DNA of 64,000 nucleotides, taken from contig OMYP01000007.1 of NCBI GenBank assembly GCA_900315345.1, positions 245,115 to 309,114 on the forward strand. Reading direction: 5' to 3'. This stretch comes from an uncultured Selenomonadales bacterium. GTDB taxonomy: Bacteria > Bacillota > Negativicutes > Acidaminococcales > Acidaminococcaceae. A program made the translations under genes and the position numbers. Positions 1 to 64,000 of this stretch are shown here, piece by piece (the stretch's first letter is position 1; every line of letters starts with the position of its first letter). The notes below the pieces were generated by a model. The model made no database searches. It was given only the letters and a program-made list of their open reading frames with translations, and was not told where the DNA came from.

Positions 1-1367
1 AGGGCGAATCGGTGGTCCGCATTATGAATGCGGTGAAATACGATTTCCTGATCCCCGGGAACCACGAATACGATTACGGCATGGACCAGTTCTTCAAACT
101 GGCCAAGATGCAGAAATCCAAATACCATTCCTGCAACTTTATCGACCTGCGTACCAACACCCTGCCCCTCGCCCCTTCCAAAATCATTAAGATTGGCGGG
201 AAAACCTTGGGCTTTGTAGGCGTAACCACTCCCCAGACCCTGAACACCTCCACCCCGAAATTCTTCCAGGACGACAAAGGAAATTACATTTACGGTTTCT
301 TTGAAGACGATACCGGTGAAAAATTATATGCCCAGATCCAGAAGACTGTAGACCAGGTCCGGAAAGACGGCGCCGAATATGTCTTCATCGTAGGGCACCT
401 GGGCATGGACGGATCCATCCCCCGGTGGGCCAGCCCGGCTATCGCACAGAACACCCGTGGCATTGACGCCATTATCGACGGCCATTCCCATGAAAAGTAT
501 GCCGTCCGTTCCGAAAAGAACCTGGACGGAAAAGACGTGCTGATCACCCAGACCGGTACCAAACTGCAGACTGTGGGCAAGCTGGTGCTGAAAGATGACG
601 GTTCCCTGGAATCCACACTGGAAACGAATCTGAAAGACACCGATAAGAAAATTGAAAAACTGATTGCCAAAGAAAACAAAAAATTTGAACCCATCCTGAA
701 CCAGCCTGTAGGCGAAACCGCCTTTGATATCCGTTCCGACAACCCGGCTGATAAAGTACGGCGGGTCCGCAACGGGGAAACCAACATGGGCGACTTCGTA
801 GCCGACGCTTATAAAAACGTACTTGATACCGACGTTGCCATCGTGAACGGCGGTTCCCTCCGGAACAATATCAAAAAAGGCGTGTTCACCTACGCCAGCC
901 TGCTGGAAGCCTTCCCCTTCGGCAACATGTGCGCGGCAGTGGAATGCAGCGGCCAGGTTCTGTTAGACGCGTTGGAATTCGGAGCTTCCAATTATCCGGA
1001 AGAACGGGGCAACTTCATGCAGGTATCCGGCATCACCTACACCATCGACTCCCGGATCCCCTCTTCCGTGAAGCTGGACGACAAAGGCAACTTTGTGGGA
1101 GTTACCGGTGAATACCGCGTCAAAGACGTAATGGTCAACGGCAAGCCCCTGGACCTGAAAGCCAACTACACCGTAGGCGGTTCCAACTACGTTCTGAAAA
1201 ACGGCGGCGACGGCAACGTAATGTTCAAAGACTGCAAACTGTTACAGGACGGACAGATTTCTGACGTTGACGCCATCATGGAATACGTGCAGAACTACCT
1301 GAACGCAAAGATCCCGGCTGAATACGAAGCCTGGGACGGACAGAAACGGATCAAGATTATTAAATAA
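1..1367 (+). CDS. 5'-nucleotidase / metallophosphatase family protein, 5' end outside window
   Basis: The frame is open from base 3, so the true start and any signal peptide lie upstream. About 454 residues remain. They hold the calcineurin-like metallophosphatase domain, with the GNHEYDYG metal-ligand block about 20 residues in and DGHSHE near 160, followed by a 5'-nucleotidase C-terminal domain with NGGSLRNN near 280 and GGDGNVMF near 400. The family hydrolyses nucleoside monophosphates or related phosphoesters, usually in the periplasm or at the surface, to salvage nucleosides and phosphate. The canonical NGGGIR is NGGSLR here, so the exact substrate is uncertain. A terminator follows the stop codon. 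The family assignment is firm; the substrate is inference. Confidence 0.9.
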   Translation, partial: GESVVRIMNAVKYDFLIPGNHEYDYGMDQFFKLAKMQKSKYHSCNFIDLRTNTLPLAPSKIIKIGGKTLGFVGVTTPQTLNTSTPKFFQDDKGNYIYGFFEDDTGEKLYAQIQKTVDQVRKDGAEYVFIVGHLGMDGSIPRWASPAIAQNTRGIDAIIDGHSHEKYAVRSEKNLDGKDVLITQTGTKLQTVGKLVLKDDGSLESTLETNLKDTDKKIEKLIAKENKKFEPILNQPVGETAFDIRSDNPADKVRRVRNGETNMGDFVADAYKNVLDTDVAIVNGGSLRNNIKKGVFTYASLLEAFPFGNMCAAVECSGQVLLDALEFGASNYPEERGNFMQVSGITYTIDSRIPSSVKLDDKGNFVGVTGEYRVKDVMVNGKPLDLKANYTVGGSNYVLKNGGDGNVMFKDCKLLQDGQISDVDAIMEYVQNYLNAKIPAEYEAWDGQKRIKIIK

Positions 1368-1433
1368 AATTAGCAGTCGCAACAATAAGCAGTACAAAAT
1401 CGAAGGGAAAAGCAAATTCCTTCACTGAATTTT

Positions 1434-1470
1434 AAAACCGGCATCCAAAAAAGAATGCCGGTTTTTTTAT
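1434..1470. terminator. Bidirectional rho-independent terminator
   Basis: The stem AAAACCGGCAT pairs with ATGCCGGTTTT across a 10-base loop and runs into a T tract. It lies between the convergent ends of the 5'-nucleotidase and nrdG genes and has A/T runs on both sides, so it can serve both strands. Confidence 0.85.
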
Positions 1471-1480
1471 TTACTGATTT

Positions 1481-2032
1481 TTATTTCCCGTCCGGTTCAA
1501 AGATGCCTTCGTTATCATCCCACAGCACAACCTCATCGCTGTGAAGGGATTTCTGCACGTCGATCACCCGCTGATTGCTGCTGCCCCGGAACCGCAGCTT
1601 CAGATCTTTTTCTTCCAGATGGAACTCCCCGTCCACCAGAATATCGGTAAGATCCAAAATCTCTTTTGTAATTTCCCAGGGGCCCAGCTTGCCTGCCAGA
1701 ATATCCTTTTCAAAATCGTAACCGGTGTAGCACCAGATGGTTTTGTCAGGATAGAGTTCCTTGAATTTTTTCATCACACGCAGCACGTCCGGCTGGTTTT
1801 CCGGTTCAAAGGGTTCGCCGCCCAAAACGGAAAGTCCTTCGATAAAATTGTGGTTGCAAGCCCGCAGCAGTTTGTCCAGCACTTCCCCGGTAAAGGGTTT
1901 TCCGTAATTGAAATCCCAGGTTTCCGGATTGAAGCAACCCCTGCAGTGATGACGGCAGCCGCTGACGAACAGCGACACCCGGACACCGGGGCCGTTAGCG
2001 ATATCGTGGCGTTTTAGCGTTGCGTAATTCAT
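1481..2032 (-). CDS. nrdG: Anaerobic ribonucleotide reductase activating protein
   Basis: This 183-residue radical SAM protein installs the glycyl radical on NrdD using S-adenosylmethionine and a [4Fe-4S] cluster. The cluster motif CRHHCRGC is visible near residues 26-33, after SLFVSG, as in NrdG. SVLGGEPFEPENQ near residue 70 is the glycine-rich SAM-binding segment. Length is typical of Firmicute NrdG. The ATG has an upstream GGAAGTG at good spacing. It follows nrdD by about 100 bases on the same strand and is probably co-transcribed from the nrdD promoter. Its presence supports anaerobic dNTP synthesis. Confidence 0.95.
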   Translation of the reverse strand: MNYATLKRHDIANGPGVRVSLFVSGCRHHCRGCFNPETWDFNYGKPFTGEVLDKLLRACNHNFIEGLSVLGGEPFEPENQPDVLRVMKKFKELYPDKTIWCYTGYDFEKDILAGKLGPWEITKEILDLTDILVDGEFHLEEKDLKLRFRGSSNQRVIDVQKSLHSDEVVLWDDNEGIFEPDGK

Positions 2033-2135
2033 ATAGTTTCACTTCCTCTGTAAAAATCTTTTGAAAGTCGCAGCCTGTAAAAAATTCTGCAGGGCTGCAT
2101 TTATTTTCTATTCCCTCGCAACTTGCGATTTATTT

Positions 2136-4262
2136 TTACAGATGCAATACCCGGGCTTTGATTTCTTTCGTCTTGCCTACGTTCCAGAAATTTTCTCCCA
2201 GATATCCGCAGGTGCGGCGGGTCACGTTCATCTTAGCGTGGTCCTTGTTATGGCACTGGGGGCATTCCCACTCGTTGTCATCGTTGATCATGATCTCCCC
2301 GTCATAGCCGCAGACCATGCAGTAGTCGGATTTGGTATTGAATTCCGCATACTGGATGTGGTCGTAAATAAACTGCACGGTAGCTTCCAGGGCTTTGGGG
2401 TTGTTCTGCATGTTGGGAATTTCCACATAGCTGATGGCGCCGCCGGAGGACAGCTTCTGGAATTCGCTTTCGAATTCGAATTTGGAGAAGGCGTCGATGT
2501 TTTCCCGCACGTCCACATGATAGGAATTGGTGTAATAGCCTTTATCGGTAATATCTTTAATGGTACCGAAACGTTCTTTATCAACCCGGGCAAAACGGTA
2601 GCACAGGGATTCCGCCGGAGTTCCGTATAAAGCAAAGCCGATGTTGGTCTCGGCCCTCCACCGGTTGCAGGTCTCCCGCAGATGCTTCATAACCCGCAGG
2701 GCGAAGTCCTTGCCTTCCGGCGTGGTATGGCTGCAGCCTTTCACTGCCTTGGTCATTTCATACAGGCCGATATAGCCCAGGGAAATGGAAGAGTACCCGC
2801 CGAACAGATACTTGTCAATCTTCTCCCCTTTACCCAGACGGGCAATGGCGCCGTACTGCCAGTGGATGGGGCTTACGTCAGAGCGTACGCCCAGCAGCGC
2901 GTTGTGACGGCACATGATGGCTTCGAAGCAAAGGGCCAGCCGTTCGTCCAGCAGCTTCCAGAATTTTTCTTCATCCCCGCCGGACAAAATACCGATCTGG
3001 GGCAGGTTGATGGAGACCACGCCCTGGTTAAAGCGGCCTTCAAATTTATAATTTCCGTTTTCATCCTTCCAGGGAGCCAGGAAGCTGCGGCAACCCATGG
3101 GGCTGAACACGTTGCCTTCGTAATTTTCCCGCATCTTCTTGGCGGAAATGTAATCGGGATACATCCGCTTGGCACTGCATTTTACCGCCAGATGGGTCAG
3201 GTAATCGTATTTACCGCCTTTCAGGCAGTTGTTTTCATCCAGCACATAAACCAATTTTGGGAAAGCCGGCGTTACGTAAACGCCCTTTTCGTTTTTAATT
3301 CCCTGCAGGCGCTGCCGGATGATCTCTTCGATGATCATGGCGTTTTCTTCAATATAGGGATCGTCTTCCCGCAGATACAGGAACAACGTCACAAAAGGAG
3401 ACTGACCGTTGGTGGTCATCAGGGTGTTGATCTGATACTGGATAGTCTGGACCCCGGCCTTCAGTTCTTCCCGCAGCCGTTCGTCCACCACGGCTTCCAG
3501 AATTTTCGGGTCAACATTTTCGCCCAGGGTCTCAATGGCCCGTTTCATAAATTTATCCCGGCTCCGGCGCAGGTATTTGCCCAAATGACGCACATCCACA
3601 GACTGGCCGCCGTACTGGCTGGAAGCTACGGAAGCGATGATCTGGGTCATCACGTTGCAGGCAACCTGGAAGCTTCTGGGAGATTCGATCATCTTCCCGT
3701 TCATAACGGTGCCGTTATCCAGCATGTCCCCGATGTTGATCAGGCAGCAGTTGAAGATGGGCTGGATAAAATAATCCATGTCATGGAAATGAAGTACCCC
3801 TTCTTCATGGGCTTTGGCGATCTTTTCCGGAAGGATCACCCGGCGGGTCAGATCCTTGGAAACTTCCCCGGCGATCAGATCCCGCTGGGTAGAAGCCATG
3901 ATGGCATTCTTGTTGCTGTTTTCTTCCATAACGTCCTTGTTGCTGTTACGGATCAGCGTAAGGATGGATTCGTCGGTAGTATTGGACTTACGCACCAGGG
4001 CCCGGCGGTAACGGTAAATGATATAGGCCTTGGCCAGATCGAACTTGCCCGCTTCCTGAAGCTGGCGCTCTACAATGTCCTGGATATCCTCCACCAGCAG
4101 GCGGGGACGGTTTTTCCCGTGGACGTATTCCGCAATTTCCTTAATTTTACTTTCCTCAATGCGGCATCCCTCTTCTACTGCAGCGTTTGCCTTTTCAATG
4201 GCCACCACAATTTTCTGGGGATCAAAATCAACCGTCGTACCGTCGCGTTTAATTACCTTCAT
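2136..4262 (-). CDS. nrdD: Anaerobic (class III) ribonucleoside-triphosphate reductase
   Basis: This 708-residue enzyme reduces ribonucleoside triphosphates to deoxyribonucleotides with a glycyl radical. An ATP-cone occupies about the first 95 residues (MKVIKRDGTTVDFD). The C terminus has paired CMVCG and CPQCHN cysteines for the structural zinc site, then RRTCGYLGEN, which contains the glycyl-radical glycine. The frame extends 56 codons further upstream, but GGAGG nine bases before the ATG at 4262 and alignment to the ATP-cone start fix this start. Upstream lie a TTTACA-N17-TACAAT promoter, NrdR-like boxes and three DnaA boxes, so dATP/ATP status and replication initiation may both control it. 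Confidence 0.97.
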   Translation of the reverse strand: MKVIKRDGTTVDFDPQKIVVAIEKANAAVEEGCRIEESKIKEIAEYVHGKNRPRLLVEDIQDIVERQLQEAGKFDLAKAYIIYRYRRALVRKSNTTDESILTLIRNSNKDVMEENSNKNAIMASTQRDLIAGEVSKDLTRRVILPEKIAKAHEEGVLHFHDMDYFIQPIFNCCLINIGDMLDNGTVMNGKMIESPRSFQVACNVMTQIIASVASSQYGGQSVDVRHLGKYLRRSRDKFMKRAIETLGENVDPKILEAVVDERLREELKAGVQTIQYQINTLMTTNGQSPFVTLFLYLREDDPYIEENAMIIEEIIRQRLQGIKNEKGVYVTPAFPKLVYVLDENNCLKGGKYDYLTHLAVKCSAKRMYPDYISAKKMRENYEGNVFSPMGCRSFLAPWKDENGNYKFEGRFNQGVVSINLPQIGILSGGDEEKFWKLLDERLALCFEAIMCRHNALLGVRSDVSPIHWQYGAIARLGKGEKIDKYLFGGYSSISLGYIGLYEMTKAVKGCSHTTPEGKDFALRVMKHLRETCNRWRAETNIGFALYGTPAESLCYRFARVDKERFGTIKDITDKGYYTNSYHVDVRENIDAFSKFEFESEFQKLSSGGAISYVEIPNMQNNPKALEATVQFIYDHIQYAEFNTKSDYCMVCGYDGEIMINDDNEWECPQCHNKDHAKMNVTRRTCGYLGENFWNVGKTKEIKARVLHL

Positions 4263-4427
4263 GCCACAAAATCCTCCCTGAATTACTGACTCTCTGTTTT
4301 CTTTTTCCGCACCGTCTTCACGATACAAGCTCACGTTCTCTGCTTTTCCATGACGCGGCAAAGCCGCAAACACCTTATGTTGTATCATACAGAATCTGTT
4401 TGCCACTGAAGCTCTGACAAACAGATT

Positions 4428-4474
4428 CATAGATATTGTAGCATGTTCCGCAGTGCTTGTAAACTATATATTGT
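4428..4474 (-). promoter_or_regulatory. nrdD promoter with overlapping NrdR-like boxes
   Basis: On the minus strand, TTTACA (4458-4463) and TACAAT (4435-4440) are separated by exactly 17 bases. Core ACAATATATAGT (4463-4474) matches the NrdR box and overlaps the -35. A weaker core, ACAATATCTATG (4428-4439), covers the -10. Repression by NrdR-nucleotide complexes is the expected role. The two cores are 35 bases apart, a little more than the usual 31-32, so the weaker box is uncertain. Confidence 0.6.
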
Positions 4475-4534
4475 TGTCTGTAATAAAAATTTTCTTTTTT
4501 GCTGTCAATATCTTGTGGTTTGTAAACAGGGTTC

Positions 4535-4565
4535 TGTGGATAACGTGTGGATAAGGTGTGGATAA
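4535..4565. promoter_or_regulatory. Three perfect DnaA boxes, 11-base phased
   Basis: TGTGGATAA occurs at 4535-4543, 4546-4554 and 4557-4565. It is the exact complement of the consensus DnaA box TTATCCACA. The three copies share one orientation and an 11-base period, so they lie on the same helix face. They end about 60 bases upstream of the nrdD -35. A regulatory DnaA array is likely, by analogy with DnaA control of nrdAB in Escherichia coli. An origin role cannot be excluded. Confidence 0.75.
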
Positions 4566-4588
4566 ATTGAGATTTATCTGTGACTAAA

Positions 4589-4738
4589 TTTATGCAGCAA
4601 GGGAAAGGCGTGAGCAAACCGTCGGAGGCGATTGCGTCATTCCATGAGATGAAATTCGCCGTCGTGGCGAGACTGTTTGAGGGGCGAAGCCCCGAGTTTC
4701 GAAGCCACAGGCGAATGAGTCCATGGAATAGCAATCGC
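4589..4738. repeat. Dispersed foldback repeat, copy A (core conserved)
   Basis: About 150 bases match 39487-39636 almost base for base, with only a handful of differences. The arms are mutually inverted: GCGATTGC...TTCCATG pairs with CATGGAATAGCAATCGC, and ATTCGCC pairs with GGCGAAT. They flank a central hairpin, GGGGC-GAA-GCCCC. The outer ends are diverged compared with copy B. There is no coding capacity with a ribosome binding site. It sits between the nrdD control region and ecfT. Confidence 0.85.
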
Positions 4739-4799
4739 AAAAATAAAACAGCCGCAGACAAAACCCGCGACTGTTACAATAAACGATTTACATTTTAAC

Positions 4800-5471
4800 T
4801 CAGAACAAAAACTTTTTCCAAAACGGATAGCTGCTCAGCACAATTACAATGACAAGCACCACGAAATCCACAATGGTAAAGGGTTCCTTCGGCATATTTT
4901 TGTAGGTGTTGGCCCCAAAACCCCGCAGCTCCATAGAAAGGGCTAGGGTCTCAGACTTGGCTACCGCCCGCATTACCAGGGGACGGATCACAACCACGTA
5001 GGACAACAGCCGCTTTAGCGCGTTGCCCCGGTTGGAATAGCCCCGGCAGGACTGAGCGTCCAAAGTTACCGTGCTGTCTTCCAGAAAGTTAGGTACAAAC
5101 CGCAGGGCCGCCGTCAGCATGAAAGCGTATTCCACCGGCAGATGGAACCGGTCCACCAGTGCCTTGGCGATGCTTTGGATTCGCGTAGTGGCCAGCATGC
5201 ACAGGAAGGCCAGAGTCATGACCAGCATCCGCAGGCCGCCGAACAATGACACATTCAGAGGCGAACCGAACAGCAGCTGCAGCAGTATCATCATTCCCGT
5301 AAACACGCCCAGCCCGCCGATGGCAGCCAGCATGGTCTTGCTTCGCTTGATGTACAGCAGCAGCACCAGCTGCAGCACTAAAATGGTTGCTACCGCTTCC
5401 AGCGGCAGGATAAATACCCAGGCCGTCACCGCCAGAGTTACGATGATCCAGGTGAAGGCATTCAGTTTCAT
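4800..5471 (-). CDS. ecfT: ECF transporter transmembrane component (EcfT)
   Basis: This 223-residue membrane protein couples the two ATPases to the substrate-binding S component. The N-terminal half is strongly hydrophobic, with several membrane segments. Two coupling-helix arginine-glycine motifs occur in the cytoplasmic domain, SCRGYSNRG near residue 142 and ELRGFGA near 185, as in EcfT proteins. It is the last gene of a four-gene operon, one base after the upstream ATPase gene. The complete local set (S, A, A', T) indicates a dedicated rather than shared ECF module. Substrate is unknown. Confidence 0.9.
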   Translation of the reverse strand: MKLNAFTWIIVTLAVTAWVFILPLEAVATILVLQLVLLLYIKRSKTMLAAIGGLGVFTGMMILLQLLFGSPLNVSLFGGLRMLVMTLAFLCMLATTRIQSIAKALVDRFHLPVEYAFMLTAALRFVPNFLEDSTVTLDAQSCRGYSNRGNALKRLLSYVVVIRPLVMRAVAKSETLALSMELRGFGANTYKNMPKEPFTIVDFVVLVIVIVLSSYPFWKKFLF

Positions 5472-5472
5472 A

Positions 5473-6273
5473 TCAGAATCCCTCCTTCCGGATTGCGTCG
5501 CAGAACTCGCCGCAGGTTGCGGCGGAAACGCCCAGGGCGGAGGCCAGCACGGAAACCGTAGGACGCCTCAGCCCCCAGCGTTCTACAGGCTGGTTGCCTT
5601 CAAAGAGTTCCTTAGGCGTGCCGCTGAACACAAGATGTCCGTCAGTCAGTACTATGGCCCGTCTGGCATATTGCCGCACCACGTTCATATCATGGGTGAT
5701 CAGGATAATCGTAGTTCCCTTTTCTTCGTTCAGGGCTTTCAGATATTCCAGCATGGCTCCCTGTTCCGCCGCATCCTGGCCGTTGGTAATTTCATCCAAA
5801 ATCAGCATACGCGGGTTCAGGGCCAGGGCCGCTGCCACCCCCAGCCGCCGTTTCTGGCCGAAAGAAAGGACACGGGGATATTTCGCTTCCAGCCCTTTCA
5901 GTCCCATGGCCTGCAGGGCCGCTTTAACATTTTCCTTCACATTTGCTTCCGGCAGTTTTTTCACACGGGGCCCGTAGGCTACTTCTTCGTAAACCGTATC
6001 AGCCAGAATCTGCAGGTCCGGGTTCTGGAACACATACCCGACCTTATCCGCCAGATCTGCCGGTTCATAGTTTACAATATCTTCCCCGTCAACCAAAATC
6101 TGCCCGCTGCGGGGATGGTCCAGGGCCATGAACAGCCGGGACAGGGTGGTCTTTCCGCTGCCGTTGTGCCCCAGCAGGGCCACGAACTCGCCGTCTTCGA
6201 TTTTGCAGTTGATGTCGAACAGTACCGGAATACCGCGGCGATAGGCAAAGTTGATCTCTTTTGCTTCAATCAT
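5473..6273 (-). CDS. ECF transporter ATP-binding protein (EcfA, second copy)
   Basis: This 266-residue ABC ATPase powers vitamin or micronutrient uptake as a heterodimer with the preceding ATPase. Walker A GHNGSGKTT lies near residues 35-43. LSFGQKRRLG replaces the LSGGQ signature, a form common in ECF ATPases. Walker B LILDEITNG and the switch histidine ITHD follow. The start overlaps the previous gene's stop by four bases, which implies translational coupling. Confidence 0.93.
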   Translation of the reverse strand: MIEAKEINFAYRRGIPVLFDINCKIEDGEFVALLGHNGSGKTTLSRLFMALDHPRSGQILVDGEDIVNYEPADLADKVGYVFQNPDLQILADTVYEEVAYGPRVKKLPEANVKENVKAALQAMGLKGLEAKYPRVLSFGQKRRLGVAAALALNPRMLILDEITNGQDAAEQGAMLEYLKALNEEKGTTIILITHDMNVVRQYARRAIVLTDGHLVFSGTPKELFEGNQPVERWGLRRPTVSVLASALGVSAATCGEFCDAIRKEGF

Positions 6274-7133
6274 GCCCTCACCCCTTTTCCAAAACCTCTG
6301 GCCTTAAGTTCTTTTACAGCCTCATCTTCCGATCTCCACAAAGCAAACTTCTGCTGTGTTTTTTCTTCCATATTACATTTTATCTGCCACAGGTCAGGCA
6401 GCAGGGGACGCAGTTCTGCATCTTCGTAAATGCAGGAGACCACGTCTTCGCATTTTCCCTGTGCGGCAACTTCACCGTTTTTGATTGCTATCAGATCGGT
6501 CACAAAGGGCAGGACAAATTCCACCCGGTGTTCTACCACAATAAATGTAGTGCCGTATTCTTCCCGGATCTTGCCTAACAATTTATACAGGCTTTCCCCT
6601 CCGTCCGGGTCCATAGCGCTGACAGGCTCATCCAGTACAATTACTTCCGGATGCACTGCCAGCAGGGAGGCCAAAGCCAGACGCTGCCGCTGCCCGCCGG
6701 ACAGTTCGTCCAGCTGGTAGCTTTCCCGGCCGGGCAGTCCTACATCTTCCAGGGCCTTGCGGGTCCGTTCCTCGGCTTCTTCCGGGGGGAATCCGTGATT
6801 CTGCAGGCTGAAGGCCACTTCCTCCCCTGCCGTCAGGGAAACCAGCTGGCTTTCGTAATCTTCCAGCATCAGTCCCACCTTCATGGCCAGGTCCGAAACT
6901 TTTTTCCCTTTGGTAGTTTCCCCCAGCACTTTCACATCCCCTGCGTAATCGCCGCCTGTATAATAAGGGATGATGCCGGTGATTGATTTGCAGAGAGTTG
7001 TTTTCCCTGCGCCGCTGGGCCCGATGATAACGGTAAAAGAACCTTTTTCTATTTCCAGATTGATATCTTTCAGAACCAGATCGGAGCGGAGGTATTTAAA
7101 ATAAAAATCCGTAACGGAAACTACAGAATTCAT
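6270..7133 (-). CDS. ECF transporter ATP-binding protein (EcfA, first copy)
   Basis: This 287-residue ABC ATPase has Walker A GPSGAGKTT near residue 38, signature LSGGQRQR near 143, Walker B VIVLDEPVSAMD, and the switch histidine in VVEHR. It is a partner of the next ATPase and has about 20 more residues. It overlaps the S-component gene by four bases (ATGA) and the next ATPase by four. ECF systems of Firmicutes use such non-identical ATPase pairs. Confidence 0.93.
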   Translation of the reverse strand: MNSVVSVTDFYFKYLRSDLVLKDINLEIEKGSFTVIIGPSGAGKTTLCKSITGIIPYYTGGDYAGDVKVLGETTKGKKVSDLAMKVGLMLEDYESQLVSLTAGEEVAFSLQNHGFPPEEAEERTRKALEDVGLPGRESYQLDELSGGQRQRLALASLLAVHPEVIVLDEPVSAMDPDGGESLYKLLGKIREEYGTTFIVVEHRVEFVLPFVTDLIAIKNGEVAAQGKCEDVVSCIYEDAELRPLLPDLWQIKCNMEEKTQQKFALWRSEDEAVKELKARGFGKGVRA

Positions 7134-7735
7134 TTATCCTCTCCTCCTTCCTGGGCGTAGAACAGTTTTTTCACAGGCTTAAAGAGCCCGAAGGTAATCA
7201 GTCCGTTAAGGACGCCTACTACCGCAACTACAGGCAGCATGGCGAAGATCCATACCCGGAGGGGAAGACCCAGTACCAATTTCAAAATAAAAGTGAATAC
7301 GCTGCCGGAAGCAAAGGTGGCGGCAAAACCGGTAATGAAAGGAACCAGGCGCCAGTTGCCCATATGGCACGCTACAAATGCCTTCACCAGAAGGCAGCAG
7401 GTGGTGGCGCCGCACAGTTCGCTGGCAATATTTCCCAAGGGGAACGCGGATTTAGACGAAGGAACCAGGGTCAGCCCCGCAATAAACCCGATGCCGATAG
7501 CCCGGGTCAGGGGCGGACGGGTCAGATTGATGACGATGGCATACATGGCGATGGTCCAGTTAGGCGTTACGCCGCCTACGTTAGGACTCACCGTATGTAA
7601 AATAATCCCGATGGCAAACAGCATGGCAGTGATAGCCACCCAGCGATATCCTTCCTGGTTGGCTTCCACATGGGTCAGCGCTGGCATCGGCTTCTGCTGT
7701 TCTTCCGCAGTCGCGGCAATAATTTTTTCTTCCAT
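7130..7735 (-). CDS. ECF transporter substrate-binding S component, substrate unknown
   Basis: This small, very hydrophobic protein of 201 residues has five or six membrane segments and a polar N-terminal tail of about 30 residues. Position at the head of an operon with two ECF ATPases and EcfT identifies it as the S component. I do not recognise a vitamin-specific family; conserved-looking blocks are NWTIAMYAIVINLTRPP and PSSKSAFPLGNIASE. The ATG at 7735 has GGAG seven bases upstream and is preferred over an in-frame ATG eight codons earlier. No riboswitch is evident in the AT-rich 5' region. Confidence 0.8.
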   Translation of the reverse strand: MEEKIIAATAEEQQKPMPALTHVEANQEGYRWVAITAMLFAIGIILHTVSPNVGGVTPNWTIAMYAIVINLTRPPLTRAIGIGFIAGLTLVPSSKSAFPLGNIASELCGATTCCLLVKAFVACHMGNWRLVPFITGFAATFASGSVFTFILKLVLGLPLRVWIFAMLPVVAVVGVLNGLITFGLFKPVKKLFYAQEGGEDK

Positions 7736-8014
7736 AAACAAACTCCGTTCATTCCTCACTCAGCAATACAAAGAATCATGCAAATGCTGTTTCCATATTC
7801 TTCTAATTGTTTTTACAACTGTTTTAAAAAAGGAAATATACAATTATTATATATCACAACACTCTTGAAGTCTATCTTTATTCATCTTGAACCGTAATAA
7901 TATTTAGGTAATCTATAGAATTTGATTTTGAGTTGTGATACAATTTTAGCAAATTATTGACAAATGAATTTTTTATTTCGTGCTTTGTTTTTTAGAAAGG
8001 ATCCTCCCCCGTTT

Positions 8015-9001
8015 ATGAGAGACCGTTTACTGTTACTGCTGGTTGCCCTGGTGTGGGGCACCACATTTATTTTCCAGCGTGTCAGCACCGGCACCATGGG
8101 CACGTTTTCTTTTATCGGACTGCGTTTTGTTCTGGGCGCCTTTGCCATTCTGCCGCTGGTGCTCTGGCAGAAGCGTCGGCTTGAAAACAATTCCTCCAAA
8201 GAAAAAAAACAAAGGTGTATGGCATCTGTTTCTTCCGACATCAGTGTTTCCGGTTCTGCCGATGGTCATAAAAATGCTGTTACAAAACCGGACAAGCCCT
8301 GGCCCCTCTGGCTCTGCGGCTTCATTATCGGCTGCATGCTCTTCGGCGGTTCCGCCTTCCAGCAGCAGGCCCTAATCTACACCACCGCAGGCAAGGCTGC
8401 CTTCATCACTTCACTGTATATTATTGCGGTCCCCCTGGTGGGCCTTCTGGTGGGCCAGCCCCTGCGCATCACTCACATTTTCGGTTGTCTGCTGGCAGTT
8501 TCCGGCCTGTACTTTCTGGCTTTCCGCAGCGACGGGCAGCCTTTGAACTTCGGCGACTTCCTCACCCTGATAGGCGTTTTGTTCTGGACCCTGCAGATCC
8601 TTTTCATCGACCGGTTTGTCCGGTGGTATCCGGGAATTTATCTGGCAGAAGGCCAGTTCATCACCGCCGCGGTCTTAGGATTTATCGGCCTGTTTCTTAC
8701 CGGTGAATCCCTGAACGGGGAAATCATCCGGCAGACAGCTGTCCCCGTCTTATATGCGGGCCTTGTGTCCAGCGGCGTAGGCTATACCTTGCAGATCATC
8801 GGCCAGGCGAAAGTGCCGCCTACAGAAGCTACCATGCTCATGAGCTGTGAAATGATCTTCGGCGCCTTGTCCGGATTTTTATTTTTGAATGAAACCATGA
8901 CCATGCGGGAGTTCATGGGCTGCCTGTTAATGACCGGCGGTATCTTTATGGCCCAGGTGCCCGGCCGCATCGTGTGGTATGGCAGAAGAAGGAGTTTTTA
9001 A
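8015..9001 (+). CDS. EamA-family drug/metabolite transporter
   Basis: About 328 residues form ten hydrophobic segments in two EamA repeats. LVALVWGTTFIFQR opens the first and GVLFWTLQILFIDRF lies in the second. DMT carriers export or exchange small metabolites across the inner membrane. A polar insert of about 40 residues (roughly residues 57-95, rich in Lys and Ser) lengthens the loop after the second membrane segment. The ATG at 8015 has AGAAAGGA upstream; an earlier ATG at 7964 lacks a ribosome binding site. It runs directly into htpX and is probably co-transcribed with it. Substrate is unknown. Confidence 0.88.
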   Translation: MRDRLLLLLVALVWGTTFIFQRVSTGTMGTFSFIGLRFVLGAFAILPLVLWQKRRLENNSSKEKKQRCMASVSSDISVSGSADGHKNAVTKPDKPWPLWLCGFIIGCMLFGGSAFQQQALIYTTAGKAAFITSLYIIAVPLVGLLVGQPLRITHIFGCLLAVSGLYFLAFRSDGQPLNFGDFLTLIGVLFWTLQILFIDRFVRWYPGIYLAEGQFITAAVLGFIGLFLTGESLNGEIIRQTAVPVLYAGLVSSGVGYTLQIIGQAKVPPTEATMLMSCEMIFGALSGFLFLNETMTMREFMGCLLMTGGIFMAQVPGRIVWYGRRRSF

Positions 9002-9002
9002 G

Positions 9003-9911
9003 ATGCTTAACATTCTTCGGGATATCATCGTCCTCAGCCTAACTTTTATCGTCAACTTTGTTATCGTCTCCACCTTCTGGGGACTGGTAGAAATGTTCAC
9101 TCCCATCCGCTGGCAATGGCTGTATAAAGGGATGGCATACTTCAACATTCCCTGGACAGAAACGAATATCATTATCGTTTTATCCGCCCTGACCCTTATC
9201 GTACCCTGCCTTTTATACCGCACCTGGATCATGCAGCGCTACCTGTGCTGGTCCCTGAACTGCCAGAAACCGAAGGGCCCTGAAGCGGAACGCCTGACCT
9301 ATGCTATGTCCCTTGTGTGCCAAAATGCGGGACTGGACATTCGCGATTACAATTTATATGTTTGCAACACCAAAGTTCTGAACGCTTTTGCCGTAGGCAG
9401 CAACAACATTGCCGTTACCCTGCCCCTGCTGACCAATTTGGAGCCCCGGGAAATCGCGGGCATCCTGGCCCATGAGATGGGGCACATCCAGAACCGGGAC
9501 ACCAACACCGCCCTGTTGACAAGTACCATGAGTTCCTTTGGGAATTTTGTGGTACGGATCTACAGTTATATTACCCTTGTACTTCAAATTTTCAGTTTCA
9601 TTCCAATCATCGGCTGGTTTGCGGCAATCATCTCCTGGTTCTTCCTGATTCAGATCTGGCTCTTCCAGTTCCTGATGCAGCTGCCGCTGCACCTGATCAC
9701 CATGTTCAGTTCCCGGCAGGATGAATACGAAGCGGATCTGTACGCCTGTAAGATCGGCCTGGGGGCAGAACTTTATAACGGACTGAGTTATATTACCAAC
9801 GGAGAAGCCAAAATGGGATTCGCCGCCCGTATCCTGTCAAGCCATCCGGGCACAGCCCAGCGGCTGGAACGGATCTGGAATTACGTTAACACCCATAATA
9901 TGATTGCCTGA
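9003..9911 (+). CDS. htpX: Membrane zinc metalloprotease HtpX
   Basis: This 302-residue M48 protease carries out membrane-protein quality control. Two membrane segments lie in the first 70 residues. The HEMGH zinc motif followed by IQNRD lies near residue 155, a second hydrophobic hairpin near 185-215, and the third zinc ligand glutamate in EYEADLYACK. The ATG at 9003 follows AAGGAG at good spacing, inside the end of the transporter gene. Length is normal for HtpX. A terminator follows. Confidence 0.95.
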   Translation: MLNILRDIIVLSLTFIVNFVIVSTFWGLVEMFTPIRWQWLYKGMAYFNIPWTETNIIIVLSALTLIVPCLLYRTWIMQRYLCWSLNCQKPKGPEAERLTYAMSLVCQNAGLDIRDYNLYVCNTKVLNAFAVGSNNIAVTLPLLTNLEPREIAGILAHEMGHIQNRDTNTALLTSTMSSFGNFVVRIYSYITLVLQIFSFIPIIGWFAAIISWFFLIQIWLFQFLMQLPLHLITMFSSRQDEYEADLYACKIGLGAELYNGLSYITNGEAKMGFAARILSSHPGTAQRLERIWNYVNTHNMIA

Positions 9912-9951
9912 AGGCAAGCGATTAAGTAACAAATATCGCTGTATAGAAATT

Positions 9952-10002
9952 AAAAAGCTGACGGTTAAAAGTGCAATACACTGATAGCCGCCAGCTTTTT
10001 TT
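9952..10002 (+). terminator. Rho-independent terminator after htpX
   Basis: AAAAAGCTGACGGTT pairs with AGCCGCCAGCTTTTT, allowing one mismatch and G-T pairs, across a loop of about 19 bases, followed by T residues. It closes the transporter-htpX unit. Confidence 0.75.
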
Positions 10003-10086
10003 AACTTTCATTCTTTAACGGGTTTTCTAAAAATACCCAAACCGTTTGCACAATGCCCTACGATTTCGAAAAAGACAGACCCATCA

Positions 10087-10965
10087 TTACTGTTTCCTTA
10101 CATATTTTGCCGCTGCCAAGCCCGCAACCGCACCTTCGTAAGCAGCCTTCACCACCTGCAGCAGGCCGCCGGTGCAATCACCCGCCGCATACAGGCCGGG
10201 AACATTAGTAGTCATATCCGCATCTACCACGATGCGGTTATTTTCCACCGCAGCTCCAATTTTCCGTGCCAGATCCACGCTGCCTGCCGTTCCCAGAGCT
10301 ACAAACAGACCTTCTGCCGGAATGGAAGCACCGTTTTCTGTCCGCAGCCCGCTGACCCGTTCCATGCCGTTCACAGCTTCAGACTCTACCGCATCCACTT
10401 TTTCCCGGTGAACTTCAATCGAATCCGGAATTTTCACCGCAGGTTCTTTCCCATTGGTAAAGAGCATCACCTTGCTGGCATGGGGCTGTAAAATCTCCGC
10501 TTCATGCAATGCGTATTCTCCTTCACCCAGAACCGCTACGGTTTTTCCCCGATAGAAAAAGGCATCGCAGATTGCGCAGTAACTGACGCCTTTTCCTTCC
10601 AGTTCCTTCAGTCCCGGAATCTTCGGCGCCAGCCGGGTGCTGCCGGCTGCAAGAATGACCGTTTTTCCTTCAAAACTTTTTTCAGGCGTCTGCACTACAA
10701 GGCCTGTAAAATCATCGTTCATGGAAAGTCCCACAACTTCCCCCTGAACAAATTCAACGCCCAGACGTTTGGCCCCTGCAATGCCGTTGGCTTCCAGCTC
10801 CGCGCCGGTTACCGGCTCTGCCAGCCCGTAGTAGTTTTCAATTTTTTCCGCTTTCGCCAAAGCCCCGCTGCCACGGGTGATTACCGTTACATCCGCCCCA
10901 GCGCGCTTAGCGTACAGCGCGGCGGAAATGCCGGCAGGGCCGCTGCCGATAATGATAATATCCAT
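10087..10965 (-). CDS. trxB: Thioredoxin reductase-like flavoprotein, NADPH motif absent
   Basis: This 292-residue protein transfers electrons to thioredoxin, whose gene follows. The FAD-binding GSGPAG is at residues 7-12, the redox-active SYCAICDAFFYRGK near 128, and the C-terminal FAD motif GLYAAGDCTGG near 262. The segment where NADPH-dependent enzymes have GGGxSA and HRRxxxRA reads GEGEYALHEA and LFTNGKEPA, so the 2'-phosphate-binding arginines are missing. It therefore resembles pyridine-nucleotide-independent (for example ferredoxin-dependent) clostridial reductases. Electron donor is inference. Confidence 0.85.
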   Translation of the reverse strand: MDIIIIGSGPAGISAALYAKRAGADVTVITRGSGALAKAEKIENYYGLAEPVTGAELEANGIAGAKRLGVEFVQGEVVGLSMNDDFTGLVVQTPEKSFEGKTVILAAGSTRLAPKIPGLKELEGKGVSYCAICDAFFYRGKTVAVLGEGEYALHEAEILQPHASKVMLFTNGKEPAVKIPDSIEVHREKVDAVESEAVNGMERVSGLRTENGASIPAEGLFVALGTAGSVDLARKIGAAVENNRIVVDADMTTNVPGLYAAGDCTGGLLQVVKAAYEGAVAGLAAAKYVRKQ

Positions 10966-11105
10966 GTTATGTATCTCCCGGCTGCACGGTCAGAACATTT
11001 CCCGCGCAGCGCACACTTTACCCGGAAATACCTCTGCCGTTCTCAATGCAAAATAATATTTCCGAACCTCTTCTTTTGAAAAATTATTACGGAATACGAT
11101 TGCAA

Positions 11106-11414
11106 TTACGCAAACAGCTTCAGCACATTCTCTTTCGACTGATAACCTACCGCCGTACCGCTCAGTTGCCCGTCCTTAAAAGCCGCCAGGGTCGGGATGC
11201 TCATCACATTGAACAGCTGGGCCAGTTCCGGATTCTCATCCACATCTACCTTGCATACTTTTAATTCCGGATGTTCTTCCGCAATGCTTTCCACTACCGG
11301 CGCCATCATACGGCAGGGGCCGCACCAGGTAGCCCAGAAATCCACCAGTACCGGCTTGTCAGACTGTAACACTTCAGCTTTAAAATTGTCTTTGTTTAAT
11401 GCAATTACTGCCAT
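11106..11414 (-). CDS. trxA: Thioredoxin
   Basis: This protein of about 102 residues has the canonical active site WATWCGPCRMM near residue 30 and the cis-proline in SIPTLAAF near 75, both diagnostic of thioredoxin. It reduces disulfides of cytoplasmic proteins and peroxidases. The ATG at 11414 lies eight bases after GAGG; the ATG two codons earlier is too close to it. It lies between the reductase and a thioredoxin paralogue, all on the same strand. Confidence 0.96.
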   Translation of the reverse strand: MAVIALNKDNFKAEVLQSDKPVLVDFWATWCGPCRMMAPVVESIAEEHPELKVCKVDVDENPELAQLFNVMSIPTLAAFKDGQLSGTAVGYQSKENVLKLFA

Positions 11415-11451
11415 TTTCATTACCTCTTTTCTCTAGATTAATATATTCCTT

Positions 11452-11775
11452 TTAATTCACCATATTCAACAATACGTTTTCCAGCCGCAGCCCCGTAGCC
11501 CGCTTCACCTTTTTCCCCTCTTTGAAAGCAATGGTGGTGGGGATCATCATGATCCCGAACTGCTGGGCAAAAGCTGTATATTCTTCTACATCCAGCTTGC
11601 ACACCTTGATTTCCGGATGCTTATCCGCAATGGAATCAAGGGCCGGCTGCTGCATGCGGCAGGGCTGGTCCCAGGCTGCATAAAAGGTAACCAGGACGGG
11701 TCTGTCGCTTTCTAATACTTCCGTTTTAAAATTATCCGGCGTTACCGAAATTATATTTTCCTTCACTATCTCCAT
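11452..11775 (-). CDS. Thioredoxin-like protein with single active-site cysteine (WDQPC)
   Basis: This 107-residue thioredoxin fold is clearly paralogous to the neighbouring TrxA (shared SDRPVLV, CRM, EIKVCK and IPTTIAF blocks). The first catalytic cysteine is aspartate: AAWDQPCRMQ replaces WCGPC. Ordinary dithiol reductase chemistry is therefore not possible. The remaining cysteine could form mixed disulfides or bind a partner. GGGAG lies nine bases before the ATG. It is the first of three thioredoxin-system genes on this strand, so it is probably expressed with them. Confidence 0.85.
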   Translation of the reverse strand: MEIVKENIISVTPDNFKTEVLESDRPVLVTFYAAWDQPCRMQQPALDSIADKHPEIKVCKLDVEEYTAFAQQFGIMMIPTTIAFKEGKKVKRATGLRLENVLLNMVN

Positions 11776-11832
11776 AGCATTTATCTCCCTGTCCGCCTGG
11801 AAAATCCCTGTGCGGATGCAACTTTATTATCT

Positions 11833-12996
11833 TTATTCCTTTTCCGGTTCCGGAAGCAGCATTGCAGCAATCAATCCCGCAATCCCCATGATCCAGAAAA
11901 TCTGCAGGGCATTCACCAGTCCCCAGTTATCGGCGGCCCATCCTACAATCGGGGCAAAAATCCCACCCAGGGTCGTGGAAAGTCCTAACGTTACCCCTGA
12001 AGCAAACCCGGCGTTCTTTGCCAGATAGGACTGTCCCAGCACTACCATGGGACTGTAGGGCATAAATACGGAAACCGCCGCCGGAACCAGCAGCGCCGTA
12101 GCCAGCCACAAATTGGTCGTGTGGGTAAGAAGCAGATATGTGGGAATCATGCAAAGGAAAGCAAGGCGGATGATCTTCAGGTAGCCGAATCTGTCGGAAA
12201 TCAATCCGCCTGCGTACGTAATACAGGCGCCCAGGGTAAACATAATGGATAATGCCATCGTTCCCTGGGTTGCCGTTGCATGCAGCACAGTCATCCAATA
12301 AATTGGAATGAATGTATTACTGATCGTAAAACCGATAGAACGGGCCAGGATCACTATGGACAGCTTCCCGAAAGCCGGCCAGTTGTTTTCTTTGGGATGC
12401 AGGGCCTGCTGTTTCTTTTCCTCTTCTTTGCCTAAAGAAATACGGCGCAGCACAGAAGGCATGGTAAACTGGATCGCCGAGGCTATAAGTACGTTTACAA
12501 TGAAAAAAATTACCAGAGAGTGGATATCGGCTTTATATGCGCAGAACCCGGCTGCAACAGGTCCAACGGCAAAACCTACGTTGCCTCCTACCGCAAACGT
12601 TCCCAGGGCCTGCCCTTTCGCATCCGATGCGATACGGTTCACCATCAGCGCCCCTTCCGGATGAAAGAGAGCGCTGCCCACGCCGCAAAGCATGGCTGAA
12701 GCAAACAGGGCTTCATACGTTGTACAGAACCCCATAAGCGCTACGGAGATACCGCAGAACAAAGGCCCCAGCGACACAAACCAGGGACGGGAAATACGAT
12801 CGGAATAATAGCCGAATAAAGGTTGCAGGATAGACGCCACCAGCACATTTGCAAATACCAGCGCCCCCGCTGCCTGATAGGACAAATTGTAATTATGGAT
12901 AAAATAAGGGAGCAGGGCCGGAATCGCGCCCTGGCTCCAGTCTGTTGCAAAATGCCCAAGTGAAAACAAATAAACAGAAGGATTGATTTTTTTCAA
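11833..12996 (-). CDS. MFS transporter, Fsr (fosmidomycin-resistance) type
   Basis: About 387 residues form twelve hydrophobic segments. The N-terminal block LFSLGHFATDW, followed by QPLFGYYSDR, resembles the Fsr group of the major facilitator superfamily, which expels drugs or metabolites in exchange for protons. The reading frame begins with TTG, with GAGGGG about eleven bases upstream, so the exact start is less certain. Its substrate cannot be read from sequence. Confidence 0.85.
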   Translation of the reverse strand: MKKINPSVYLFSLGHFATDWSQGAIPALLPYFIHNYNLSYQAAGALVFANVLVASILQPLFGYYSDRISRPWFVSLGPLFCGISVALMGFCTTYEALFASAMLCGVGSALFHPEGALMVNRIASDAKGQALGTFAVGGNVGFAVGPVAAGFCAYKADIHSLVIFFIVNVLIASAIQFTMPSVLRRISLGKEEEKKQQALHPKENNWPAFGKLSIVILARSIGFTISNTFIPIYWMTVLHATATQGTMALSIMFTLGACITYAGGLISDRFGYLKIIRLAFLCMIPTYLLLTHTTNLWLATALLVPAAVSVFMPYSPMVVLGQSYLAKNAGFASGVTLGLSTTLGGIFAPIVGWAADNWGLVNALQIFWIMGIAGLIAAMLLPEPEKE

Positions 12997-13076
12997 AATC
13001 CGTCAGGCCCCTCATACTACAACAAAATATAAATCTGCATTCCTGCCGGACGGAAATCATTATTTCCGGACCGGTA

Positions 13077-13793
13077 TTATTCCTCAATCGTAACCTTCGT
13101 ACCTACGCGCACATACTGCTTCAGCTCTTCTACATTCTGGTTTTGCAGGCGGATGCATCCTTCCGAATCCATGGCCCGCATTACATTGGGCTTATGGGTT
13201 CCGTGGATACCGATACCGCCCCAGGCCCCTTTGCTCATTTCATCGGTGTTGATGCTGATGAACCAGGGACCGTAAGCCCCTTTGATCTCGCCTTTACCAT
13301 CGCCGAAATCGTGGGTCCAACCGGATGCGTCGTCAATTTCATCCACATAGAATGTACCCGTAGGGGTCTTCATGTCGCCCCGTTTCTGTTTCTGTCCGGG
13401 GTTTTTACCGATAGTGCAGTCATAGGATTTGATCACGGTATTTTTATTGTCCAGCAGATACAGGGTATACGCGCTCTTTTTAATAAAAATACTGTATTTT
13501 TTCTGATCAGCATTCTGTTTGATCAGGGCTTTTTCCTGCTTTGCTTTTTCAGCCGCTTCCAGTTTTTTCTTTTCCGCTTCTTCTTTTGCCTTTTTCTCCG
13601 CTGCTTCTTTCGCTTTCTTTTCTGCCGCCAGTTCCTCCTGGGTCTTTTGCGGCTTCTGCGTCTCCGTCACTTTTGTTTTAGCGTTTTCTTTGGATTTTTC
13701 TTCCGCGCAGCCTGCTGCCGTCATTGCAGAAGCCAGCATCAGTATCGCCATGAATATCGTAATAATTTTTGAAAGCATTCCTTTGTTCTTCAT
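13077..13793 (-). CDS. Exported L,D-transpeptidase (YkuD family), active-site residues present
   Basis: This 238-residue envelope protein has an N-terminal signal (MLSKIITIFMAILMLASA, then AAGC, a weak lipobox). A highly charged Lys/Glu/Ala-rich coiled coil spans about residues 30-95, and a YkuD domain spans about 100-238. GIHGTHKP and DSEGCIRL supply the catalytic histidine and cysteine of L,D-transpeptidases, which form 3-3 cross-links or attach proteins to peptidoglycan. The start at 13793 has AGTGAG upstream. A catalytically altered paralogue lies immediately upstream. Confidence 0.92.
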   Translation of the reverse strand: MKNKGMLSKIITIFMAILMLASAMTAAGCAEEKSKENAKTKVTETQKPQKTQEELAAEKKAKEAAEKKAKEEAEKKKLEAAEKAKQEKALIKQNADQKKYSIFIKKSAYTLYLLDNKNTVIKSYDCTIGKNPGQKQKRGDMKTPTGTFYVDEIDDASGWTHDFGDGKGEIKGAYGPWFISINTDEMSKGAWGGIGIHGTHKPNVMRAMDSEGCIRLQNQNVEELKQYVRVGTKVTIEE

Positions 13794-13831
13794 TATTATT
13801 CTCACTTTCTTCTTTATTTCGCGGTAAAAAG

Positions 13832-13873
13832 AAAGAGTTATTCCGCAAGCGCTTCTTGGGGGAATAACTCTTT
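13832..13873 (-). terminator. Rho-independent terminator between the two YkuD genes
   Basis: AGAGTTATTCC pairs with GGAATAACTCT around a loop of about 16 bases, and TTCTTTTT follows on the minus strand. It ends the transcript of the upstream paralogue before the active enzyme's gene. Confidence 0.8.
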
Positions 13874-13883
13874 TATCCGCTGA

Positions 13884-14588
13884 TTACTCTTTAATCGTTA
13901 CAACCGTACCGACTTTTACAAACTTTTTAATTTCTTCGATATCGCTGTTCCGCACCCGGATGCTGCCTGCCGAAGAAGCCCTGCCCAGGCCTTCCGGCTT
14001 GTTGGTTCCGGAAATACCGATTCCGTTCCATTCGCCCTTGCTCAGTTCCCGGGTATCCAGCGTGATAAACCAGGGTCCGTAAGCGCCCTTTCCGTCTTCA
14101 TCAGAAACCCAGTCCGATGACGGATTGATGGATTCAACTTTGAAGGTGCCAACCGGGGTCCTTGCATCCCCTGTTTTTGTCTTTTGCCCGGGGTTGCGCC
14201 CTACCGCACAGTTATATTCTTTAATGGGATTTCCGTTGTCCAACAGGGAAATCCGGTACGCGCTCTTGGTTACTACCAGGCTGTAAGTGTGGCTTTGTAC
14301 CGGCTGTGCCGCAACTTTGGCCTCTTCAACCTTTTGCTTCTGCACTTCTGCTTTTTTGGCGATTTCCGCCTGCCCTTTCTGTTCCGCTTTTTCCGTTTCT
14401 GTCAGCTTTGGCTGGGCCTTATCCGCAAAAAAAGGCGCCGCACTCAGCTGGTTGTAGGTACCGCTTACCAGCAAAATCAAAAGACCTGCCGTCACCACTT
14501 TGCCAACGGTACTTCTGCGCATCCAGCGCAGGGCAATGGCAAGATAAGCCAGCATATATACAAAAACGCTCGGTTTTGATTTCTTCAT
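13884..14588 (-). CDS. YkuD-fold paralogue lacking catalytic His and Cys (pseudoenzyme)
   Basis: This protein of about 234 residues has an N-terminal membrane anchor (VVTAGLLILLVSG near residue 35), a Lys/Glu/Ala/Gln-rich helical stalk, and a YkuD domain that follows its neighbour almost block for block (NPGQK, GAYGPWFI, VGTVVTIKE). The active-site blocks read GISGTNKP and ASSAGSIRV: serine stands where the catalytic histidine and cysteine should be. I checked both codons (TCC, AGC). The fold is kept without frameshift, so it is probably a binding or regulatory protein, not a pseudogene. ATG at 14588 follows AAAGGTG. Confidence 0.88.
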   Translation of the reverse strand: MKKSKPSVFVYMLAYLAIALRWMRRSTVGKVVTAGLLILLVSGTYNQLSAAPFFADKAQPKLTETEKAEQKGQAEIAKKAEVQKQKVEEAKVAAQPVQSHTYSLVVTKSAYRISLLDNGNPIKEYNCAVGRNPGQKTKTGDARTPVGTFKVESINPSSDWVSDEDGKGAYGPWFITLDTRELSKGEWNGIGISGTNKPEGLGRASSAGSIRVRNSDIEEIKKFVKVGTVVTIKE

Positions 14589-14818
14589 CAAATCACACCT
14601 TTACTGTCAAATATAATGTATTCCGGTAAAATTCTTCGTATGGCTTTCTAACGATCTGCAGATTAAAATACGCACAGTGACGTAAACTATATTGAAAAGA
14701 AATCAGTGGAATAAATCCTATATATTCCTACTGTAACTTTATTATAGCACAAATTATAGTGATATTGGTAGTAAATTTACTTGTTTAACAAAAAACACAC
14801 AATTAGCGCCCGCAGCTG

Positions 14819-14926
14819 TTACCAGCCAAAGAAAGCTATGATCGCCAGCAGGACAATTACAAAAGCAAGGAGTTTCATATTATCTTCTTTTGTGCAGGAA
14901 ATAAAAGTTTTAAACTTTTCACCCAT
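14819..14926 (-). CDS. Small single-span membrane protein, 35 residues
   Basis: A 36-codon frame starts with ATG nine bases after AAGGA. It encodes a charged N-terminal half (MGEKFKTF, CTKEDN) and one strongly hydrophobic helix (LLAFVIVLLAIIAFFGW), ending in TGG-TAA. Such polar-head, single-helix peptides are typical of small membrane proteins or regulatory peptides. The hydrophobic run and ribosome binding site support it; there is no family assignment. It lies alone in a 670-base gap on the same strand as the YkuD genes. Confidence 0.5.
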   Translation of the reverse strand: MGEKFKTFISCTKEDNMKLLAFVIVLLAIIAFFGW

Positions 14927-15256
14927 AGCAGCTCGTCCTTTCCGTTTTTGCCAAATCAAATCTTTTCGCTATTTCCGGGAAATTTTATTACACTACGTTA
15001 TAAACCAGAAATTCTAAGATAATTTTATTATTTAAATTATAGTAAATTTCAGTATGAAAGTCAATTTGGCGGGGAGGCCATGAAATACATTTCATATTTA
15101 TTTAACAATTTAAGAAACAAACAGCAGATTGCTGCTCACGGGCAAATTGATTTTTACCGCGAGCATATTATATAATAGCAATAGCGTTATACGATCCTTT
15201 TATCGGACGATAGTTTTGAAAAACTAGAATTTTACTGTAGAAACAGGAAAACAAAA
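14927..15256. other. AT-rich intergenic region with nagZ promoter
   Basis: This is a non-coding stretch between the small membrane protein and the glycosidase. I see no RNA gene. The only clear elements are a small hairpin, CAGCAG-ATTG-CTGCTC near 15121, and the promoter listed separately. Confidence 0.6.
15146..15175 (+). promoter_or_regulatory. Probable promoter of the NagZ-like gene
   Basis: TTGATT (15146-15151) and TATAAT (15170-15175) are 18 bases apart, about 80 bases upstream of the start codon. This fits a housekeeping sigma factor. Confidence 0.55.
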
Positions 15257-16462
15257 ATGAGAAAACAACTCACACTAATTGGCGTATTACTTCTTCTCGT
15301 GTTCCTTATTTTCGGCTGCAGTGCGGCGGAAAATAAATCTTCAGAAAAAGGTGCCCCGCAACCGCCTGCGGAGAACTGGTCAGACGAAACCGGAATTAAA
15401 AAACTTACGGAAACGCTGATAGCCGGAATGACCCTGGAAGAAAAAATAGGCCAGATGATGTTCGTGGGCATTCATGGAACTGCTCTTACGGAAAATACTA
15501 AGGCCGATTTATCAACCATCCATGCCGGCGGCGTCATTTTATTTGACCGGAACATGGAAAACAGGGAGCAGGTCAAAGCATTAAATCACTCCTTGCAGAG
15601 CTTTGCTTCATCTACCTGCAAGGTACCCCTGTTTCTTTCTGTGGACCAGGAAGGGGGGCTGGTCACCCGGATGAAAAATGCTGCTTATCATGCTCCTTCC
15701 GCCACAGATATTTCTGCCACTGGAAAACCGGAAAATGCATACCTGCACGCCAATAAAACCGGACAGGATATTAAAGAACTTGGCTTTAATCTTGATTTTG
15801 CTCCGGTATTGGATATCGGCAATCGTATGAGCGGCAGAACATACGGCACCTCCCCCCAGCAGGTCGCGGCATTCGGGGAGCAGGCCTGCCGTGGCTTACG
15901 GGACAGCGGCATCCTGTTTACCATTAAACATTTCCCCGGCATGGGCCGGAGCGAGACTGATCCTCATACGGACAGGTCAATTGTGAATGTACCGAAGGAA
16001 ACCATTTTGCAGGAAGACCTGCTGCCGTTCCGCCAGATCATAGACCAGTATCCGTCCCATCAGTTCATGGTCATGGCAGGGCATATACGGTACCCGGCAT
16101 TTGATACCAAGCCGGCCAGCCTTTCGCCGGTCATTTTAAAAGAGTTGCTGCGCAATCAGCTTGGCTATCGCGGAATCGTCGTAACCGATGACCTGAATAT
16201 GGGTGCGGTCGCCGAAGGGTATACGCCGGAAGAAATCGGTATTGTCGCCATCCAGGCCGGAACCGATATTCTCCTGAGCTGCCACGATCCGGAAATACAG
16301 AAACGGACCTTCCGAAGCGTCGTAAAAGCAGTCCGGGACGGTCGAATTTCCCAGGCAGAGATTGATGCCTCCGTCCGTCGTATTTTATATTGCAAAATAA
16401 AAAACCTGACAAATGCAGATAAGCGAAAAGTTCTTTTTGAACAGGTAACTGCTAAAAAATGA
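15257..16462 (+). CDS. nagZ: Lipoprotein glycoside hydrolase family 3, beta-N-acetylhexosaminidase
   Basis: This 401-residue enzyme removes N-acetylglucosamine from muropeptides or glycans. The N terminus is a lipoprotein signal with the lipobox LIFGC at about residues 18-22. The catalytic domain shows KHFPGMGRSETDPHTD near residue 223, which contains the NagZ-type Lys-His and Asp-x-His elements, and TDDLNMGAV near 312 with the nucleophile aspartate. The lipid anchor differs from the cytoplasmic NagZ of enterobacteria and suggests a periplasmic role, as for lipoprotein members in Firmicutes. It ends at a terminator. Confidence 0.93.
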   Translation: MRKQLTLIGVLLLLVFLIFGCSAAENKSSEKGAPQPPAENWSDETGIKKLTETLIAGMTLEEKIGQMMFVGIHGTALTENTKADLSTIHAGGVILFDRNMENREQVKALNHSLQSFASSTCKVPLFLSVDQEGGLVTRMKNAAYHAPSATDISATGKPENAYLHANKTGQDIKELGFNLDFAPVLDIGNRMSGRTYGTSPQQVAAFGEQACRGLRDSGILFTIKHFPGMGRSETDPHTDRSIVNVPKETILQEDLLPFRQIIDQYPSHQFMVMAGHIRYPAFDTKPASLSPVILKELLRNQLGYRGIVVTDDLNMGAVAEGYTPEEIGIVAIQAGTDILLSCHDPEIQKRTFRSVVKAVRDGRISQAEIDASVRRILYCKIKNLTNADKRKVLFEQVTAKK

Positions 16463-16499
16463 AGGGATAACATGTAAAAAACAATATTCCTTATATAAT

Positions 16500-16536
16500 A
16501 AATTCCTGCAAGCCCGGGCCTGCAGGAATTTATTTT
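16500..16536. terminator. Bidirectional rho-independent terminator
   Basis: AATTCCTGCA pairs with TGCAGGAATT around a GC-rich loop, followed by TTATTTTT. It separates the convergent NagZ-like and DUF3783-like genes. Confidence 0.8.
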
Positions 16537-16552
16537 TATGTATTATGTTTAT

Positions 16553-17044
16553 TTACTTATGCATATTTTTTCCAAACTGTTTCATGTACATATGCTCTGC
16601 CGCAATTTCCTGCAACAGGTGCCGTCCGCTCCAATACTGGTTTGTCGGTGTCAGCGCCGCCTTCAGTTCGATGCTTTTCAGCCTGCTTCGCTTAACCGCT
16701 GTCAGGAACTGGTTCAGCAAGTGCATGTCAAAACCGCATAACAATACCAGCTCTTTTTGAGAGGCCTGCATCAGCAACTGCAAAGCATCTTTTTTTACTG
16801 TTCCCGGATCCTCCCCGGCTTTTTTCGCTGCTTCTTCCAAGGTTTCCATCAGTTGGAATTCCTGATCGTCCGGCGGGTTGACTGCAGTACGGGGACAATC
16901 TTTTACCCCTGCCAGAAAACCTGCCGCATCATCAATCTGCTCCGGCGCCACCGCCTTGCAGTTTACTTTCAGGATCATGCAGACCTGCCGAAGCTGCTGC
17001 AGCCGTTCCATGTTAAAGTTATAGGCTAATACGATTTTGTTCAT
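16553..17044 (-). CDS. DUF3783-like protein
   Basis: This 163-residue soluble protein has no signal or membrane segment. The C-terminal half, LLCGFDMHLLNQFL near residue 100 and ALTPTNQYW near 130, resembles the DUF3783 domain found across anaerobic Firmicutes. The domain has no established biochemical role that I know of. The gene is a single transcription unit bounded by terminators on both sides. Confidence 0.65.
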   Translation of the reverse strand: MNKIVLAYNFNMERLQQLRQVCMILKVNCKAVAPEQIDDAAGFLAGVKDCPRTAVNPPDDQEFQLMETLEEAAKKAGEDPGTVKKDALQLLMQASQKELVLLCGFDMHLLNQFLTAVKRSRLKSIELKAALTPTNQYWSGRHLLQEIAAEHMYMKQFGKNMHK

Positions 17045-17091
17045 ACCCAGTCACCATTTACATAAATGTTCATTAAATTTACAGTTGCTAT

Positions 17092-17127
17092 TTAAAAAAG
17101 CCCCGAAAACATTATCGGGGCTTTTCT
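17092..17127 (-). terminator. Rho-independent terminator after purA
   Basis: AAAGCCCCGA pairs with TCGGGGCTTT around about eight bases and is followed by T residues on the minus strand. It ends the yybS-to-purA operon. Confidence 0.88.
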
Positions 17128-17137
17128 TCAAAATATC

Positions 17138-18427
17138 TTACAGAATTTCTTTCAACACGATAGTCTGTTCCCGGTTTGGCCCCACGGACACAATGCCCAA
17201 TTCAACACCGGCTACTTCCGACAGACGGCGCAGATATTTCTTTGCCCCTTCCGGCAGGTCTTCGTATTTCCGGCATTTGGTGGTATCGCACATCCAGCCG
17301 TTAAATTCTTCGTAAACCGGTTCCACTTTGGCCAGAGTCTTCAGGCTCGCGGGAATCTGTTTGATTTCCACTCCGTCAATTTTATAACCCACGCACATCT
17401 TGATCTTTTTCATCCGGTCCAGTACATCCAGACGGGTCACCGCAATGGAATCCAAACTGTTCAGGCGGACGGAATAACGTAACATAAAGGCATCCAGCCA
17501 GCCACAACGGCGGGGACGTCCCGTTACCGTTCCATACTCATGACCTGTTTCCCGGATCTGGTTCCCAGGTCCATCTGTATCCAGCAGTTCCGTTACGAAG
17601 GGACCGGCGCCTACACGGGTAGTATAAGCTTTTACCACCCCTACCACATGGTCGATAAACCGGGGTCCGATACCACTGCCTACACAGGCGTTGCCCGCAG
17701 TGGGGTTGGAGCTGGTAACGTAAGGATATGTTCCGTGGTCGATATCAAGGAAAGTTGCCTGGGCTCCTTCAAACAGGACTTTTTTATCTTTTTCCAGAAG
17801 CTCGTCCAAGATAACACCGGTATCCGTCACATAGGGACGCAGTTCATCGGCATAAGCCAAATATTCCTTTAACATCGTGTCGTAATCAAAAGGTTCTGCA
17901 CCGTAAATTTTTGTCAGAATCTCATTTTTTGCAGCCAGATTTGTTTTCAGTTTCGCAGCAAACACTTCCGGATCCATCAGATCGCAGACGCGGATACCCA
18001 CCCGGGCTACTTTATCCATATAACAGGGACCGATGCCGCCCTTTGTGGTGCCGATCTTCGCCGCACCCAAAGCTTCTTCCTGCAGTACGTCCAGTTTCTG
18101 ATGGTAAGGCAGCACCACATGAGCCCTGTCGCTGATGGCAATACGGCTGATATCTACACCCTTATCGTGCATCTCTTTAATTTCCTGCAGCACCACGCCG
18201 GGATTGATGACCACGCCGTTGCCCAATACGCAGATCTTCCCATGGTACAAAATCCCGGAAGGCAGCAGCCGCAACTTGTAGGGAATATCGTCCACTACAA
18301 CCGTATGACCTGCATTGGAACCGCCGCTGTAACGCACTACCGCATCTGCCTTCTGGGCCAGATAGTCTACGATTTTTCCTTTTCCTTCATCGCCCCACTG
18401 GGCGCCGATTACCACAACTGACGACAT
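17138..18427 (-). CDS. purA: Adenylosuccinate synthetase
   Basis: This 429-residue enzyme makes adenylosuccinate from IMP, aspartate and GTP, the first committed step to AMP. GAQWGDEGKGKIVDYLA at residues 8-24 is the GTP-binding signature. GTTKGGIGPCY near 126 and TGRPRRCGWLD near 300 match the IMP-binding parts of the family. Length is standard. GGGAG precedes the ATG. Its position last in the operon, right after purB, completes the AMP branch. Confidence 0.98.
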   Translation of the reverse strand: MSSVVVIGAQWGDEGKGKIVDYLAQKADAVVRYSGGSNAGHTVVVDDIPYKLRLLPSGILYHGKICVLGNGVVINPGVVLQEIKEMHDKGVDISRIAISDRAHVVLPYHQKLDVLQEEALGAAKIGTTKGGIGPCYMDKVARVGIRVCDLMDPEVFAAKLKTNLAAKNEILTKIYGAEPFDYDTMLKEYLAYADELRPYVTDTGVILDELLEKDKKVLFEGAQATFLDIDHGTYPYVTSSNPTAGNACVGSGIGPRFIDHVVGVVKAYTTRVGAGPFVTELLDTDGPGNQIRETGHEYGTVTGRPRRCGWLDAFMLRYSVRLNSLDSIAVTRLDVLDRMKKIKMCVGYKIDGVEIKQIPASLKTLAKVEPVYEEFNGWMCDTTKCRKYEDLPEGAKKYLRRLSEVAGVELGIVSVGPNREQTIVLKEIL

Positions 18428-18475
18428 AATATTTCCATCTCCCTTATCTGCTAAAACAAAATATATTTTTCTCTG

Positions 18476-19768
18476 TTATAACCCAAACCGTGCAAAAATT
18501 TTATCTACATGGACCAGCATGGGTTTGTAATCAAAGCAGGCTCTGATTTCTTCCGGCGTCAGGTACTTGCGGACATCTTCGTCCTTGCAAAGGTTCTCAT
18601 AGAAATCTTCGCCCTGAAGCCAGCGCTTCATAGCATTACGCTGTACCCAGCGATAGGCCGTATCCCGGAACGCGCCCTTGGAAACCAGGGCCAGCAGCAC
18701 CCGGGGGCTGTAAATCAGGCCGCCGGTCATATTCAGGTCTTCCAGCATCTTTTCCGGATATACCAGCAGCCGGTCAATGAGGTTGATGGTCTCATTCAGG
18801 ATATAATCCAGAGCCGTAGTAGCGTCCGGTAACATTACCCGTTCTACGGAAGAGTGTGAGATGTCCCGCTCATGCCACAGGGGGATGTTTTCAAAGGCCG
18901 GCAGCACATAGCCCTGTACCAGGCGGGCCATGCCGCAGATGCGCTCGCTGCGCACCGGGTTCCTCTTATGGGGCATGGCAGAAGAGCCTTTCTGTTTCGG
19001 GCTGAAATATTCTTCTGCCTCCCGCACTTCCGTACGCTGCAGATGACGTACCTCCAGGGCCATCTGGGACAGGGTACCTGCAATAACGCCCAGAGTTGCG
19101 ATATATTCCGCATGATGGTCACGCTGCACCACCTGGGTAGCCACGCTTTCCACCTTAAGTCCAAGCTTTTTGCACACATATTCTTCTACATAAGGATCGA
19201 TATCCGCATAAGTACCTACGGCGCCTGACAGTTTGCCTACGCACATGTTTTCCGCAGCACGTTTCATACGTTCAATATTGCGCAAGGTCTCACTGTACCA
19301 CAGCAGCAGTTTCAGGCCGAAAGTGGTAGGTTCCGCATGTACCCCATGGGTACGGCCAATGGTAGGTACATATTTGAATTCCACAGCCCGGCGTTTCAGC
19401 ACTTCCGCCAGTTTTTCCAAATCTTTCAGAATTACATCCGAAGCCTGTTTTACCTGTACATTCAGGCCTGTGTCCTTCACGTCGGTGGATGTCAGACCCA
19501 TATGGATATACTTTGCGTCATCACCAACATATTCCGCAACAGCGGATAAAAACGCAATAATATCGTGGTTGATTTCCCTGTCGATCTCATGGATGCGGTC
19601 TACATCAAAATTGGCTTTCGCCTTAATGACCTCAACAGCCTCTTTGGGAATCCGGCCCAGCTCCGCATTGGCTTCGCAGGCAGCGATTTCCACATCCAGC
19701 ATGGTCTGCCATTCGTTCCGTTCGTTCCAAATTTTCTCCATTTCCGGGCGTGTGTATCTTGGAATCAT
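18476..19768 (-). CDS. purB: Adenylosuccinate lyase
   Basis: This 430-residue fumarase/aspartase-superfamily enzyme cleaves adenylosuccinate to AMP and fumarate, and also acts on SAICAR in IMP synthesis. The signature SSAMPHKRNP lies near residue 262, with the earlier THGVHAEPTTFG near 140. It is 48 bases upstream of purA and 63 downstream of dnaB on the same strand, so the two enzymes of the AMP branch are co-expressed. Confidence 0.98.
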   Translation of the reverse strand: MIPRYTRPEMEKIWNERNEWQTMLDVEIAACEANAELGRIPKEAVEVIKAKANFDVDRIHEIDREINHDIIAFLSAVAEYVGDDAKYIHMGLTSTDVKDTGLNVQVKQASDVILKDLEKLAEVLKRRAVEFKYVPTIGRTHGVHAEPTTFGLKLLLWYSETLRNIERMKRAAENMCVGKLSGAVGTYADIDPYVEEYVCKKLGLKVESVATQVVQRDHHAEYIATLGVIAGTLSQMALEVRHLQRTEVREAEEYFSPKQKGSSAMPHKRNPVRSERICGMARLVQGYVLPAFENIPLWHERDISHSSVERVMLPDATTALDYILNETINLIDRLLVYPEKMLEDLNMTGGLIYSPRVLLALVSKGAFRDTAYRWVQRNAMKRWLQGEDFYENLCKDEDVRKYLTPEEIRACFDYKPMLVHVDKIFARFGL

Positions 19769-19831
19769 CTCTTTGTCCCCCTTCTGCTTTCGCAGCCGAA
19801 TAATAATATATGATTAAAATATAACAGCTTT

Positions 19832-21214
19832 CTACTTTCCGCCGTCCTCTGGCCGGCGGGCCAGGCTGATAAACTTCGTACATTCATTTTTAAAGAACAG
19901 GTTGACCCGTCCTACGGGACCGTTACGATGCTTGGCAATAATCAGTTCTGTAATATGGTCCGGCGCTTCATCGGCCCCTTTATAATAATCGCCCCGGTAC
20001 AGGAACATAACGATATCTGCGTCCTGCTCCAGTGAACCAGATTCACGAAGGTCAGACAGCATAGGCTTTTTCACCTGTCGCGCCTCAACGCTGCGGCTTA
20101 ACTGGGATAGGGCCAGTACCGGCACGTTCAGCTCCCGGGCCAGAGCTTTCAATCCGCGGGAAATTTCCGAAACTTCCTGCTGACGGTTGTCGGAATTGCT
20201 CCGCCCAACAGTGCCCTGCATCAACTGCAGGTAATCGATGACGATCAGGTCAAGGCCGCCTTCTGACTGGAGCCTGCGAGCCTTGGACCGCATTTCCATG
20301 ATGGAAAGCCCCGGCGTGTCATCAATAAACATCTGGGATTCCCCCAGCCGGTCTGCCGCGATCCAGAGGTTTTCCCAGAAATCAGATCCCAGCTTATCCC
20401 TGTCGGTCCCTCCGGCACGCAGCATCTGAGCGTCCACATCCGCCTCGGAACAGAGCATGCGCTGCACCAGCTGTTCCCGGCTCATTTCCAGACTGAAAAA
20501 AGCCACCCGTTTTTTAGGTTCTCCCGTTCTGGCGCCTCGAATGGCAACGTTTTGGGCAATATTCAGAGCCAGGGCCGTCTTTCCCATGGAAGGACGGGCC
20601 GCCAAAATGATGAAATCCGACGGGTGCAGCCCGGCAGTCAGACGGTCTAAATCAGAAAATCCTGTAGCCACACCGGTAATGGGGTCCTTGCTTTCCAACA
20701 CTTTAGCAATATGATCCACTGTATCCGATACAACGTCAGCTATGGGCACAAAATCCGTTCCGCCCTTCCGGTTGGAAATACGCAGAATCGTCTTTTCCGC
20801 CTGGTCCATAATATCCCGCACATCTTCCGAACCGTCGTATCCCATGGAAGCAATGGCTGTTCCGCCTTCCACCAACTGTCTCAGAAGGGATTTTTCTTCC
20901 ACTATTTTGGCATGATACTTAGCATTGGCAGCCGTAGGTACTATATTAGCCAGCAGCGTAATATAGGAGATACCGCCTACGTCTTCCAGTTTATTCTGTT
21001 TTTTCAGTTCATTGACCACCGTGACCATGTCAACGGGCTCGTTTTTGGAATGCAACGTCAGCATGGCACTGAAAATCACACGGTGGGCCTGCCGGTAAAA
21101 ATCTTCCGGCATCAGTTTTTCAGTGACCAAAGCCACTGCGTTCTTATCGATCAGCATGGCGCCGATCACGGATTGTTCCGCTTCTATATTTTGCGGAGGC
21201 ACTCTGTCCTGCAT
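19832..21214 (-). CDS. dnaB: Replicative DNA helicase DnaB
   Basis: This 460-residue hexameric helicase unwinds DNA at the fork. The N-terminal domain (PPQNIEAEQSVIGAML) binds primase. The RecA-like core has Walker A ARPSMGKTALALN near 210 and the Walker B block LDLIVIDYLQLM near 315, then SQLSRSVE and SDLRESGSLEQDAD. The ATG at 21214 is preferred over one eleven codons upstream because AGAGG precedes it by six bases. There is no intein or insertion. The order rplI-dnaB-purA resembles the Bacillus oriC-proximal order. Confidence 0.97.
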   Translation of the reverse strand: MQDRVPPQNIEAEQSVIGAMLIDKNAVALVTEKLMPEDFYRQAHRVIFSAMLTLHSKNEPVDMVTVVNELKKQNKLEDVGGISYITLLANIVPTAANAKYHAKIVEEKSLLRQLVEGGTAIASMGYDGSEDVRDIMDQAEKTILRISNRKGGTDFVPIADVVSDTVDHIAKVLESKDPITGVATGFSDLDRLTAGLHPSDFIILAARPSMGKTALALNIAQNVAIRGARTGEPKKRVAFFSLEMSREQLVQRMLCSEADVDAQMLRAGGTDRDKLGSDFWENLWIAADRLGESQMFIDDTPGLSIMEMRSKARRLQSEGGLDLIVIDYLQLMQGTVGRSNSDNRQQEVSEISRGLKALARELNVPVLALSQLSRSVEARQVKKPMLSDLRESGSLEQDADIVMFLYRGDYYKGADEAPDHITELIIAKHRNGPVGRVNLFFKNECTKFISLARRPEDGGK

Positions 21215-21285
21215 GGCAACCTCTTGCTTTTCTTTGGAACCGTTCATCTATAAATTGAATAGTTCGCTTGTCTAAAATTTCCTGA

Positions 21286-21738
21286 TCAATCTTCGTCAGC
21301 TTCTACAATAACATTAAATTTTGCGGAAATTTCCGGGTGCAGTTTTGCCACCGCCGTATACGAACCCGGCAATTTTACAGTCTGGCTCAGTTCGATCTTG
21401 CGGCGGTCTACTTCCAGCCCTGTCTGTTTGATCAGGGCTTCCGCCACGTCCTTGGAAGTTACGGCGCCGAACAGTTTACCATTGGCGCCAATTTTCAATT
21501 TCAGTTTCACAGTTACCTTTTCGACCTGAGAAGCCAGCATGACGGCTTCATCTTTACGCTGGGCTGCCCGATGCGCCGCTACTTTTTTATCCTGGATGGC
21601 CTGGTTCATGTTGACTGCGGTAGCTTCCTTGGCCAGCTTCCGGGGAATCAGGTAGTTGCGGCCGTAACCTTCCGCAGTTTCCACAATGTCGCCTTTTTTT
21701 CCTAAATTTTTAACATCACTCAGTAAGATTACTTTCAT
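21286..21738 (-). CDS. rplI: 50S ribosomal protein L9
   Basis: This 150-residue ribosomal protein has the N-terminal 23S rRNA-binding domain (MKVILLSDVKNLGKKGD, then GYGRNYLIPRKLA) and the long central helix with a C-terminal domain. Length is typical. AGGAG lies before the ATG at 21738. It overlaps the end of gdpP by 23 bases, an arrangement consistent with translational coupling. Confidence 0.98.
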   Translation of the reverse strand: MKVILLSDVKNLGKKGDIVETAEGYGRNYLIPRKLAKEATAVNMNQAIQDKKVAAHRAAQRKDEAVMLASQVEKVTVKLKLKIGANGKLFGAVTSKDVAEALIKQTGLEVDRRKIELSQTVKLPGSYTAVAKLHPEISAKFNVIVEADED

Positions 21739-23800
21739 TTTTTTCTTTCTCCTCTGCTTCGTCAAATTGTTTCTTCGTTAATTCGATAATCTGCCGTTTT
21801 ACTTCATCCGCATCTGCATTCTGCAGCTGCACGCCGGCCACTGTCTGGTGACCGCCTCCCCCCAGCCCTTCCATGATGATCTGCACGTTGATGCTGCCGT
21901 CGCTGCGGGCGCTTACGTTTACGCAGCCATCGGTACAGGCGGAGATCACCACGCCTACGGAAATTTCCGTAACATTGATCAGGGCATCTGCAGCCTGAGC
22001 TGCCAGTATGGAAACCTCGCTGGTATTTTCTACATTGCGGTTAACCGCAATCGCCAGATGGGGCAACGGTGTTTCCGCATCTGCAATAAGACGGTAGCGT
22101 TCCCGGAAGGATTCCAGGTCATCCTTGAACAGCTGACGCACCAGGACGGGATCAGCGCCGGAAGTTCTGAGCAGGGCCGCCGCTTCAAAAGTACGGGCCC
22201 CAGTCTGTACGTTGAAGTTTTTGGTATCGACTACCAGACCGCTGTACAACGCAGTAGCTTCCCCTTTGGTGAATTCCAGCTTATCATTAAAGTACCCTGT
22301 CAGCTCCGTCACCAGTTCGCTGGTAGACGAAGACGACGGTTCCATATATTTCAGTATGGTATTCTTTATTATATCTTCAGCCCTGCGGTGATGGTCGATG
22401 ATGATCCGTTTCTGGGGAATGGCCTCCAGCACTTTCTGGCTGGCGCTTAAAACAGCCCTGTGATGATCCACCAAAAACAGCAGGCTTTTGGGGGTAATTT
22501 CTTTTAACGCGTCTTCCTCATGTACGAAGATTCCTTCATACTGTTTGTCTTCTTCGGCAATGTTCAGCTCACTGTTAAATACAAATTTCTTCAGTTTCTG
22601 CAGGGAAGTACTTCGCTCACTGACCACAATAAACGTAGGTTTGTTCATGGACAGGGCCAGCTTGGCAACACCGACCGCACCGCCGATGGCATCATAGTCC
22701 TCGTTGGCGTGTCCCATGACAAAGACCTTATCCGCATCGTCCATCTGCTCCCGAATGGTATGGGCCACAATACGGGCCCGGACACGGGTGCTCTTGGCGC
22801 TGACTGCGCTGGTGCCGCCAAAATACTGCATCTGCTTGTCACACTCCACCACCACTTGGTCTCCACCCCGGCCCAAGGCCAGATCCAGGGCCTTGGAAGC
22901 ATGCATACTGATTTCTTCCAAAGTGTCCCCATCCTTGGAAATACCGATGCTAAGTGTAGGCGCCAGTTTATTTTCCATCCGGACTTCGCGAACCTTATCC
23001 AGAACAGAAAACTTTTCATTGATGGCTTTCTGCAGGTTTTTGTAATTAAACCCCACCACCATATTTTCTTTGTTTGCCCTTACGATAAACCCCTGTAAAG
23101 ACTCCACCCATTTATTTACGATTTCGCCAATTTCACCGTTCAGGTTAGAGCGGGCGCTTTCCGTCATACCTTTCATTACATCTTCATAGTTGTCGAACCG
23201 GACATAGGCCAGACACATCCGTTCTTCCGCAAATCGCTGCTTCAGCATCTCCCAGTCTGTCACATCGGTCAGATATAGCATCAGGCTGCTGGAGGTTCCG
23301 ACCGGTTCTCTTTTTCCGTTATTTTTATTCTGGTTCTGTACGCTGAAATACCGCATCCGGTAATAGCGGCCCCGCATCTTGATGATCTTACTATCATCCT
23401 TGACGCACATGGTCTCGAAAGAATTTTCCGGTAGAGGAAGCACCTCCTCCGGTTTTTTCCCTTCCAGTGATTTCAGTCCCGTCCATTCCTGAAACTTTTC
23501 ATTTTTCCATTGCAGCTTTCCGTCATAGGAAAATACCGCCATGCCCACATCCAGATTTTTTGTGGAAAAGTGAACCGTACGCTCAATATTACGGATCACA
23601 TCATCCAGATATCCGGTAAGCAACAGTTTTTTGCTGTTATGGGCCCTACGTGCAAACCAGATTACTGCAATGACCAGCATCACCCCAACCGGAATAAAAT
23701 ACGGCTGCAACATGCAAACTGCTGCCACCAGCAAAATAATCAGCAAAACATAGATCATAACCTCTTTCCAGCTGGAAAACCGGCCTCTGTTTTCAAACAT
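21716..23800 (-). CDS. gdpP: Cyclic-di-AMP phosphodiesterase GdpP
   Basis: This 694-residue membrane enzyme hydrolyses cyclic di-AMP and so controls osmotic and cell-wall homeostasis. Two membrane segments lie in the first 50 residues, a PAS-like domain at about 70-180, a degenerate GGDEF domain at about 190-320, and the catalytic DHH/DHHA1 module from 350. That module shows GHANEDYDAIGGA, VDHHRA, IIDHHRRAED and the C-terminal GGGGHQTVAG. All DHH metal-binding blocks are present, so it should be active. GAGGTGA precedes the ATG. The gene lies next to yybS and rplI as in Bacillus. Confidence 0.97.
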   Translation of the reverse strand: MFENRGRFSSWKEVMIYVLLIILLVAAVCMLQPYFIPVGVMLVIAVIWFARRAHNSKKLLLTGYLDDVIRNIERTVHFSTKNLDVGMAVFSYDGKLQWKNEKFQEWTGLKSLEGKKPEEVLPLPENSFETMCVKDDSKIIKMRGRYYRMRYFSVQNQNKNNGKREPVGTSSSLMLYLTDVTDWEMLKQRFAEERMCLAYVRFDNYEDVMKGMTESARSNLNGEIGEIVNKWVESLQGFIVRANKENMVVGFNYKNLQKAINEKFSVLDKVREVRMENKLAPTLSIGISKDGDTLEEISMHASKALDLALGRGGDQVVVECDKQMQYFGGTSAVSAKSTRVRARIVAHTIREQMDDADKVFVMGHANEDYDAIGGAVGVAKLALSMNKPTFIVVSERSTSLQKLKKFVFNSELNIAEEDKQYEGIFVHEEDALKEITPKSLLFLVDHHRAVLSASQKVLEAIPQKRIIIDHHRRAEDIIKNTILKYMEPSSSSTSELVTELTGYFNDKLEFTKGEATALYSGLVVDTKNFNVQTGARTFEAAALLRTSGADPVLVRQLFKDDLESFRERYRLIADAETPLPHLAIAVNRNVENTSEVSILAAQAADALINVTEISVGVVISACTDGCVNVSARSDGSINVQIIMEGLGGGGHQTVAGVQLQNADADEVKRQIIELTKKQFDEAEEKEKNESNLTE

Positions 23801-23860
23801 ACACTCACCTCATTTATTACTGCAGACCTTCGGAAGCGCCATGATTCTGACAGCTTTTTC

Positions 23861-24826
23861 CTATTTCTTTTTCCCCCGCAGCTTGCGTCCGTCAAACAGA
23901 ATATCGTAACCGCCGATATATGTCATGATCAGCCCTGCCAGGGAAATAAACATGGAAACCGGGATGATGACCTTCATCCACCACATGGGCTTGTTATGGG
24001 TTTTCAGATACCAGTACACAAACACCAGCCCCTGCACCATCAGCAGCATGCTGCAGATAGCCCAGACATTGGCGGCTACCGTAAACGCCATATGGGTTTT
24101 GTCGCTCTGGAAATACTGAATGACAAATAATGCAGCAATGTATACCAGTGCAACTACCGGCGGGAAAGACCATTCCTCCACCGGAGGAAATTCCGGGAAC
24201 GTTTCCCCGGTCCTTGCCAGTATCTTCCGGGCTGCCCAGTAATTGATCATGACCAGGATCGGCGCCATCAGCAGCATGGCTCCCGGAAGAATGATCTTGA
24301 TCATGGATACCATTTCCGTCATCTGGGCGGTAAAGGCGGCGGACTGTTCCGGCGTCATGCCTCCGGTGTTAAAGGAAGATGCAATCTGCGGAACCGCCTC
24401 ATCCAGAGACTGGAACATCATGTCAACGGGATGGATACCCATTACATACAGTGCCAGCAGCATGTTGATGCCAATACTCACCAACGCCCCGATAGACGCA
24501 TACAGCAACAGTTTTTTCGCAGGCAGGTGCCGATGCATGCACTCCCCTAAGACGATTCCCATGACGCCGTACACTCCAATGTAAAACAGCGCATGGATGG
24601 GATTCACCGTCATGGCCACCAGCACCGTGGATACCACGGCAGCCATGATGCTCCAGCGCATTCCGTTCCGCATACCGCAAACCACAAGCGGCAGGGGCAT
24701 GATCAGGTTTAAAATAATTCCCATGAAGGGAACATATGCAAACAGCAGATTAAAAACAATAGCTATTGCCGCGCAGATTGCGCCTTCCACCATAGCCGAT
24801 GTTTTTCTTCGATACGTTAACGCCAC
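23861..24826 (-). CDS. yybS: YybS-family (DUF2232) membrane protein
   Basis: This protein of about 321 residues has eight or so membrane segments. Hydrophobic profile and position immediately before gdpP identify it as YybS/DUF2232, a conserved but biochemically undefined neighbour of gdpP in Firmicutes. It starts with GTG, five bases after GGAGG. It is the first gene of the operon that runs to purA. A TATAAT-like -10 lies on the minus strand near 24892-24897, but no good -35 is seen. Confidence 0.85.
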   Translation of the reverse strand: MALTYRRKTSAMVEGAICAAIAIVFNLLFAYVPFMGIILNLIMPLPLVVCGMRNGMRWSIMAAVVSTVLVAMTVNPIHALFYIGVYGVMGIVLGECMHRHLPAKKLLLYASIGALVSIGINMLLALYVMGIHPVDMMFQSLDEAVPQIASSFNTGGMTPEQSAAFTAQMTEMVSMIKIILPGAMLLMAPILVMINYWAARKILARTGETFPEFPPVEEWSFPPVVALVYIAALFVIQYFQSDKTHMAFTVAANVWAICSMLLMVQGLVFVYWYLKTHNKPMWWMKVIIPVSMFISLAGLIMTYIGGYDILFDGRKLRGKKK

Positions 24827-24907
24827 AACTTCCTCCTGCAGAAATAATTCCGCATGTAATTTTTAAAAAGACAAACACTTTTGCAGTGTACATTATATTT
24901 TACACCA

Positions 24908-24938
24908 AATGATGGATTTTGGCAAAGCCATCAAATCA
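24908..24938. other. Hairpin upstream of yybS
   Basis: GATTTTGGC pairs with GCC-ATC-AAATC around AAA in the gap upstream of yybS. There is no T tract, and it could be a DNA or leader structure. Function is unknown. Confidence 0.35.
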
Positions 24939-25005
24939 TCAGGAGCTCTTCTTGTGACTGTCAGCCAGCGCCCCAAATCCTGAAGGGCATATTGACGCAA
25001 AAACG

Positions 25006-25047
25006 AAAATGCTGAAGCCAGCCCCTGAACGGAATGGCTTCAGCAAA
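25006..25047 (-). terminator. Rho-independent terminator
   Basis: TGCTGAAGCCA pairs perfectly with TGGCTTCAGCA. On the minus strand TTTTCGTTTTT follows. It ends the transcript of the unknown membrane protein at 25061-26287. Confidence 0.88.
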
Positions 25048-25060
25048 ATTATATTATATC

Positions 25061-26287
25061 TCACAGAATCACATTAGCCTTGACTTTCAGCCCCTCTTCC
25101 ATCACGCTCAGGTTTGTAAGATGAAGCACATCCAGAACAGATTTCTTCAGGAAACGTGTCTTACCGATTTTGCTTTCCTGCAATGTCTTTGTGAAATCCA
25201 AAGCTATCACACCATTTTCGTAAGTTACTTCTACATCTTTGTTTTCAATAGTAACCTTGTCAAAAATCAGGTCCACGATAGCTACGATCAGTTTATCCCC
25301 TACGGTATTTACAACAAGGGAAGCAAAATCATTATTGAAGATGTCAAAGCCTTCTACTTTAATATGAGCAACTGCTTCTTTCTGCTCAACAAAAAAAACC
25401 AAAATGGAAAGTTTCAGCTCCAGCGTCCCATAGGTATTATGCTGCAGATTCATCCGCAGATAATCCGGCGCCAGATACCCGATATCCAGCAGGGCAAAGT
25501 CGCTTCCCGTCAGGGCCTTGGTCATATACATTTTGATTTCGCTGTAGGGAATCACCAGCTCACCATGGGACAGCTGCTGCCAGTTCTGGGCGGAAACCCA
25601 GCGATCGCTTGAGGTTTTCAGCGGATTTATGATGCGGTCATTAAAGTCTTTGATTTTCTGGGAAATGGTTGATTCTGCCTTGTCTGCCGTAGTTTTCATC
25701 CCGGCAAAGACATCTTCCCCTTTCACGTTCTTCATTTTTTCTTTCAGGGCGCTCAGGTCAAACTTTTTGCTTTCATCCCCAAGGGGTTCATCCTTACAGT
25801 CCATGTTACTGAAAGTATCCGCATTTTCCGCCCCTTCCTTGCGCGCCTTTTCAAAGACTTCCCGGAAGCTGGCCACATCCTCCGGACGGCCCGCTTTCAG
25901 CCAGGCATTGGCGGCCTTGCCTACACCATAAGTAATGGATACGGCCAGAGGAATCTGAATAGCAGCTATTGGAAGCAGTGTGAATACGGACTGGCCGATA
26001 AACGTTGCGCCCAAAGAGCCCAAAAGCCCCAACGCCGTGCCTTCGGAAATTTTTACACCCCTAAGATCTGCCAGGCGGGTGATCATATACACTTCATTGG
26101 CAATCAGGGCCATAGTTCCCAGTACAGGAGCCACTACCAGCACGCTGGCCCGGGCAGCGCCCCAACGGCAGAGTTTTTCCGCTTCCCATTCGGTATCAAT
26201 ATCCACCAACGGTTCGATTTCTTTCTGCTGTTCTTCTTTCACTGTTTCCTCTTCCTGCATGCTATCGTCAGCCATTTTTTCTTCCAT
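25061..26287 (-). CDS. Unknown membrane protein, DUF697-like N-terminal half
   Basis: This 408-residue protein begins with a very acidic cytoplasmic segment (DDSMQEEETVKEEQQ). A hydrophobic region from about 45 to 145 (VVAPVLGTMALIANE, then GLLGSLGATFIGQSVF) recalls DUF697/YcjF membrane domains. A Lys/Asp-rich linker spans about 165-220, and a C-terminal domain from 230 to 408 is predicted to be mostly beta strands and is not recognised. It starts at 26287, after GGGGGTAAGGG. It is a single-gene unit with its own terminator. Function is unknown. Confidence 0.6.
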   Translation of the reverse strand: MEEKMADDSMQEEETVKEEQQKEIEPLVDIDTEWEAEKLCRWGAARASVLVVAPVLGTMALIANEVYMITRLADLRGVKISEGTALGLLGSLGATFIGQSVFTLLPIAAIQIPLAVSITYGVGKAANAWLKAGRPEDVASFREVFEKARKEGAENADTFSNMDCKDEPLGDESKKFDLSALKEKMKNVKGEDVFAGMKTTADKAESTISQKIKDFNDRIINPLKTSSDRWVSAQNWQQLSHGELVIPYSEIKMYMTKALTGSDFALLDIGYLAPDYLRMNLQHNTYGTLELKLSILVFFVEQKEAVAHIKVEGFDIFNNDFASLVVNTVGDKLIVAIVDLIFDKVTIENKDVEVTYENGVIALDFTKTLQESKIGKTRFLKKSVLDVLHLTNLSVMEEGLKVKANVIL

Positions 26288-26377
26288 TTCCCTTACCCCC
26301 AATGATTCATTGTATATCACAAATATTTTTTCCCATACATACAACACATCTATACAATACATTATATCGTTTATGCT

Positions 26378-26383
26378 ATAATA
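26378..26383 (+). promoter_or_regulatory. Candidate -10 of gluQ
   Basis: TATAAT lies 41 bases upstream of the gluQ start. No convincing -35 is visible at 16-18 bases, so this is a tentative call. Confidence 0.4.
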
Positions 26384-26424
26384 AAAAATGAAATATTTAT
26401 GAACATTTTTAAGAAGGAATAAAA

Positions 26425-27351
26425 ATGACAGGACGATTTGCCCCTTCTCCCAGTGGCCGGATGCATCTGGGGAATATTTATACAGCACTGGCCGCCTGGC
26501 TTTGCGCCAGAAAAAGTGGCGGCAGTTTTTTACTTCGTATTGAGGATCTGGATCCCATGCGCTGCCCCCGCAATTTTGCGGAACAAATTTTTTCCGATCT
26601 GGAATGGCTGGGAATCACCTGGGATAATTTCCCCGTTCCTTTCCAGAGCGAACGCACTGCAATCTATGAAAAATATTATGAGCTGCTGAAAAATGAAGGG
26701 CTTGTTTATCCCTGTTTCTGCAGCCGGGCCCAGCTCCATGTGGCAGATGCGCCTCACGCCTCTGACGGGCGCGTGGTATATGCAGGTACATGCCGGCATC
26801 TTACGGTGGAAGAGATCCGGAAAAAGGAAAAACAGCGCAGGCCCGCAGCCCGTCTTATCCTTCCGGAAGAAGAAGTCCGGTTTACGGATGGGCACTTCGG
26901 TTCCCAAGCATTTAATCTGGCCCGGGACTGGGGAGACATAATCATCCGGCGCAGCGACGGCGTGTTTGCTTATCAACTGGCCGTAACCATAGACGACGGT
27001 CTCTTGGGCGTTACCCAGGTAGTCCGTGGCTGGGATCTGCTAAGTTCTTCCGCACCGCAGATTTATTTGTTCCGGCTTTTGGGTTTTGATACGCCCCGGT
27101 ATCTGCATCTTCCTCTTCTTATTACAGAGGATGGCGCACGTCTTGCCAAAAGGGATAAGGCTGCAGATGTGGGATTTCTTCGTAGCCAGTTGCCCGGGCC
27201 TGAGCCACTGGTTGGATACATTGCCTACCTTCTGGGCCAGATTGACAAACCGGAAGCAATGACCGCCACCGAGCTGCTCCCCCTGTTCGATGATAAAAAA
27301 ATTCCCGGTCATGACATTGTCATTCCGGGAAATTATTGGGAACATTTATAA
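26425..27351 (+). CDS. gluQ: Glutamyl-Q tRNA(Asp) synthetase
   Basis: This 308-residue truncated glutamyl-tRNA-synthetase paralogue attaches glutamate to queuosine in tRNA(Asp). GRFAPSPSGRMHLGN at residues 3-17 is the HIGH-type signature, LRIEDLDP follows, and AKRDKAA near 240 is the KMSKS-equivalent loop. Conserved zinc ligands appear in YPCFCSRAQL. The anticodon-binding domain is absent, as expected for this family, and length is normal. AAGGA precedes the ATG. Divergent from the preceding unknown gene. Confidence 0.94.
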   Translation: MTGRFAPSPSGRMHLGNIYTALAAWLCARKSGGSFLLRIEDLDPMRCPRNFAEQIFSDLEWLGITWDNFPVPFQSERTAIYEKYYELLKNEGLVYPCFCSRAQLHVADAPHASDGRVVYAGTCRHLTVEEIRKKEKQRRPAARLILPEEEVRFTDGHFGSQAFNLARDWGDIIIRRSDGVFAYQLAVTIDDGLLGVTQVVRGWDLLSSSAPQIYLFRLLGFDTPRYLHLPLLITEDGARLAKRDKAADVGFLRSQLPGPEPLVGYIAYLLGQIDKPEAMTATELLPLFDDKKIPGHDIVIPGNYWEHL

Positions 27352-27413
27352 ATTGAAGTTTGTGTGCCAAAGTTATGTTTTCAGGCAAAGTCATCGCGAA
27401 CCCGTCACCGATT
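27352..27413. repeat. Solitary end of the dispersed foldback repeat
   Basis: These 62 bases match, in inverted orientation, the right arm of copy B (about 39635-39690): GTGCCAAA..TTATG, CAGGCAAAG and CCCGTCACCGATT are shared. The sequence fills exactly the gap between the gluQ and LysM-gene stop codons and reads as one arm without the core. Confidence 0.75.
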
Positions 27414-27743
27414 TCACTTAGCTGCCAGCTGAACTCTGTGGGAATTTCTGGCATTTTGTTCCGCGATTACATCCGCTACAGTTTTGCGGACCGGAACCAC
27501 TAGCTGCTGTCCCACCGAAAGGTTACTGCCGGTCAGTCCGTTTTCTTTCTGGATGCGCAGTATAACTTCGCGGACATCCTCGTCTTTACTACTCCAGTCA
27601 GCAGCAATATCCCAAAGGGTGTCCCCTGTATGAACTGTAATAACCTGCTTCTCATAAATTTCAGGGGAAGCAGAAACTGTCATATATGTAAAACCGCCGC
27701 TCAGCATAGCGCCCAGTATGAATGCAAGTAAAAACTTTTTCAT
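27414..27743 (-). CDS. Exported LysM protein, YneA-like
   Basis: This 109-residue protein starts with a signal or membrane segment (FLLAFILGAMLSGGF) followed by one LysM domain (ITVHTGDTLWDIA to VGQQLVVPV). LysM binds peptidoglycan. Size and architecture match YneA, the SOS-induced division inhibitor of Bacillus, but LysM-only proteins have other roles too. The ATG at 27743 has GAGGTGG seven bases upstream. It is transcribed from a strong promoter in a GTTCG-rich region divergent from a nicotinamidase; no lexA is present here. The YneA role is inference. Confidence 0.75.
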   Translation of the reverse strand: MKKFLLAFILGAMLSGGFTYMTVSASPEIYEKQVITVHTGDTLWDIAADWSSKDEDVREVILRIQKENGLTGSNLSVGQQLVVPVRKTVADVIAEQNARNSHRVQLAAK

Positions 27744-27760
27744 TTTATCCACCTCTTTTT

Positions 27761-27855
27761 TAAACGTTCGTTCGTTGTAATTATAATATACCTAAACAGT
27801 TCGTTTGTCAATAGTTTTATTGTGAACGTTCGACGATTTTTAATTCGTTTGTTCG
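27761..27855. promoter_or_regulatory. GTTCG-rich divergent operator region
   Basis: GTTCG occurs at 27766, 27770, 27799, 27828 and 27851, with extra GTTTG copies. The minus-strand site CGAACGAACGTTTA (27761-27774) fits the Firmicute LexA box CGAAC-N4-GTTYG except in its last bases. Three of the sites are 29 bases apart. A repressor-binding array is likely; LexA is the first candidate. Confidence 0.5.
27783..27811 (-). promoter_or_regulatory. Promoter of the LysM gene
   Basis: On the minus strand TTGACA (27806-27811) and TATTAT (27783-27788) are separated by 17 bases. One GAAC motif lies in the spacer and the best LexA-like site overlaps the expected start point. Confidence 0.75.
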
Positions 27856-27885
27856 TTTATCATTAGTAAAAAAGGAGGACACAAT

Positions 27886-28539
27886 ATGTTTAATTTTCGT
27901 TTACCTGCCAAAAAATTTATCGCGTCTTTTGATATAGACGCACAAAAAACATTTACCCCTCTGTGCCCCGACGAGCTGCCTGTGGCGGAAGGAGACCAGA
28001 TCGTTCCGGAATTAAATGCCCAAGCGGAGCTTGCTTCCCTTCGGATCGGATCCCGGGACGCCCACTCCCCTTACGCAAAATGGATCGCAACCCCGGAGCA
28101 TCCGTCTCTGACACCCATTACCGGATATCCGGATCTGGATCTGTATTGGACGAAGCACGCCATCGTAGGCACACCGGGCTTCGATTTTATTAATGGTCTG
28201 GATCCTGAAGCCTATGCATTTCAAAGCTTAAAGGGTATTGAACCGGACAAACATCCTTACGGAGCCTGCTACCACGATCTGGCAAATAAATACAGTACCG
28301 GTGTCATTGAATTTCTGCGCCAGCATGGTATCACTACCGTAATTTGTGGCGGTCTGGCCACGGATTACTGTGTGCTGAACACCGTTCTGCAGTTAAGAGA
28401 CGCAGGCTTCACCGTCATCCTGAATGAAGCAGCCTGCCGGGGCATTGCCCCTGATACGACCAAAGCGGCCCTGGAAAAAATGAAAGCCGCCGGCGTCATC
28501 CTGGTAAAAAACGCGGCAGCTTTAAAGAAGCTGAAATAA
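27886..28539 (+). CDS. pncA: Nicotinamidase-like isochorismatase-family hydrolase
   Basis: This 217-residue cysteine hydrolase is expected to convert nicotinamide to nicotinate for NAD salvage. The catalytic aspartate is in SFDIDAQKTF near residue 12, a catalytic lysine is probably in TKHAIVGTPG near 89, and the nucleophile cysteine is in GLATDYCVLNT near 162. GSRDAHSPYA supplies metal-site histidine and aspartate. GGAGG precedes the ATG. Its divergent position opposite the LysM gene means that the GTTCG region may affect both genes. Confidence 0.88.
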   Translation: MFNFRLPAKKFIASFDIDAQKTFTPLCPDELPVAEGDQIVPELNAQAELASLRIGSRDAHSPYAKWIATPEHPSLTPITGYPDLDLYWTKHAIVGTPGFDFINGLDPEAYAFQSLKGIEPDKHPYGACYHDLANKYSTGVIEFLRQHGITTVICGGLATDYCVLNTVLQLRDAGFTVILNEAACRGIAPDTTKAALEKMKAAGVILVKNAAALKKLK

Positions 28540-28555
28540 TTTTATTTTGATATTT

Positions 28556-28628
28556 TTGAAACACCGATACAATGAGTGTATATGCTTTCCCTGGATAAGC
28601 ACATGCCTGAATGGATCGGTGTTTTTTA
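28556..28628 (+). terminator. Long hairpin terminator
   Basis: AAACACCGAT at 28558 pairs with ATCGGTGTTT at about 28615, enclosing a 45-base loop, and T residues follow. It may end both convergent transcripts. Confidence 0.65.
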
Positions 28629-29918
28629 TATCGCTTTCAGATTTTCCATTACATACAGTGCTTTCGGCAGATATTCATACTGCTTGCTTTCCGGGAACAC
28701 AACGGCTGCCCGGCAGGTTTTTCCTGCCCTTTCACAGCTGCCATCCACGATCAGGCAATACTGCCCGCTGATAAAATAACGGATGTATTTTATGTTCACA
28801 TCATTTCCCTGGATACTTTTCCGGGTTTCCGTAAATACCGGTTTTGCCTTTCCATAAGTTGGGAAGGTATCTACATTTTTATAATAATAAGTGTCGGAAG
28901 GATCGTCCATACTTACCGCCATAAATTCATTCTGGGCAGCAGCCCGGATCACCATGGGACCTTCTGCTGGCAGGCCTTTCAACGGATCCTGGGGCAATGA
29001 ATGCGGCAGTGCAAATACATAATGTCCCTTACTGTTGGTAAACCACCTGAAGTCCCCGGAAGTCAGCTGACGGAAAGGCGACGGAGCCGGTACGTTTACC
29101 TGCACCGTTACGGTTTTATATTTCTGCCGGGCTCCGGCAGCTCCTGAAGAGGAATGCCTCTGCTGTCCTGAAAGCGCATTCCCTTCCCTATTTTTTCCTG
29201 CCGGTTGCGGTTTTTGCTTTTGCATTTCCTGTATTTGTTTTTGGGCGGCAACACTATATTCCCTGCCAGTGGATTCACCGTTACCAAAGGTTTTCGTTCC
29301 AAGAGTTCCGTCCGGGTTGACCTGAAAGGTTTCCGAAACATCCCTTACTTCATCAGCAGGGAAAAACAAAATGGGAATTTTCACATCCATCGTACCGGGC
29401 CGATAATCAGTACCCGCTTCTGCTCCGGATACCCTGCGGAAGGCAGGCCGGGGACGGGTATATTTTTTTATCATCTGTTCCCGTATCTCTGCTTCGGTAT
29501 AACCAGCCGGCGCCTGCATCGGGGTTGCGGGTTCAGGATAGGCCGCGTGTTCTTCCCGAACTGATGCCGGCGCAGAGGAATGATTTGTTTGTTGATTACT
29601 ATCGCCTGCCGCCGCAGATGTTTGTGGCGGTCTATTATTTTGCGCAGACTCACCGGGAACAGAACCGTTCCTGACTTTGTTCCATATTTTATCCGCAACG
29701 CTTTCCCTGTTTTCTCTCCCTGTCTCCGGCCGGGTTACCTGTTTAGGAACTGCAGCAGGCCCGGTTCCTTTAGGATTTTTATCCGTTGCCGAAGAGGAAA
29801 GCACCGGGTGAGTAGGCAGGGCCGCCTCCCCTGTCAAAGGGCAGACCGTTCCGGCAAGCAGCAACAGCCCTGTTGCCAGTATCCCAACCGGTTTGTCCCA
29901 ACATATCTGACTTTTCAT
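28626..29918 (-). CDS. Exported protein of unknown function
   Basis: This 430-residue protein has a signal peptide (LATGLLLLAGTVCPL, cleavage expected after GEA). A long, low-complexity Pro/Gln/Ser linker runs from about 35 to 260, with a short block KIPILFFPADEV near 175. A compact C-terminal domain runs from about 285 to 430, with cysteines in QYCLIVDGSCERAGKTC that could form a disulfide. I recognise no family. Start at 29918 follows GAGGG. The linker suggests a domain held away from the membrane. Confidence 0.6.
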   Translation of the reverse strand: MKSQICWDKPVGILATGLLLLAGTVCPLTGEAALPTHPVLSSSATDKNPKGTGPAAVPKQVTRPETGRENRESVADKIWNKVRNGSVPGESAQNNRPPQTSAAAGDSNQQTNHSSAPASVREEHAAYPEPATPMQAPAGYTEAEIREQMIKKYTRPRPAFRRVSGAEAGTDYRPGTMDVKIPILFFPADEVRDVSETFQVNPDGTLGTKTFGNGESTGREYSVAAQKQIQEMQKQKPQPAGKNREGNALSGQQRHSSSGAAGARQKYKTVTVQVNVPAPSPFRQLTSGDFRWFTNSKGHYVFALPHSLPQDPLKGLPAEGPMVIRAAAQNEFMAVSMDDPSDTYYYKNVDTFPTYGKAKPVFTETRKSIQGNDVNIKYIRYFISGQYCLIVDGSCERAGKTCRAAVVFPESKQYEYLPKALYVMENLKAI

Positions 29919-30088
29919 AACCATCCCTCACAATACCGGCAGTATTTTATAAAATAAAGTTTCTCAACCTGAATCTCATTTTACAATAGTACACTTTGCC
30001 CTGACTGCGTAATTTTTTTAGAACGTAACTCTTCATAACATATAAGGGTTATTTAAATTCCATTTTTTAATTGCCTAAAGAACAGTTG

Positions 30089-31156
30089 TCACCGTATTGT
30101 ACCGCCGCCCACCACAACATCGCCCTGGTAAAACACCACCGCCTGTCCCGGGGTCAGGGCCCGCTGGGGTTCATCGAAGGTCACTTTAATGTTTCTGTCC
30201 TCCATGGGTTCAATCACAGCCGGCACATCCACCGCCCGATAACGGGGCTTAGCCGTGACCCGTAACGGACCGGTCAGTTCAGCAAGGGAAATCAGGTTGC
30301 AGTTTTCCGCAATCAGCGTATTAGAAAACAGTGCCTCATGTGGCCCCAGATACACAATATTCTTTTCAATATCCTTTCTGATTACATACAGGGGATACTG
30401 ATAGGCAATGCCCAGTCCTTTCCGCTGGCCGATGGTATAGTGTAACTGCCCTTTATGGGTTCCCAGCACCGTACCGTCCATATGCACGAACTTTCCGGGC
30501 TTCGGCCTGCGCTTTGTAATTTTCTCGATCACCCTGGCATAGTCTCCGTCCGGAACGAAACAGATATCCTGGCTGTCCGGTTTTTGGGCGTTGGCAAGTC
30601 CTTCTTCTTCCGCTTTATCACGAATCTCCGTTTTATGCATGCGCCCCAGAGGGAACAGGATATGGGCCAGCTGGTTCTGGGTCAGTGTATAGAGCATATA
30701 GCTCTGGTCCTTCTGCCTGTCCTCTCCCCGCAACAGCAGCCATCGCCCCTTTGCTTCATCAAACTGCACATTGGCATAATGGCCGGTAGCAACATAATCG
30801 CAGCCCATTTCCTTTGCCCGGGCAAACAACTGCCCCAGCTTCACATGTTTGTTGCAATCCACGCAGGGATTCGGCGTGCGCCCTTTTTCGTATTCTTCAA
30901 CAAAATGGCCTATGACGCCTGTGCGGAAGTATTCGCAGAAATCAAATACATAATGGGGAAAGCCCATCTTATCCGCTACCAGTTTCGCATCCGTTGCATT
31001 GGCAAGGCTGCTGTCTTCCTCCAGCCCCAGTTCCTTGTTGTCAAACATCTTCAGCGTAACGCCGATGACATCATAACCGGCCTCCTTCAGCAACAGGGCA
31101 GCCGTACTGCTGTCCACCCCGCCGCTCATGGCCATCAACACTTTTTTCCTGTTCAT
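30089..31156 (-). CDS. mnmA: tRNA-specific 2-thiouridylase MnmA
   Basis: This 355-residue PP-loop enzyme forms 2-thiouridine at position 34 of tRNA(Glu), tRNA(Lys) and tRNA(Gln). The PP-loop AMSGGVDSSTAA lies at residues 9-20, one catalytic cysteine in NPCVDCNKHVKLG near 100, and the second in DSQDICFVPDGD near 197. FDEPQRALTPGQAVVFY marks the C-terminal barrel. The ATG at 31156 follows AAAGAG; a TTG seven codons earlier lacks support. It is last of an rrf2-cysK-HD-mnmA series; no cysteine desulfurase gene is adjacent. Confidence 0.95.
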   Translation of the reverse strand: MNRKKVLMAMSGGVDSSTAALLLKEAGYDVIGVTLKMFDNKELGLEEDSSLANATDAKLVADKMGFPHYVFDFCEYFRTGVIGHFVEEYEKGRTPNPCVDCNKHVKLGQLFARAKEMGCDYVATGHYANVQFDEAKGRWLLLRGEDRQKDQSYMLYTLTQNQLAHILFPLGRMHKTEIRDKAEEEGLANAQKPDSQDICFVPDGDYARVIEKITKRRPKPGKFVHMDGTVLGTHKGQLHYTIGQRKGLGIAYQYPLYVIRKDIEKNIVYLGPHEALFSNTLIAENCNLISLAELTGPLRVTAKPRYRAVDVPAVIEPMEDRNIKVTFDEPQRALTPGQAVVFYQGDVVVGGGTIR

Positions 31157-31272
31157 AACATTCTCTTTAACAATCAATTAAAAAACTACTGCTTTATTCG
31201 CCTGCTCACCTGTCCACATTTTCTTAATGCGCAGCAGAACGGCGATAGTTATCTAGATAAATTCATTCAAAG

Positions 31273-31854
31273 TTACGCTTCAAACTTGACGCAGGCTTCG
31301 TTGATTTTCGCTTCATCCACCCGCATGGCTTCAATGGTTTTCGTAATCAAATCTTCCAGCGTCCAGCCCAGCATATCCGCGCCCTGCTGGATGACTTCCC
31401 GGTGGCAGCCTGCCGCAAATCTGTGATCTTTAAACTTTTTCTTCACGGATTTCATTTCCATATCCTGCACGCTTTTGGAAGGACGCACCAATGCACAGGC
31501 ACCGATAAGCCCTGTCAGTTCGTCGCAGGCAAAGAGCACTTTTTCCATTTCGTGTTCCGGTTTGATATCCACGGTAATGCCGTACCCATGACTGGCCGTA
31601 GCGTGGATCAGGCGTTCGTCCAGCCCACGCTCCCGCATGATCTCCTGGGATTTGGTGCAGTGCTGGTCCGGATACTGTTCAAAGTCCAGATCGTGAAGCA
31701 GACCTACGATTCCCCAGAAATCTTCTTCATCCCCATAGCCCAGTGTGCGGGCAAAATGACGCATGGCCCCTTCCACCGTCAGCGCATGGCGCAGATGGAA
31801 CGGGTCCTTATTGTATTCAGTCAAAAGTTTCCATGCTTCGTCTCTTGTAATCAT
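31273..31854 (-). CDS. HD-domain hydrolase
   Basis: This 193-residue HD-superfamily protein has HLRHALTVEGAM near residue 20, LLHDLDFEQYP near 52 and ATASHGYGI near 85 as the metal-binding series, followed by CDELTGLIGACAL. Such proteins act on nucleotides or other phosphorylated metabolites; specificity cannot be read here. It lies between cysK and mnmA on the same strand, so co-transcription is likely. Confidence 0.8.
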   Translation of the reverse strand: MITRDEAWKLLTEYNKDPFHLRHALTVEGAMRHFARTLGYGDEEDFWGIVGLLHDLDFEQYPDQHCTKSQEIMRERGLDERLIHATASHGYGITVDIKPEHEMEKVLFACDELTGLIGACALVRPSKSVQDMEMKSVKKKFKDHRFAAGCHREVIQQGADMLGWTLEDLITKTIEAMRVDEAKINEACVKFEA

Positions 31855-31967
31855 GATGTTCCCCTCTTTCTTTTGCTTTATCTTTTTCTTACCGCTTATT
31901 CAGAATGGTTTAACAAAAAAATATGTTGCTAGACAAAATATAAGAACTTGTTTTTATTTTGCCGCTT

Positions 31968-32900
31968 TTATTTCACAAACCCCGGTGTGGAAAGATACCG
32001 TTCTCCCGTATCAGGCAACAGTGCCACAATAACTTTGCCTTTATTTTCCGGACGGGCCGCCAGTACCGTCGCTGCATACTGGGCGGCGCCGGAAGAAATG
32101 CCTACCAGCAGTCCCTCCGTTTGCGCCAGATGTCGGGATGTTGCATACGCATCGTCCGATTTCACCGGGATAATTTCATCAATTAAATCCTTTTGGAAAT
32201 TTTTCGGCACAAAGTTGGCGCCGATGCCCTGGATTTTATGGGGGCCCGCCTGTCCTTTGGAAAGCAACGGAGAATCGTAAGGTTCCACCGCTACAATTTT
32301 TACATTGGGATTCACTTTCTTCAGATAAGCTGCCACACCGGAAACCGTACCGCCAGTTCCCACGCCTGCTACAAAAATATCCACTTTCCCGTCCGTATCT
32401 TCCCAGATTTCCGGACCTGTGGTGGCTTCGTGCACCGCTGGATTGGCCGGGTTGTCAAACTGGCCGGGAATCCAGGAACCGGGAATTTCTTTTACCAGTT
32501 CTTCCGCTTTGTCTACAGCGCCCTGCATGCCCTTGCTGCCCGGTGTCAGCACCAGTTCGGCACCGTAGGCTTTAGCCAGGTTACGCCGTTCCAGGGACAT
32601 AGTCTCCGGCATAGTAAGGATCAGTTTATATCCCCGGGCCGCTGCTACGGAAGCCAGACCGATACCCGTATTACCACTGGTAGGTTCGATCAGAGTCGCC
32701 CCCGGTTTTAAAACTCCTCTTTTCTCCGCATCCACCACCATGGCGAAAGCAATTCGGTCTTTGGCGCTGCCTGCCGGATTGAAATATTCCAGTTTGGCCA
32801 GAATCTTTGCTTCTTTCGCGAATTCTTTATTGTAATTTTTTGTTTCTAATAAAGGCGTATGCCCGATCAGGTCTGTCAGGCTTTTTGCGATTTTTGCCAT
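31968..32900 (-). CDS. cysK: Cysteine synthase A
   Basis: This 310-residue PLP enzyme condenses O-acetylserine with sulfide to cysteine. The PLP lysine is in [13 protein letters not shown] near residue 43, and the phosphate-binding SGNTGIGLA near 72. [12 protein letters not shown] near 177 is the glycine loop. The ATG at 32900 has GGAGG eight bases upstream. The gene starts 22 bases after the rrf2 stop, so the regulator and enzyme are co-transcribed and probably sense cysteine or Fe-S status. Confidence 0.96.
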
Positions 32901-32922
32901 GTTCCTTCCTCCCAATGAAAAT

Positions 32923-33360
32923 TCAAATTACATAATCCCCGCCGGCCTTTTCATGGTAACGCTTTACCAGATCCGCCAGAGTTATGTGATCCACAACACT
33001 ATTCACTGCATCCTCGATCTGCTGCCAGACCTCCATGGTCACACAGGTCGGAGCCATCTCGCAGGTTCCTCCGTTGGCTTCAATACAGGATACCGGGGAA
33101 AGGCTGCCTTCCGTGGTCCGGAGAATATCGCCCACTGTATATTCTTCCGGTGATTTGGTTAACTGGTAACCGCCCTGAGCACCCCGGGCACTGCGGACAA
33201 ACCCTGCCCGGCTCAGCTGGGTAATGATCTGTTCCAGATATTTATCGGAAATATTCTGCCGCTGTGATACCGCTTTCAGCGGAATATAGCCGCACTCATA
33301 ATGCAGCGCCAGATCCAGCATTAACCGTGTCGCATACCGTCCTTTTGTAGAAATTCGCAT
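32923..33360 (-). CDS. Rrf2-family transcriptional regulator (IscR/CymR-like)
   Basis: This 145-residue winged-helix regulator begins [18 protein letters not shown] and has [13 protein letters not shown] for DNA recognition. Cysteines 92, 100 and 106 (CIEANGGTC, then CEMAPTC) fit the IscR [2Fe-2S] ligand pattern, which CymR lacks. It probably controls the cysK operon in response to cluster or cysteine status. AGGAAGTG precedes the ATG. No isc or suf genes are adjacent, so its targets may lie elsewhere. Confidence 0.88.
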
Positions 33361-33612
33361 AGGTTCACTTCCTTTGCTGTACTGAAGATAATTTCGGTTA
33401 AACGCACAATTTCTGATTTTGCTTTATACACCTGTATTCTACTATGAATAACATGATTTAGCAAGCAAGTTTTACAAAAGCCCCTGTTTAAGGCCGATAA
33501 TTACAAAAAATTAATTTTTTCAGAGCATCCAACATTTTTATTGCGTTTTCATAGTATAATAAAAAAGGTATTGCGTCTGAGATTTTATTTACTTAAAGGA
33601 GGAACAGCAATC

Positions 33613-34725
33613 ATGCCAAATAGCAAAGACAGCATTACAAACCGAAATAAAATTTTATCCTGCCTGTTTTCGGCAACGCTGGCAATATCGGTGCTGCTCA
33701 GCGGCAACAGCCAGGCGGCCACCCGGGAAGAAGTCGCTGCGGTAAAAGTAGAAAAGGCCGCTGACTTCCGTTACTGGAACGGGGATTCGCCGACACTGAA
33801 AAAAATTACGCAATTTGTGGAAGAAGCAACCCGGCCCGGTCACCCGCATTTTATTCCGGCTTCCCGGCGCGTGGCTGTCTTTGACATGGACGGCACGTTT
33901 TACTGTGAAACAGCCCCGCTGTATTTCCAGGAAACCATGTTCCTTCACCGCGCTTTGGAGGATAAATCCTATACGCCAGACAAAAAAATGGCAAATTTCG
34001 CAAAAAAGATTCAGCCTAAAATTATGAACAAAACAGGGATGACCCCGAAAGAATCCAAACGGCTGGTGGATTACCTCACCAAAGCCTATGCAGGCATGAC
34101 CCCGGAAGAATACCGCGCTTATGTCCGGAACTTTATGCAGACAAACGAAACAGGACTTACCAACCTGAAACGGGGAGAAGCGTTTTACCTTCCTATGGTA
34201 GAAATTATCTCCTACCTGTCCAACAACGGTTTTGCAGTATACATTGATTCCGCCTGCAGCTTCCCGACCACCCGGGAACTGGTAGAGGATGTCATCCCCA
34301 TTCCTTCTGACCGCATCATTGCCTCAGACTTTATCTACACCACTACCGGCATGGGTAAAGACACGCCGGAAAATCACTTCTACGACCGCTACACAGAAAA
34401 AGTAGTCATCTCCGGCAAGCCTCTTGTAGACAATGCCAAGGCCCGAAAAATTTTCTCCCTTCTGAACCAGATTGGGAAAAAACCGGTGCTGGCCTTCGGC
34501 AACTCCATGGGGGACAGCGGCATGTTCGAATACACACTGCAGGACAATCCATATAACAGCGCCGCCTTCTGCGTCCTCTGCGACGACACGGAACGGGAAC
34601 TGGGCAATTTGGAAAAAGCCGCCGATATGGAAAGGACCGCTTTAAAGCGTGGCTGGAATACCATATCCATGCGGGACGAATTCAAAACTATTTACGGTGA
34701 CAATGTAAAACGGACCGACAGGTAA
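33613..34725 (+). CDS. Exported HAD-superfamily phosphatase
   Basis: This 370-residue protein has a signal peptide (LFSATLAISVLLSGNSQA, cleavage expected after QA) and a HAD domain. RVAVFDMDGTFY holds the nucleophile and acid aspartates (DMDGT), VVISGKPLVDNAKARK the conserved lysine, and LAFGNSMGDSGMF the metal-binding acids. The cap is large, residues about 110-230. It resembles phosphoserine-phosphatase-like enzymes but works outside the cytoplasm, likely releasing phosphate from small substrates. GGAGG lies ten bases before the ATG. Confidence 0.88.
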   Translation: MPNSKDSITNRNKILSCLFSATLAISVLLSGNSQAATREEVAAVKVEKAADFRYWNGDSPTLKKITQFVEEATRPGHPHFIPASRRVAVFDMDGTFYCETAPLYFQETMFLHRALEDKSYTPDKKMANFAKKIQPKIMNKTGMTPKESKRLVDYLTKAYAGMTPEEYRAYVRNFMQTNETGLTNLKRGEAFYLPMVEIISYLSNNGFAVYIDSACSFPTTRELVEDVIPIPSDRIIASDFIYTTTGMGKDTPENHFYDRYTEKVVISGKPLVDNAKARKIFSLLNQIGKKPVLAFGNSMGDSGMFEYTLQDNPYNSAAFCVLCDDTERELGNLEKAADMERTALKRGWNTISMRDEFKTIYGDNVKRTDR

Positions 34726-34804
34726 ACTCTTTTCGTTAACAGAAAATACGAAACCACAAACCTTACTACGGTTTCTGAAATTCACAGCATCCGTCCGTAA
34801 AAAC

Positions 34805-34858
34805 ATATAAAAAAAAGCAAGGCTTTCCGCACATCTATTGATGGTGGAAAGCCTTTAA
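34805..34858 (-). terminator. Rho-independent terminator
   Basis: The hairpin AGGCTTTCC...GGAAAGCCT is followed on the minus strand by a run of eight T residues. It ends the 34916-35311 gene and may also act for the convergent HAD gene. Confidence 0.82.
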
Positions 34859-34915
34859 TATTGCCAATATTGCAACCACTTCTTTAACGAAAGCAGTCAT
34901 AACACAATCTTTCAA

Positions 34916-35311
34916 TCACTTCCGATTTTTCTTTTCTTCCTTTTTTGCTTCTTTGGCGTCCTTCACCCGTTTTTCCTTTACCTGAGCCCACAGGTCGATA
35001 ACGGTCTTCATCCAGTCGATCATAGCCAGTTTCCCAAACTGATGCCAGGTTTCGCACTCGGTATTTTTCGCGATAAAAGCGTTCCACTTGTCCTGATTGA
35101 CCTTTTCGATTTCCAGCGGGTTGGTCAGGCCAAAATCGCTTCGAAACAGCATGTCGTCCATCGAAGTGAAGGTGCTGTTTTCCTTCATGAATTTTTCATT
35201 AAACAGCTCCTGGAATGTCATCTGCTGCATCAGATGCCCCAGTTCCGGATCTGCTTTATATATGTCCATATATTTTTTGAATTCGTATTCCAGTTTTTTT
35301 ACGTCGATCAT
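34916..35311 (-). CDS. Unknown soluble protein
   Basis: This 131-residue, mostly helical protein ends in a strongly basic tail (KEKRVKDAKEAKKEEKK). It has Trp-containing helices (DKWNAFIA, TWHQFGKLAMIDWMK). I recognise no family. MIDVKK at 35311 is chosen because GGAG lies six bases upstream; an in-frame ATG four codons earlier is less well placed. It is a single-gene unit with a terminator. The basic tail could bind nucleic acid or membrane phospholipid, but this is inference. Confidence 0.6.
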   Translation of the reverse strand: MIDVKKLEYEFKKYMDIYKADPELGHLMQQMTFQELFNEKFMKENSTFTSMDDMLFRSDFGLTNPLEIEKVNQDKWNAFIAKNTECETWHQFGKLAMIDWMKTVIDLWAQVKEKRVKDAKEAKKEEKKNRK

Positions 35312-35593
35312 TCCGTACTCCATTCCGCCGTTTCAGTTGCAACAGCCTCTTTAAATTTTAGGAAACGTTGGTTTCTTTATTACGTTTCTTTTTTCGTCAC
35401 GGAAAGATTATACTATGAAAGGAAAGAGAATTCAACTTTACCGTGGGCAGGACGTACTATTTCTTTTTAAAAGGTTTCATCTCACGCCTGGTTACGACTA
35501 AACGGCCTGTTAAGCATTGCTTTTCTTTCCATTTCATACTAAAATCAGTTGCATAACAAACGAAGATAAATACTATTTTCTTAAGGACACACT

Positions 35594-37099
35594 ATGTCTT
35601 ACACACAAAAACTTTTCGGGACGGACGCAGAAGGTAAGTTCCGCCATTTTTTCAGTATCATGCTCCCCATCCTCATAACACAGACCGCTATCATGGGCAT
35701 GAATTTTTTTGATACCATCATGAGCGGTCACGCAGGCGCAGAACAACTGGCAGGAACCTCCATCGGGGGCAACCTCTGGATGCCCGTCTTCACTACAATT
35801 AATGGAATACTCATCGCAGCCACGCCGCTTACCGCACACCTGTTGGGAGCCGGCCAGCGCAGGAAAACAGGCCGCATCGTCTGCCACGGATTATGCCTGG
35901 CCATTCTGTTTTCCGTTTTCTGTTTCATTGCAGGGAGTCTGTTTCTGCAGCCTTTTATCAACAGCCTGGGGCTGGAACCTCAGGTAGCGCATATCGCCGT
36001 TTATTATCTGGCCGGAGTGGGCATCGGCATCATCCCCTTTTTCATGGGCACCGTGCTGCGGGCCTTTATTGACACCCTGGGCGGAACCCGCCTTACCATG
36101 CAGGTCTATTTGGCAGCCCTGCCGGTCAACGGGGCCCTGAATTATGTTCTGATCTACGGAAAGATGGGCCTGCCCCCGCTGGGGGGGATCGGCGCAGGTA
36201 TCGGAACCGGCATCACCTGCTGGCTGATATTCGGTATGTTTGTCCTGATTATCCGGCATCATTCCCAGTACAGGGATATTAAAATTTTCAGAGAGCATGT
36301 CTCCAGAAAAAATTGTTGCAGTGTCGCACATCAAAAGCAGGAAGAAACCCGGTCTGATAAAGAAAGAAATTCTTCCCTCCGGAAAGGGGATTTATTGTCT
36401 GAAACCGAAAGAGAAACTTTTCTCAGTAAAACACTTTTGCTGGAATATCTGCGAATCGGTGTTCCCATTGGCCTGTCAATTTTTATGGAGACTAGCATTT
36501 TCGGCGTTGTAGCTTTCCTGGTGGCCCGCTTTGGCACCGCTGCAATCGCTGCCAGCCAGGCTTCCATGAACTTTGCCAGCCTGCTGTACATGCTGCCCCT
36601 CAGCGTGTCCATGAGTATGACCATCCTAACCGGCATTGAAGCCGGCGCCCGCCGCTGGCGCAATGCGGAACAATATGGCAACGCCGGACTGGCATTCAAC
36701 TGGACTTGCGCCCTGGTTTTGCCCGCCCTCTGCTACCTGATGCGCTATCCCATCGCCCATATGTATGTAACCGAGCCGGAGGTAATTGATGTCTGTGTCC
36801 GTTTCCTTACCTACGGCTGCCTTTTCACCATGGGTGACGCCGTGGCTGCGCCCATCCAGGGTATCCTGCGGGGTTACAAGGATGTAAACGCTCCTTTTTA
36901 TTCCAGCCTTATTGCCTACTGGGGCATTTGCGCACCCCTGGGTCTGTACTTTGATTATATGCTGAATCACGGTCCCTACTCCTATTGGCAGAGCCTGGAT
37001 ATCGGCATCTTTGTTTCCGCCCTGATCTTGTTTTTGCGATTGCTGCATATCCGCCGGAAACTGCGCAGGGAAAATGAAATTTATGGAAACACTGATTAA
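35594..37099 (+). CDS. MATE-family efflux transporter
   Basis: This 501-residue protein has twelve membrane segments and opens with FFSIMLPILITQTAIMGMNFFDTIM. The second half starts EYLRIGVPIGLSIFMETS, and the two halves are MATE repeats. It exports cationic drugs or metabolites in exchange for Na+ or H+. A polar insert of about 45 residues (roughly 233-278, rich in Lys, Ser and Glu) lengthens the loop between halves. AAGGA lies six bases before the ATG. The substrate is unknown. Confidence 0.92.
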   Translation: MSYTQKLFGTDAEGKFRHFFSIMLPILITQTAIMGMNFFDTIMSGHAGAEQLAGTSIGGNLWMPVFTTINGILIAATPLTAHLLGAGQRRKTGRIVCHGLCLAILFSVFCFIAGSLFLQPFINSLGLEPQVAHIAVYYLAGVGIGIIPFFMGTVLRAFIDTLGGTRLTMQVYLAALPVNGALNYVLIYGKMGLPPLGGIGAGIGTGITCWLIFGMFVLIIRHHSQYRDIKIFREHVSRKNCCSVAHQKQEETRSDKERNSSLRKGDLLSETERETFLSKTLLLEYLRIGVPIGLSIFMETSIFGVVAFLVARFGTAAIAASQASMNFASLLYMLPLSVSMSMTILTGIEAGARRWRNAEQYGNAGLAFNWTCALVLPALCYLMRYPIAHMYVTEPEVIDVCVRFLTYGCLFTMGDAVAAPIQGILRGYKDVNAPFYSSLIAYWGICAPLGLYFDYMLNHGPYSYWQSLDIGIFVSALILFLRLLHIRRKLRRENEIYGNTD

Positions 37100-37107
37100 A
37101 TCTCCCT

Positions 37108-37146
37108 ATGAACGCCGTTCAAAATGTCGAATGGCGTTCTTTTTTT
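37108..37146 (+). terminator. Rho-independent terminator after MATE gene
   Basis: GAACGCC pairs with GGCGTTC and is followed by eight T residues. Confidence 0.88.
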
Positions 37147-37310
37147 GCAAAAAGTTTTTACTTTATTATGCAAATACATTTTGCCACAAAAAAGACTTAT
37201 TTTCGTCATGGTTTTGCCTAATCCCTCTGGTATGATACAAACAACAAAATAAAGGAGCCCTAAGGGAATCGGGGAAACAGACAAAGCAGTACATGCGGGA
37301 GGAAAGAATC

Positions 37311-38039
37311 ATGATGTACAAAAAATTGCAGAAAGTTTTGGCGGTAGCGTTAATGACCAGTTTCTTAAGCACGTCCTTCCTTGTGGGCGTATCGGAAGCC
37401 GCTGCCGCAAGCCATAACGGTGGCCGGGGCCCGGCCCAGCACCAGCAGATCCGTCCCCAGAAGAGAAGCGCACCGCAGCATAAAGCGCAGCCCATAGCAC
37501 ATAAAAGTGCACCGCAGCACAAAGCGCAACCCATGATGCATAAAGGCGGCTCCTCCCATCACGGCAAAGCCGTCCATAAAAGCGCGTCACATCACAAGGC
37601 ACAGCCTATGATGCACAAGAGCGGACCCAGCCATCATGGTCCTACCGTTCATAAAAATGGATCCCACCACAAAGCGCAGCCTATGGCGCACAAAAACGGA
37701 TCCATCCATCGCGGCCCTGCCGTTCATAAAAACGGGGCCCATCACAAGGCTCATCCGATGATGCACAAAGGCGACACTATCCACCGGGGGCCGGTCATGC
37801 ACAAAAGTGACCACAGACATGGCGGTCCGGTAGTTGTTCATAGAAGTGAACCTCAGCATCATCAGCCCACTGTGATTCACCATTATCCAGTTCATTCCCA
37901 TCATCACGAAAGCTATCGCAAAGACGATACGGGCAAAGTAATCGGTGCACTGCTCATCGGCGGCATCATCGGCGCCATTATCGCCAACAATAACCATCAC
38001 CACAACAATGTGGAAACAGTGGAATACGCAGTTGAATAA
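37311..38039 (+). CDS. Exported histidine-rich repeat protein
   Basis: This 242-residue protein has a signal peptide (VLAVALMTSFLSTSFLVGV, then SEAAAA). Residues about 40-180 hold imperfect repeats of the type HHKAQPMMHKSG and HHGPTVHKNGS. The mature part has about 40 histidines. A C-terminal glycine-rich hydrophobic segment (VIGALLIGGIIGAIIANN) is followed by HHH. Repeated His pairs suggest binding of Zn, Ni, Cu or heme at the surface or in the periplasm. No family is recognised. GGGAGGA precedes the ATG at 37311. Confidence 0.8.
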   Translation: MMYKKLQKVLAVALMTSFLSTSFLVGVSEAAAASHNGGRGPAQHQQIRPQKRSAPQHKAQPIAHKSAPQHKAQPMMHKGGSSHHGKAVHKSASHHKAQPMMHKSGPSHHGPTVHKNGSHHKAQPMAHKNGSIHRGPAVHKNGAHHKAHPMMHKGDTIHRGPVMHKSDHRHGGPVVVHRSEPQHHQPTVIHHYPVHSHHHESYRKDDTGKVIGALLIGGIIGAIIANNNHHHNNVETVEYAVE

Positions 38040-38103
38040 AAACCGCAAAGATTGTTTTGCGAATCAGATAAAGACACCTCCCTTTACATAACACCCCTCT
38101 CTG

Positions 38104-38148
38104 AAAAAGGACTGGTGCAGGATTGATTCCTGCCCAGCCCTTTTTTCT
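38104..38148 (+). terminator. Rho-independent terminator
   Basis: GGACTGGTGCAGG pairs with CCTGCCCAGCCC around ATTGATT, allowing one mismatch, followed by T residues. It lies between the convergent histidine-rich and SH3-tailed genes. Confidence 0.82.
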
Positions 38149-38158
38149 TTATGTTTAA

Positions 38159-39439
38159 TTAATAATTATACGGTGTGTCGACTCCCTGGATGAACTGTCC
38201 GCTTACATACCCTTCCGTACCGTCGTCCAGTTTTACTTTTGCCCATTTAGGGACAAAGTACTTATCCCCGGTCTGTGACACAAAGCCCAGCACCGTCAGC
38301 GGATAGCCGTTATCCTTTTCTCCCAGGATGGCGCAGTCTGTATTGGGAGCCTGACGGATCCGCACGCCATCGCCCTTAATGGACGCCCGGCCCATCATCT
38401 TCTGGAAACGGATCTGACCGCCCCTGTCGCTGATATCGGCCTTGCCAAGCTGCAACAGCTCATTATTTTTGTTCAGCAGCACAGCCATGGCGTTGGTGGT
38501 AACCGCATTTTCACCTTCCCCGGAATAAAAGTCCGTCAGGCGGATAAACGTATTGGGATCTTCCAGCATCTCCGGCACAAACACCGTCATGTGCCGGTGC
38601 AGGTATAACGCATTGGTAGAAGTCATAGCCGTGCCGGTAAATGTGCTCCATGTAAGACCTACCCAGGAAGGATTGCCGTGGTAATCGTTTTTCACAAACA
38701 GGAAATAATGATCCCGATCCCGTTGTTCCATCACAATACGGAATCCCTTCTCCGCCATTACATTCCACATGTCCTGTTTATTGGGATTGGAAACATTCAG
38801 GCAATAGTAGTCACCAAAATACGGGACCGTTTCATATTCACTCAGGTTATACGTATTGGACGGCACGTTTTTGTCGTAAAAACTCCTTGGATTATAGGAT
38901 CTCTCATAGGCATACAGGAGCATGGATATGGGATACCAGCCCGTGGCGTCGTCGTAGCGCACATAGGTTCCGTCTAAAGCCGGACTGCAGTTGTGTACAT
39001 GGGCTTCCCCCTCGTCCATGAAGCTGAATCCCACCTGTTCTCCAAAGGAAGTGCTAAACCGTTCCGGAGTAAATTTTTTATAATTTTCCAGGGTGTTGCG
39101 TAAGTTTTCCCCGGTCAGGCGGATGCCGGTCTCTCCCGCACCGGCCGTATGGGTCTTCCAGATATAGGATGTGGCCAGCTCTTCTCTTACCTGCCCGCTG
39201 CCGTCAAAGGCTTCCAAGGCAATGTAAGGAGCGCCGGCAGAGCTTACCATAGAGCGCTGCCCGGGGCCTTCCATTCCCTTTCCCTCCAGGGAAAGCACGT
39301 ACATCCTTGCGGTCACTTTCCCGCTTTCGTCCTTCTTTTCATAAACGCCGTCCTGTGGCAGCGCGGCCCAGACGGATGCAGAAACCATGAGGAGCACTGT
39401 CATTACGAGAATGGTGAAAAGTATGCGTATGCGTTTCAT
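38159..39439 (-). CDS. Exported protein with C-terminal SH3-like domain
   Basis: This 426-residue protein has a clear signal peptide (ILFTILVMTVLLMVSASVWA). The central region, about residues 25-340, is unrecognised and aromatic-rich (FMDEGEAHVHNC, WYPISMLLYAYE). The last 75 residues form a bacterial SH3 domain (GDGVRIRQAPNTDC, WAKVKLDDGTEGYVSGQFI), which usually binds cell-wall peptides. A periplasmic envelope role is likely. It forms a single transcription unit between a terminator and a foldback repeat. Confidence 0.7.
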   Translation of the reverse strand: MKRIRILFTILVMTVLLMVSASVWAALPQDGVYEKKDESGKVTARMYVLSLEGKGMEGPGQRSMVSSAGAPYIALEAFDGSGQVREELATSYIWKTHTAGAGETGIRLTGENLRNTLENYKKFTPERFSTSFGEQVGFSFMDEGEAHVHNCSPALDGTYVRYDDATGWYPISMLLYAYERSYNPRSFYDKNVPSNTYNLSEYETVPYFGDYYCLNVSNPNKQDMWNVMAEKGFRIVMEQRDRDHYFLFVKNDYHGNPSWVGLTWSTFTGTAMTSTNALYLHRHMTVFVPEMLEDPNTFIRLTDFYSGEGENAVTTNAMAVLLNKNNELLQLGKADISDRGGQIRFQKMMGRASIKGDGVRIRQAPNTDCAILGEKDNGYPLTVLGFVSQTGDKYFVPKWAKVKLDDGTEGYVSGQFIQGVDTPYNY

Positions 39440-39463
39440 GTCTTTGGCCTCCTGTCATGTAAT

Positions 39464-39690
39464 AAATTGAAGTTTTTGTGTGCATAAAATTATGCGGCAA
39501 GGGAAAGGCGTGAGCAAACCGTCGGAGGCGATTGCGTCATTCCATGAGATGAATTTCGCCGTCGTGGCGAGACTGTTCGAGGGACGAAGTCCCGAGTTTC
39601 GAAGCCACAGGCGAATGAATCCATGTAATAGCAATCGGTGACGGGTTTGCGATGCCTTTGCCTGACAGCATAATTTTGGCACATTAATTC
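39464..39690. repeat. Dispersed foldback repeat, copy B (most complete)
   Basis: About 225 bases form one long imperfect inverted repeat. The ends GTGTGC..AAAATTATGC and its complement GCATAATTTTGGCACAT match, and inner arms include GGCGATTGC / CAATCGG, ATTCCATG / CATGTAAT and TTCGCC / GGCGAA. The central hairpin is GGGAC-GAA-GTCCC. The core of copy A at 4589-4738 has GGGGC-GAA-GCCCC: a compensatory pair change. No transposase is near. It resembles a non-autonomous (MITE-like) element or structured intergenic repeat. Confidence 0.85.
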
Positions 39691-39765
39691 TTGTTTATAT
39701 TTTATCATAGAAATCATTTTAATAACACATACAGATTTATCTGTCCGCAAAATCTCCCCCCACTT

Positions 39766-39794
39766 TTGCACTGGTAATACAGATATAGTATAAT
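39766..39794 (+). promoter_or_regulatory. Promoter of the PAP2 gene
   Basis: TTGCAC (39766-39771) and TATAAT (39789-39794) are exactly 17 bases apart, 35 bases upstream of the start codon. Confidence 0.72.
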
Positions 39795-39829
39795 AATAAA
39801 GTAAAAATAATTTATAGGAAGTGTTAGCT

Positions 39830-40363
39830 ATGCCTGTAGCAATACCTGATGCCGTTCTTCAGATAGATGGCGGCATTCTGCTTTTTATCCAGGACAATCT
39901 GCGTTCTCCGGCGCTGACGCCGATTTTTAAAGGGATTTCCGATTACGGTACCATCGTCATGTGCGTTTATCTGGCCATTATGTTGCTGTGGGACAAGCGG
40001 AAACTTTTTCCCATCGCTTCTGCCTGCGTGGTAAGTGGACTCATCGGTACGTACATAAAAATCTGGCTCAAAAAAACGGTGATGCGCCCCCGTCCGTTCC
40101 TGGAAATTTCCGGACTGGAGCCCCTGTTTAAACGTCCCAAGGATTTTTCTTTCCCGTCAGGGCACACGGTGCTGGCATTTTCCATTGCCTTTATCGCCTA
40201 TCGCATCCTGCCGAAAAAATACAGCATTCCTGCCATCTGCATCGCTGCGCTGGTAGCTTTCGCACGACTGTACATGGGCGTCCACTATCCGACAGATATC
40301 TTGGGCGGCATCTGCGTAGGCTATATCGCAGGCTTCATTACGGAATTTTTGTACAAAAGATAG
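39830..40363 (+). CDS. PAP2-family phosphatase, undecaprenyl-diphosphatase type
   Basis: This protein of about 177 residues has six membrane segments. The three phosphatase motifs are KKTVMRPRP near residue 80, FPSGHTV near 110 and ARLYMGVHYPTD near 149. Such enzymes (BcrC-like) dephosphorylate undecaprenyl diphosphate to recycle the peptidoglycan lipid carrier; lipid phosphatases of other specificity share the motifs. The ATG at 39830 has GGAAG eight bases upstream. Its small size and position next to a dipeptidase support a cell-wall role. Confidence 0.85.
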   Translation: MPVAIPDAVLQIDGGILLFIQDNLRSPALTPIFKGISDYGTIVMCVYLAIMLLWDKRKLFPIASACVVSGLIGTYIKIWLKKTVMRPRPFLEISGLEPLFKRPKDFSFPSGHTVLAFSIAFIAYRILPKKYSIPAICIAALVAFARLYMGVHYPTDILGGICVGYIAGFITEFLYKR

Positions 40364-40391
40364 CTTTTATTACAAACGAGGAGGAACAAAA

Positions 40392-41153
40392 ATGAAAAAA
40401 CTCTTTATGCTTGTAACGCTCTGCATCTGCCTTTTAGGATTCTGCCCGCAACCGGCACAGGCCGACGACGACGTAAAATTTTCCAGCGATGCTTCCGGTT
40501 TTGTGCTGCTCACCGACGTGGTGCCAGACGCGATTTTGGAGATTCGTTACTATTCCACTTATAATTTTGTAGGGGACCGCATCGACGGCTATCTGCAACC
40601 CACCGCCTTGTTAACAAAGGAAGCGGCCCAGGCCCTGAAGGCTGTCAGCGATGATGTAAAGAAAAAAGGGTACCGACTGAAAATTTACGATGCCTACCGT
40701 CCTCAAATGGCGGTTTCCCATTTTGCCCGATGGGCGAAGGATTTCAAAGATACCCGCATGAAACCGTATTTTTATCCGGAACTGAAAAAAGACGTGCTGT
40801 TCCCCCTGGGTTACATCGCGGAACGCTCCGGCCACAGCCGGGGCAGCACCGTTGACCTTACCCTGTTCGACATGAAAACAGAAAAAGAAGTGGATATGGG
40901 GGGCACTTTCGATTATTTTGGCGAGCTATCCCATCCTGATTACACAAAAATTACAACAGAACAATTCCGCAACCGCATGATCCTCCGGGAAGCCATGCTC
41001 TCCCACGGGTTTAAACCGCTGGTAGAAGAATGGTGGCACTTCACCCTGAAAGACGAGCCCTATCCGGACACCTATTTCACCTTCCCGGTTACGGAAGCTT
41101 CCGTGGAAAGAGAAACTAAAGCAGTACCTCAGGAAGTAAAACCGGCGGCGTAA
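40392..41153 (+). CDS. Exported D-alanyl-D-alanine dipeptidase (VanX/DdpX family)
   Basis: This 253-residue zinc peptidase hydrolyses D-Ala-D-Ala. It has a signal peptide (LVTLCICLLGFCPQPAQA). Metal ligands are in RSGHSRGSTVDL (His and Asp) near residue 143 and EEWWHF near 217, where Glu and His belong to the active site; IYDAYRPQ near 98 is the conserved arginine block. An exported VanX is typical of Gram-negative DdpX-type salvage, not vancomycin resistance, and no vanHA genes are present. GAGGA precedes the ATG. Confidence 0.93.
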   Translation: MKKLFMLVTLCICLLGFCPQPAQADDDVKFSSDASGFVLLTDVVPDAILEIRYYSTYNFVGDRIDGYLQPTALLTKEAAQALKAVSDDVKKKGYRLKIYDAYRPQMAVSHFARWAKDFKDTRMKPYFYPELKKDVLFPLGYIAERSGHSRGSTVDLTLFDMKTEKEVDMGGTFDYFGELSHPDYTKITTEQFRNRMILREAMLSHGFKPLVEEWWHFTLKDEPYPDTYFTFPVTEASVERETKAVPQEVKPAA

Positions 41154-41242
41154 CAACTAAGAACTACTGATCCATTAAACCCGGCGGCTATTTGAAAAGC
41201 AATTCTTTTGAAATCAAAGCCTTTTACGTTACAAACAAAAAT

Positions 41243-41285
41243 ACAGCCTTTGCTTATGTTTTCGCCAGGCAAAGGCTGTTTGTTA
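41243..41285 (+). terminator. Rho-independent terminator
   Basis: ACAGCCTTTGC pairs with GCAAAGGCTGT, followed by TTGTT. It separates the dipeptidase and macro-domain genes. Confidence 0.75.
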
Positions 41286-41298
41286 CAAGGAGTAAATT

Positions 41299-42537
41299 AT
41301 GTCCGTAACATTTATCCGCAGCGACATCACCAAATTGAAAGTAGACGCCATCGTCAATGCAGCCAATAACGAGCTGCGGGGCGGCGGCGGTGTGGACGGC
41401 GCCATCCATAGGGCGGCGGGCAGCGAACTGTATGCTTACTGCAAAACGTTAGGAGGCTGCCCCACCGGCGGCGCAAAAATTTCCCCCGGGTTCAATCTGC
41501 CTGCAAAATATATCATCCATACAGTAGGACCGGTATGGCGGGGAGGCGCATTCCACGAGAAAACACTGCTGACTTCCTGTTATCTGCGCTCCCTGGAGCT
41601 GGCTCAGAAATATAATTGCACAACTGTGGCTTTCCCTTTGATCTCCGCAGGCGCGTATGGTTACCCTTATAACGACGCACTGCAGGTTGCGTATGACACC
41701 TGCAATTTATTTCTGAAAGAAACAAAAGCGGACATAGATATTTTCATCGTCCTGTACCATGGTTCGCCTAATGTCAGAAGGCATACGAATCGCACCGCCT
41801 TTGAGCTGCCGGACAATGCTATGTTTACGCACGTGGCAGCTTATATCAGGGAAAACTATCACTTCGATGCGGAAGAAGCGAAAATGACGGAAGCCGATTC
41901 CCCGGAAGACGGAGTATTGGATTCATCCGGTTTCATATTTTCAGAACCTGACATTCGCTTCCAGATGGCCAGCGAACCGCCGACGCAAAGCAAAAAGATT
42001 AGGGCCGCAAAGAAAGCGAAAAAACAATTTACTGATTTTGAAGAAGGCCTCGATTTCTCCTGTGACATGGGATCCGCTTCTGCAATGGCTGACAGTCTTC
42101 CTGCACCAGCCAAAGAGAAGAAGCTTCTTTCTAAAATGAGATTCCAAATGGCATCCGGGGATTTAGCCGGCCCCTGGATGCTTGACAGAGAGAATCTTTC
42201 CGTAGAAGAAACCTTCACCCAGATGCTGCTGCGCTTCATGGAAGAAAAACACATGACGCCGCCGGAGCTTTACAACAACGCCTGTCTGGACCGGAAACTG
42301 TTTTCAAAAATCCAAAGCAACATTGATTACCAGCCGAAAAAATATACGGCCGTGCGTCTTGCACTGGCCTTACAGCTTTCGCCGGAAGAAACCGATGCCT
42401 TGCTGGAGACCGCAGGTTTTGCCCTGTCCCGCAGCAAGATTACGGATTTGGTCATCTCTTACTGTATTGCCAACAACAAGCGGGCCGTATGGGAAGTGAA
42501 CGGCATTTTAGAAGACTGGGGGCTGGCAACGATTTAA
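41299..42537 (+). CDS. Macro-domain protein with C-terminal helical domain
   Basis: This 412-residue protein starts with a macro domain (about residues 1-170): [23 protein letters not shown] and [12 protein letters not shown] bind ADP-ribose or remove it, as in YmdB-type deacetylases and hydrolases. A variable linker (about 185-285) has Lys/Ala-rich stretches. A C-terminal helical domain (295-412) shows [12 protein letters not shown] and [20 protein letters not shown], a form common in Firmicutes and reminiscent of XRE-like helices. The enzyme may reverse ADP-ribosylation of a target. A vWA gene follows on the same strand after a repeat and a terminator. Confidence 0.88.
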
Positions 42538-42538
42538 T

Positions 42539-42690
42539 GTCTCTTGGACGGGCATTGTTATGGCTCGTGCACTGCGCATCACGCTTCTTGCGTTCTGCGG
42601 TGCACTGCATGTACATGCCCGTGACCAATCACCTGCGCCCTTCGGGCTTGCCTCTTGGACGGGCATTGTAAATGTCGCCTGACAGGCGAC
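42539..42690. repeat. Intergenic repeat with internal direct copies
   Basis: CTCTTGGACGGGCATTGT occurs twice (about 42541 and 42652), and GTGCACTGC twice within it. ACGGGCAT is inverted as ATGCCCGT, and a small hairpin GTCGCC-TGACA-GGCGAC (42674-42690) closes the block. There is no supported gene. It looks like a composite of an interspersed repeat. Confidence 0.6.
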
Positions 42691-42717
42691 CACTCCAATT
42701 TGGTTTTATAATAAAAT

Positions 42718-42754
42718 CAGACTGTAAGGAAAAAATCCTTACAGTCTTTTTTAA
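42718..42754 (+). terminator. Strong rho-independent terminator
   Basis: GACTGTAAGGA pairs perfectly with TCCTTACAGTC around five A residues, and six T residues follow. It ends the macro-domain transcript. Confidence 0.93.
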
Positions 42755-42898
42755 TACGCAGGCAATAAAAAATTTTAACGAATTGCTGATTGCAAAAAAT
42801 CACAGAATTAAAACAAACCCACACTGATTCATTTAACAGATAATAATTCAGGCAAAACAAAGTCGTGAAAAATTAAATTCAGCCAAGGAGGAAACAAC

Positions 42899-43549
42899 AT
42901 GAAAAAAGGATTAACGGAAATGCTTTTCATCTTAGACCGCAGCGGCTCCATGAGTGGACTGGAAAAAGAAACTATCGGCGGCTTCAATTCGCTGATTGAA
43001 AAACAAAAAAAGATAGAAGGAAGCGCCGTCGTCAGCACGGTTTTGTTCGATGGGGAAATGGATGTGATCCACGACAGGGTTCCGCTGGAAAAAATTAAAG
43101 AGCTTACGGAAAAAGAATACTACGCCCGGGGCTGCACTGCGTTACTGGACGCAGTAGGCCACAGCGTAAAACATATCCGCAAAGTGCAGAAGAACCTGCC
43201 GGAAGAAGAAAAGCCGGAAAAAACCATTGTGGTCATCACCACCGACGGGGAAGAAAATTCAAGCTGTGAATACAGTCTTGAAAAAGTAAAGCGCCTGCTG
43301 AGCCGGATGCAGGAAAAGCACAAATGGGAATTCCTGTTCCTGGGGGCTAATATCGATGCCGTAACAGCCGCAGGACGAATCGGTATTTCCGCCAGACACG
43401 CCGTACGGTACAAATCAGACAGGCATGGTACTGCATTGAACTACAAAGTGGTAGGCGAAGCCATGTGCTGTATGCGCAGAATGGATGCGGCTCTTGCTGA
43501 TGACTGGAAAGCCGAAATCGAAGAAGACGTGGCCAAACGGGGCGAATAA
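42899..43549 (+). CDS. von Willebrand factor A domain protein
   Basis: This 216-residue cytoplasmic protein is almost wholly one vWA domain. The MIDAS metal site is LDRSGSMSG at residues 12-20, with the conserved threonine (GCTALLDA, about residue 80) and TTDGEEN near 115. vWA proteins mediate metal-dependent protein contacts, often with AAA+ ATPases or enzymes. GGAGG lies seven bases before the ATG. Location just after the macro-domain gene suggests a linked role, though a terminator lies between them. Confidence 0.88.
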   Translation: MKKGLTEMLFILDRSGSMSGLEKETIGGFNSLIEKQKKIEGSAVVSTVLFDGEMDVIHDRVPLEKIKELTEKEYYARGCTALLDAVGHSVKHIRKVQKNLPEEEKPEKTIVVITTDGEENSSCEYSLEKVKRLLSRMQEKHKWEFLFLGANIDAVTAAGRIGISARHAVRYKSDRHGTALNYKVVGEAMCCMRRMDAALADDWKAEIEEDVAKRGE

Positions 43550-43578
43550 CGAACAAATCTCTTTTTCTGAAATAAAAA

Positions 43579-44400
43579 TCAAGCACCTTCCCTGCGAATC
43601 CGTTCTTCCATGTACCCATGAACCACCTTGCGCATCTCAGAAAACCGCTGTTTCGTTTCCTCATTTTGACTGGGAAATTGCAGCACCTTTTCCAGATAAC
43701 CCTGTTCTTTCATCAGGCGTACGCTTACAGGATATACCAGCCCGAACACAAAGGAAATATGCCCCAGCAGCAGGTCCGCCGGTGTCTTCATCCAGTTGCG
43801 GTGCAGGTTCTGGCACTGCAATATTTTCTCATAAACCGCATCGGTAACAGGCGACATAAGAAAAACGTCTTCCGCCACACTGTAAATTTCCTTTCGGGGC
43901 GTTTCTACATTTACCCGCAGGATGTCGATCTTGTCCGCATCCCGTAAAATTGTAGCAAAGCGATATTCCCTTTCTGTCAGGTCATCCGGCAGCTGATATA
44001 CATTATGCAGCCGGATGGCCTTTTCTATCAGCTGAAAATCATCCTGACCACTCTCATGTGTGTCTTTCGATATTATTTCCAAAAAATTTCCGATCAGCCC
44101 GTCACGGAACAGAATGTCCGCACTAAGCTCTGCATGATTGACGGAAAGGGCATCCCGGAAGGTGTGGAAACGGCGCAACTGTTCAAAGCGCCCAATGTCA
44201 TGGAGCATTCCAAGGAGCCAGACAAGGTCTTTATCGTATCCCTTCAAGCCCAGTTCGTCGGCAATCAGATCGCACAACGCTGCCACACGGAAAGTATGAT
44301 CCACTTTCAATTTCACTTTTACATCGGTCAGATCATAGTTTGAAACATAGTTTTTAAAACTCTCTTCAACTTTTTTTCGATAAATATTTATGTTACGCAT
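43579..44400 (-). CDS. HD-domain phosphohydrolase
   Basis: This 273-residue protein carries the HD metal-binding series: DHTFRVAAL near residue 34, LGMLHDIGRFEQ near 63, VNHAELSADIL near 87 and ILRDADKIDIL near 152. Substrate cannot be inferred; HD hydrolases act on nucleotides or nucleotide signals. Its start overlaps the leuD stop by eight bases, so it is translationally coupled to leuC-leuD, an unusual partner. Confidence 0.85.
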   Translation of the reverse strand: MRNINIYRKKVEESFKNYVSNYDLTDVKVKLKVDHTFRVAALCDLIADELGLKGYDKDLVWLLGMLHDIGRFEQLRRFHTFRDALSVNHAELSADILFRDGLIGNFLEIISKDTHESGQDDFQLIEKAIRLHNVYQLPDDLTEREYRFATILRDADKIDILRVNVETPRKEIYSVAEDVFLMSPVTDAVYEKILQCQNLHRNWMKTPADLLLGHISFVFGLVYPVSVRLMKEQGYLEKVLQFPSQNEETKQRFSEMRKVVHGYMEERIRREGA

Positions 44401-44893
44401 CCTGTTTTTTTCCCAGTTTTTCTTCCATCAGGTAAGGTATCAGCCCGCCGTGTTCCATGATTCCCACAATGTGGGACGGAATCTTATTACAACAATAGGT
44501 TTCCCCTGTTGTCTCGTTAAAAATTTTCCCTTCCGCAAAATCTACCTGAATAATATCGCCTTTGTGAATCTTACCGGTTTCAGGACATTCCACAGGAATC
44601 ATTCCCACATTAATGCAGTTGCGGTAAAAAATCCGGGCGTAATCCATGGCCACAAGCACACGGACTCCCAGCTCCTTCAGCATAAGAGGCGCCGTTTCCC
44701 TGCTGGACCCGGAGCCCAGATTGTGTTCGGTGACAAAAATATCCCCGGGCTTGTATGCCCCGGCAAATTCCGGATCCACATTCCGCATAGTCCAGGACGC
44801 CGCTTCTTTTACGCTCAGTTCCATGGACTCCGGCGGAGCAATGATATCAGTGTTAATATTGTTTCCGTATTTCCAAACTTTTCCTTTAACCAT
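44393..44893 (-). CDS. leuD: 3-isopropylmalate dehydratase small subunit (LeuD-like)
   Basis: This 166-residue swivelling-domain subunit shows VWKYGNNINTDIIAPPE at residues 6-22 and LGSGSSRETAP near 56, with YRNCINVG near 89. With LeuC it isomerises 2-isopropylmalate in leucine synthesis; homoaconitase and dimethylmalate dehydratase are possible relatives. No leuA or leuB is adjacent. The gene starts three bases after the leuC stop. Confidence 0.88.
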   Translation of the reverse strand: MVKGKVWKYGNNINTDIIAPPESMELSVKEAASWTMRNVDPEFAGAYKPGDIFVTEHNLGSGSSRETAPLMLKELGVRVLVAMDYARIFYRNCINVGMIPVECPETGKIHKGDIIQVDFAEGKIFNETTGETYCCNKIPSHIVGIMEHGGLIPYLMEEKLGKKQDA

Positions 44894-44896
44894 GAT

Positions 44897-46171
44897 TCAT
44901 GCTCCTTTCAGAAAATCCCGTGGATCGGCGACATACCCGGTAATAGCGGAAGCCGCCGCCGTCAGGGGCGACGTCAGATATACGCCGGACGTTTTACTGC
45001 CCATGCGCCCTAAGAAATTACGGTTCGTGGTAGCCACACAAACTTCATCATCCCCGATATTTCCGGAATGGACGCCCAGACAGGCCCCGCAGGTGGAACA
45101 TAAAATCGTGCAGCCGGCTTCGGCTAAAATTTCCAAAATCCCATCTCTCATACACTGGTTATAAATATCCCTTGAAGCCGGGGAAACCAACACCCGGATC
45201 CCCGGGGCAACGGTATGCCCTTTCATCAGTTCCGCCGCCATTTTCAGATCATAGTACCGGCCGCCGGTGCAGGAGCCAAGGTACACCTGGTCTACCCTGA
45301 TGCGGTCTATATCGGTGATGTCAAACACATTATCCACTTCATGGGGGCAGGCAACCTGGGGAACCAGCGTCTCTGCATCAAAAGTGAACGTTTCACTGTA
45401 TACTGCGTCCTCATCTGCATTGAAACGGCTAAAATCTTCAGTGATTCCGTGGAAATCACGCAGATAGGCAGCCAGCACTTCATCGTATTCGATGAGCCCT
45501 GTTTTCGCTCCGGTCTCTACCGCCATATTGGTCAGGCACATGCGTTCATCCATATTCAGGCCCCGGATGGTTTCTCCCCGGTATTCCATAGTCTTGTAGG
45601 TAGCGCCGGAGTGGCCAATGGCTTTTATCGTTTTCAGGGAAATATCTTTAGCCATCACACCGTCCCGCAATTTTCCGTTCCAGCGGATATTGATGCTGGC
45701 AGGAACTTTCAGCCAGATTTCCCCGGTAGCCAGCACACCGGACATTTCCGTAGACCCGATACCTGTACCAAAACTGCAAAGGGCGCCATAAGTGGTACTG
45801 TGGGAATCGGTCCCAACCACCAGCGTACCTGGCAGCACATGGCCCCTGTCCATCATTACCTGATGGCAGGGTCCCGCGAATTCATAATAATTGCGGACGC
45901 CGTTGGCTGCCGCCCAGTCTCTCGTGTACTTTACAATGTTGGCCTGCTTGATATTGGCCGGCGGCGTATAATGGTCCGAAATAATGACCACCTTATCCGG
46001 ATCCCAGACCGGCACCCCCATCTTTTCCAGATTGTCGGCAATCTCCACACGGGGTCCCAGCAGATCGTCCATCATGGCGCAATCCACTTTCGCCCAGATG
46101 ATCTCGCCGGCCTGAACAATATCTCTGCCGGAAGCATGAGCCAAAATTTTCTCACTGACTGTCATGCCCAT
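44897..46171 (-). CDS. leuC: 3-isopropylmalate dehydratase large subunit (LeuC-like)
   Basis: This 424-residue aconitase-family subunit binds a [4Fe-4S] cluster. Cluster cysteines appear in YLGSCTGGRYYD near 295 and LCSTCGACLGVHSG near 355. GTDSHSTTYGA near 120 is the substrate-site histidine and serine block. The length fits the 420-residue LeuC/HacA type, not the 466-residue enterobacterial type. The ATG at 46171 follows GGGGGG at good spacing. Together with leuD and a coupled HD gene it forms an isolated unit, so a role outside leucine synthesis stays open. Confidence 0.88.
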   Translation of the reverse strand: MGMTVSEKILAHASGRDIVQAGEIIWAKVDCAMMDDLLGPRVEIADNLEKMGVPVWDPDKVVIISDHYTPPANIKQANIVKYTRDWAAANGVRNYYEFAGPCHQVMMDRGHVLPGTLVVGTDSHSTTYGALCSFGTGIGSTEMSGVLATGEIWLKVPASINIRWNGKLRDGVMAKDISLKTIKAIGHSGATYKTMEYRGETIRGLNMDERMCLTNMAVETGAKTGLIEYDEVLAAYLRDFHGITEDFSRFNADEDAVYSETFTFDAETLVPQVACPHEVDNVFDITDIDRIRVDQVYLGSCTGGRYYDLKMAAELMKGHTVAPGIRVLVSPASRDIYNQCMRDGILEILAEAGCTILCSTCGACLGVHSGNIGDDEVCVATTNRNFLGRMGSKTSGVYLTSPLTAAASAITGYVADPRDFLKGA

Positions 46172-46242
46172 TGTTACATCCCCCCTCATTTAATATTGTT
46201 ATCATAATTATATCATCTGCCGTTTTTTTTCGAAAGGAACAT

Positions 46243-46285
46243 ACAAAAATAACCCCTGCCCTGTTACAGGCAGAGGCTTTTTGTC
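46243..46285. terminator. Rho-independent terminator
   Basis: CCCTGCC..GGCAGAGG form the stem, with A-rich and T-rich flanks on both sides. On the minus strand it terminates the GNAT gene before leuC. Confidence 0.75.
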
Positions 46286-46322
46286 TTATCATACCATCTT
46301 ACAAAATTGTTTGACACTATAA

Positions 46323-46895
46323 TCACAACGACATTGTGTTCATTTTTCCAAAAGGCACAAACGGTTCCGGCTTTTCCGGCCGTTCTTCAATCACTTTTTC
46401 CATCCACACCACGCTGTACCATTTGCCGAATTTATATCCGCAGCAATCGTTCCTGCCAATCATAGAATAGCCCATCTGTTCATGAAAACGGATGCTGGCG
46501 TCGGTAGAATGTTCATCATCGTTCCTGTCCGTTGTCGTCACACAGGCATACAATACGAAAACATTCTGCGGAATCAGCTTTTTTTCCAGTTCCTCATACA
46601 ACCGTCGGCCGATGCCCTTGCCCCGCTGGGACGCTTCCACATAGATAGAAGTTTCCGCCGTATGCATATAAGCCCTACGGGAACGGTATGCACCGGCGTA
46701 GGCATAGCCCGCGATTTTTCCATCTACAACCGCCACAAGATAGGGATAATCCTTTAACGTGCTGTTGATGCGGCGTACAAGTTCCTCACTGTCCGGCGGT
46801 TCGTATTCAAAACTGATAGCCGTATTCATAACATACGGCGCATATATTTTCTGTATCGCATCTGCGTCATGTATTGTGGCAATACGAATTTCCAT
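46323..46895 (-). CDS. GNAT N-acetyltransferase, phosphinothricin-acetyltransferase type
   Basis: This protein of about 190 residues has a GNAT fold. The acetyl-CoA-binding motif RGKGIGRRLYEEL lies near residue 92, and IYAPYVMNTAISFEYEPP near residue 17 is typical of the PAT/Bar group. It may acetylate a small amine or amino-acid analogue. The ATG at 46895 has GGAGG six bases upstream; an upstream in-frame ATG lacks it. It ends at a terminator; neighbours give no substrate clue. Confidence 0.88.
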   Translation of the reverse strand: MEIRIATIHDADAIQKIYAPYVMNTAISFEYEPPDSEELVRRINSTLKDYPYLVAVVDGKIAGYAYAGAYRSRRAYMHTAETSIYVEASQRGKGIGRRLYEELEKKLIPQNVFVLYACVTTTDRNDDEHSTDASIRFHEQMGYSMIGRNDCCGYKFGKWYSVVWMEKVIEERPEKPEPFVPFGKMNTMSL

Positions 46896-46987
46896 ATTAC
46901 ACCTCCCGCAATACCCTAAAGGACTTCCTGCAAAAATTGCCAATCCGTCTTACTCTGCTCTAGAGAAAAATTCCTGTATTATATTCC

Positions 46988-47695
46988 TTACTTCGCAGGC
47001 ACCCCAATGGTCTGGGAAATCAGTACCCGCTGCTCTGGCACAAGCCGAGCTGCTTTTGCAAAAGCTTCCCTGTCTATGGAGCCCCGCACACAGGTTCCCA
47101 ACCCTTCGCTAACAGCAGTCAGGGCTACGCTTTGCAACATGGTTCCCGCTACCAGACAATTATTGGCATGCTGCCGTTCCGGATTTACAGGCCGGGACGG
47201 ATCTTTTGGCGGCACCGGGTTAGACACAAAAACCAGTGTCAGAGGCGCCGTATGTACAAAGTTCTGTTTCTCATTAATCAACGGGCGGAAATCTTCCGGA
47301 GAAACTTGTTCAAGTGTATGGGTTGCCGGAGCATATTTATAAATGCCCTTGGCCATCACTGCGTACACGTCAATATTATAAATACCTTTAGTAGTGGGGT
47401 TCACCCGCTTGCCAGATTCCGGCCGGTTGATACCATTGGCAGCCCACAGGATGGCTGCCAGCTGTTTATCGTCCAGCTCCGTGTCTGCAAACTGCCGTGT
47501 ACTCCTGCGCCGGTCCAGGGCCTCCATCACGGTAAGTCCTGCTTTCGTATACGGTACAGGCAGCGTAATAGTGACAGGCGTATTTGTTTCTGCTGCCTCC
47601 GCACACTGCGGCAACATTGTCGCCCCGGCCAAAATTCCCAATGCACAAAACATTGACGAAATTATTTTTACATTGTTCATTGCAATCTGTTTCAT
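46988..47695 (-). CDS. Exported nitroreductase-family flavoprotein
   Basis: This 235-residue protein has a signal peptide (SSMFCALGILAGATMLP, then AEAAE). The nitroreductase fold shows RRSTRQFADTELDDKQL near residue 63 (FMN phosphate site), AAILWAANGINR and SEGLGTCVRG near 200 (flavin-proximal). Most family members are cytoplasmic NAD(P)H enzymes, so an exported one must use another electron source. GAGGGG precedes the ATG. Confidence 0.85.
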   Translation of the reverse strand: MKQIAMNNVKIISSMFCALGILAGATMLPQCAEAAETNTPVTITLPVPYTKAGLTVMEALDRRRSTRQFADTELDDKQLAAILWAANGINRPESGKRVNPTTKGIYNIDVYAVMAKGIYKYAPATHTLEQVSPEDFRPLINEKQNFVHTAPLTLVFVSNPVPPKDPSRPVNPERQHANNCLVAGTMLQSVALTAVSEGLGTCVRGSIDREAFAKAARLVPEQRVLISQTIGVPAK

Positions 47696-47802
47696 TCTTC
47701 TACCCCTCTCTTTGCTCTATATATAATTTTCGGGTTTTGAGTCCTTTTTGATTAATTGTATCGTGTTTTTTCTTTGCAGACAAGGGAATGGATTGAACAA
47801 AA

Positions 47803-47836
47803 AGTGAAGTTTGTGTGTGCATAAAATTCTGATTTA
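47803..47836. repeat. Short end fragment of the foldback repeat
   Basis: TGAAGTTTGTGTGTGCATAA, followed by AATTC, matches the outer left end of copy B (39468-39490). The core and other arm are missing, so only about 30 bases survive. Confidence 0.55.
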
Positions 47837-47985
47837 TATTCACAACAGCCGTGGTATTTCCATTGTTGTTTTGTTATAATATTAAGTAAGAAGCGCAACC
47901 TGGTACAAGCCTTTGCGAACGGCTTCCGGACTGCGCAAAACGAAGGATACAGAGCCCCAATATAAATACGGATGGAGGTATGAAC

Positions 47986-48876
47986 ATGAATCAAAAGCAG
48001 TTGGAAAAAATGAAAAACGGCAAAGGATTTATTGCGGCGCTGGACCAGAGCGGCGGAAGCACACCGAAAGCGTTGCGGCTTTATGGCGTGGAGGAAACCG
48101 CTTATTCCAATGATGAGGAAATGTTTAACTTGGTCCACGAAATGAGGACCCGGATTATCACCAGCCCGTCTTTCACAAGCGACCGGGTGCTGGCTGCCAT
48201 TTTGTTTGAAAATACCATGGACCGGAAAATCGAGGATAAATTTACGGCAGACTATCTGTGGGACGTAAAGGGAATCATCCCAATCCTTAAAATCGACAAA
48301 GGGCTTGCAGACCTTGAAGGGGGCGTGCAGCTGATGAAACCCATTCCCGGTTTGGACAAAACGTTGGCCCGGGCCCGGGATGAACGGCATATTTTCGGCA
48401 CCAAGATGCGCAGCGTAATTAAAGAAGCGGCAGAAGAAGGCATCCAAAAAATCGTAGACCAGCAGTTTGAAATCGGCCTGCAAATCGCGGCGGCCGGTCT
48501 GGTTCCCATTATTGAGCCGGAAGTGGACATCCACTGCCCGGACAAAGCGAAGGCGGAAGAAATCCTGAAAAAGAAGATTATGGAACACCTGGTCAAATTG
48601 CCGGAAGATACGAAGCTGATGTTTAAGCTGACTATTCCCGACATTCCCGACACCTATGCTGAACTGATCGCCAACCCCCGGGTGGTCCGCGTAGTCGCCC
48701 TGTCCGGCGGCTATACCAGGGAAGATTCCAATAAAAAACTGGCGGCCAATCACGGACTGATCGCCAGCTTCTCCCGGGCTTTGTCGGAAGGACTGAATGT
48801 AAAGCAGACTGCCGAAGAATTCGACGCGCTGCTGAAAGCATCGGTGGATTCCATTTACGAAGCTTCCATTACCTGA
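47986..48876 (+). CDS. fda: Class I fructose-bisphosphate aldolase
   Basis: This 296-residue enzyme cleaves fructose 1,6-bisphosphate via a Schiff base. [17 protein letters not shown] near residues 15-32, [11 protein letters not shown] with the active-site lysine region near 93, and [11 protein letters not shown] near 175 match class I aldolases. The ATG at 47986 has GGAGG seven bases upstream. The 5' region has a TATAAT at 47875 and a hairpin TTTGCG...CGCAAA at 47922-47942 that may stabilise or regulate the leader. It faces a hexokinase gene, suggesting glycolysis. Confidence 0.92.
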
Positions 48877-49020
48877 TTTCGTTTCATATCAGGATCTGTA
48901 AAAAATTGCAAACGGCGCAAACAATTTTATTTTTCGCGTAAGCTCAAAAAGATTTCTGTTACGCAAAATGCAAAGATTAAAGTCGTTTACAAAAGAATAA
49001 ATTATTGATTAACGGTTCCC

Positions 49021-50376
49021 TTACTTCTCAGCCATGGCCGCTGCAATAGCGGCGCCTAAACCGCTGCCTCCGTTTTCAAGAAGGGTGTCTATGTTATCGC
49101 CGGCAGCGCCAAGAAGCTCCCGGAGCGTCGCCTGGATATGTTCTTTTACCAGAGGCATCTTCTCGTACACAGACCCGTCAACTGCAATATGTTGGCGGGT
49201 TTCTTTGTTTTTTCCCATATGGCCCAGAATGCCGGAAAAAGACGCACCCACCAGCCGTGCCGACCGCACAACGATGGCCGCAGCAAGTTCCCGGGCCATT
49301 GCCACATCCTCCAGCGCAAATTCTTTTTGGGTTTTGTTACTAATAATAGCAGCAGATTTAAAATGGGACTGGGGCTGCCTAACGCAAGCTTGCGTCATTT
49401 TTGTGTTCAAATTTTTTCCATCCCTGAGCAGATCATCCGTTTCGTCCCTGATAATTTCAGAAATATCCACGCTGGTAAATGGATACACTTTGCCCTTTTC
49501 TCCCAAAAGTTCTGCCAGAGCCAGGCCGAAAAGTTCACCCATGTACCGGCCTGCCACCATCTTCTCCAGCAGTTGTTCCCCGGGTTTTTCGGAATGGGCG
49601 TCAAGCCACATATCAAACCGGTTTTGAGGAACTATATCAAAGTTGCCCGACTCCAGGTTCCGGATCATGGGTGCTTCACCGGCTTCTGCCTCCGGTTCAA
49701 AATAGCAGGTGTTATGTCCCGTGGCGTAAATGGAGCCGATAAAAGTATCCCCATGGCGGTAAGCAGCAGACAGAAGCACTGCCACTGTATCGTTGATAAC
49801 GGCCACAGGCAGCACATTTTTTATTCCCCTGTGTTCCAGGGCAAGCCGCAAAAGTTCGTTGACCGCCCGGCCTTCCACGCCCCCGGTGGCAAACTCTTTC
49901 GTCCAGCTGATCAGGGTAGCGTCCCGCAAACTCGTCTGGCTTGAAGGAAATGAAAAGGTGTGGCCCAAAAAGAACCTGTCAGTTCGGTTTCCCTCAATGG
50001 CTTCATCTACAAGGACGGCGATGAAATCAAACAAGGTCTCGGCTTCAGAGCCGGCGCCGATATAATTGTACTCCCCTTCAACCCGGAGAGGTCTGGCGAC
50101 TTTTTTCAGGATTTTGTACTTTCCCTGTCCCTCCAGAAGGATGCGCAGAACGCGCAGGTTAGTTCCGCCAAAATCCAGAGCCAAATATTCCCCGGTCTCA
50201 TTACCCGTTGGCAAACCGATGTAGGATTTCAGCATACGGAGGGATGCTCTCCCTGAGTGGGACAATCCCCGGGTCATTTCGTCCCGGAACGATTCAGCCA
50301 TTTCTGCCAGGACGTCTCTTCCCAGGGTAAACTCTTCTATCAATGAATAGCAGGCGGTCGGATCAATGATTCCCAT
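49021..50376 (-). CDS. Eukaryotic-type hexokinase
   Basis: This 451-residue protein resembles the two-domain hexokinase family of eukaryotes, not bacterial glucokinase. LALDFGGTNLRVLRI near residue 65 is the phosphate-1 motif, FSFPSSQTSL near 142 and WTKEF the sugar-binding blocks, INDTVAVLLSAAY near 195 holds the catalytic Asp, and GSIYATGHNTCYFE near 214 follows. It phosphorylates hexoses with ATP. Such genes are unusual in bacteria but occur in some Negativicutes and clostridia. It is convergent with class I aldolase. Confidence 0.88.
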   Translation of the reverse strand: MGIIDPTACYSLIEEFTLGRDVLAEMAESFRDEMTRGLSHSGRASLRMLKSYIGLPTGNETGEYLALDFGGTNLRVLRILLEGQGKYKILKKVARPLRVEGEYNYIGAGSEAETLFDFIAVLVDEAIEGNRTDRFFLGHTFSFPSSQTSLRDATLISWTKEFATGGVEGRAVNELLRLALEHRGIKNVLPVAVINDTVAVLLSAAYRHGDTFIGSIYATGHNTCYFEPEAEAGEAPMIRNLESGNFDIVPQNRFDMWLDAHSEKPGEQLLEKMVAGRYMGELFGLALAELLGEKGKVYPFTSVDISEIIRDETDDLLRDGKNLNTKMTQACVRQPQSHFKSAAIISNKTQKEFALEDVAMARELAAAIVVRSARLVGASFSGILGHMGKNKETRQHIAVDGSVYEKMPLVKEHIQATLRELLGAAGDNIDTLLENGGSGLGAAIAAAMAEK

Positions 50377-50527
50377 CTTGCGTCACCTTCTTTCGGCAGT
50401 TCGCTCCCAAATTATGCGATATTTGCCAGTTAAGGCGTTAACTTTTATCAAAGGCTCAAAGGTTACCGCTTTAACATAATTTTTTTAATCGTAATACATC
50501 AAATGATTTTTTCAAAAGAACTAACAA

Positions 50528-51151
50528 TTAATTCTTTTCTTCCCGGGCGGGCTGATAAATTGTTTTGCCTTTTGCCACATAATTTCGCAAGGCCTGTTCT
50601 CCCAGTTCCCGTTCAATATTGCCGTACACAACGATGCCCCGTTTCTTAAACTGTTCTATCCATTCGGGCTTATACCCTTCATCAAACCCTGTAATCTTTT
50701 CCACAGATTGGGTAGGCACGCCATAATACACTTCCTTTATACCGGACCACATGATCCCGCCTATGCACATGGCGCAAGGCTCCGCAGTTATATACAGTTT
50801 CAGGTTGAAGGGAGTAAGGTCATAGGTTCCCAGCTTTTCCTCAGCCGCTTTTATGGTATTCATCTCCGCGTGGTTATGGGAACACTTGTCAATAACAACC
50901 GTATTCGGCATTTTTGCTACAAGGTTCCCGTCCCCATCATAGATAGCGGCCAAAAAGGGACCGGATCCCCGGTCTGTATATACTTCCATATCACGCTGCA
51001 ACCCGGCAATGATACGGCTGGCTACAGCAATTTTACTGCTGTCCGGCTCTTCGTTGCAAATAATCCCGGCAGGAGCTGCTGCTGATGCGGTTGCGGAAAC
51101 TCTAAGCATACCGGTTGATGCTGCGATTATTTTACATAAAGAACGTTTCAT
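50528..51151 (-). CDS. Exported cytidine/guanine-deaminase-fold protein
   Basis: This protein of about 207 residues has an N-terminal hydrophobic signal (IIAASTGMLRVSATASAAA) before a complete zinc deaminase domain. HAEMN near residue 92 and PCAMC near 125 are the zinc and catalytic-glutamate motifs. GFDEGYKPEWIEQF recalls guanine and nucleoside deaminases. Deaminases are normally cytoplasmic, so export is odd; the signal may be a lipid-free periplasmic leader or a mis-called start. ATG at 51151 follows GAGGGG. Confidence 0.78.
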   Translation of the reverse strand: MKRSLCKIIAASTGMLRVSATASAAAPAGIICNEEPDSSKIAVASRIIAGLQRDMEVYTDRGSGPFLAAIYDGDGNLVAKMPNTVVIDKCSHNHAEMNTIKAAEEKLGTYDLTPFNLKLYITAEPCAMCIGGIMWSGIKEVYYGVPTQSVEKITGFDEGYKPEWIEQFKKRGIVVYGNIERELGEQALRNYVAKGKTIYQPAREEKN

Positions 51152-51302
51152 TGTCCCCTCTCCTTGCAAATGTTATTTTACTATTAGAACAATCCACCGC
51201 AGGCGACTACGGCTGTAATTAAAAGTTTACTTTTACATCTTTTCCATTTCAGCTTCCGCCATCTCACAGTAAAACCGAACGTCCTATAATTTATTATAAC
51301 AT

Positions 51303-51336
51303 AAAAAAACTGCCGTAAAAAAATCACGGCAGCTAA
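51303..51336 (-). terminator. Rho-independent terminator
   Basis: CTGCCGT pairs with ACGGCAG and T residues follow on the minus strand. It ends the flavoprotein gene at 51351-51899. Confidence 0.85.
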
Positions 51337-51350
51337 AGAACATATGAAAT

Positions 51351-51899
51351 TTATTGAATCGACTTTCCAAGCGCATAGGCTTCAGCAAGTTCTTTTTTCT
51401 CCTTTGTATCGCCAGGCTGCGCTACAAACCCGCACAACACTTTGCCGATACTTTTCCAGCCGATATGCTGATCTAAATGGTCGTACCAGTATTCGCTTTC
51501 TTCAAATTCATTGCCTTCCGCAGCCATGATCAGAGCCGTCTGCTTTTTAGGATTGGCATAGTTGGGATCGCCTTCCGCAATGGCAAACAGCCGGTCAAAA
51601 GCATTTTTCAAAAAGCCAGAAATGAACCAGTAATAAAGCGGGGAAGCAAGCACAACGACATCCGCTTCTTTGTACAGCGGATAAATTTTTTCCATATCGT
51701 CCCGCTGTACGCAGGGATGGGCGGCGTCTTTCCCACCATGCCAACAGCCCAGACATCCGTTGATCTTCATATGAGCCAGGAAAAATTCCGTAACTTCGTT
51801 GCCGGCTTCTTCCGCGCCGCGCTTAAAAGCAGCAGTGAGGGACGCGGTGTTGCCGTTTTTCCGGGGGCTTCCATTTAAAATTACAATCTTCTTTGCCAT
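51351..51899 (-). CDS. NADPH-dependent FMN reductase / flavodoxin-like protein
   Basis: This 182-residue flavodoxin fold has ILNGSPRKNGNTASL at residues 6-20 as the FMN phosphate loop, CLGCWHGG near 50 and ASPLYYWFISGFLKNAFDR near 86. The family reduces flavins, quinones or chromate. The ATG at 51899 has GGAG upstream. It is divergent from an HxlR regulator across an inverted-repeat operator, so this is the likely target gene. Confidence 0.9.
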   Translation of the reverse strand: MAKKIVILNGSPRKNGNTASLTAAFKRGAEEAGNEVTEFFLAHMKINGCLGCWHGGKDAAHPCVQRDDMEKIYPLYKEADVVVLASPLYYWFISGFLKNAFDRLFAIAEGDPNYANPKKQTALIMAAEGNEFEESEYWYDHLDQHIGWKSIGKVLCGFVAQPGDTKEKKELAEAYALGKSIQ

Positions 51900-51966
51900 T
51901 TGAATCCACTCCTTTGCATATTGCTTTTTCCTGTGGGGTATGATACCATGAAACCATAAAAGTAAC

Positions 51967-51993
51967 AAGTACCTACATTTAGGTTAGGTACTT
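51967..51993. promoter_or_regulatory. Operator between reductase and HxlR genes
   Basis: AAGTACCTA (51967-51975) and TAGGTACTT (51985-51993) form a perfect inverted repeat with a nine-base spacer; a nested ACCTA...TAGGT lies inside. Position in the divergent gap suggests the HxlR-family binding site. Confidence 0.72.
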
Positions 51994-52008
51994 ACTTGGA
52001 GGTAAGAA

Positions 52009-52341
52009 ATGGAAGGCAAAAGGATTGAAGATGCGGACTTCAACGAAACCGGATACAGCTACACTCTGTCCCTGATTTCAGGGAAGTATAAACCCGTTAT
52101 CCTGTACTGCCTGATGGAGTACGAGCCGGTCCGTTTTAACGAAATGCAGCGGTATCTGCAAAAAGTGGCAGATAAAACCCTCAGCCAGAATTTAAAAGAA
52201 CTGGAAGCAGATGATCTGATCGTGCGCAAGGTGTATCCCCAGATTCCGCCGAAAGTGGAATATTCCCTGACAGAACGGGGCCATTCCCTTGTGAAAGTCC
52301 TTGACAAACTTTGCGACTGGGGTAACGAAAACCGGAGATAA
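52009..52341 (+). CDS. HxlR-family transcriptional regulator
   Basis: This 110-residue winged-helix regulator shows SLISGKYKPVILYCLME near residue 23 and the typical RFNEMQRYLQKVADKTLSQNLKELEADDLI segment. Such regulators sense quinones, aldehydes or oxidants, often through one cysteine; here cysteines are at LYCLME and DKLCDW. GGAGG lies before the ATG. It likely represses or activates the divergent flavin reductase gene and itself. Confidence 0.92.
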   Translation: MEGKRIEDADFNETGYSYTLSLISGKYKPVILYCLMEYEPVRFNEMQRYLQKVADKTLSQNLKELEADDLIVRKVYPQIPPKVEYSLTERGHSLVKVLDKLCDWGNENRR

Positions 52342-52375
52342 AAGGAACTGCTCCACTGCAAGATCATGTGGCGGC

Positions 52376-52951
52376 TTATTTTTCCTTCAAGAGGGCGGCG
52401 CCTTCTTTAAAGGCCTGGCCCACTTTTTCGCCGCATACATAATATCCGTGGCAGAAAGTGTCATAGATCAGCGCGTTCACTTTGGTTACGTCTATTTTCC
52501 CCTGGTCGTCCAGTACCCGCTCGTCCGCCGCAGTATTCACAATCTGGCCTACGGCACAGAAAAAGCTTCCTTTCTTCAGCACGTCCGCTAGTTCGCATTC
52601 CATTACTACGGGGAATTCTTCAATGATGGGCGCGTTAACGTGTTTGCTCTTTACCGCGGTAAAACCGGAACGGGCAAACTTATCCGGCAGCTTGTGACCG
52701 GAGACCATACCGAAATAATCCGCCGTAACCATATGATCCCGATCTGCCAGCGCCACGGTAAAGGCTTTTGTTTTCAAAATATTTTCCGTAGTCTTATGGC
52801 CTTCGTCCAGGAACAGCGCAATCTGTTTAAAATCACAGATCTGCCCCCAGGCCGCGTTCATCACATTCACCGTCCCGTTTTCGTCGTAAGCCGCAATCAT
52901 CAGCACCGGCATCGGAAACACAGCCTCTACTACGCCTAAATCTTTTTTCAC
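52376..52951 (-). CDS. Flavin reductase family protein
   Basis: This 191-residue FMN-binding split-barrel protein (flavin-reductase-like) has FPMPVLMIAAYDENG near residue 13, VMNAAWGQICDF near 30 and the TTENILKTKAFTVALADRDHM segment. It transfers reducing power to FMN or binds FMN. GTG start, eight bases after GGGAGG. The gene is convergent with hxlR, so the three redox genes may serve one response, but no shared promoter is seen. Confidence 0.85.
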   Translation of the reverse strand: MKKDLGVVEAVFPMPVLMIAAYDENGTVNVMNAAWGQICDFKQIALFLDEGHKTTENILKTKAFTVALADRDHMVTADYFGMVSGHKLPDKFARSGFTAVKSKHVNAPIIEEFPVVMECELADVLKKGSFFCAVGQIVNTAADERVLDDQGKIDVTKVNALIYDTFCHGYYVCGEKVGQAFKEGAALLKEK

Positions 52952-53037
52952 AAGTTATGCCTCCCTTTCTTCAGCTATTAATAAGCCGCTGATTCATTAC
53001 TGATAACATATTTTACCACATAAAACACACCGGAACA

Positions 53038-53073
53038 ACGAAAGCCCGCATCGAATCATGCGGGCTTTCTTCT
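53038..53073. terminator. Strong hairpin terminator
   Basis: GAAAGCCCGCAT pairs perfectly with ATGCGGGCTTTC around CGAATC and is followed by TTCTTT. It lies between the clpX-like and flavin reductase genes. Confidence 0.78.
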
Positions 53074-53107
53074 TTGGCTTTGCAAGGCTGTTACAGCCAC
53101 GTTGCTT

Positions 53108-54379
53108 TTACGTAGCTTTGTTTTGGCGATGGTTTGGAACGCCCCGTCGGCGGGGAAACCTTCGGGGCTGTTCCGGCCTTGGCAGGTTCGTATCCTCGCA
53201 GTACGGAATCTCCCGAATCGTGGGTGGCGCTTCCCCGTTCACGGTTTTCTGGGTGATGATAACCCGTCGCCGCTTCTGGCCGGAAAGCTCGTAATATATC
53301 GGGTAGGTAATGTCCCCGATAATGTTCCGCAACCCCCGGACCCCCGTCTGCAATTTTTCCGCCCGCCTAGCAATTTCCATAAGGGCGTTATTGGTGTACT
53401 CCAGCCGGTTTTGCGTTCTTGAGAAGAACGTCTTGAATTCCCTGGCCGGGGATATGTCGGACTCCCGGAGGATATTGTAGAGGATTTCCGCCGTAATGGG
53501 ATTGTACCTGCACCGGAGGGTGATGCGCCCAACCAGTTCCGGCATAAAGCCGTATTCCACCAGGTCTTCGGTTGAAGGGATAAGCTCCCGGGGCGTAAGT
53601 TCCCCTTGCGGCTCCGCAGTTTCTTTCTTTTCGGCTTTACCGTCTATTGGGGAAGGGGCCAGGAAGCCGATAGGTTTATCCTCTTCCGGCTCCGGTTCCC
53701 ATTCGGGCCTGAGCCGCTGCCGGGTAATGTCCTCTAATCCCACGAAAGCCCCGCTCAGGATGAACAGGATGTCCGTAGTATCTATTTTGTTGGCCGCCTG
53801 GTGTTCCCCGAACCCGCTGCCACCCTCAATCATTTTCAGCAGCTGGGACTGGAGGTTCCGTTGGAAGAAACTGTCCTCCCGCCGGTCGAAGGGGTCGATC
53901 CGGATTTTGTCTACTTCGTCCAGGATGATGATGCCCCGGTTGGCCAGCCGGACAGCCGCCTCACTGCCCCGCTCTTTCAGTTCTTCTTCATCCTCCGTGT
54001 ACTCTACGTATTTTTCCGGGTCTTCACTTATAATCCGGAACGCGTCCTGATAAAGGTCCGTCAGGATCGTCTCCAGGTTTTTCCCCCGGTACCCGCTGCT
54101 TGTCAGGTTGTTAGTGGCGACGACGGCGATGGGGATGGGAAGCCTGCACTCCCGGATGACCGTCCGGATGGATTCTGTTTTTCCGGAACCGGTAGGCCCG
54201 ATGATGAGCAGGTTGTCCTTGTGGATTAGGTTTTCCGGATGGTTTTGGTTGTGCTCGATGCGAAGGAGATGGGCCGCAAGCGCGGTGGCCACCGTCCTTA
54301 CTCCATCATCCTGCCCGATGATGGATTTTTTGATGAGAGCTTCTAACTCTTTAGGGGACTGGTAAGGGTAGTGCTGCAT
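53108..54379 (-). CDS. ClpX-like AAA+ ATPase without zinc-binding domain
   Basis: This 423-residue ATPase has Walker A IIGPTGSGKTES near residue 62, a pore loop GYRG (GYVG in ClpX) in LTSSGYRGKNLETIL near 95, Walker B IILDEVDKI near 153, sensor-1 FILSGAFVGL near 212, and the C-terminal small domain EYGFMPELVGRIT. IGF in KPIGFLAPSP near 240 sits where ClpX has its ClpP-docking loop. The ClpX N-terminal zinc domain is absent, so substrate choice must differ. GGAG lies before the ATG. Codon third positions look more GC-rich than neighbours, a possible sign of transfer. Confidence 0.88.
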   Translation of the reverse strand: MQHYPYQSPKELEALIKKSIIGQDDGVRTVATALAAHLLRIEHNQNHPENLIHKDNLLIIGPTGSGKTESIRTVIRECRLPIPIAVVATNNLTSSGYRGKNLETILTDLYQDAFRIISEDPEKYVEYTEDEEELKERGSEAAVRLANRGIIILDEVDKIRIDPFDRREDSFFQRNLQSQLLKMIEGGSGFGEHQAANKIDTTDILFILSGAFVGLEDITRQRLRPEWEPEPEEDKPIGFLAPSPIDGKAEKKETAEPQGELTPRELIPSTEDLVEYGFMPELVGRITLRCRYNPITAEILYNILRESDISPAREFKTFFSRTQNRLEYTNNALMEIARRAEKLQTGVRGLRNIIGDITYPIYYELSGQKRRRVIITQKTVNGEAPPTIREIPYCEDTNLPRPEQPRRFPRRRGVPNHRQNKAT

Positions 54380-54710
54380 GGTTCGGTTCTCCTTTCTGTA
54401 AAGGACTAAGGGCGATTGTTTTTAAGATAAAAAAATTCGGACTACACTGCACCAAAACACACTGATCCGAAATCTTCCACCACAATAAGGCAATATAAAA
54501 TTTTAAGCACATGCGAATTTTATCACAGCATTCCTCTATTGTCAACAGCTTATTTTTTATTTTTGATTAAATATCTTTTTATAAAAATATGTGATTCAAT
54601 TCATTATGGACAAGCGAAGTCCAATCCGAAAGAGAGACTCTGCAAAAAACAACAAGAACACGGTGAACAATGTTGTATTTTTGTGCACTTTAGCGAACTA
54701 TCACCATTCC
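54380..54710. other. AT-rich intergenic region
   Basis: No gene or RNA is recognised in these 331 bases upstream of the AAA+ gene. A weak stem TTCGGA...TCCGAA lies near 54440-54475 and a small hairpin GGAC-AAGCGAA-GTCC near 54608. Base composition is clearly more AT-rich than both neighbours. Confidence 0.5.
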
Positions 54711-55112
54711 TCATTTCATTTTCTTTTTAATCTTTGCAATCAAAGTTATATCGGCGGGCAGCCATGGTACGTCATAAAGAGTTTCTTTGGTAAGCCAACG
54801 TGCTTCTTCCGCTTCTACAAGTTTCAGCTCACCCTCGGTAACCTGACACCAGTAACAGTTCATGGACAGGTGGAACGCCGGATAATCATACTCAACCGTA
54901 GCAATTAAGTCGCCTACGGTTATTTTTGTCTCCAGTTCTTCCCATATTTCCCTAATCAGAGCCTGTTGCGGTGTTTCCCCATCTTCAATCTTCCCGCCGG
55001 GAAATTCCCACATACCTTTAAACTCACCGTATCCTCTCGCAGTGGCAAATATTTTTTTCTTTTCTTGAATAGAATCGCATATTACCGCAGCAACAACGTT
55101 TACCGTTTTCAT
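54711..55112 (-). CDS. mutT: MutT/NUDIX hydrolase
   Basis: This 133-residue NUDIX protein has the box GGKIEDGETPQQALIREI, then WEELE, near residue 38. The domain and size fit an 8-oxo-dGTP diphosphatase, which removes oxidised nucleotides. It starts directly after the MBL-fold gene stop codon (TAAATG), so it is translationally coupled and closes the dpaL-to-mutT operon. Confidence 0.92.
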   Translation of the reverse strand: MKTVNVVAAVICDSIQEKKKIFATARGYGEFKGMWEFPGGKIEDGETPQQALIREIWEELETKITVGDLIATVEYDYPAFHLSMNCYWCQVTEGELKLVEAEEARWLTKETLYDVPWLPADITLIAKIKKKMK

Positions 55113-55904
55113 TTATACTTCCACCACGCTGCCGGCAGCCACATAGTGCAGTCGGTCCCCCATCAGTTTTTTCATAAATTCATATTGCTCCAGACCAGTG
55201 CAGTGTCCCGTGTAATAAGTGGTGGGATACGTCAGAAGAATTTCTGCCGCCTTGGTCAGGCGCTGTTTTCCGGCTTCGTCCAGCGCCACTCCCATAAAAT
55301 GGAAACCGCCAATCAGTACGTCAGGACGGAACCAGTGGGCAATGTTCAGGATGCCCTTGTGAGAGCAGCCGCTGAATAAAACATGCTTTCCCTCTTCTTC
55401 GATCAGCAGGTACTGTTCGTGACGGAAATCTTCCGGATAGGCTATGCCGTTTTCTTCCGCTGTCATGCCGCTGGTAGCAATGGGACACACCAGTTTTCTG
55501 TCGTTACAGGTATACAGGGCGATGCCCTCAGCCAACAGCCTTTCTTTTTCTGTAAAAACAATCCGGTCCGAAGACTGAAGTCCTGTATCCAATCCGATAT
55601 AATCCGTTTTATTTTTATAATGTCCCGCAAAGGCGTCTTTCCCCATGTAGATCGGCGCCTTCTTATTTTTTTCCATAAATCGCGACAGCCCACCGCCGTG
55701 GTCGTAATGGCCGTGGGACAGCACTGCCATGTCCACCCGGCTTAAATCCACGCCCAGCTTTTCCGCGTTGTCCGCAAAAGCACCGGAGGCCCCGGAATCA
55801 AACAGAATCACATGGTCTTTCGTTTCAATGAACAGACTCAGGCCGTGTTCTGCAGTGCAACAGTCCCTGCAGGATGTATTTTCCATCAATGCTGTAATTT
55901 TCAT
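55113..55904 (-). CDS. MBL-fold metallohydrolase
   Basis: This 263-residue beta-lactamase-fold protein has the metal motif LSHGHYDHGGG near residue 66 and the later SGCSHKGILN near 175. The family fits the dihydropterin/methanopterin-synthase-like group of MBL hydrolases widespread in anaerobes, whose bacterial role is mostly undefined. The ATG at 55904 has GGAGG six bases upstream. It lies between a deacetylase and mutT. Confidence 0.85.
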   Translation of the reverse strand: MKITALMENTSCRDCCTAEHGLSLFIETKDHVILFDSGASGAFADNAEKLGVDLSRVDMAVLSHGHYDHGGGLSRFMEKNKKAPIYMGKDAFAGHYKNKTDYIGLDTGLQSSDRIVFTEKERLLAEGIALYTCNDRKLVCPIATSGMTAEENGIAYPEDFRHEQYLLIEEEGKHVLFSGCSHKGILNIAHWFRPDVLIGGFHFMGVALDEAGKQRLTKAAEILLTYPTTYYTGHCTGLEQYEFMKKLMGDRLHYVAAGSVVEV

Positions 55905-55934
55905 AATGCGCCTCCGTGATAATGCATTCATTCT

Positions 55935-56786
55935 TTATCTGTTTTTAAAAATGGATTCAATATGTTCATTCCAGTTAAATACCCCGTAACGCTGCAGGGT
56001 GTACATGGTCTGTTTTCTTTCCGGCGACACCGAAGCCACAAAAGCCATATCGTAATACTTTCTCACACTTTCCAAAACTTCTTCATCGGCTTTTCCTCCG
56101 GGATAGGCCAGTACGCAGACGGGTTTTCCCAAAATTTTTTCCAGACTGCTTTTCGATTCCCGCAACTCAAAATCAATTTCTTTTTCGTTCATGGCCGCCA
56201 GGTTTTCATGATTCACTGTATGAGACTCAATTTCCATTCCGTTTGCCTGCATCTCACGCAACTGGCTGGCAGTCATCCGGTTCTTCCCGCCTACAGTGCT
56301 GCTCACCACGAAAAAGATGCCCGGCACATGTTCTTCCCGCAAGATGGGATATGCGTAATTGTAATTATCTGCATAACCGTCGTCAAAGGTGATAAAGGCC
56401 GCCTTTTCCGGCAGGTTTTTCAAACCGGTTTTATATTGCCGCAGATCGTTTACTCCAATAAATGAATAACCCGCCTCTTTAAATTCCCGAATATGGCGGC
56501 GAAAGGTTTCCGGATCAACATTCAGGGAATCTTCTCTGCGGTCCGGTCTCACCTCATGATAACAGATCGCCGTAATCCGGGGAATCTCAGGCGTAGTTTC
56601 TTTTACGATTTTCAGCCGGTTCATCTCCCGCCGTACATCTGGCCCATACACAAAGCGGGCAAGATTTCCCAGCGGCGAGGAATCCTGTTCCAGCCATCCC
56701 ATGTAACGGGCCCCGCAGAACAGACCCACGCTTATGCATATGATTCCCGCAATACTGAATCCCGTTCTTAATCTTTTTAGCGACAC
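55935..56786 (-). CDS. Membrane-anchored polysaccharide deacetylase
   Basis: This 283-residue protein has one N-terminal membrane segment (FSIAGIICISVGLFCGA) and a NodB domain from about 90. FITFDDGYADN near residue 130, SHTVNHENL near 190 and YPGGKADEE near 225 are the metal and catalytic motifs. It removes acetyl groups from a cell-wall or surface glycan, outside the cytoplasm. It begins with GTG, after AAGG. Operon with LysE-type exporter and MBL-fold protein. Confidence 0.9.
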   Translation of the reverse strand: MSLKRLRTGFSIAGIICISVGLFCGARYMGWLEQDSSPLGNLARFVYGPDVRREMNRLKIVKETTPEIPRITAICYHEVRPDRREDSLNVDPETFRRHIREFKEAGYSFIGVNDLRQYKTGLKNLPEKAAFITFDDGYADNYNYAYPILREEHVPGIFFVVSSTVGGKNRMTASQLREMQANGMEIESHTVNHENLAAMNEKEIDFELRESKSSLEKILGKPVCVLAYPGGKADEEVLESVRKYYDMAFVASVSPERKQTMYTLQRYGVFNWNEHIESIFKNR

Positions 56787-56825
56787 TCACTATACCTTCT
56801 TTACCTTTATTTCAACAGCTTCCAA

Positions 56826-57416
56826 TCAGCGAATTACCATGCTGTAAGCACAGAACACCAGTGACAGTGCCATCGCCGCATTTATGGGGCGGCGGTACCG
56901 GGAGAAAAATTTTTTCAACGCAACGCCGGCAAAAAGCCACACAAGGTTGGCGATAGGACCGGTGAACGGCAGGAATACCCCGATGACAAGAAGAGAAATA
57001 AAATCCTGCCTGTAAGGAAGCACGTAAGCGCTTAAGGCCGTCAGGCAGTAGATCATAATTTTTACATCTGTAAGATTCACAAACAGGCCGGTGAAAAAAT
57101 TACAGTGTTCCCGGGCTGAAACTTCCGACGGATCACCGCTTTGCCAGATATGCCAGGCCAGCCAAAGGATATAGGCAGCACCAAGATACGACAGGTATTT
57201 CACATACTCCCCTATCGCCGTTCCGATAAAATAAGCCACAAACACCGACGTCAGAGAAATAATCGTGAAGCCGGTAAACAGTCCCCGCCATTGTACCAAC
57301 GCCTGCTTTTTTCCGAAATTCAGCGCTGAGGCCAGGGAACAAAGATTCGCCGGACCGGGCGTAATACTGCCTACCAGACAATAGAAAAGAAAAGCAGGTA
57401 TCAGTTCAACAGGCAT
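56826..57416 (-). CDS. LysE-family amino-acid exporter
   Basis: This 196-residue protein has six membrane segments and the family block VGSITPGPANLCSLASAL near residue 15. LysE proteins export amino acids or their derivatives. The ATG at 57416 follows GAGG and overlaps the diaminopropionate ammonia-lyase gene by 11 bases, so the pair is coupled. The exporter may remove the lyase's substrate or a related amino acid. Confidence 0.88.
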   Translation of the reverse strand: MPVELIPAFLFYCLVGSITPGPANLCSLASALNFGKKQALVQWRGLFTGFTIISLTSVFVAYFIGTAIGEYVKYLSYLGAAYILWLAWHIWQSGDPSEVSAREHCNFFTGLFVNLTDVKIMIYCLTALSAYVLPYRQDFISLLVIGVFLPFTGPIANLVWLFAGVALKKFFSRYRRPINAAMALSLVFCAYSMVIR

Positions 57417-58641
57417 AATGCGCCTCACATTTCGTTTTGCAAACAATCTTCCGATATCCTTCCGGATCGGTATCCCCTTCTGTATTGAACAGCAGTATAA
57501 CAGAATCTTCCCGGATATGGAACAGGCGGCGAAGAGTTTCATCCTGCAGAATGCGGTTTACCAGACCAAATGTCACGGCCCCGGATTCACCGGAAACAAC
57601 GGGCCCGTCATTTCCTGAGGGATTCGCATAGGTCCGCATGCCTTCTTTCGTAATGATATCTTCACAGGAACAGAAGAAAGCTGCCTTATCCCGAATGGCC
57701 GGCCAGGTAACCCGGCAGGGCGTGCCGCAGTTCAGCCCGGCCATAATGGTTGCAGGGTTTCCGTCAATGGAATGAATCATTCCGTCGCCGGCTTTTACGG
57801 ATTGATAGATACAGGCCGCTTCTTTTGGTTCAACAATGGTCACACAGGGCGGATTATTTACATAATATGAAAGCAAAAACTCCATTACGCCCCCGGCCAT
57901 GGCGCCCACCCCTGCCTGCAGGAATACATGGGTTGGAACAATATCTTGTAACTGCTCCACTGCTTCGGCCGCCATGGTCAGATAGCCATCAATGATCCAC
58001 TCAGGATATTGTTCGTATCCGTCCCAGGCGGTATCCTGAATCAGAATCCAGCCATTTTGCCGGGCCAGATTCCAGGAATGTTCCACAGCCTGGTCATAAT
58101 TCAGATTTGTAATTTCCGCCGTTGCGTTTCCCGCTTCTTCGATGGCCTTTCGCCGGGCCTCTACCGAACCTGCCGGCATAAATACCGCAGCGCTGCAGCC
58201 AAACAGTTTCGCCGCCCAGGACACGCCTTTGCCATGATTGCCGTCAGTTGCCGTGACAAAATGAACTTTATTACACTGTTCACGAATCTCTTTTTTCTGA
58301 AAATCCCGGTAGTCCGTCACAGTGTGATCCAGTCCAAGTCGCTGGCAAAGAATGCGAAACATGGCGTAGCTGCCCCCAAGCCCCTTGAACGCATTCAGGC
58401 CGAAGCGGAACGACTCGTCCTTGCAATAAATAGCCTTAACATTTCCCGCCGCCGCTCGTTCCTGTAAAGAAACAAGGGGCGTTATTCCATAACCGGGGAT
58501 ACTTTTGTGAAAGCGAAGAACGTCAGCAGCGACGGTTTGATCAAACCGCGCATACTTACATTGCCCATTTTGATTTGCCACAGATGCGTTTTTTGTTTTT
58601 GTATTTTCCAGAATGCTGAAATATTTGAAATGTTGTTCCAT
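57406..58641 (-). CDS. dpaL: Diaminopropionate ammonia-lyase
   Basis: This 411-residue PLP enzyme converts 2,3-diaminopropionate to pyruvate and ammonia. The PLP lysine is in RFGLNAFKGLGGSYA near residue 85, TATDGNHGKGVSWAA near 130 is the phosphate-binding block, and LQAGVGAMAGGV near 240 is the glycine loop. SGESGAVTFG near 355 fits the family. Length matches. It is first of the operon dpaL-lysE-deacetylase-MBL-mutT. AAGGA precedes the ATG at a longish spacing. Confidence 0.93.
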   Translation of the reverse strand: MEQHFKYFSILENTKTKNASVANQNGQCKYARFDQTVAADVLRFHKSIPGYGITPLVSLQERAAAGNVKAIYCKDESFRFGLNAFKGLGGSYAMFRILCQRLGLDHTVTDYRDFQKKEIREQCNKVHFVTATDGNHGKGVSWAAKLFGCSAAVFMPAGSVEARRKAIEEAGNATAEITNLNYDQAVEHSWNLARQNGWILIQDTAWDGYEQYPEWIIDGYLTMAAEAVEQLQDIVPTHVFLQAGVGAMAGGVMEFLLSYYVNNPPCVTIVEPKEAACIYQSVKAGDGMIHSIDGNPATIMAGLNCGTPCRVTWPAIRDKAAFFCSCEDIITKEGMRTYANPSGNDGPVVSGESGAVTFGLVNRILQDETLRRLFHIREDSVILLFNTEGDTDPEGYRKIVCKTKCEAHYAC

Positions 58642-58751
58642 GTCAATTCAATTTTCCTTTTGTCAGCAAAACGACAAAAGGCATCATAAAAGTTTGCCCC
58701 GACGAACAAGGCATATAATCTGAAAAACTGTCACGGCAAAGCATATAACCG

Positions 58752-59615
58752 TTACCCCAGTGGATTAGGCCCGTATTTGTTTGGTCCTTCGGTTCCCTTG
58801 AAGAACAAAATGTAAATGGCAAACAATAAATTAACAAAGGGGACCAGCATAATGAGAGTCCACCAGCCCGAACGGTTTAAATCGTGGAGCCGGCGGATCA
58901 GAAGCATAAAACTAGGAATTGCAGCTGCCATAGAGATTACATTTGACAGCATGTTAATGGATGGAATCTTAAGCATACGCGCAATCATTCCCACCACAAA
59001 AGTAAGCACCACGGAGGCTGCCGAAACTTGAACGCTGCGTATAAGATACGCTTTCCGGTTTAACCGGTTGTCATACCGCAGGAACATGGACTTCAGGTCC
59101 GTGTCAGGCTCATACCTGGGGCCTGGGCTGCCCTGACCGGGGTTACCGAAGGAGCGAAAATCAGAATTGGAGCCGCTGTCCCTGGCAGGCAGTCCGGCGC
59201 CTTGCCCCGACGTCTTTTCCTCTGCAATCCTTTCGCCTGTCCCATCAAAAACAACCCGTTCTTCCGCTTGCTGTGGGCGAGGCGTTGTATTTTGCTGAGG
59301 CCCCGGGTTAAAGACAGGCGCTTCGCGGCCTGCCTTCGCATCATCAAAGGACTCCCGCCCTGCAGCCACCCCTGCCGCAGCGGCAGCGGATGCAGCAACA
59401 GAAGCCGACGTTGGGGAGGAAGCATTCAAGCCCGATGCAGCAACGCCTGTTCCTACAGCCTGATTCGCGCCCATGTCAGCCGAATGATTCGGTGCGGCGT
59501 CAACATTTGCATGCCCAACGGCAGAAGCAGATTCTTCCACCGGCGCACCGCAATTCTCACAAAACTTATAACCAGCCTTTAACGGTGAACCGCAATTCCC
59601 GCAAAAATTAGCCAT
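58752..59615 (-). CDS. Zinc-ribbon and DUF805 membrane protein
   Basis: This 287-residue protein begins with a zinc ribbon (CGNCGSPLKAGYKFCENCG, residues 4-22). A low-complexity Ala/Ser/Gly-rich linker runs to about 165, with PRPQQAEE segments. DUF805 follows from about 175 with three or four membrane segments (YDNRLNRKAYL, then LIRRLHDLNRSGWW). Such proteins recruit partners through the ribbon at the membrane; function is unknown. AGGAGG lies before the ATG. Confidence 0.85.
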   Translation of the reverse strand: MANFCGNCGSPLKAGYKFCENCGAPVEESASAVGHANVDAAPNHSADMGANQAVGTGVAASGLNASSPTSASVAASAAAAAGVAAGRESFDDAKAGREAPVFNPGPQQNTTPRPQQAEERVVFDGTGERIAEEKTSGQGAGLPARDSGSNSDFRSFGNPGQGSPGPRYEPDTDLKSMFLRYDNRLNRKAYLIRSVQVSAASVVLTFVVGMIARMLKIPSINMLSNVISMAAAIPSFMLLIRRLHDLNRSGWWTLIMLVPFVNLLFAIYILFFKGTEGPNKYGPNPLG

Positions 59616-59843
59616 GATCGCATCCTCCTTTACAAATTCCAAAAAGGCTTCACCATAGTCTTTTATTCTTTTCCCTTGATTATATTTTATACTATTAATT
59701 AGACCTGTGTAAATGCAACTGATGAAAATTCTTTAGAAGTGTTACTTTAAACTATTTTTAGAAAACCGACGCTTAATACATTAGTGCAATTTCCCGGGAA
59801 ATATTGTAAAATAAAACAACAGGAAAATTTTCGGAGGGCTGTC

Positions 59844-60266
59844 ATGAAAAAGATTGTAGTGCTTTCACTTGTTTTACTATTAATTTTTACCGGCGTATGC
59901 TCCGCGGAAAAGAGCAAATTGAAAAAGAAAACCTGGACGCCTGTGCAGACGCGAACGGAGAATTCCGTATCGGTCCAGGATTTTTACAATCACAAAGAAC
60001 TGTACCATGAAGGGGCAAAGCAGGTAGGCCTTTGGTTCGCTACCTTTATTCCCGACCGAGATAAAAAGGAGTACGCATATTTTTACGAAGCCGTAGTAAT
60101 GGATTATGATACAGGAAAGTACCGTGTTATTCGCACCTATCAGGCAAACAAGAAAAATAAAATTGACAAGGAAACGGACAAGCGATTTCCTGACGCGGAA
60201 TGGAAAGACATTTCCGGCACGAAATACGAGACGTTGTACCGCCGCATGAAGCCTTCTATCTGGTAA
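59844..60266 (+). CDS. Small exported protein of unknown function
   Basis: This 140-residue protein has a clean signal peptide (VVLSLVLLLIFTGVCSA). The mature part is small, basic and aromatic (VGLWFATFIPDRDKKEYAYF). GGAGG lies six bases before the ATG. No family is recognised. The gene stands alone between divergent and tRNA genes and may be periplasmic or surface-located. Confidence 0.7.
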   Translation: MKKIVVLSLVLLLIFTGVCSAEKSKLKKKTWTPVQTRTENSVSVQDFYNHKELYHEGAKQVGLWFATFIPDRDKKEYAYFYEAVVMDYDTGKYRVIRTYQANKKNKIDKETDKRFPDAEWKDISGTKYETLYRRMKPSIW

Positions 60267-60297
60267 GCGTGTCTGATATAATTAATAAGAAAATATA

Positions 60298-60326
60298 TTG
60301 ACAAAGCCGGCTTTTTTCCGTATAAT
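60298..60326 (+). promoter_or_regulatory. Promoter of tRNA-Ala
   Basis: TTGACA (60298-60303) and TATAAT (60321-60326) are perfect consensus hexamers, 17 bases apart, 18 bases before the tRNA. Confidence 0.92.
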
Positions 60327-60344
60327 ATCGCTTGTAAAGCTTTT

Positions 60345-60420
<76 letters not shown>

Positions 60421-60426
60421 GAATCC

Positions 60427-60466
60427 ATGCGGGTTTGCGAATTTTCGCAGACCCGCTTTTTTATGT
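60427..60466 (+). terminator. tRNA terminator
   Basis: GCGGGTTTGCGAA pairs with TTCGCAGACCCGC and is followed by six T residues. Confidence 0.92.
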
Positions 60467-60527
60467 TTTCCACAGCACTTTGAAAAATAGCATAGCATTT
60501 TACCGATAAAAAAGAAGAGGGAAAAAA

Positions 60528-60578
60528 CGAACTCCGGCAGATGTATTTTCAAAGATACACCTGCCGGAGTTTTTTATT
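60528..60578. terminator. Long hairpin terminator after copA
   Basis: ACTCCGGCAG and TGTAT pair with ATACA and CTGCCGGAGT, and T-rich tails lie on both sides. It ends the copA transcript on the minus strand and also works for the forward strand. Confidence 0.88.
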
Positions 60579-60622
60579 TTTTGATATCCGTTTTTACAAA
60601 CTTAAGGAACCAATTTACGGTT

Positions 60623-60826
60623 TTATTTTACAAGTTCATACCCTGCGTCGGCAATCACTTTTTCAAATTCCGCCACCGGGATATCACGGGTTTCCTGCAC
60701 CGTCGCAGTCTTTGCTTCCAGATTTACGTCAACGGCGGTGACCCCGTCCATTTTTGCCAGCGCATCGTGAACATGTTTCTGGCAGTGAGCGCACATCATA
60801 CCTTCTACTTTTAAAATTTTTTCCAT
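60623..60826 (-). CDS. copZ: Nested copper chaperone CopZ-like frame with its own ribosome binding site
   Basis: Inside copA, in frame, an ATG at 60826 is preceded six bases upstream by GGAGG. It would yield a complete 67-residue CopZ-like copper chaperone with the metal site MMCAHC near residues 10-15. The domain boundary coincides with the ATG. Internal initiation would give a free chaperone in addition to the long pump, much as frameshifting does for Escherichia coli CopA(Z). It could also be the scar of a copA-copZ fusion. Confidence 0.7.
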
Positions 60827-63304
60827 AGTAAGTCCTCCTGTAATTTCATTTTTATTATTGCCGGCGAAATCATTTTCCGCCGCATCAACCAAGTGTAAAC
60901 TGCTAAGCCGGACGGAGACCGTTTGCGTTTCTTCCCTGGATCCTTCCGTTTCGGTAGGCTTAAAGCCTTTCAGCCGCAGCGCATTGGTTACTACGGAAAC
61001 AGAGCTCAGGCTCATAGCCGCCGCGCCAAACATGGGATTCAGATGAATGCCCCAGTGAGCCAGCGCCCCGGCCGCTACCGGAATACACACCACATTATAA
61101 AAGAAAGCCCAGAACAACCCTTCTTTGATCTTTTTGATCACATCTTTGCTGAGACGAACTGCATCCACTGCATCCAAAAGGTCGCTTTTCATCAGCACAA
61201 TATCGGCACTTTCAATGGCTACGTCCGTCCCCGCGCCTATGGCAATGCCTACGTCCGCCCGTGCCAGGGCCGGCGCGTCGTTGATACCGTCGCCAACCAT
61301 GGCCACTTTATGGCCCTGGGCCTGCAAATCAGAAATTACTTTTTCCTTGCCCTCCGGCAACACGCCTGCAATCACATCCGGAATATCCATACGCCTGCGG
61401 ATGGCTTCCGCAGTACGCCGGTTGTCGCCGGTAAGCATCACCACGTTGATGCCCAGCTTCTTAAATCCGGCAATGGCCTGGCGGCTTGTTGCTTTTTCCC
61501 TGTCCGCTACGGCAATCAGTCCCAGCAGTTCCTTATCCTTCACAAACAGGAGAGGCGTCTTACCCTCGTCCGCCAGCCTGTCCAGTTCACCGGATACCGG
61601 GGAAAGATCCACGCCAGCTTCTTCCATCAACTTGTCATTGCCTGCATAATAACGGCTGCCGCCTGTTTCCCCCTGAACGCCCTTGCCAAAAAGAGTAGTA
61701 AAGTTCTGCATCTCGGGAATGACGATCCCTTTTTTCGAAACATATTCCATGACGGCCCCTGCCAGAGGATGGCTGCTGCCATGTTCCAGCCCGGCCGCTG
61801 CTGTCAGCAGGGCCCCGAAAGCCGGATTGGTTTCTTCTTCATTTCCGTAAGGAAGGATCACATCGGTTACCCGGGGCTTTCCTTCCGTAATGGTGCCGGT
61901 TTTATCCAGCACTACCGTATCTAAATTGTGGGCCGTTTCCAGGGCTTCTCCGGATTTGATAAGGATGCCGTTTTCGGCGCCTTTCCCGGTCCCCACCATA
62001 ATCGCCACCGGCGTGGCCAGACCCAAAGCGCAGGGGCAGCTGATAACCAGCACGCTGATAGCGCAGCTGAACGCAAATTCAAAGCTTTCCCCCCACAGCA
62101 GCCAGAAAATACAGGTAGCCAGGGCAATCAACATCACCGCAGGCACAAATACCCCGGCAATTTTATCCGCCATACGGGCAATAGGAGCCTTGCTGCTGCT
62201 GGCTTCATCTACCAACCGGATAATCTGACTGATGGTGCTGTCTTCCCCAACCCGCTGGGCTGTGAAGTGGATGAACCCCGTTTTATTTATGGTGGCGCTG
62301 ATAACCTTGTCCCCCGGCTGCTTTTCCACCGGAATGCTTTCCCCGGTAATGACCGCTTCATCCACGCTGGTGTTACCGCTGATAATAACCCCGTCAGCAG
62401 GGATACTTTCTCCAGGCCGTACGACGATTTCATCGCCTTCCGCCAATTCCTCTACAGGGATGACAACTTCTGCGCCGTTTTGGATCACCGTTGCCTGCTT
62501 CGGCGCCAGATCCATCAGTTTTTCAATGGCGCTGGAGGTTCGACCCTTGGACCGGGCTTCCAGCCACTTGCCAAAGGTGATCAGCGTCACAATCATGCCG
62601 GACGATTCAAAGTACAGGTTCATGCAGTACAGGTCTGCCAAAGCGGTATCGCCATGAGTCAGTCCCCAGCTGATACGATAAATGGCAAAAATACCATACA
62701 CCAGCGCGGCGCCGGATCCTACCGCCACCAAACTGTCCATATTGGGGCCGCCCATGGCCAGGCTTTTAATTCCGCTGATGAAAAACTTTTTATTGACAAT
62801 CAGGATGGGCATCACCAGGATAAATTCCGTAAAGGCCAGCCAAATAGCATTTTCCGTTCCGTAAAAATAATGCTGCAGAACATCCGGTATCCCGAAGCCG
62901 AATAATTTTGCGAACATGGGCGTCATGGAAAGGATCAGCACCGGTACCAGGAATACCAGGGACCAGATCAGCCGATTATACATTTCCGCAATGGCTTCCC
63001 TTGCTGCCTTCACCGCCGGGTTTTCTTCCGTTTTTTCCCTCTTGTCGCCACTGCCCCTGCCCCTGGAAACATTTCCGACATGGCCCGGTTCCGCCATCAA
63101 TTCCGCGCCGTAGCCTGCGTCCACCACTGCTTTGATAATGGCTTCTTCATTTAATTTTCCCTCATCATACTCCACCTGCATAGAATTAGTCAGCAGATTG
63201 ACGCTGGCTTTTTCAATTCCCACCAGCTTGTTCACCGCTTTTTCCACGCGGCTGGAGCAGGCGCTGCAGGTCATACCTGTTACTACGTATTTTTCTTTCT
63301 TCAT
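60623..63304 (-). CDS. copA: Copper-exporting P1B-type ATPase with fused C-terminal CopZ-like domain
   Basis: This 893-residue copper pump has an N-terminal metal-binding domain ([14 protein letters not shown] near residue 8), membrane segments, the transport motif [11 protein letters not shown] near 440, the phosphorylation site DKTGT, the SSHPLAG histidine-proline and [13 protein letters not shown]. The canonical pump ends near LKGFKPTE. A polar linker of about 45 residues and a 67-residue C-terminal heavy-metal domain with [15 protein letters not shown] follow. ATG at 63304 lies seven bases after AAGGA. CsoR-controlled operon with csoR upstream. Confidence 0.95.
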
Positions 63305-63431
63305 CATACTGTCCTTCTGCGCAATGCTTCCTTCACTTCTTTCTTTTACTGACATGCTGCACTGCGCACACCGGTTGTTTCACGCTTTTACTGCAAAAAA
63401 CCGAACCGTTCTTCACTCACTGCAGTAATTT

Positions 63432-63749
63432 TCATTTCATCAGTTTCTGAACCGCCGAAACCAGCTCGTCCACCACTTCATCCTTCCCGTTGCGGATATC
63501 ATCTACCACACAGCCGTGTATATGCTGGGCCAGCAGTTCTTTGTTAAATGCGTTCAGAGCGCTCTGGATCGCGCTGACCTGAATCAGGATATCAATGCAG
63601 TACCGGTCTTCTTCCACCATTTTCTCGATACCGCGCACCTGGCCTTCAATCAGTTTCAGGCGGCGGATCATGCTTTTGTATTCTTTACTGTTCACATCCC
63701 TGTGTTTATGCTTCACGCAGTCGCAACAGGATTTTTCTTTTTTTTCCAT
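63432..63749 (-). CDS. csoR: Copper-sensing transcriptional repressor CsoR
   Basis: This 105-residue DUF156 protein has the copper-binding Cys-His-Cys set in EDRYCIDILIQ near residue 52 and AQHIHGCV near 77. A cysteine-rich N-terminal tail (CCDCVKHKHRD) may add metal affinity. Cu(I) binding releases the repressor. AAGGA precedes the ATG. Two operators flank its promoter, and it precedes copA by about 130 bases, on the same strand. Confidence 0.96.
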   Translation of the reverse strand: MEKKEKSCCDCVKHKHRDVNSKEYKSMIRRLKLIEGQVRGIEKMVEEDRYCIDILIQVSAIQSALNAFNKELLAQHIHGCVVDDIRNGKDEVVDELVSAVQKLMK

Positions 63750-63766
63750 TCTCTTTTCCTTCCTCT

Positions 63767-63819
63767 ATACCCCAGAGGGGTATTTCTTTGGACAAAAATA
63801 ATATACCCCAAGGGGGTAT
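63767..63819. promoter_or_regulatory. Two CsoR operators
   Basis: ATACCCCAGAGGGGTAT (63767-63783) and ATACCCCAAGGGGGTAT (63803-63819) are 17-base G/C-rich palindromes of CsoR type. One lies in the promoter spacer and the other near the start of transcription. Confidence 0.9.
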
Positions 63820-63828
63820 ATTTGTCAA
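63800..63828 (-). promoter_or_regulatory. csoR-copA promoter
   Basis: On the minus strand TTGACA (63823-63828) and TATATT (63800-63805) are 17 bases apart. The distal operator fills the spacer, so repressor binding blocks RNA polymerase. Confidence 0.9.
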
Positions 63829-63907
63829 GGGAATTATTGCAATGCGTATGGAATTGCGGATTAAGTAAGTTTATGCGACTTCTTATCCCCGCATTAAAAA
63901 AAGGAAC

Positions 63908-64000
63908 ATAAATAATTTTGTGGTGTGGTCGACCCTATAAACAATATTGTGGTCGATTCCCCCTGTAACAAAATTGTGGTTTCCTCTAAATAATCCTGTG
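63908..64000. repeat. Degenerate tandem repeats at window end
   Basis: Units opening AATTTTGTGGT, AATATTGTGGT, AAAATTGTGGT and AATCCTGTG recur every 20-30 bases, two of them with GGTCGA after the common part. The last is cut by the window edge. It may be the start of a larger repeat or transposon end. Confidence 0.55.

Follow-up and report, generated by a model that had tools for sequence, protein, structure and literature searches.

An array of predicted DnaA boxes next to predicted NrdR boxes upstream of the class III ribonucleotide reductase operon nrdDG is conserved within one genus of Acidaminococcaceae

Does an anaerobic bacterium adjust its supply of DNA precursors to the initiation of chromosome replication, and could the promoter of its class III ribonucleotide reductase be a site where the two processes meet? 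The question is raised by a 64,000-nucleotide stretch of an uncultured Selenomonadales genome (the window), in which closely packed DnaA boxes precede the nrdD gene. In the sections available, a review asks how species without Hda coordinate dNTP synthesis with initiation (PMC11853086), and the nrdDG promoter offers a concrete candidate for such coordination. The genome encodes its own DnaA, with a Bac_DnaA_C domain and a GRDHTT motif; a search of the same genome for YabA gave no match, and the sole second Bac_DnaA match (23.8 bits) lies in a protein that by eye looks DnaC/IstB-like. The earlier note had treated DnaA control as established for the aerobic nrdAB operon of Escherichia coli, and such control is not limited to nrdAB, as binding of E. 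coli DnaA upstream of nrdD, detected by ChIP-seq in 2024 at a double box with a 2-bp spacer, is described in part of a published study that also describes a general preference of this DnaA for boxes 2-3 bp apart (PMC11317965). Deletion of DARS2 in E. coli is further described, in an excerpt of another study, as leading to NrdD overexpression (PMC12371093).

The intergenic region between nrdD and its upstream neighbour (4263-4799) holds, in order toward nrdD, a terminator-like hairpin, a degenerate DnaA-like box, three perfect DnaA boxes, the predicted distal and proximal NrdR boxes, and the predicted promoter (Table 1). Translation of nrdD likely starts at the ATG at 4262, which is preceded by GGGAGG, rather than at the upstream start of the open reading frame. 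The promoter proposed earlier, TTTACA-N17-TACAAT, was borne out on the minus strand (4463 to 4435), where the predicted elements match the consensus at 10 of 12 positions and a TG precedes the -10 hexamer; a TGCTA-AAT block at the -10 is kept in the alignment of nine of the ten genus loci, and transcription is inferred to start near 4428. The predicted terminator that follows the upstream gene makes it likely that nrdDG is transcribed separately. That gene is likely ecfT, a name taken from two neighbouring genes (5473-7133) that score best against ECF transporter ATPase models, at values under the model cut-offs.

Several other elements of the window were recorded. A long hairpin-forming element at 4614-4745 (z-score -4.63 for 4590-4760) stands between the DnaA array and the upstream gene; a 23-base segment of this element has one further copy in the window, at 39597-39619, with one mismatch. 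Two tandem thioredoxin-like genes at 11106-11775 adjoin a thioredoxin-reductase-like gene, and the second has WDQPC in place of WCGPC, the first active-site cysteine being apparently lost (by eye). At 13077-14591, an adjacent pair of L,D-transpeptidase-like genes includes a second member with SAGS, lacking the cysteine of the SEGC in the first (also by eye).

Table 1. Predicted features of the nrdDG locus, in window coordinates
Feature	Position	Strand	Basis or remark
nrdG, NrdD-activating enzyme	1481..2032	(-)	TIGR02491 181 bits (cut-off 126)
nrdD, anaerobic (class III) ribonucleoside-triphosphate reductase, 708 aa	2136..4262	(-)	NF006732 951 bits (cut-off 657); TIGR02487 491 bits (cut-off 326)
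Predicted -10 TACAAT with TG extension	4435..4440	(-)	consensus scan
Predicted -35 TTTACA, spacer 17 bp	4458..4463	(-)	consensus scan
Predicted proximal NrdR box CAACAATATATAGTTT	4461..4476	(-)	best-scoring pair with distal box
Predicted distal NrdR box CCACAAGATATTGACA	4503..4518	(-)	best-scoring pair; CCACAAGATATTG block in genus alignment
Predicted DnaA box 1 (promoter-proximal), TTATCCACA	4535..4543	(-)	exact motif match
Predicted DnaA box 2, TTATCCACA	4546..4554	(-)	exact motif match
Predicted DnaA box 3, TTATCCACA	4557..4565	(-)	exact motif match
Degenerate DnaA-like box 4, TTAGTCACA	4579..4587	(-)	1 mismatch vs TTATNCACA; 22 bp upstream of box 3
Predicted intrinsic terminator 3' of upstream gene	4747..4775	(-)	consensus scan
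Upstream neighbour gene, likely ecfT	4800..5471	(-)	no NCBIfam hit; named from two neighbours

The three exact copies at an 11-base period that had drawn attention to the locus were confirmed: the predicted boxes read TGTGGATAA on the plus strand and TTATCCACA on the minus strand, repeat at exactly 11 bp with 2-bp spacers, and lie about 270-300 bp from the nrdD start codon. Counted from the promoter-proximal box, box starts fall at 0, 11, and 22 bp, with the degenerate box at 44 bp, all in the same orientation. Single boxes mean little alone, because TTWTNCACA is only mildly over-represented in the window (13 matches vs 6.49 expected, a count reached by 2 of 100 shuffles). It is the pair with a 2-bp spacer, not the single box, that is the signal beyond chance: in the whole 2.3-Mb assembly (32 contigs, 98% complete), TTWTNCACA-N2-TTWTNCACA has two overlapping matches, both of which are the nrdD array. 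The locus thus carries a double box with a 2-3 bp spacer upstream of an nrd operon, the arrangement by which a DnaA-regulated ribonucleotide reductase promoter would be recognized.

The phylogenetic reach of the array was assessed in upstream regions of up to 700 bp, shorter at three loci of the family comparison that lie on contig ends, with a double box defined as two boxes separated by 2-3 bp, one perfect and the other with at most two mismatches. Within the genus, 14 genomes were available, 10 of them with a close nrdD ortholog and three (G044, G046, and G054) without; G047 (73% complete), with neither a close nrdD ortholog nor ecfT, was set aside and counted on neither side. The rest of the family comprised 49 searched genomes, from which 37 close nrdD orthologs were used, the others having distant NrdD relatives or none. 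Outside the family but in the same class, 28 genomes passed a threshold of E 1e-100 and 27 upstream regions were taken (G090 was left out), and 80 further nrdD loci, minus 13 duplicates of family loci, gave 67.

All ten genus loci carry at least one TTATNCACA upstream of nrdD, in a single orientation, and nine of the ten have a double box, counts that are not independent because the genomes are related. Double boxes occur in 0/37 other family loci, 1/27 other loci of the class, and 0/67 further loci, and shuffled genus upstream regions gave a mean of 0.00 over 20 shuffles. Across the order, TTATNCACA-N2-TTATNCACA was found in 8 of 63 genomes; seven belong to this genus (7/14), with all matches upstream of nrdD, and the eighth is G033 of another genus, in which the pair adjoins a uxaE-like gene. 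Single boxes also occur outside the genus, with TTATNCACA absent upstream of nrdD from all 37 other family loci (shuffle mean 1.05) and present in 3/27 loci of the class (shuffle mean 1.45) and 7/67 further nrdD loci (shuffle mean 1.10). The expectation that the boxes would be conserved in close relatives held at all 10 genus nrdD loci, with no TTATNCACA at the 37 other family loci, and the array looks like a genus-level feature, dispensable for nrdD in the rest of the family, which has the same gene and no array. DnaA boxes as a general trait of Negativicutes nrdD found no support in the same family count or in the three other-class loci, all from one genus and each with a single TTATACACA. 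These three loci (L217, L219, and L220 of g24) have that box about 225-245 bp upstream of nrdD.

Within the genus, variation in layout is largely variation in spacing. Five of the ten loci (G045, G049, G052, G055, and G056) have box starts at 0, 11, 31, and 52 bp from the promoter-proximal box; all four boxes are TTATNCACA in G045, G052, and G055, and one of the four is mismatched in G049 and G056. G051 and G053 have boxes at 0 and 11 bp, and G050 retains a single perfect box plus degraded ones. G048 is the locus without a double box, its one perfect box being accompanied by degenerate ones 22 and 31 bp away (9 bp apart); further boxes lie 9 and 31 bp on from the mismatched promoter-proximal box. 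The distance between the distal NrdR box and the start of the proximal DnaA box, obtained by subtraction of positions, is 25 bp in the window's own genome (G000), G045, G052, G055, and G056; elsewhere this offset is 15 bp (G051 and G053), 14 bp (G050), 23 bp (G049), or 26 bp (G048, measured from the mismatched box). Most offsets among predicted DnaA and NrdR boxes are thus near whole helical turns, with G048 and G049 as exceptions. In an alignment of nine genus loci (G050 was left out here and included in the box, double-box, and NrdR counts), box letters are conserved and spacers vary, and most of the variation in the proximal box falls at position 5 (C/T/G), which the DnaA consensus leaves free.

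The predicted NrdR boxes start 42 bp apart in the window, equal to four helical turns, and in all ten genus loci the best-scoring pair lies 41-42 bp apart with a 25-26 bp spacer. The genome has an nrdR gene (G000:C10; TIGR00244, 203.9 bits vs a cut-off of 124.65), as do 13 of the 14 genus genomes, this one included, so that both marks of an NrdR operator are present: the regulator gene and, near the promoter, two predicted boxes separated by a whole number of turns. In the accessible portion of PMC12051234, a second binding optimum of NrdR at spacers of 24-27 bp is described, with repression in vivo at 26 +/- 1 bp, and the 26-bp spacer of the window falls inside this bound range; for one NrdR, binding was 13-fold weaker at the native 25-26 bp spacer than at 16 bp; in vivo, the authors suggest, NrdR binding may be aided by other factors. 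NrdR-like cores had earlier been placed over both the -35 and the -10: the proximal box does overlap the -35 edge, and the core over the -10 (4429-4440) was discarded as weak, being outside the four best-scoring 16-mers and not half of the best pair. The idea that four-turn NrdR spacing arose together with the DnaA array found no support, as the same 41-42 bp spacing is found in 8 of 9 g2 loci and in g4.

The array does not extend to every ribonucleotide reductase of the genus. A second class III reductase (L209, G000:C18:89995-92574) is an 860-aa open frame with NRDD and ATP-cone domains, a weak glutaredoxin-like tail, and an NrdR core about 0.7 kb upstream. No TTATNCACA was found upstream of this enzyme in the loci of eight genomes (one with a partial match); the G049 locus has one TTTTCCACA about 180 bp upstream. 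DnaA boxes on all ribonucleotide reductase genes of the genus are thus not supported in the case of this second enzyme, and not all dNTP supply would therefore be linked to DnaA.

Two further box arrangements were observed. At L208 (G000:C4:13247-13415), seven TTATNCACA-type boxes of mixed orientation are densely clustered in the interval that separates a GH77/alpha-amylase gene from a uxaE-like gene, and the cluster is seen in this neighbourhood in other genus members too (L101, L104, L110, L112, and L125); boxes also adjoin a uxaE-like gene in L005 of G033, from another genus. Such a cluster may represent a datA-like site or an element of an origin. In uncultured Clostridia, 5 of 67 non-duplicate loci (L136, L154, L155, L191, and L197) have an inverted TTATCRACA-N14-TGTGSATAA by the nrdD NrdR boxes, one arm being imperfect and the other running into an NrdR-like box, a layout that is possibly an independent DnaA/NrdR composite.

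Taken at the level of sequence, the conserved TTATNCACA array is predicted to be bound by DnaA and would likely make nrdDG transcription respond to DnaA as well as to dATP. DnaA would bind the double or triple box cooperatively and multimerize on one helix face, over roughly -107 to -137 relative to the predicted transcription start, and NrdR would repress from its two boxes, four turns apart, at high dATP. Within this scheme, DnaA is somewhat more readily pictured as activating, or as counteracting NrdR, than as blocking RNA polymerase, because the array covers neither the promoter nor the NrdR boxes; the sign is a guess from position and close to an even call. DnaA control of a class III reductase, as originally suggested, gains from the retention of the array in the genus and its absence along with nrdD, both of which regulatory control predicts; the suggestion is supported in part, and within the family for one genus.

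The main rival is a variant in sign, in which the array represses nrdDG at high DnaA-ATP, most readily through joint repression with NrdR; it is a serious contender, though a less probable one. It would follow the precedent of nrdAB, which is repressed at high DnaA-ATP and de-repressed at low according to part of the review cited above (PMC11853086), and it would give a role to the helper factors suggested for an NrdR that binds 13 times more weakly at its native spacer (PMC12051234, in the portion noted). Direct occlusion, however, is impossible without looping or a joint complex, since the boxes lie upstream of the promoter and the NrdR boxes and not over them.

A second alternative, raised at the outset in its titration form, makes the array a datA- or DARS-like site for titration or nucleotide exchange of DnaA, with nrdD no more than its neighbour. 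Titration of DnaA by the E. coli chromosome is described in the excerpt of PMC12371093, and other box clusters exist in the genus, such as that between the GH77 and uxaE-like genes. The genomes that bear most directly on this reading are G044, G046, and G054 (93-99% complete), which lack a close nrdD ortholog, have the second class III type alone among their NrdD matches, and have kept ecfT. At the retained ecfT locus, none of the three has a TTATNCACA, and a different reading frame directly follows ecfT, in contrast to boxes in 10/10 loci with nrdD. By the yardstick adopted here, a datA- or DARS-like site is kept whatever operon adjoins it, and in all three genomes it was not. Nothing would have obliged a site of pure titration to disappear with the operon, and this form of the reading is disfavoured. 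The 25-bp offset to the NrdR box in five of ten loci (10-11 bp shorter in three more) and the single orientation of all array boxes also speak against it, and the reading is considered improbable in its pure form. An ecfT tree of 12 genus members (G048, with no ecfT found in its locus, was left out) sets the three genomes apart by a branch with support of 97/94, found in 98% of bootstrap trees; with midpoint rooting, their clade falls in the larger of the two halves of the genus, and 6 of the 9 inner branches are unresolved. Most likely, the operon (as judged by nrdD) and the array were lost together in one clade.

That the array is a chance or neutral tandem repeat of an 11-mer is very improbable: the unit is short and tandem, as such repeats are, but the boxes are maintained although their spacers change from copy to copy and from species to species, box offsets of 20-21 bp also occur, and a chance origin was ruled out by this conservation, by the assembly-wide uniqueness of the pair, and by the shuffles. 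Least probable of all is the suggestion that the array belongs to a replication origin, which is contradicted, despite perfect DnaA boxes clustering in intergenic DNA, by a GC skew that is negative in every 4-kb step over 124 kb (the 64-kb window plus the 60 kb to its left) and so shows no sign change, by the position of dnaA (Pfam), which lies on contig C29 together with several boxes of its own and with frames that by eye resemble dnaN, recF, and gyrB, while the array is on C8, and by absence of the array in relatives.

Returning to the preferred reading, in which the array makes nrdDG responsive to DnaA, a more specific and distinctly tentative version can be proposed. A polar DnaA multimer on the same-face array would join with a relaxed four-turn operator, occupied by an NrdR tetramer, in one helically phased complex, a two-input gate through which nrdDG would read both the initiation state and the dNTP state; such a gate would have arisen de novo at the base of a single genus of anaerobes, whose lineage is one in which neither YabA nor a second clear DnaA-family ATPase was found, and lost together with nrdD. 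More generally, a same-facing DnaA array by NrdR sites would likely tie DNA-precursor supply to chromosome replication and, if bound, would mean that DnaA is wired to a class III reductase in a geometry different from the E. coli one. The composite promoter is a short one and lends itself to direct tests.

Comparison with known systems places the locus close to, and yet apart from, several precedents. The double box at E. coli nrdDG, as described in the part of PMC11317965 consulted, shares the target operon, a 2-bp-spaced pair with one box perfect, and the presence of NrdR boxes. In the E. coli MG1655 record, however, the nrdD DnaA pair lies downstream of the NrdR boxes (which agree with a probe printed in the available part of PMC12176259) and, by inference, of the promoter, near the start codon, whereas here the array is upstream, with three perfect boxes in one orientation. 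E. coli nrdAB likewise has a DnaA pair at a ribonucleotide reductase promoter (PMC11317965) together with NrdR boxes (PMC12176259), both as given in the same partial sources, but it encodes a class Ia aerobic enzyme and has a 3-bp spacer, in contrast to the class III enzyme of a Negativicute. Tandem NrdR operators of other ribonucleotide reductase operons, in the portions of PMC12051234 and PMC12176259 seen, also have two boxes whole turns apart and nrdR in the genome; four turns are used here where three are commoner, and a DnaA array flanks the operator upstream. The dnaA-dnaN, noc-soj, and GH77-uxaE clusters of the same genus (named by eye or similarity) have TTATNCACA boxes too, but neighbouring boxes in them are separated by 0, 1, 3, or more bp, and among the 14 genus genomes the perfect 2-bp pair is found at nrdD only. 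No prior report of a DnaA array at nrdD in Negativicutes was found in the literature searched, which left most subscription journals outside its scope, and PMC2892513 and PMC2864759 offered nothing relevant to the point. DnaA at nrdD is thus already known, and what is new relative to that literature is the position of the array, the number of perfect boxes, their polarity, and their occurrence in one Negativicute genus.
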